Shown here: one piece after another, positions 1-10,717 of the stretch | Layout: the number at the start of each line of letters is the position of its first letter | Position numbering within the stretch: position 1 is the first letter of the stretch | Assembly (NCBI GenBank): GCA_030620925.1 | Contig: JAUXIQ010000033.1 | Span: forward strand, 1-10,717 | Reading direction: 5' to 3' | Origin: JAUXIQ01 sp030620925 [NCBI: Nitrospinota bacterium] | GTDB taxonomy: Bacteria > JAUXIQ01 | DNA length: 10,717 nt | Made by a program: the position numbers and the translations under genes | The notes under the pieces: model-generated | Seen by the model: the letters and a program-made list of their open reading frames with translations, nothing else | Told to the model about the DNA's origin: nothing | Database searches by the model: none

Positions 1-297
1 ATCGATATGCTGGAAGGCGATAGGGCCAGGCACCTGGCATCGCAAATGATGATGCAGCAGGTGGATCTGGATGATTGGCAGCGAACCACAGAAGAATGTC
101 TCAAGCTGCTTGAAGAAAGAGCGGCCGAGCCGGGTGTATCCACGGTGGAAATGCTGAATAAAACCGCTCTCAAACTCAAAGAAGCGGAAAGCAGGGGAGA
201 GGAGATAGGTCCCCTGCTCAGGAAGCTTCAGGAATTACGCTCCAGGCTGAAAAGCGAAGGGAGCGAGCGGCAGCTCATCCGCATCGAACGCCGGTAG
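1..297 (+). CDS. dnaG: DNA primase DnaG, C-terminal end (5' truncated by window)
   Basis: The frame is open from the first base and closes with TAG at 295-297, giving the last 98 residues of a larger protein. These residues are charged and helical, with no zinc or TOPRIM motif. The segment matches what is expected of the C-terminal helicase-binding domain of primase, which docks on DnaB at the replication fork and is poorly conserved. The identification rests mainly on position, because it lies directly upstream of rpoD in the classical macromolecular-synthesis order dnaG-rpoD. The 81 bases between its stop and the preferred rpoD start show no clear terminator, so the two genes are probably co-transcribed. 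An unrelated helical protein cannot be excluded from this fragment alone. Confidence 0.72.
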   Translation: MDMLEGDRARHLASQMMMQQVDLDDWQRTTEECLKLLEERAAEPGVSTVEMLNKTALKLKEAESRGEEIGPLLRKLQELRSRLKSEGSERQLIRIERR

Positions 298-378
298 ACA
301 GGCATTATAAATATATTCATAATTTAAAGTCGTTCCTTATTGCTGAACGTTTTCACTTGGCTGGAGGTTACGCGGGAT

Positions 379-2106
379 ATGGCCAAAACAGAAGGTATGG
401 ACAAGGTAAAGCAACTCATTGCCATTGGGAGGGAAAAAGGATACCTCACTTACGAGGAGATCAATGACGTGCTTCCTCCCGAAATCGTTTCTCCTGAAGA
501 GATCGACGATATAATGATGACCTTCGGGGAAATGGATATCGACATCGTAGATTCAAGGCACAAAAAACAAAAGAGCGTCCCTCCCAAAAAGAAAGACGAG
601 GACAACCTTGATATAGAGCGCAGTCTGGGGATCCAATCCGAGCTCTCCGGCAAAACGGATGACCCGGTCAGGATGTATCTCAGAGAAATGGGCAGCATCC
701 CCCTGCTCACCAGGGGAGGTGAAGTAGTAATAGCTAAGAAAATAGAAGAAGGTCAGCAGGAAATAAAGAAAGCTGCACTAAATACCTGCCTCGCTGTGAG
801 AGAAGTGTTAAGCCTGGCCGATAAATTAAAACAGAACAAGAACGACCTTCGGGAACTCATCGATTTCAGCGATTACATGGAAAGCAGTAAGGATAAAAAG
901 CGTAGCGAATTACGGAAGATCAACCGGCTGGTAGGGGAGCTCAAACGCGATAATACCAGGCTGCTCAAACTGAAGAAGGAAAATTCCGGGAACAGCACGG
1001 TAGAGGCCGATCAGAAAATAAGGGATAAAATGGCCGAATGCCTGAACCAGTTAAACCTGAAGCCCTTCCTTATCGACAGAATAGCGACCAAGCTGGAGAT
1101 TCTGAAAGAAAGGATGAACCAAAGCGTCAAGGAGATAGAAGGGGCTCTGAATCAAATAGGCATGTCGCAGGAAGAGCTGAGAAAGGTCCTGCGAAATAAG
1201 GATAATAAAAATGCGGATGTTCAAATACCCTCCCATCTCAGCAGAGAAAAACTCCTGGAAGTCGACCGCAGAATCCGCAACTCCAGGAGAAAGATGAAGC
1301 GCACAGAAACAGAAGCAGACCTCACCGAAGAGCAGTTGAAGGATATTCTCCAAGCCGTGGCAAAAGGGAAATCGAAGGAGAAGATGGCCAAGAAAGAGCT
1401 TGCCGAAGCCAACTTGAGGCTGGTGGTGAGCATAGCCAAGAAATATACCAACCGCGGCCTGCAGTTCCTGGACCTCATCCAGGAAGGCAACATAGGGCTG
1501 ATGAAAGCAGTGGAGAAATTCGAGTATCAGAGAGGATATAAGTTCAGCACCTACGCCACCTGGTGGATCAGGCAGGCAATAACCAGGGCCATCGCCGACC
1601 AGGCACGAACCATTCGCATCCCGGTCCATATGATCGAGACAATCAACAAGCTCATCCGCACCTCACGGGTGCTGGTGCAAGAAATCGGCCGAGAACCTAC
1701 CCCAGAAGAGATCGCCCTCAAGATGGATATACCCGCGGAGCGGGTGAGAAACGTGCTCAAGATAGCCAAAGAACCGATTTCCCTGGAGACACCCATAGGC
1801 GAGGAAGAGGATAGCCACCTGGGCGACTTCATCGAAGACAAGAAAGTCATCGCTCCCGCGGAGGCGGTGGTAAAATCGGACCTCGAAGACAAGGTGCAGC
1901 TGGTCCTGGAGACCCTCACCGCCAGAGAGGAGAAAGTGCTCAGGAAGCGTTTCGGCATAGGGGTCGACTCAGAGCATACACTTGAGGAAGTGGGGCAGGA
2001 TTTCGACGTCACCAGGGAGCGAATCAGGCAGATAGAGGCCAAATCGATCAGAAAACTCAGGCATCCCAGCAGAAGCAAAAAACTTAAAAGTTTCGTGGAA
2101 TATTAA
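379..2106 (+). CDS. rpoD: RNA polymerase primary sigma factor RpoD (sigma-70)
   Basis: Housekeeping sigma factor that directs RNA polymerase to -10/-35 promoters. The preferred start is ATG at 379, preceded by GGAGG at 363-367, giving 575 residues. An in-frame TTG at 340 would add 13 residues but has no ribosome site. Domains in order: region 1.1 (about residues 1-60, acidic); region 1.2 from about residue 95 ([11 protein letters not shown]); a long charged insert (about 130-330) typical of proteobacterial-type primary sigmas; region 2 (about 345-420, including [17 protein letters not shown] and [10 protein letters not shown]); region 3 (about 420-500); and region 4 with the -35 helix-turn-helix (about 535-575, [18 protein letters not shown]). 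The C-terminus, KLKSFVEY, is also typical. The length is close to the 580-620 of relatives with the insert. AT-rich DNA at 300-335 could hold a promoter, but no convincing pair was found. Confidence 0.97.
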
Positions 2107-2136
2107 GGACCCGAAGAGGCAGGATAACTTTTTGCC

Positions 2137-2165
2137 TTGACACCGCTCACACCTTAATATATCTA
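2137..2165 (+). promoter_or_regulatory. Sigma-70 promoter of the tRNA gene
   Basis: A perfect -35 hexamer, TTGACA, lies at 2137-2142. A 17-base spacer leads to TATCTA at 2160-2165, a weak -10 element. Transcription would start near 2172, about 15 bases before the mature tRNA 5' end. This fits a short processed leader. The alternative -10 TACAAT at 2164-2169 is a better match, but its spacing is too long at 21 bases. Confidence 0.6.
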
Positions 2166-2186
2166 CAATGCCAGGGTATACTGTGT

Positions 2187-2262
2187 GGGCCCATAGCTCA
2201 GATGGAAGAGCCACCGGCTCATAACCGGTAGGTCCCTGGTTCGAGGCCAGGTGGGCCCACCA
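2187..2262 (+). tRNA. tRNA with CAT anticodon (tRNA-Ile2 type favoured over elongator tRNA-Met)
   Basis: A complete 76-base cloverleaf can be drawn. The acceptor stem is GGGCCCA (2187-2193) with TGGGCCC (2252-2258). The D stem is GCTC/GAGC (2196-2199, 2208-2211). The anticodon stem is ACCGG/CCGGT (2213-2217, 2225-2229) around loop CTCATAA, with anticodon CAT at 2220-2222. The T stem is CCTGG/CCAGG (2235-2239, 2247-2251) around TTCGAGG. A73 and an encoded CCA (2260-2262) complete it. It is not the initiator: base pair 1-72 is a normal G-C, and the anticodon stem lacks three G-C pairs next to the loop. C4-G69 and C5-G68, together with an acceptor stem resembling GAT tRNA-Ile, favour the lysidine-modified isoleucine tRNA that reads AUA. 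An elongator methionine tRNA remains possible. Its position after rpoD is as in many deltaproteobacteria. Confidence 0.95.
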
Positions 2263-2281
2263 TTAAATCATGGTGGTCGAT

Positions 2282-2313
2282 AAGTGCATTGACATGATGC
2301 ACTTTTCTTTTTT
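2282..2313 (+). terminator. Rho-independent terminator of the tRNA
   Basis: An 8-base-pair perfect stem, AAGTGCAT (2282-2289) with ATGCACTT (2297-2304), encloses a 7-base loop. It is followed at once by TTCTTTTTT (2305-2313). It lies 20 bases after the CCA end and just before the ribosome site of the next gene. This also argues that the next gene starts downstream of it, at 2327. Confidence 0.8.
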
Positions 2314-2326
2314 CGGAGACTTCCGT

Positions 2327-3031
2327 GTGAACATCGATGTTCAGCTCCTGATAAACCTGCAGTCCGTCGATCTGAAGATAGCCATGCTCAAGGGAGAAAT
2401 CGACGCTGTCCCCGGTGAAATAGAAGAGCTCAGGCAAGAATTTCTCAAGGCACAAAAAGATCTGCAAGACCTCCTGGATGAGATGGACCAGGACGAACAA
2501 AAGAGAAAGTCTCTGGAACGCACCGTGGAAGACGAGAAAGAGGCGCTGGCTAAATCCAAACTTAAGATCCCAGAGGTTAAAACCAACAAAGAATATACCG
2601 CCCTCCTCTCCGAAATCGAGAATATGGAGAAGACCATATACGACACCGAAGATGAAATTCTCAACCTTATGGAGTTAATGGAAGAGAAGACGACATTAAA
2701 AAAAGAGAACGAAGGGGTGGTAAAGAGAGAAAATGAACATTTCAATAAACTGAAAGACCAGAAGGAAAAAGAGCTTGCAGAGTTTAACGGCGGGCTTGAA
2801 GTAGAAACCACCAAAAGGGAGCAGCTTGCCGACGGTATAAAGAGACCCCTCCTGGAACAATACGAAAGACTGAAACAGGCAAGGAACGGCATAGCCGTGA
2901 TGAACGTGGTGGAAAGCGTCTGCCAGGGATGCCACATGACCATCCCCCCCCAGGTTGTGGCGGAAATTATGACGGGAGAAGAAGTGATAAACTGCGAACA
3001 CTGCAACAGGATACTTTTCATCACCCCCTGA
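2327..3031 (+). CDS. Coiled-coil C4-type zinc-ribbon protein (zf-RING_7 / CdsZ-FlgZ-like family)
   Basis: A 234-residue protein. About the first 185 residues are heptad-like, highly charged helices (a long antiparallel coiled coil), followed by a C-terminal zinc ribbon. The four zinc ligands are visible as C199-x2-C202 (CQGCHMTIPP) and C223-x2-C226 (CEHCNRILF), in the usual spacing and with the typical IPP and R-I-L-F flanks. The family is widespread. Members have been tied to DNA stability or nucleic-acid binding, and in Helicobacter to flagellar regulation; which role applies here cannot be told. The start is GTG at 2327, preceded by GGAGA at 2315-2319. An upstream in-frame ATG at 2270 would translate through the tRNA terminator and lacks a ribosome site. 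Followed after 82 bases by the RNase H-like gene. Confidence 0.9.
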   Translation: MNIDVQLLINLQSVDLKIAMLKGEIDAVPGEIEELRQEFLKAQKDLQDLLDEMDQDEQKRKSLERTVEDEKEALAKSKLKIPEVKTNKEYTALLSEIENMEKTIYDTEDEILNLMELMEEKTTLKKENEGVVKRENEHFNKLKDQKEKELAEFNGGLEVETTKREQLADGIKRPLLEQYERLKQARNGIAVMNVVESVCQGCHMTIPPQVVAEIMTGEEVINCEHCNRILFITP

Positions 3032-3113
3032 ACTTCCACCTCCACCCCGCCCCTAAAAAGATAGTGTGAACGGATACCGGGGAGTATATATTCTATAGTA
3101 AGGAGAAACCAGA

Positions 3114-3695
3114 CTGTCACCCAAGAAACCCGAGAAGAAACCTGTAAGACGAGAACAGTATGCCAATATTCTCAAAGCTCTTGCTAAGAGCAGCGTCATC
3201 AACAAAATCGCTAAAACCGAACTTCAGGCTGACCCCAAGGAGGTGAAAAAGGCTCTTCTAGAAGGGGCGAAGGCCCTGCATCCAAAGTTAAAGAAGCTGA
3301 GGGCTTTTATAGATGGTGGCTCCAGGGGAAACCCTGGCAAAGCAGGTGCGGGGGTGGTGATATATGACGAAAAAGGAGAGGTGCTGGAGGAAAAATCAGT
3401 ATACCTGGGTGAGACCACGAACAACGTCGCCGAATACAGAGCTTTACTCATTGCACTTCAAATGGCAGAAAAAAGAGGAGCGGAAGAGCTCGAGGTCTTC
3501 GCGGACTCGGAGCTCGTCGTCAAACAGATAAGCGGGAAGTACAAGGTTAAAAATCCGGCCCTGATAGTACTTTACAAGGAAGCCAGGGAGCGGATAATCA
3601 ACCTTAAACGCTTTCAGATCACTCACATTCCCCGAAAGGAGAACAGTATTGCCGACAGGCTGGCCAACATGGCCATAGACATGGTGTCGGAGTAG
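3114..3695 (+). CDS. RNase HI-like protein with N-terminal helical extension, probable CTG start
   Basis: Ribonuclease H fold enzyme expected to cleave the RNA strand of RNA:DNA hybrids. All four catalytic acids are visible: D67 (FIDGGSRGNPG), E107 (NNVAEYRAL), D131 (FADSELVV) and D181 (ENSIADRLAN). It lacks the basic handle of E. coli RNase HI, as in the RVT_3-type subfamily. The frame stays open upstream of the first GTG (3243) back to a TAA at 3099. It encodes a lysine-rich, helical extension of about 60 residues (YANILKALAK...KKALLEGAKAL). The best ribosome site, AAGGAG at 3100-3105, is 8 bases before an in-frame CTG at 3114. The GTG at 3243 directly abuts an AAGGAG with no spacer, so it is an unlikely start. 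The total is 193 residues. The stop codon lies inside the first helix of rnpB. Confidence 0.88.
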   Translation: MSPKKPEKKPVRREQYANILKALAKSSVINKIAKTELQADPKEVKKALLEGAKALHPKLKKLRAFIDGGSRGNPGKAGAGVVIYDEKGEVLEEKSVYLGETTNNVAEYRALLIALQMAEKRGAEELEVFADSELVVKQISGKYKVKNPALIVLYKEARERIINLKRFQITHIPRKENSIADRLANMAIDMVSE

Positions 3696-4060
3696 GCTTG
3701 ATGGCCGCCGGTACCCAGTAAGGGTGTCCGGAGGAAAGTCCGAGCTCCGCAGAGCAGGGTGCTGGATAACGTCCAGCGGGGGCGACCCCAGGGATAGTGC
3801 CACAGAGAACAGACCGCCGGCCCCTCAGGGGGCAGGTAAGGGTGAAACGGTGAGGTAAGAGCTCACCAGCGGTCCGGGTGACCGGGCCGGCTAGGTAAAC
3901 CCCACCCGGAGCAAGACCAAATAGGAGGGCGTTCGAGGGTTGCTCGCCCGAGTCCTCGGGTAAGGTCGCTGGAGACGCCGTGCAAGCGGCGCCCCAGATA
4001 AATGGCCATCCCCCCGGAAAGCTCGGGGGAACAGAACTCGGCTTACAGCCTGCTCCGATT
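3687..4060 (+). ncRNA. rnpB: RNase P RNA (type A), M1-like ribozyme
   Basis: Catalytic RNA that matures tRNA 5' ends, acting with protein RnpA. Conserved blocks are visible in order: GAGGAAAGTCCG (3731-3742, helix P4 5' side); CAGGGTGCTGGATAACGTCC (from 3755); the GGTGAAACGGTG segment (from 3840) followed by GGTAAGAGCTCACCAGC; the L15 loop GGGTAAGG (3958-3965) that pairs with the tRNA CCA end; AGATAAATGGCCATC (from 3995); and ACAGAACTCGGCTTACA (4031-4047, P4 3' side). Helix P1 is 3687-3698 with 4047-4058, 12 pairs including one G-U, which sets the ends. The length of about 374 is normal. The 5' strand of P1 uses the last codons and stop of the RNase H gene. No dedicated promoter was identified, so it may be processed from a transcript starting further upstream. 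Confidence 0.97.
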
Positions 4061-4070
4061 CTTCTTTTTT
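4047..4070 (+). terminator. Possible rnpB 3' terminator tract
   Basis: The 3' strand of RNase P helix P1 (4047-4058) is followed by a T-rich run, TTCTTCTTTTTT (4059-4070). Long-range P1 pairing plus the U-run could end the transcript. It is not a classical local hairpin, so confidence is limited. Confidence 0.4.
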
Positions 4071-4216
4071 GGAAGCAGCGCCTTCCGGGCACGAAGTTTA
4101 GACAGGCAAACACAGAAGTTTGGGTGGGAGCGTCCCCCGCGGAACGCGGGGTTTCAAAATGCCCCCGCACAATTTTTTTAAGATTCCCCCCGACGAGTCC
4201 AATCGCCGCGCTCGGT
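4071..4216. other. Intergenic stretch with overlapping hairpins between rnpB and the cobalamin adenosyltransferase gene
   Basis: No coding frame with a ribosome site is supported here. Several short inverted repeats occur: GGAAG/CTTCC (4071-4075, 4082-4086) and CAAAC/GTTTG (4107-4111, 4118-4122). Three alternating blocks also occur: CCCCGC (4135-4140), GCGGGG (4146-4151) and CCCCGC (4163-4168). The middle block can pair with either neighbour. A T7 run (4173-4179) follows on the plus strand. This is the convergent junction, so the structures may serve as terminators or processing sites. Confidence 0.5.
4146..4179 (+). terminator. Candidate Rho-independent terminator downstream of rnpB
   Basis: GCGGGG (4146-4151) pairs with CCCCGC (4163-4168) across an 11-base loop. 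After a 4-base gap comes TTTTTTT (4173-4179). The gap before the T-run is longer than usual. A competing upstream hairpin, 4135-4140 with 4146-4151, uses the same GCGGGG block. Confidence 0.4.
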
Positions 4217-4241
4217 TCAGCGCGGTTTCTCTTCCTTTTTT
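4206..4241 (+). terminator. Hairpin plus T-rich tract at the convergent gene end
   Basis: CCGCGCT (4206-4212) pairs perfectly with AGCGCGG (4219-4225) across a 6-base loop. A pyrimidine tract rich in T follows on the plus strand and ends in TTTTTT by 4241. It overlaps the stop codon and last codons of the minus-strand adenosyltransferase gene. It would stop plus-strand readthrough from rnpB. On the minus strand the hairpin lacks a following T-run. Confidence 0.45.
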
Positions 4242-4774
4242 CCCAGCCATTCAACCTCCTCCACCCCGTCCATCCAGTTAGCCATACGGGCCATGGCGTA
4301 GAGAAGATCAGAGAGCCTGTTCATGTATTTCTTCAGCTCCTCCCGCACCACATCCCGAGCGGCCAGCGCCACTACCTGGCGCTCCGCTCTGCGGCAGACC
4401 GTTCTGGCCAGATGAAGGAAGGCGGCCGCCTCTCCCCCGCCGGGGAGTATAAACCGCCTCAAGGGCTTGAGCTGATTCATAAACTCATCGATGTAAGCTT
4501 CCAGCTCTTCGATCCGCTGCTGGCTCACGGCGGGGATGACATCGCTTCCCTTGCCCGGAGAGGCCAGCTCCGCCCCCACTTTGAAGAGGTCCCGCTGGAT
4601 GCCATCGATTACCTCTGTGAGCCGGCCCCTGCTGCGAGTCCTGGCAACACCCAGCACGGCATTAAGCTCGTCCACGGCGCCGTAAGCCGCCACCCGACTG
4701 GAATCCTTGGCTACCCTGGTTCCGTCGAAAAGACTGGTCTCCCCCTTATCTCCTCCCTTGGTGTATATGGGCAT
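4217..4774 (-). CDS. PduO-type ATP:cob(I)alamin adenosyltransferase
   Basis: Transfers the adenosyl group from ATP to cob(I)alamin, making coenzyme B12. It is a cytosolic homotrimer in this family. Family motifs are clear: the N-terminal ATP loop YTKGGDKGETSLFDG (residues 4-18); RVAAYGAVDELNAVLG (27-42); RRFILPGGGEAAAFLHLART (106-125); RRAERQVV (128-135); and YMNRLSDLLYAMARMAN (150-166). The 185-residue length is normal for PduO/MMAB proteins. The start ATG at 4774 is preferred: an AAAGGA ribosome site lies just upstream, and it overlaps the alternative ATG at 4780. It is the last gene of the minus-strand redox cluster, 76 bases after the ferredoxin gene. No cobalamin riboswitch was seen in front of it. 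A B12-dependent enzyme is not encoded in the window, so the partner is unknown. Confidence 0.95.
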   Translation of the reverse strand: MPIYTKGGDKGETSLFDGTRVAKDSSRVAAYGAVDELNAVLGVARTRSRGRLTEVIDGIQRDLFKVGAELASPGKGSDVIPAVSQQRIEELEAYIDEFMNQLKPLRRFILPGGGEAAAFLHLARTVCRRAERQVVALAARDVVREELKKYMNRLSDLLYAMARMANWMDGVEEVEWLGKKEEKPR

Positions 4775-4850
4775 GATCATCCTTTCAAAGTTTCCGGCTC
4801 CGGCAGCCTCCCCGCAAGACCCGGCTTCAACCGTTGATGCGGGTTAAAGA

Positions 4851-5135
<285 letters not shown>

Positions 5136-5188
5136 CTATAGGCGTTCACATCATCAGATCGCCCTCTCCATCAACTCAAGGTTATCAT

Positions 5189-5680
5189 CTACTTACGGTT
5201 TTTGAGGAAAAGCTCTGTCTCCTTCCCTTCCCAGTCCTCCAAAAGCTTGTCTATTTCGAATACCCACTTCCGGGTGTCGTTAATGACCAGTTCATAGGTA
5301 TCGCTGAGGACAATGGCCTCCACGGGGCAGGCCTCTTCGCACATGCCGCACAGGATACAGCGCCCCATGTCTATCTCGAAGGATACTGGGGTCCGCTCCC
5401 AGCTCAACTCCTCGGTCTCCTCCGCCTGGAGGGTTATGGCATGGGGCGGGCATACCGCCGCGCACAATCCGCAGGCGACGCATTTAGGGTGCCCCTCCTT
5501 ATCCTTCACCAGCTTGGGAAACCCGCGGAAGCGGGGGCCGGGCTCCGGCTTCTCCTCCGGATACTGCATGGTAAACTTCGGCCACATGAACAGGTGCTTC
5601 AAGGTAATGGACAATCCCTTAACGATAGCCGGCAGATAAAGCTTCTCCCAGAAGCTCAACTCCTTGTACTGAATCTTCAT
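5189..5680 (-). CDS. nuoI: NADH-quinone oxidoreductase subunit I (NuoI)
   Basis: Peripheral-arm subunit of complex I carrying clusters N6a and N6b, which pass electrons to NuoB. The 163-residue protein has an N-terminal amphipathic segment (KGLSITLKHLF, about 21-31) that typically lies on the membrane. It then has two full 4Fe-4S motifs: C67-x2-C70-x2-C73-x3-C77-P and C108-x2-C111-x2-C114-x3-C118-P. The conserved RFRG (50-53) before the first motif is as expected. It starts 28 bases after the nuoD stop, with a GAGG-containing leader. In most operons nuoH lies between nuoD (or nuoG) and nuoI; here it is absent. Confidence 0.95.
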   Translation of the reverse strand: MKIQYKELSFWEKLYLPAIVKGLSITLKHLFMWPKFTMQYPEEKPEPGPRFRGFPKLVKDKEGHPKCVACGLCAAVCPPHAITLQAEETEELSWERTPVSFEIDMGRCILCGMCEEACPVEAIVLSDTYELVINDTRKWVFEIDKLLEDWEGKETELFLKNRK

Positions 5681-5708
5681 GCCTCTACATCCTCGTTTTC
5701 AAGACCGG

Positions 5709-6905
5709 CTATTTATCCACTTCGCCCATCACCAGGTCCATGCTGCCGATGATGGCTATGGCGTCGGCCAACATTCCGCCCCTCACCATGTGCGGGAAAG
5801 CCTGGAGGTTGATCATGGAAGGAGAGCGTATCCTCATCCGGTATGCCTTGGGCTCTCCATCGCTCACGATATAAAATCCCAGTTCCCCCTTGGGGTTCTC
5901 GATGGCCGAATAGACTTCTCCCACCGGCGGCTCGAAACCCTGGGACATGAGCTTGAACTGATGGATCAACTCCTCCATGGAGGTTAATACCTTACCCTTG
6001 GTGGGCAGAACGATTTTCGGCATATCAGCGTTTACAGGGCCGGCAGGTAATTGGTTCAGGGCCTGTTCCACCACGCGTGCGCTCTGCCGCATCTCCTCCA
6101 TTCTGACCAGATACCTGTCCAGCGAATCTCCATTAGTGCCCACGGGAACGTCGAAATCGAAGCGGTCGTATACCAGGTAAGGGTTCGCTTTCCTCAAATC
6201 GTGCTCCACGCCGGAGGCCCGGAGGTTGGGGCCTGTCAAGCCATACTGAACGGCATCCTCCCCAGAAATCACCCCTACCCCTTTGCATCGGTCCACCCAG
6301 ATCCTGTTTCTGGTGAGGAGCGCTTCCATCTCGTCCACCGCCGATGGGAAGTCATTCAGAAAAGTCCTTACGTCTTCCCCGAACCCATCGTACAGGTCCA
6401 TGACCACGCCCCCCACCCTCATGTAGCTGGTGGTGAGCCTGGTTCCCGTGAGTTTCTCGAAGATATCGTAAAGCTTCTCCCGCTCCCGAAACCCCCACAG
6501 GAAAACGGTGAACGCGCCCAGATCGAGGGCCATGATCCCCATGCCCAGCAGGTGTGCGGAGATTCTGGCCAGTTCGCAGCAGATTACCCGTATATATTTT
6601 GTCCGCTCCGGCACTTCGATGTCCAAGAGCTTTTCCACCGCCATCACGTAAGCGGTGTTGTTGGAGAGTGGAGCAAGGTAGTCCAGCCGGTCGGTATAGG
6701 GGATATACTGGTGAAAAGTTCTATCCTCACCTATCTTCTCGTAGCCGCGGTGCAGGTAGCCGATGTGAGGGACGGCGTTCACCACCACCTCCCCGTCCAG
6801 CTCCAGCACCACCCTCAACACCCCGTGCGTCCCGGGGTGCTGGGGGCCCAAGTTCAGAAACATATGCTCAGTGCGCAGCGTCCGGGCCTGCTCCGTTTCC
6901 GCCAT
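5709..6905 (-). CDS. nuoD: NADH-quinone oxidoreductase subunit D (NuoD, 49-kDa)
   Basis: Quinone-pocket subunit of complex I. The 398-residue length is standard for an unfused NuoD. NLGPQHPGTHGVLR contains H27, and DRLDYL contains Y76. Their spacing of 49 equals that of the quinone-head ligands His38 and Tyr87 in Thermus Nqo4, so the quinone site appears intact. The remaining family blocks are visible: ELARISAHLLGMG; YMRVGGV; GPNLRASG; YDRFDFDVPVGTNGDSLDRY; and the C-terminal GSMDLVMGEVDK. NiFe-hydrogenase cysteine pairs are absent at both ends, so this is the Nuo form and not a group 4 hydrogenase large subunit. GGAGG at 6915-6919 precedes the ATG. It follows nuoB by 23 bases; nuoC, which normally lies between them or is fused to nuoD, is missing. 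Confidence 0.96.
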   Translation of the reverse strand: MAETEQARTLRTEHMFLNLGPQHPGTHGVLRVVLELDGEVVVNAVPHIGYLHRGYEKIGEDRTFHQYIPYTDRLDYLAPLSNNTAYVMAVEKLLDIEVPERTKYIRVICCELARISAHLLGMGIMALDLGAFTVFLWGFREREKLYDIFEKLTGTRLTTSYMRVGGVVMDLYDGFGEDVRTFLNDFPSAVDEMEALLTRNRIWVDRCKGVGVISGEDAVQYGLTGPNLRASGVEHDLRKANPYLVYDRFDFDVPVGTNGDSLDRYLVRMEEMRQSARVVEQALNQLPAGPVNADMPKIVLPTKGKVLTSMEELIHQFKLMSQGFEPPVGEVYSAIENPKGELGFYIVSDGEPKAYRMRIRSPSMINLQAFPHMVRGGMLADAIAIIGSMDLVMGEVDK

Positions 6906-6928
6906 CCCTTAGCACCTCCGCCTTCAGA

Positions 6929-7417
6929 TTAATCTTCACCCGACGGTTCGGCAACCGTCTCCCTGGATACCTGCTCCTGAATCTTCATAATAGCGTTCAG
7001 AAGGTTCTCCGGCCTGGGCGGGCATCCCAGTGCGTACTGATCCACGGGGATTATTCTGTGAAGCCCCTGCACCACGCTGTAGCTGTCGTACATGCCGCCC
7101 GTGGCCAGACAGGCCCCCATGGCGATAACCCATTTCGGCTCCGGCATCTGATCGTATATCTTTCTCACCACGGGAGCCATCTTCCAGGTAAGCGTGCCCG
7201 CCACTATCATGAGGTCCGCCTGCCGGGGGGAATAACTGAGCCGCTCCGAGCCGAACCTGGCCAGATCATACCTGGAGCACAGGGTGGCCATCATCTCAAT
7301 AGCGCAACATGAAATTCCCATGGGCATAGGCCAGAGTGAATTCTTCCTGCCCCAGTTGACCGCTTTGTCCAGCGTGGTCAGGAAGACAGTATCCTGTATC
7401 TGACTCTCCAGACCCAT
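6929..7417 (-). CDS. nuoB: NADH-quinone oxidoreductase subunit B (NuoB, PSST)
   Basis: Carries cluster N2, the last iron-sulfur centre before quinone. The 162-residue protein shows the four N2 ligands: adjacent C37-C38 (GISCCAIEM), C103 (GACLATGGM) and C132 (LGCPPRPE). The neighbouring blocks NSLWPMPMG and [14 protein letters not shown] are typical. The start ATG at 7417 is chosen because GGGAGG (about 7426-7431) is well spaced from it. An upstream in-frame GTG at 7426 overlaps that ribosome site. It is the first of three closely spaced Nuo genes (B, D, I). Candidate promoters lie in the 7424-7552 gap. Confidence 0.96.
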
Positions 7418-7462
7418 TACAAACACCTCCCTCTAAGAAAAATCGCCTTTAAATATAACATG

Positions 7463-7491
7463 TATATAACATTCGCTACCACGATTAGCAA
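7463..7491 (-). promoter_or_regulatory. Candidate sigma-70 promoter for nuoBDI
   Basis: On the minus strand, TTGCTA (7491-7486) is followed after 17 bases by TATATA (7468-7463). This predicts a transcript start near 7456 and a leader of about 40 bases. Each hexamer matches the consensus at four positions. A second possible pair, with a perfect TTGACA (7552-7547) and a poor GAATAT (7529-7524), begins inside the stop region of the acyl-CoA dehydrogenase gene. Confidence 0.4.
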
Positions 7492-7552
7492 GGCCGGCGA
7501 CCCGGCGCACAATCAGCCCCCCGATATTCTTCGAGCTCCGCTATAATGTCAA

Positions 7553-8701
7553 TTAATATTCAAAATCCAGGATGGACTTGGCTATGACCATCCGCTGAAT
7601 CTCCGAGGTGCCCTCCCCTATCTCACATATCTTGGCGTCTCTGAAATACCGCTCTACCGGATAATCCTTGATGTAGCCGTAGCCGCCATGAATCTGCACC
7701 GCGCTGTTGACGGCCCGCCCGGCCGCCTCGGATGCAAACAGCTTTGCCATGGCCGACTCCATCGTGCATTTCTCTCCCCGCTGCCGCTTGAGGGCGGCGC
7801 GGTAAGTGAGCAGACGGGCGGCGTCCAGCTCCGTGGCCATGTCGGCCAGTTTCCACTGGATGGCCTGAAATTCGGAGATGGGTTTCCCGAACTGTTCCCT
7901 CTCTTTTGCATACCTGGCACTATCCTCCAGAGCCCCTCTGGCGAGCCCCAGGGCCATGGCGGATATGCCTATTCGGCCCCCGTCCAGCACGTCCAGGCAG
8001 TCCTGAAACCCCCGGCCCTCTTCCCCGATGAGGTTACCCGCGGGAACTTCCACATCCTCCAGTACAAGGCCCGCAGTATCGCTGCTCCTCACTCCCAGCT
8101 TGTTCTCTCTCCTGCCCACACCCAGGCCGGGCGCACCGGCTTCTACCACAAAGGCGGAGATACCCTTGCTTCCTTTCTTTAGGTCGGTTGAAGCCATTAT
8201 TACGTATGTGCCGGCCACCGAGCCGTTGGTGGTGAACGCCTTCCGCCCGTTGATGACCCATCGGTCGTCCCGAAGCGATGCCCTGCTGATCAGGCCCGCC
8301 GCGTCGCTCCCTGAGGAGGGCTCCGTGAGCGCCCAGGCGCCCATCACTTCTCCTTCCGCCAGGGAAACAACGTACCTGCGCCTCAGTTCCTCGCCGCCGA
8401 ATTTATATATATGGTACTTGGAAAGTGAGTTGTGGGCGGCTACCGTCATGCCCAGGGCCGCGTCGTGCCTGCTCAGCTCCTCGATAACCACGGCGTAGCT
8501 CACGTAGTCCAGCCCGGCGCCTCCATACTCTTCGGGTATGAGCATACCCAGGAGGTTCAGCTCCCCAAGACTCTTCATAAGGTCCCAGGGGTAATCACCT
8601 GTCTCGTCCCTGAGCCCGGCTCCTGGAGCCACTTCGGAACGTGCGAACCTGCCCACCATGTCCTTAAGCATCAACTGTTCTTCGCTCAACTCCGTGTCCA
8701 T
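7553..8701 (-). CDS. Acyl-CoA dehydrogenase, FAD-dependent (short/branched-chain type)
   Basis: Oxidises an acyl-CoA to the 2-enoyl-CoA, passing electrons through FAD to an electron-transfer flavoprotein. The 382-residue length is standard for the short-chain/butyryl/glutaryl group. Motifs: the flavin-binding signature WALTEPSSGSDAAG (123-136); AFTTNGSVAGTYVIMA (155-170); EREQFGKPISEFQAIQWKLADM (267-288); the dimer block QIHGGYGYIKDYPVERYFRD (336-355); and the catalytic base E363 in IGEGTSEIQR. The glutamate in this position is the usual one for short- and medium-chain enzymes, not the helix-G position of isovaleryl enzymes. GGGAG precedes the ATG by 7 bases. Substrate cannot be assigned. No etfAB gene is adjacent, so electron transfer to the Nuo proteins is not direct on this evidence. 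An IscR-like dyad lies in its promoter region. Confidence 0.95.
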   Translation of the reverse strand: MDTELSEEQLMLKDMVGRFARSEVAPGAGLRDETGDYPWDLMKSLGELNLLGMLIPEEYGGAGLDYVSYAVVIEELSRHDAALGMTVAAHNSLSKYHIYKFGGEELRRRYVVSLAEGEVMGAWALTEPSSGSDAAGLISRASLRDDRWVINGRKAFTTNGSVAGTYVIMASTDLKKGSKGISAFVVEAGAPGLGVGRRENKLGVRSSDTAGLVLEDVEVPAGNLIGEEGRGFQDCLDVLDGGRIGISAMALGLARGALEDSARYAKEREQFGKPISEFQAIQWKLADMATELDAARLLTYRAALKRQRGEKCTMESAMAKLFASEAAGRAVNSAVQIHGGYGYIKDYPVERYFRDAKICEIGEGTSEIQRMVIAKSILDFEY

Positions 8702-8756
8702 CTCACTTCTCCCAGCTCATCATTTAAATCCATGAATTCGGTCACTCGTCTACACG

Positions 8757-8784
8757 GTTATACCATACTAAAATAGTCTTATTT
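8757..8784 (-). promoter_or_regulatory. Promoter region of acyl-CoA dehydrogenase with IscR type 1-like operator
   Basis: On the minus strand, GACTATTTTAGT (8778-8767) matches the core of the E. coli IscR type 1 site (GACTRWWWYAGTC) at all but the last base. The outer right arm, GGTAT, also agrees. The left outer arm is poor. TATAAC (8762-8757) is a plausible -10 directly next to it. No good -35 is found at 17 bases, as is common at regulated promoters. The word TTAGTAT (8771-8765) within it recurs at the rrf2 promoter. Confidence 0.45.
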
Positions 8785-8798
8785 AGGGGCAAAATTTT

Positions 8799-9215
8799 TT
8801 ACTTAAACACCATCCCCTCCGCCAGATTATCCAGCGTTATACCTCCCAGCGTATCCATTGTATGTTCCTGCAGACGATTTAAGACCTCCTGAACGGAACA
8901 CTTGGTAAACGCGCTGCAGACTTCGCCATCTCCCGCAACACAATGATAGATGACCGGCTTTCCCTGCACCGCTTCTATAACATCCCTCACCGTTATTTCC
9001 TCAGCGGGTAGTGCTAAGGTAAACCCGCCCCCCCTGCCGCGATAAGATTTTAACAGACTGCCCCGGGCCATACTATAAAACACCTGGGCTAAAAGTTTCT
9101 GGGGTAGATTAAAAGCCTCGGCCACCTCTCCAACGTGTGACATTGAGTCCTTCCCCTTTTTTACAAGGTAGATTAGACCCAACAGTGCACATTCACCTCT
9201 CCTCGTAAGTTTCAA
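8799..9215 (-). CDS. Rrf2/IscR-family iron-sulfur transcriptional regulator
   Basis: A 138-residue winged helix-turn-helix regulator. The N-terminal DNA-binding domain (about 1-70) shows the family pattern: MKLTRRGECALLGLIYL, then VGEVAEAFNLPQKLLAQVFYSM (recognition helices), then the wing KSYRGRGGGFTLALP. Three cysteines, C92, C100 and C106, fit a cluster-binding loop. C92 matches IscR numbering, but the first spacing is seven residues here, against five in IscR. It probably senses iron-sulfur status, redox or nitric oxide; the signal cannot be told. The start codon is TTG at 9215, with a GAGGT ribosome site 7 bases upstream. A strong promoter with repeated words lies just upstream and suggests autoregulation. 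It is followed, 97 bases on, by the acyl-CoA dehydrogenase. Confidence 0.93.
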   Translation of the reverse strand: MKLTRRGECALLGLIYLVKKGKDSMSHVGEVAEAFNLPQKLLAQVFYSMARGSLLKSYRGRGGGFTLALPAEEITVRDVIEAVQGKPVIYHCVAGDGEVCSAFTKCSVQEVLNRLQEHTMDTLGGITLDNLAEGMVFK

Positions 9216-9247
9216 AACGTCTACCTCACTTCATAAACAGGATATAA

Positions 9248-9301
9248 TTAGTATTCTTTCGCATCTGTTAGTATACATCTCATAAATGCGGGTTTCAACC
9301 C
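9248..9301 (-). promoter_or_regulatory. rrf2 promoter with repeated ATACTAA words (probable autoregulatory operator)
   Basis: On the minus strand, TTGAAA (9298-9293), a 17-base spacer and TATACT (9275-9270) form a strong sigma-70 promoter. The word ATACTAA occurs at 9274-9268, overlapping the -10, and again at 9254-9248, near +10. The two copies are 20 bases apart, about two helical turns. A short inverted repeat, GGGTT/AACCC (9290-9294, 9297-9301), covers the -35. Both copies of the word sit where a bound repressor would block transcription. Confidence 0.6.
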
Positions 9302-9580
9302 TGAGACCGGCCTTTATCGTTTAGCATTGAGTCATTCCGGCAGGGGGGGTTAGAGTAAATTTTAATAACTGATAACATTCAGCGAAACTGCTCACTAAAG
9401 TCTGAGGGTTCATCCGTGATCGAGTCGGTCAAAAATCTTCTTACATAAAAATAAAACATGCGCCTGAGATGTCAATACTTTCTGGTGCTGGAATTTAATC
9501 CCATATCAGGAATAGACAGATTGCAAGGATCAGACGGATGAAGCATATTTATTAGTAGGTGATAAAAATATTAAAGCCCG

Positions 9581-9608
9581 TTGAAAATAATAAAACAGGC
9601 TATATATT
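9581..9608 (+). promoter_or_regulatory. Candidate sigma-70 promoter of the CBS-ACT gene
   Basis: TTGAAA (9581-9586) is followed after 16 bases by TATATT (9603-9608). The predicted start is near 9615, leaving a leader of about 110 bases. That leader carries TTAGTAT at 9629-9635, the same word found in the rrf2 promoter. Confidence 0.45.
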
Positions 9609-9727
9609 TAAGAGCAAAGGCGACAAAATTAGTATTATTTCAGCCTGATTTACACTACAAGCTCAATTAAAGTCAATTTTTTACCGACTTCAAGAGCGGA
9701 CAATTATCTGCAAGGAGGGTCGGAAAA

Positions 9728-10363
9728 ATGTTAGTAAAAGATTACATGCAGAAAGAACCATCAACTATTTGCGGAGAGGCCACCTTAGTTGAAGCCATGG
9801 ATTACATTCATCGAGAGGGGGTCCTGACGCTGCCGGTATTGGATGGGAAAAAAGTTACCGGAATAGTGACCGACAGGGACATCAGGAAAGCCAGCTCATC
9901 ATCCACCCGGGAACTACACGTCCACGAAATAGAGTATCTTCTTTCCAGGATCAAGGTAGCCGACATAATGAGCCGCATGGTTATCTCCGTCTCGCCTGAG
10001 CTCACAGTCGAGGAGGCGGTAAAGATTCTGCACGACAGGAAGATAAAGGGTCTTCCCGTGATGGAAAACGGCGAATTGGTGGGGCTGATCACGGTTAAAG
10101 AGGTTCTTGAATTCTTCGCCGAGCTTTTCGAGAAAAATGAAAAAACCGCCACTTTCGAGCTCAAGCTCAACGGTGATACGGACAAGCTGAGCAAGGCTCT
10201 CGAGATTATCACCTCCCACGGGGGGAACATAGTCGGCGCATTGACCGCCCCTATGGGAAAAGGGAGTCACCACAAAGAGATTATCCTTCACGTAGAGGGC
10301 GAGGACGTCGAGGGATTAAAGAAAGAGCTCATGGGCAGCGACTTGCTGTTGGCAGCGGCCTGA
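9728..10363 (+). CDS. Tandem CBS-domain protein with C-terminal ACT-like domain (AcuB-like)
   Basis: A 211-residue soluble protein, likely a sensor of adenine nucleotides or another small ligand. The first CBS domain (about 1-60) has VKDYM..P.T, LPVLDGKKVTGIVTDRDIRKA. The second (about 75-135) has VADIMSR, LTVEEAVKILHDRKIKGLPVMENGELVGLITVKEVL. The final part (about 140-205, ATFELKLNGDTDKLSKALEIITSHGGNIVGAL) has the pattern of an ACT-like regulatory domain. This arrangement is that of AcuB-type proteins, which in Bacillus are linked to acetoin use; the role in other bacteria is unclear. AAGGAGGG precedes the ATG by about 9 bases, a near-ideal ribosome site. It is divergent from rrf2 and upstream of a ferritin-like gene. 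No enzyme domain is fused to it. Confidence 0.9.
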   Translation: MLVKDYMQKEPSTICGEATLVEAMDYIHREGVLTLPVLDGKKVTGIVTDRDIRKASSSSTRELHVHEIEYLLSRIKVADIMSRMVISVSPELTVEEAVKILHDRKIKGLPVMENGELVGLITVKEVLEFFAELFEKNEKTATFELKLNGDTDKLSKALEIITSHGGNIVGALTAPMGKGSHHKEIILHVEGEDVEGLKKELMGSDLLLAAA

Positions 10364-10375
10364 TCTAATCGGGAA

Positions 10376-10395
10376 CCGACGGCTGAAGCAGTCGG
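10376..10395 (+). terminator. Weak hairpin after the CBS-ACT gene
   Basis: CCGAC (10376-10380) pairs with GTCGG (10391-10395) 13 bases after the stop. The nearest T-run (around 10425-10430) is about 30 bases away, so intrinsic termination is doubtful. Confidence 0.2.
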
Positions 10396-10478
10396 CCGGG
10401 GCGGAAGAAACAAAAAGCTTTAATTTTTTCAGGGGTCGAACCGGACCTGTCGACATCTAACTCATGGTGGGATAGCTC

Positions 10479-10717
10479 ATGGTATGGGAGTTGTTGAACA
10501 TGCTAAAAACGGCCATCATCTTCGAGAGGGAGGGACTTGAAACATATCTCAAGTGCGCCATGCAAACGGACTCAGTCGAAGGCAAGGATATGTACGTCAA
10601 CCTCGCTCAGGACGAGCACTCACACGTGCAGAAGCTTCACGAAAGGCTTAATGAACTGCTCGTGGAGCTGCTGAAGAGAGGAGACTTAGCACCCGGGGAC
10701 TTCGAGAACATTTTCTC
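10479..10717 (+). CDS. Ferritin-like / rubrerythrin-type diiron protein, N-terminal part (3' truncated by window)
   Basis: About 80 residues are present and the frame is still open at the window end. The sequence TAIIFEREGLETYLKCA, followed by NLAQDEHSHVQKLHERL, has the paired-helix pattern of ferritin-like four-helix bundles. The E of FERE and the E-x-x-H of QDEHSH are in position to bind iron. Such proteins handle iron or peroxide in anaerobes. The start is uncertain. ATG at 10479 is preceded only by a weak GGTGGGA. ATG at 10500 has GGGAG at 10486-10490, nine bases away. The longer form gives MVWELLNMLKTAI, which resembles family N-termini. The gene is 115 bases after the CBS-ACT gene on the same strand. 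Confidence 0.75.
   Translation, partial: MVWELLNMLKTAIIFEREGLETYLKCAMQTDSVEGKDMYVNLAQDEHSHVQKLHERLNELLVELLKRGDLAPGDFENIF

What the first reader, a model, noticed from the sequence alone, without database searches (positions are those of the whole stretch)
8765..9635. Repeated word ATACTAA/TTAGTAT at three neighbouring promoters suggests a local Rrf2 regulon
The 7-base word occurs at 8765-8771 (acyl-CoA dehydrogenase promoter), 9248-9254 and 9268-9274 (both in the rrf2 promoter, 20 bases apart, one on the -10) and 9629-9635 (CBS-ACT leader). The ten bases AATTAGTATT are identical at 9246-9255 and 9627-9636. A near copy, TTAGTAG, is at 9552. All four exact copies are in intergenic DNA around the regulator gene. 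This is a natural candidate for its operator, linking the dehydrogenase, the regulator and the CBS-ACT gene.
Basis: partly seen in the sequence, partly recalled or inferred. Interest (0 to 1): 0.6.

Follow-up and report, generated by a model that had tools for sequence, protein, structure and literature searches.

The report
Rrf2 operators at three neighbouring promoters
Three neighbouring genes in an uncultured bacterium carry the same 25-base DNA switch, of the kind bound by iron-sulphur Rrf2 repressors, and copies of that switch in a distant relative sit before oxygen-defence genes, so the cluster is probably part of one small oxygen-stress circuit.

Summary
The word itself is not the operator: 101 copies in the genome, no shared flanks, and some 7-mer reaches four copies in 5-7% of shuffles. 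But three of the four copies lie in one register inside a 25-bp 9-7-9 palindrome, AAAnA(A/G)GAC-N7-GTC(T/C)TnTTT, at 8760-8784 (acyl-CoA dehydrogenase), 9235-9259 (rrf2) and 9616-9640 (CBS-ACT). The fourth (9268) is only the rrf2 -10 box. The operator was derived from Rrf2 promoters and genomes of other families; a matrix with no site of this genome ranks exactly these three first in the window (18.0, 14.8, 14.0 bits; next 4.8). None of 5000 shuffles gave two such sites. M. xanthus RisR protects a similar core, GAC-N7-GTC (PMC9973013). Other own sites precede ferritin-like, thioredoxin-like and second dehydrogenase genes, and one an unrelated-looking gene. In genome G309, six of nine sites precede oxygen-defence genes. 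Best reading: an autoregulated Fe-S Rrf2 repressor of an oxygen/iron-stress regulon, not only local. Binding is not shown.

The parts
8799..9215 (-). rrf2: Rrf2-family regulator, 138 aa, TTG start, Cys92-x7-Cys100-x5-Cys106
   Evidence: Pfam PF02082 103.9 bits against cut-off 30; the three Cys aligned in 32 of 32 Rrf2 rows
9235..9259 (-). operator A (rrf2), AAAGAATAC-taattat-ATCCTGTTT on the gene strand; holds word copy 9248-9254
   Evidence: best window score, 18.0 bits, with a matrix that has no site of this genome; 10 bases between the predicted -10 and the site
9616..9640 (+). operator B (CBS-ACT), AAAGGCGAC-aaaatta-GTATTATTT; holds word copy 9629-9635
   Evidence: 14.0 bits, third in the window; 7 bases between the predicted -10 and the site; 87 bp before the ATG
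8760..8784 (-). operator D (acyl-CoA dehydrogenase), AAATAAGAC-tatttta-GTATGGTAT on the gene strand; holds word copy 8765-8771
   Evidence: 14.8 bits, second in the window; 58 bp before the ATG, 14 bp after the rrf2 stop
9268..9274 (+). fourth word copy: not an operator, overlaps the rrf2 -10 box (TATACT, 9275-9270)
   Evidence: score -17.7 in the operator register; promoter scan
9270..9298 (-). rrf2 promoter TTGAAA-N17-TATACT (predicted)
   Evidence: 10 of 12; the scan found 3 sites where shuffles give 2.2, so a prediction only
9581..9608 (+). CBS-ACT promoter TTGAAA-N16-TATATT (predicted)
   Evidence: 10 of 12; same caveat
7553..8701 (-). acyl-CoA dehydrogenase, 382 aa; best NCBIfam model acryloyl-CoA reductase AcrC (448.8 bits, below its cut-off 640)
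9728..10363 (+). CBS-CBS-ACT protein, 211 aa (ACT 18.7 bits, below the Pfam cut-off 27)
10479..10717 (+). start of a weakly rubrerythrin-like ORF, cut by the contig end; may share the CBS-ACT transcript (inferred)
   Evidence: PF02915 18.0 bits against cut-off 22.8

Best explanation
The Rrf2 protein at 8799-9215 is an autoregulating repressor, probably Fe-S-loaded. As a dimer it binds 25-bp sites of the type AAAnA(A/G)GAC-N7-GTC(T/C)TnTTT at three promoters of the window. At rrf2 and CBS-ACT the site lies just downstream of the predicted -10; at the dehydrogenase it covers a weak possible promoter between rrf2 and the dehydrogenase. Bound protein would block RNA polymerase. Loss of the cluster under oxygen, oxidants or iron shortage would free the sites and switch on rrf2, the dehydrogenase, CBS-ACT and distant ferritin-like and thioredoxin-like genes. 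Shown: the sites, their common register, and sites of the same type at five Rrf2 promoters of other genomes. Inferred: binding, repression, cluster and signal.
For: (a) A 15-site matrix from G047, G214, G309, G360 and G091 ranks the three sites first in the whole window: 18.0, 14.8, 14.0 against 4.8 for the next. The same three lead in all four leave-one-group-out runs, and with G047, G214 or G309 alone, but not with G360/G091 alone. (b) In 214,777 positions of 40 unselected own contigs one place reaches 14.0, and that one (C112:1889) lies 50 bp before a second acyl-CoA dehydrogenase. (c) 18 of 5000 dinucleotide shuffles of the two non-coding stretches give one site of 14.0 or more; none gives two. 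(d) Six of 33 Rrf2 promoters score 17.8 or more, all 36 to 44 bases before the start codon; the next scores 8.4. Five of the six gave sites to the matrix; the window did not. (e) Own-genome place C160:2314 scores 17.2, is 18/20 identical to the B site over a 20-bp core and lies 31 bp before a MiaE_2/ferritin-like ORF. (f) RisR of M. xanthus protects T(t/g)GAC-N7-GTCC(t/a) flanked by A/T DNA and represses as holo-protein (PMC9973013, passages). (g) Six of nine G309 places precede oxygen/peroxide-defence genes. In G. sulfurreducens, 5 of 15 genes lowered by cobalt (rrf2, cydA, cydB, prx-2, a DUF4350 gene) match predicted G309 targets (PMC7726332, section 7 part 1).
Against: No binding or expression data in this organism, and no other genome of its phylum is held. 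Own sites are degenerate (3 mismatches of 16). Weak matches are no commoner genome-wide than the reversed pattern: 19 against 14 places at up to 3 mismatches; at up to 2 with R/Y, own 4 against 5, G309 9 against 8, G091 7 against 8, G360 7 against 8, G214 16 against 9, G047 2 against 0. Column-shuffled matrices at a looser threshold put three hits in these A/T-rich stretches in 2 of 300. One of the best own places (C247:5051, 17.3 bits) precedes an ORF with no redox look. Of 14 relatives' Rrf2 matches at 1e-21, only 5 carry the site, and the best match, L190 (41% identical), does not. On a poorly resolved tree the operator-bearing Rrf2s need 4 changes; 14 of 500 label shuffles are as low. No relative had a CBS-ACT or dehydrogenase match within the held flanks of up to 1.5 kb. 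The exact GAC-N7-GTC core is met in no window site: the right arm reads GTA in all three, and the A site's left arm GAT. L192 was found with a pattern taken from the window, so it is not fully independent; the L002 site is (blind dyad scan). GSU1639 is said to be under Fur control (PMC7726332, passage), so the cobalt set may share another cause.
Confidence: 0.75

Rival explanations
1. Only rrf2 and CBS-ACT are directly controlled; site D is a half-site or chance, and the dehydrogenase follows rrf2 by read-through over the 97-bp gap.
For: Site D has one perfect arm (AAATAAGAC) and one poor arm; its possible promoter TTGCCC-N16-TAGTAT is my reading, only 8 of 12, and not in the scan list; no terminator-like site was found in 8650-9800.
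Against: Site D scores 14.8, above site B, in the same register; a second acyl-CoA dehydrogenase elsewhere also has a site 50 bp upstream.
Confidence: 0.2
2. The sites belong to another regulator of the same cell: one of three other Rrf2 proteins or one of two Fur-family proteins.
For: Four Rrf2 and two Fur-family genes are in the genome; site specificity cannot be read from sequence alone.
Against: The other three Rrf2 promoters carry other palindromes (TAATTTAGGTA-t-TACCTAAATTA, TATCAC-n7-GTGATA, TCCCTA-n9-TAGGGA) and score -0.5, -1.1 and 3.3 with the operator matrix. The stretches before the two Fur-family genes score -4.3 and -3.7.
Confidence: 0.12
3. Chance: promoter words rich in A/T that resemble -10 boxes in 37% G+C intergenic DNA.
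For: Copy 9268 is just that; a 7-mer with four copies arises in 5-7% of shuffles; nearly half of the examined genome copies are coding.
Against: An operator matrix made from other genomes picks three of the four at one register; 0 of 5000 shuffles give two sites.
Confidence: 0.05

Closest known systems
RisR of Myxococcus xanthus (Rrf2 subgroup IS6)
   Same: Rrf2 protein with three Cys; imperfect palindrome with GAC-N7-GTC core flanked by A/T DNA at the -10/start region (PMC9973013, section 6 and passages)
   Different: RisR represses isc and suf; among 16 of 19 own places looked at, none stood before a gene I recognised as isc or suf; the right arm of each window site reads GTA for GTC; clade membership not tested
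GSU1639 Rrf2 of Geobacter sulfurreducens
   Same: Genome G309 has the order rrf2-cydA-cydB with operators before rrf2 and before cydA; rrf2, cydA, cydB, prx-2 and a DUF4350 gene fall together under cobalt (PMC7726332, section 7 part 1)
   Different: The window lacks cydAB; the parts of the paper that I read name no operator; that G309 is Geobacter-like is my inference from gene order
C0FN14 Rrf2 of Lachnospiraceae (preprint PMC13404960, passages)
   Same: Rrf2 next to a butyryl-CoA dehydrogenase-type enzyme, with rubrerythrin and thioredoxin nearby; proposed to leave DNA when its cluster is oxidised
   Different: There the dehydrogenase pairs with a flavodiiron protein (BOOR), which I did not search for here; no operator is given in the passages read
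IscR / NsrR / RirA / CymR
   Same: Rrf2 domain and Cys region
   Different: All below the NCBIfam cut-offs; different operators (recalled)

Membership tests
Rrf2 family | Rrf2 domain over curated cut-off | tested here: met
   103.9 bits against 30; TIGR00738 100.5 against 73.3
Fe-S-binding Rrf2 | three conserved Cys of the cluster loop | tested here: met
   Cys92, 100, 106 aligned in 32 of 32 rows; a cluster itself is not shown
IscR, RirA, NsrR, CymR equivalogs | score over NCBIfam cut-off | tested here: not met
   66.9/207.55, 59.4/193, 51.1/182, 44.6/195
RisR subgroup | operator core GAC-N7-GTC flanked by A/T DNA near the -10 | tested here: inconclusive
   same 9-7-9 frame, one arm of each window site with at most one mismatch to AAANAAGAC, exact core in L002 and L192; exact core in no window site
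RisR subgroup | place in clade IS6 | not tested
   no RisR sequence was fetched; the tree of 32 rows is poorly resolved
RisR subgroup | controls isc and suf | tested here: inconclusive
   16 of 19 own places looked at, none before a gene I recognised as isc or suf; 3 places not looked at, neighbours only partly run against Pfam, and isc/suf genes of the genome not searched for
Fur/PerR box | site at the Fur-family genes' own promoters | tested here: not met
   matrix scores -4.3 and -3.7 before the two genes; 5 and 6 mismatches to the 20-bp form in the whole loci

The most novel reading that the evidence does not exclude
A RisR-type operator (GAC-N7-GTC in A/T arms) marks a widespread, undescribed oxygen/peroxide-defence regulon of anaerobes run by Fe-S Rrf2 repressors: ferritin-like and rubrerythrin proteins, peroxiredoxins, desulfoferrodoxin, cytochrome bd, and in this lineage acyl-CoA dehydrogenases that may feed electrons from acyl-CoA into oxygen removal. 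The window is its example in a phylum with one held genome.
Probability: 0.4. Interest if true: 0.65.

Novelty: new member of a known kind. Interest (0 to 1): 0.5.

Why it matters
It turns a word seen by eye into a defined 25-bp operator with candidate target genes, which makes a regulon in an uncultured lineage directly testable. It would also join three separate reports: the RisR footprint, the rrf2-cydAB-peroxiredoxin genes that fall together in Geobacter, and an Rrf2 beside oxygen-consuming acyl-CoA dehydrogenases in gut Clostridia. My searches for Rrf2 with desulfoferrodoxin, rubrerythrin, peroxiredoxin, superoxide reductase or cytochrome bd listed no paper that I saw to describe this link of operator and regulon; I saw the listings and the passages cited, not the whole papers.

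Tried and rejected
The 7-mer as the operator: rejected. A first 20-bp palindrome GAnAnAAw-TAGT-wTTnTnTC was a step on the way; it led to the C160 place and to L192, but its centre was wrong and it missed site D. I dropped it for the 25-bp frame when the relatives showed that. The two complementary base changes of the C160 place, which I first took as support for a dyad, are no partners in the 25-bp frame and are not used. Fur/PerR box: rejected. RNA element in the leaders: at the gathering threshold Rfam gave only RNase P and a tRNA in the window. Close relatives: the search for related loci gave two remote hits; the phylum holds one genome. Synteny of rrf2 with CBS-ACT or the dehydrogenase in relatives: no match in the held flanks of 33 loci, of which 4 gave no rrf2 match in that run either. 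Rrf2 tree: poorly resolved. One search read loci with a minus-strand match on the wrong strand; mended. One search stopped with an index error after printing what I use. In one search some relatives' start positions are ends of the match, not start codons (L005, L006, L007, L008, L012, L195, L197); none of these is among the six high-scoring promoters.

Rows dropped or chosen: one search's flank profile used 55 of 56 rows (one cut by a contig end). One search listed 100 of 101 places. One search looked at 16 of the 19 places (not C368:1766, C373, C387), plus the C310 place. Of those 16, 5 are coding, 3 are the window's, 3 precede ferritin-like, MiaE_2-like and second dehydrogenase genes, 4 precede or touch the start of ORFs with no redox look (C244, C247 and two at C365), and 1 (C75) precedes no start. 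The 15 matrix sites were chosen: the rrf2-linked sites of G047, G214, G309, G360 and G091, the second G214 and G047 sites, and 8 of the 9 G309 places. Left out were G309:C1, G360:C250 and the other 2-mismatch places of G214 (14), G360 (5) and G091 (6). The two TTAGTAT places on C62 and C68 have identical flanks and may be one place.

Full report
Observation. As a word it is not impressive: 101 copies in 2,504,022 bases, against 188 for the word read backwards. Of the 96 copies examined outside the window, 47 are non-coding, 44 coding and 5 at a gene edge, and 55 non-coding or edge copies show no shared flank. In shuffles of the two intergenic stretches some 7-mer reaches four or more copies in 144 of 2000.

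From word to site. The repeat finder showed that the shared ten bases at 9246 and 9627 belong to a 20-bp repeat, 17 of 20 identical. A pair that alike arises in 8 of 1000 shuffles of 9216-9727. A search of the own genome with this 20-bp form gave a third place, C160:2313-2332, 18 of 20 identical to the second. It lies just before an ORF of the MiaE_2/ferritin-like kind.

The operator from other genomes. Among 386 genomes, 11 (own included) have an Rrf2 match at 1e-21. The L192 promoter (G214) has a similar site at the same place, and a second copy between rrf2 and a sigma-70 gene. Read together with L002 (G047, 43% identical), the frame is 9-7-9, AAAnA(A/G)GAC-N7-GTC(T/C)TnTTT. The L002 dyad had been found before by a blind dyad scan. 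A structure study of Rrf2-DNA complexes reports a central 7-bp region without base-specific contacts (PMC9338935, passages).

The test on the window. With AAANAAGACN7GTCTTNTTT the window has three places at 3 mismatches and none at 4: 8760, 9235 and 9616. Genome-wide there are 19 places at up to 3 mismatches, and 14 for the reversed control, so most weak matches are probably chance and the clustering is what counts. A matrix from 15 chosen sites of five other genomes gives the three sites 18.0, 14.8 and 14.0 bits, the next place 4.8, and one place of 14.0 or more in 214,777 background positions. Leaving out any one of four groups keeps the three on top. G047, G214 or G309 alone also does; G360/G091 alone (two sites) does not: it ranks 9235 first and 9616 fourth, with 8760 outside the top five. 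No shuffle of 5000 gives two sites. The harshest control, column-shuffled matrices at a looser threshold, gives three hits in 2 of 300. The register of the fourth copy scores -17.7.

Anatomy. Ten bases lie between the predicted rrf2 -10 and site A, and seven between the predicted CBS-ACT -10 and site B. Site D lies in the gap between rrf2 and the dehydrogenase and covers a weak possible promoter (my reading, 8 of 12). Six of 33 Rrf2 promoters carry the site, 36 to 44 bases before the start codon; five of the six had given sites to the matrix. The other three Rrf2 genes of the genome carry different palindromes at or just after a -10-like box, as if each Rrf2 had its own code. The protein has the three Cys.

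The wider regulon. In the own genome, sites also precede a ferritin-domain gene (C19, a weak site of 9.5 bits), a second acyl-CoA dehydrogenase (C112, 14.4), the MiaE_2-like gene (C160, 17.2) and a thioredoxin-like DUF255 gene (C310, 17.5). Against this, C247 (17.3 bits) precedes an ORF with no redox look, as do weaker places on C244 and C365. In G309, nine places at up to 2 mismatches precede cytochrome bd, two rubrerythrin-like genes (one below the Pfam cut-off, its site inside a called ORF that may be spurious), two AhpC/TSA peroxiredoxins (one followed by YceI and rubrerythrin), desulfoferrodoxin, a cytochrome c, a DUF3617 gene and a DUF4350 gene. G309's total does not exceed the reversed control (9 against 8), so the case rests on what follows the sites. 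Places with at most one mismatch occur in G047, G214, G309 and G360 (two each), and in none of three control genomes without an Rrf2 match at 1e-10, nor in G091 or the own genome. In Geobacter sulfurreducens five of the 15 genes lowered by cobalt are rrf2, cydA, cydB, prx-2 and a DUF4350 gene (PMC7726332, section 7 part 1). These match the predicted G309 set. The link to G309 rests on gene order, and the same paper says that this rrf2 is under Fur control (passage).

Comparison. RisR of M. xanthus was footprinted on T(t/g)GAC-N7-GTCC(t/a), represses as holo-protein and is relieved by oxidative stress and iron shortage (PMC9973013, section 6 and passages). The window sites have the same frame, but the right arm reads GTA, and I recognised no isc/suf gene behind the sites looked at. 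A 2026 preprint links another Rrf2 to a butyryl-CoA:oxygen oxidoreductase, rubrerythrin and thioredoxin by gene order (PMC13404960, passages). That offers a reason why a dehydrogenase could belong here: acyl-CoA may serve as electron donor for oxygen removal. This last step is speculation.

Verdict. Kind: a new member of a known kind, with a target set that I did not find described.

Noticed in passing
L026 (G000:C240), L032 (G000:C309), L033 (G000:C243) upstream of rrf2: The three other Rrf2 genes of this genome each carry a different perfect-arm palindrome at or just after a -10-like box: TAATTTAGGTA-t-TACCTAAATTA, TATCAC-n7-GTGATA, TCCCTA-n9-TAGGGA.
   Followed up: partly
L261 (G214:C104) 2267-2291: An operator copy without mismatch lies between rrf2 and a sigma-70 gene, so the Rrf2 there may control a sigma factor.
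   Followed up: no
L260 (G047) 2721-3935 and L263 (G091) 2556-3731: rrf2 with the operator is followed by an aminotransferase class-V gene that looks like a cysteine desulfurase (recalled), which recalls the isc link of RisR.
   Followed up: no
window 3689-4060 and 2187-2262: RNase P RNA class A directly after an ORF that looks like RNase H, and a tRNA-Met after an ORF that looks like rpoD (the two ORF names are my reading).
   Followed up: partly
G000:C203 7318-8353: Six TTAGTAT copies on one strand in about 1 kb called as coding, perhaps an internal repeat of a protein.
   Followed up: no
G000:C62 (L061) and C68 (L062): The flanks of one TTAGTAT copy are identical on both contigs: a repeat or an assembly overlap.
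   Followed up: no
G000:C365 14534-14558 and 14577-14601: Two weaker operator matches 43 bp apart at the start of a small exported-looking protein gene.
   Followed up: no
L227 (G000:C247) 1501-1525: A 17.3-bit operator place 108 bp before an ORF with no evident redox role: a chance match or an unexpected target.
   Followed up: no
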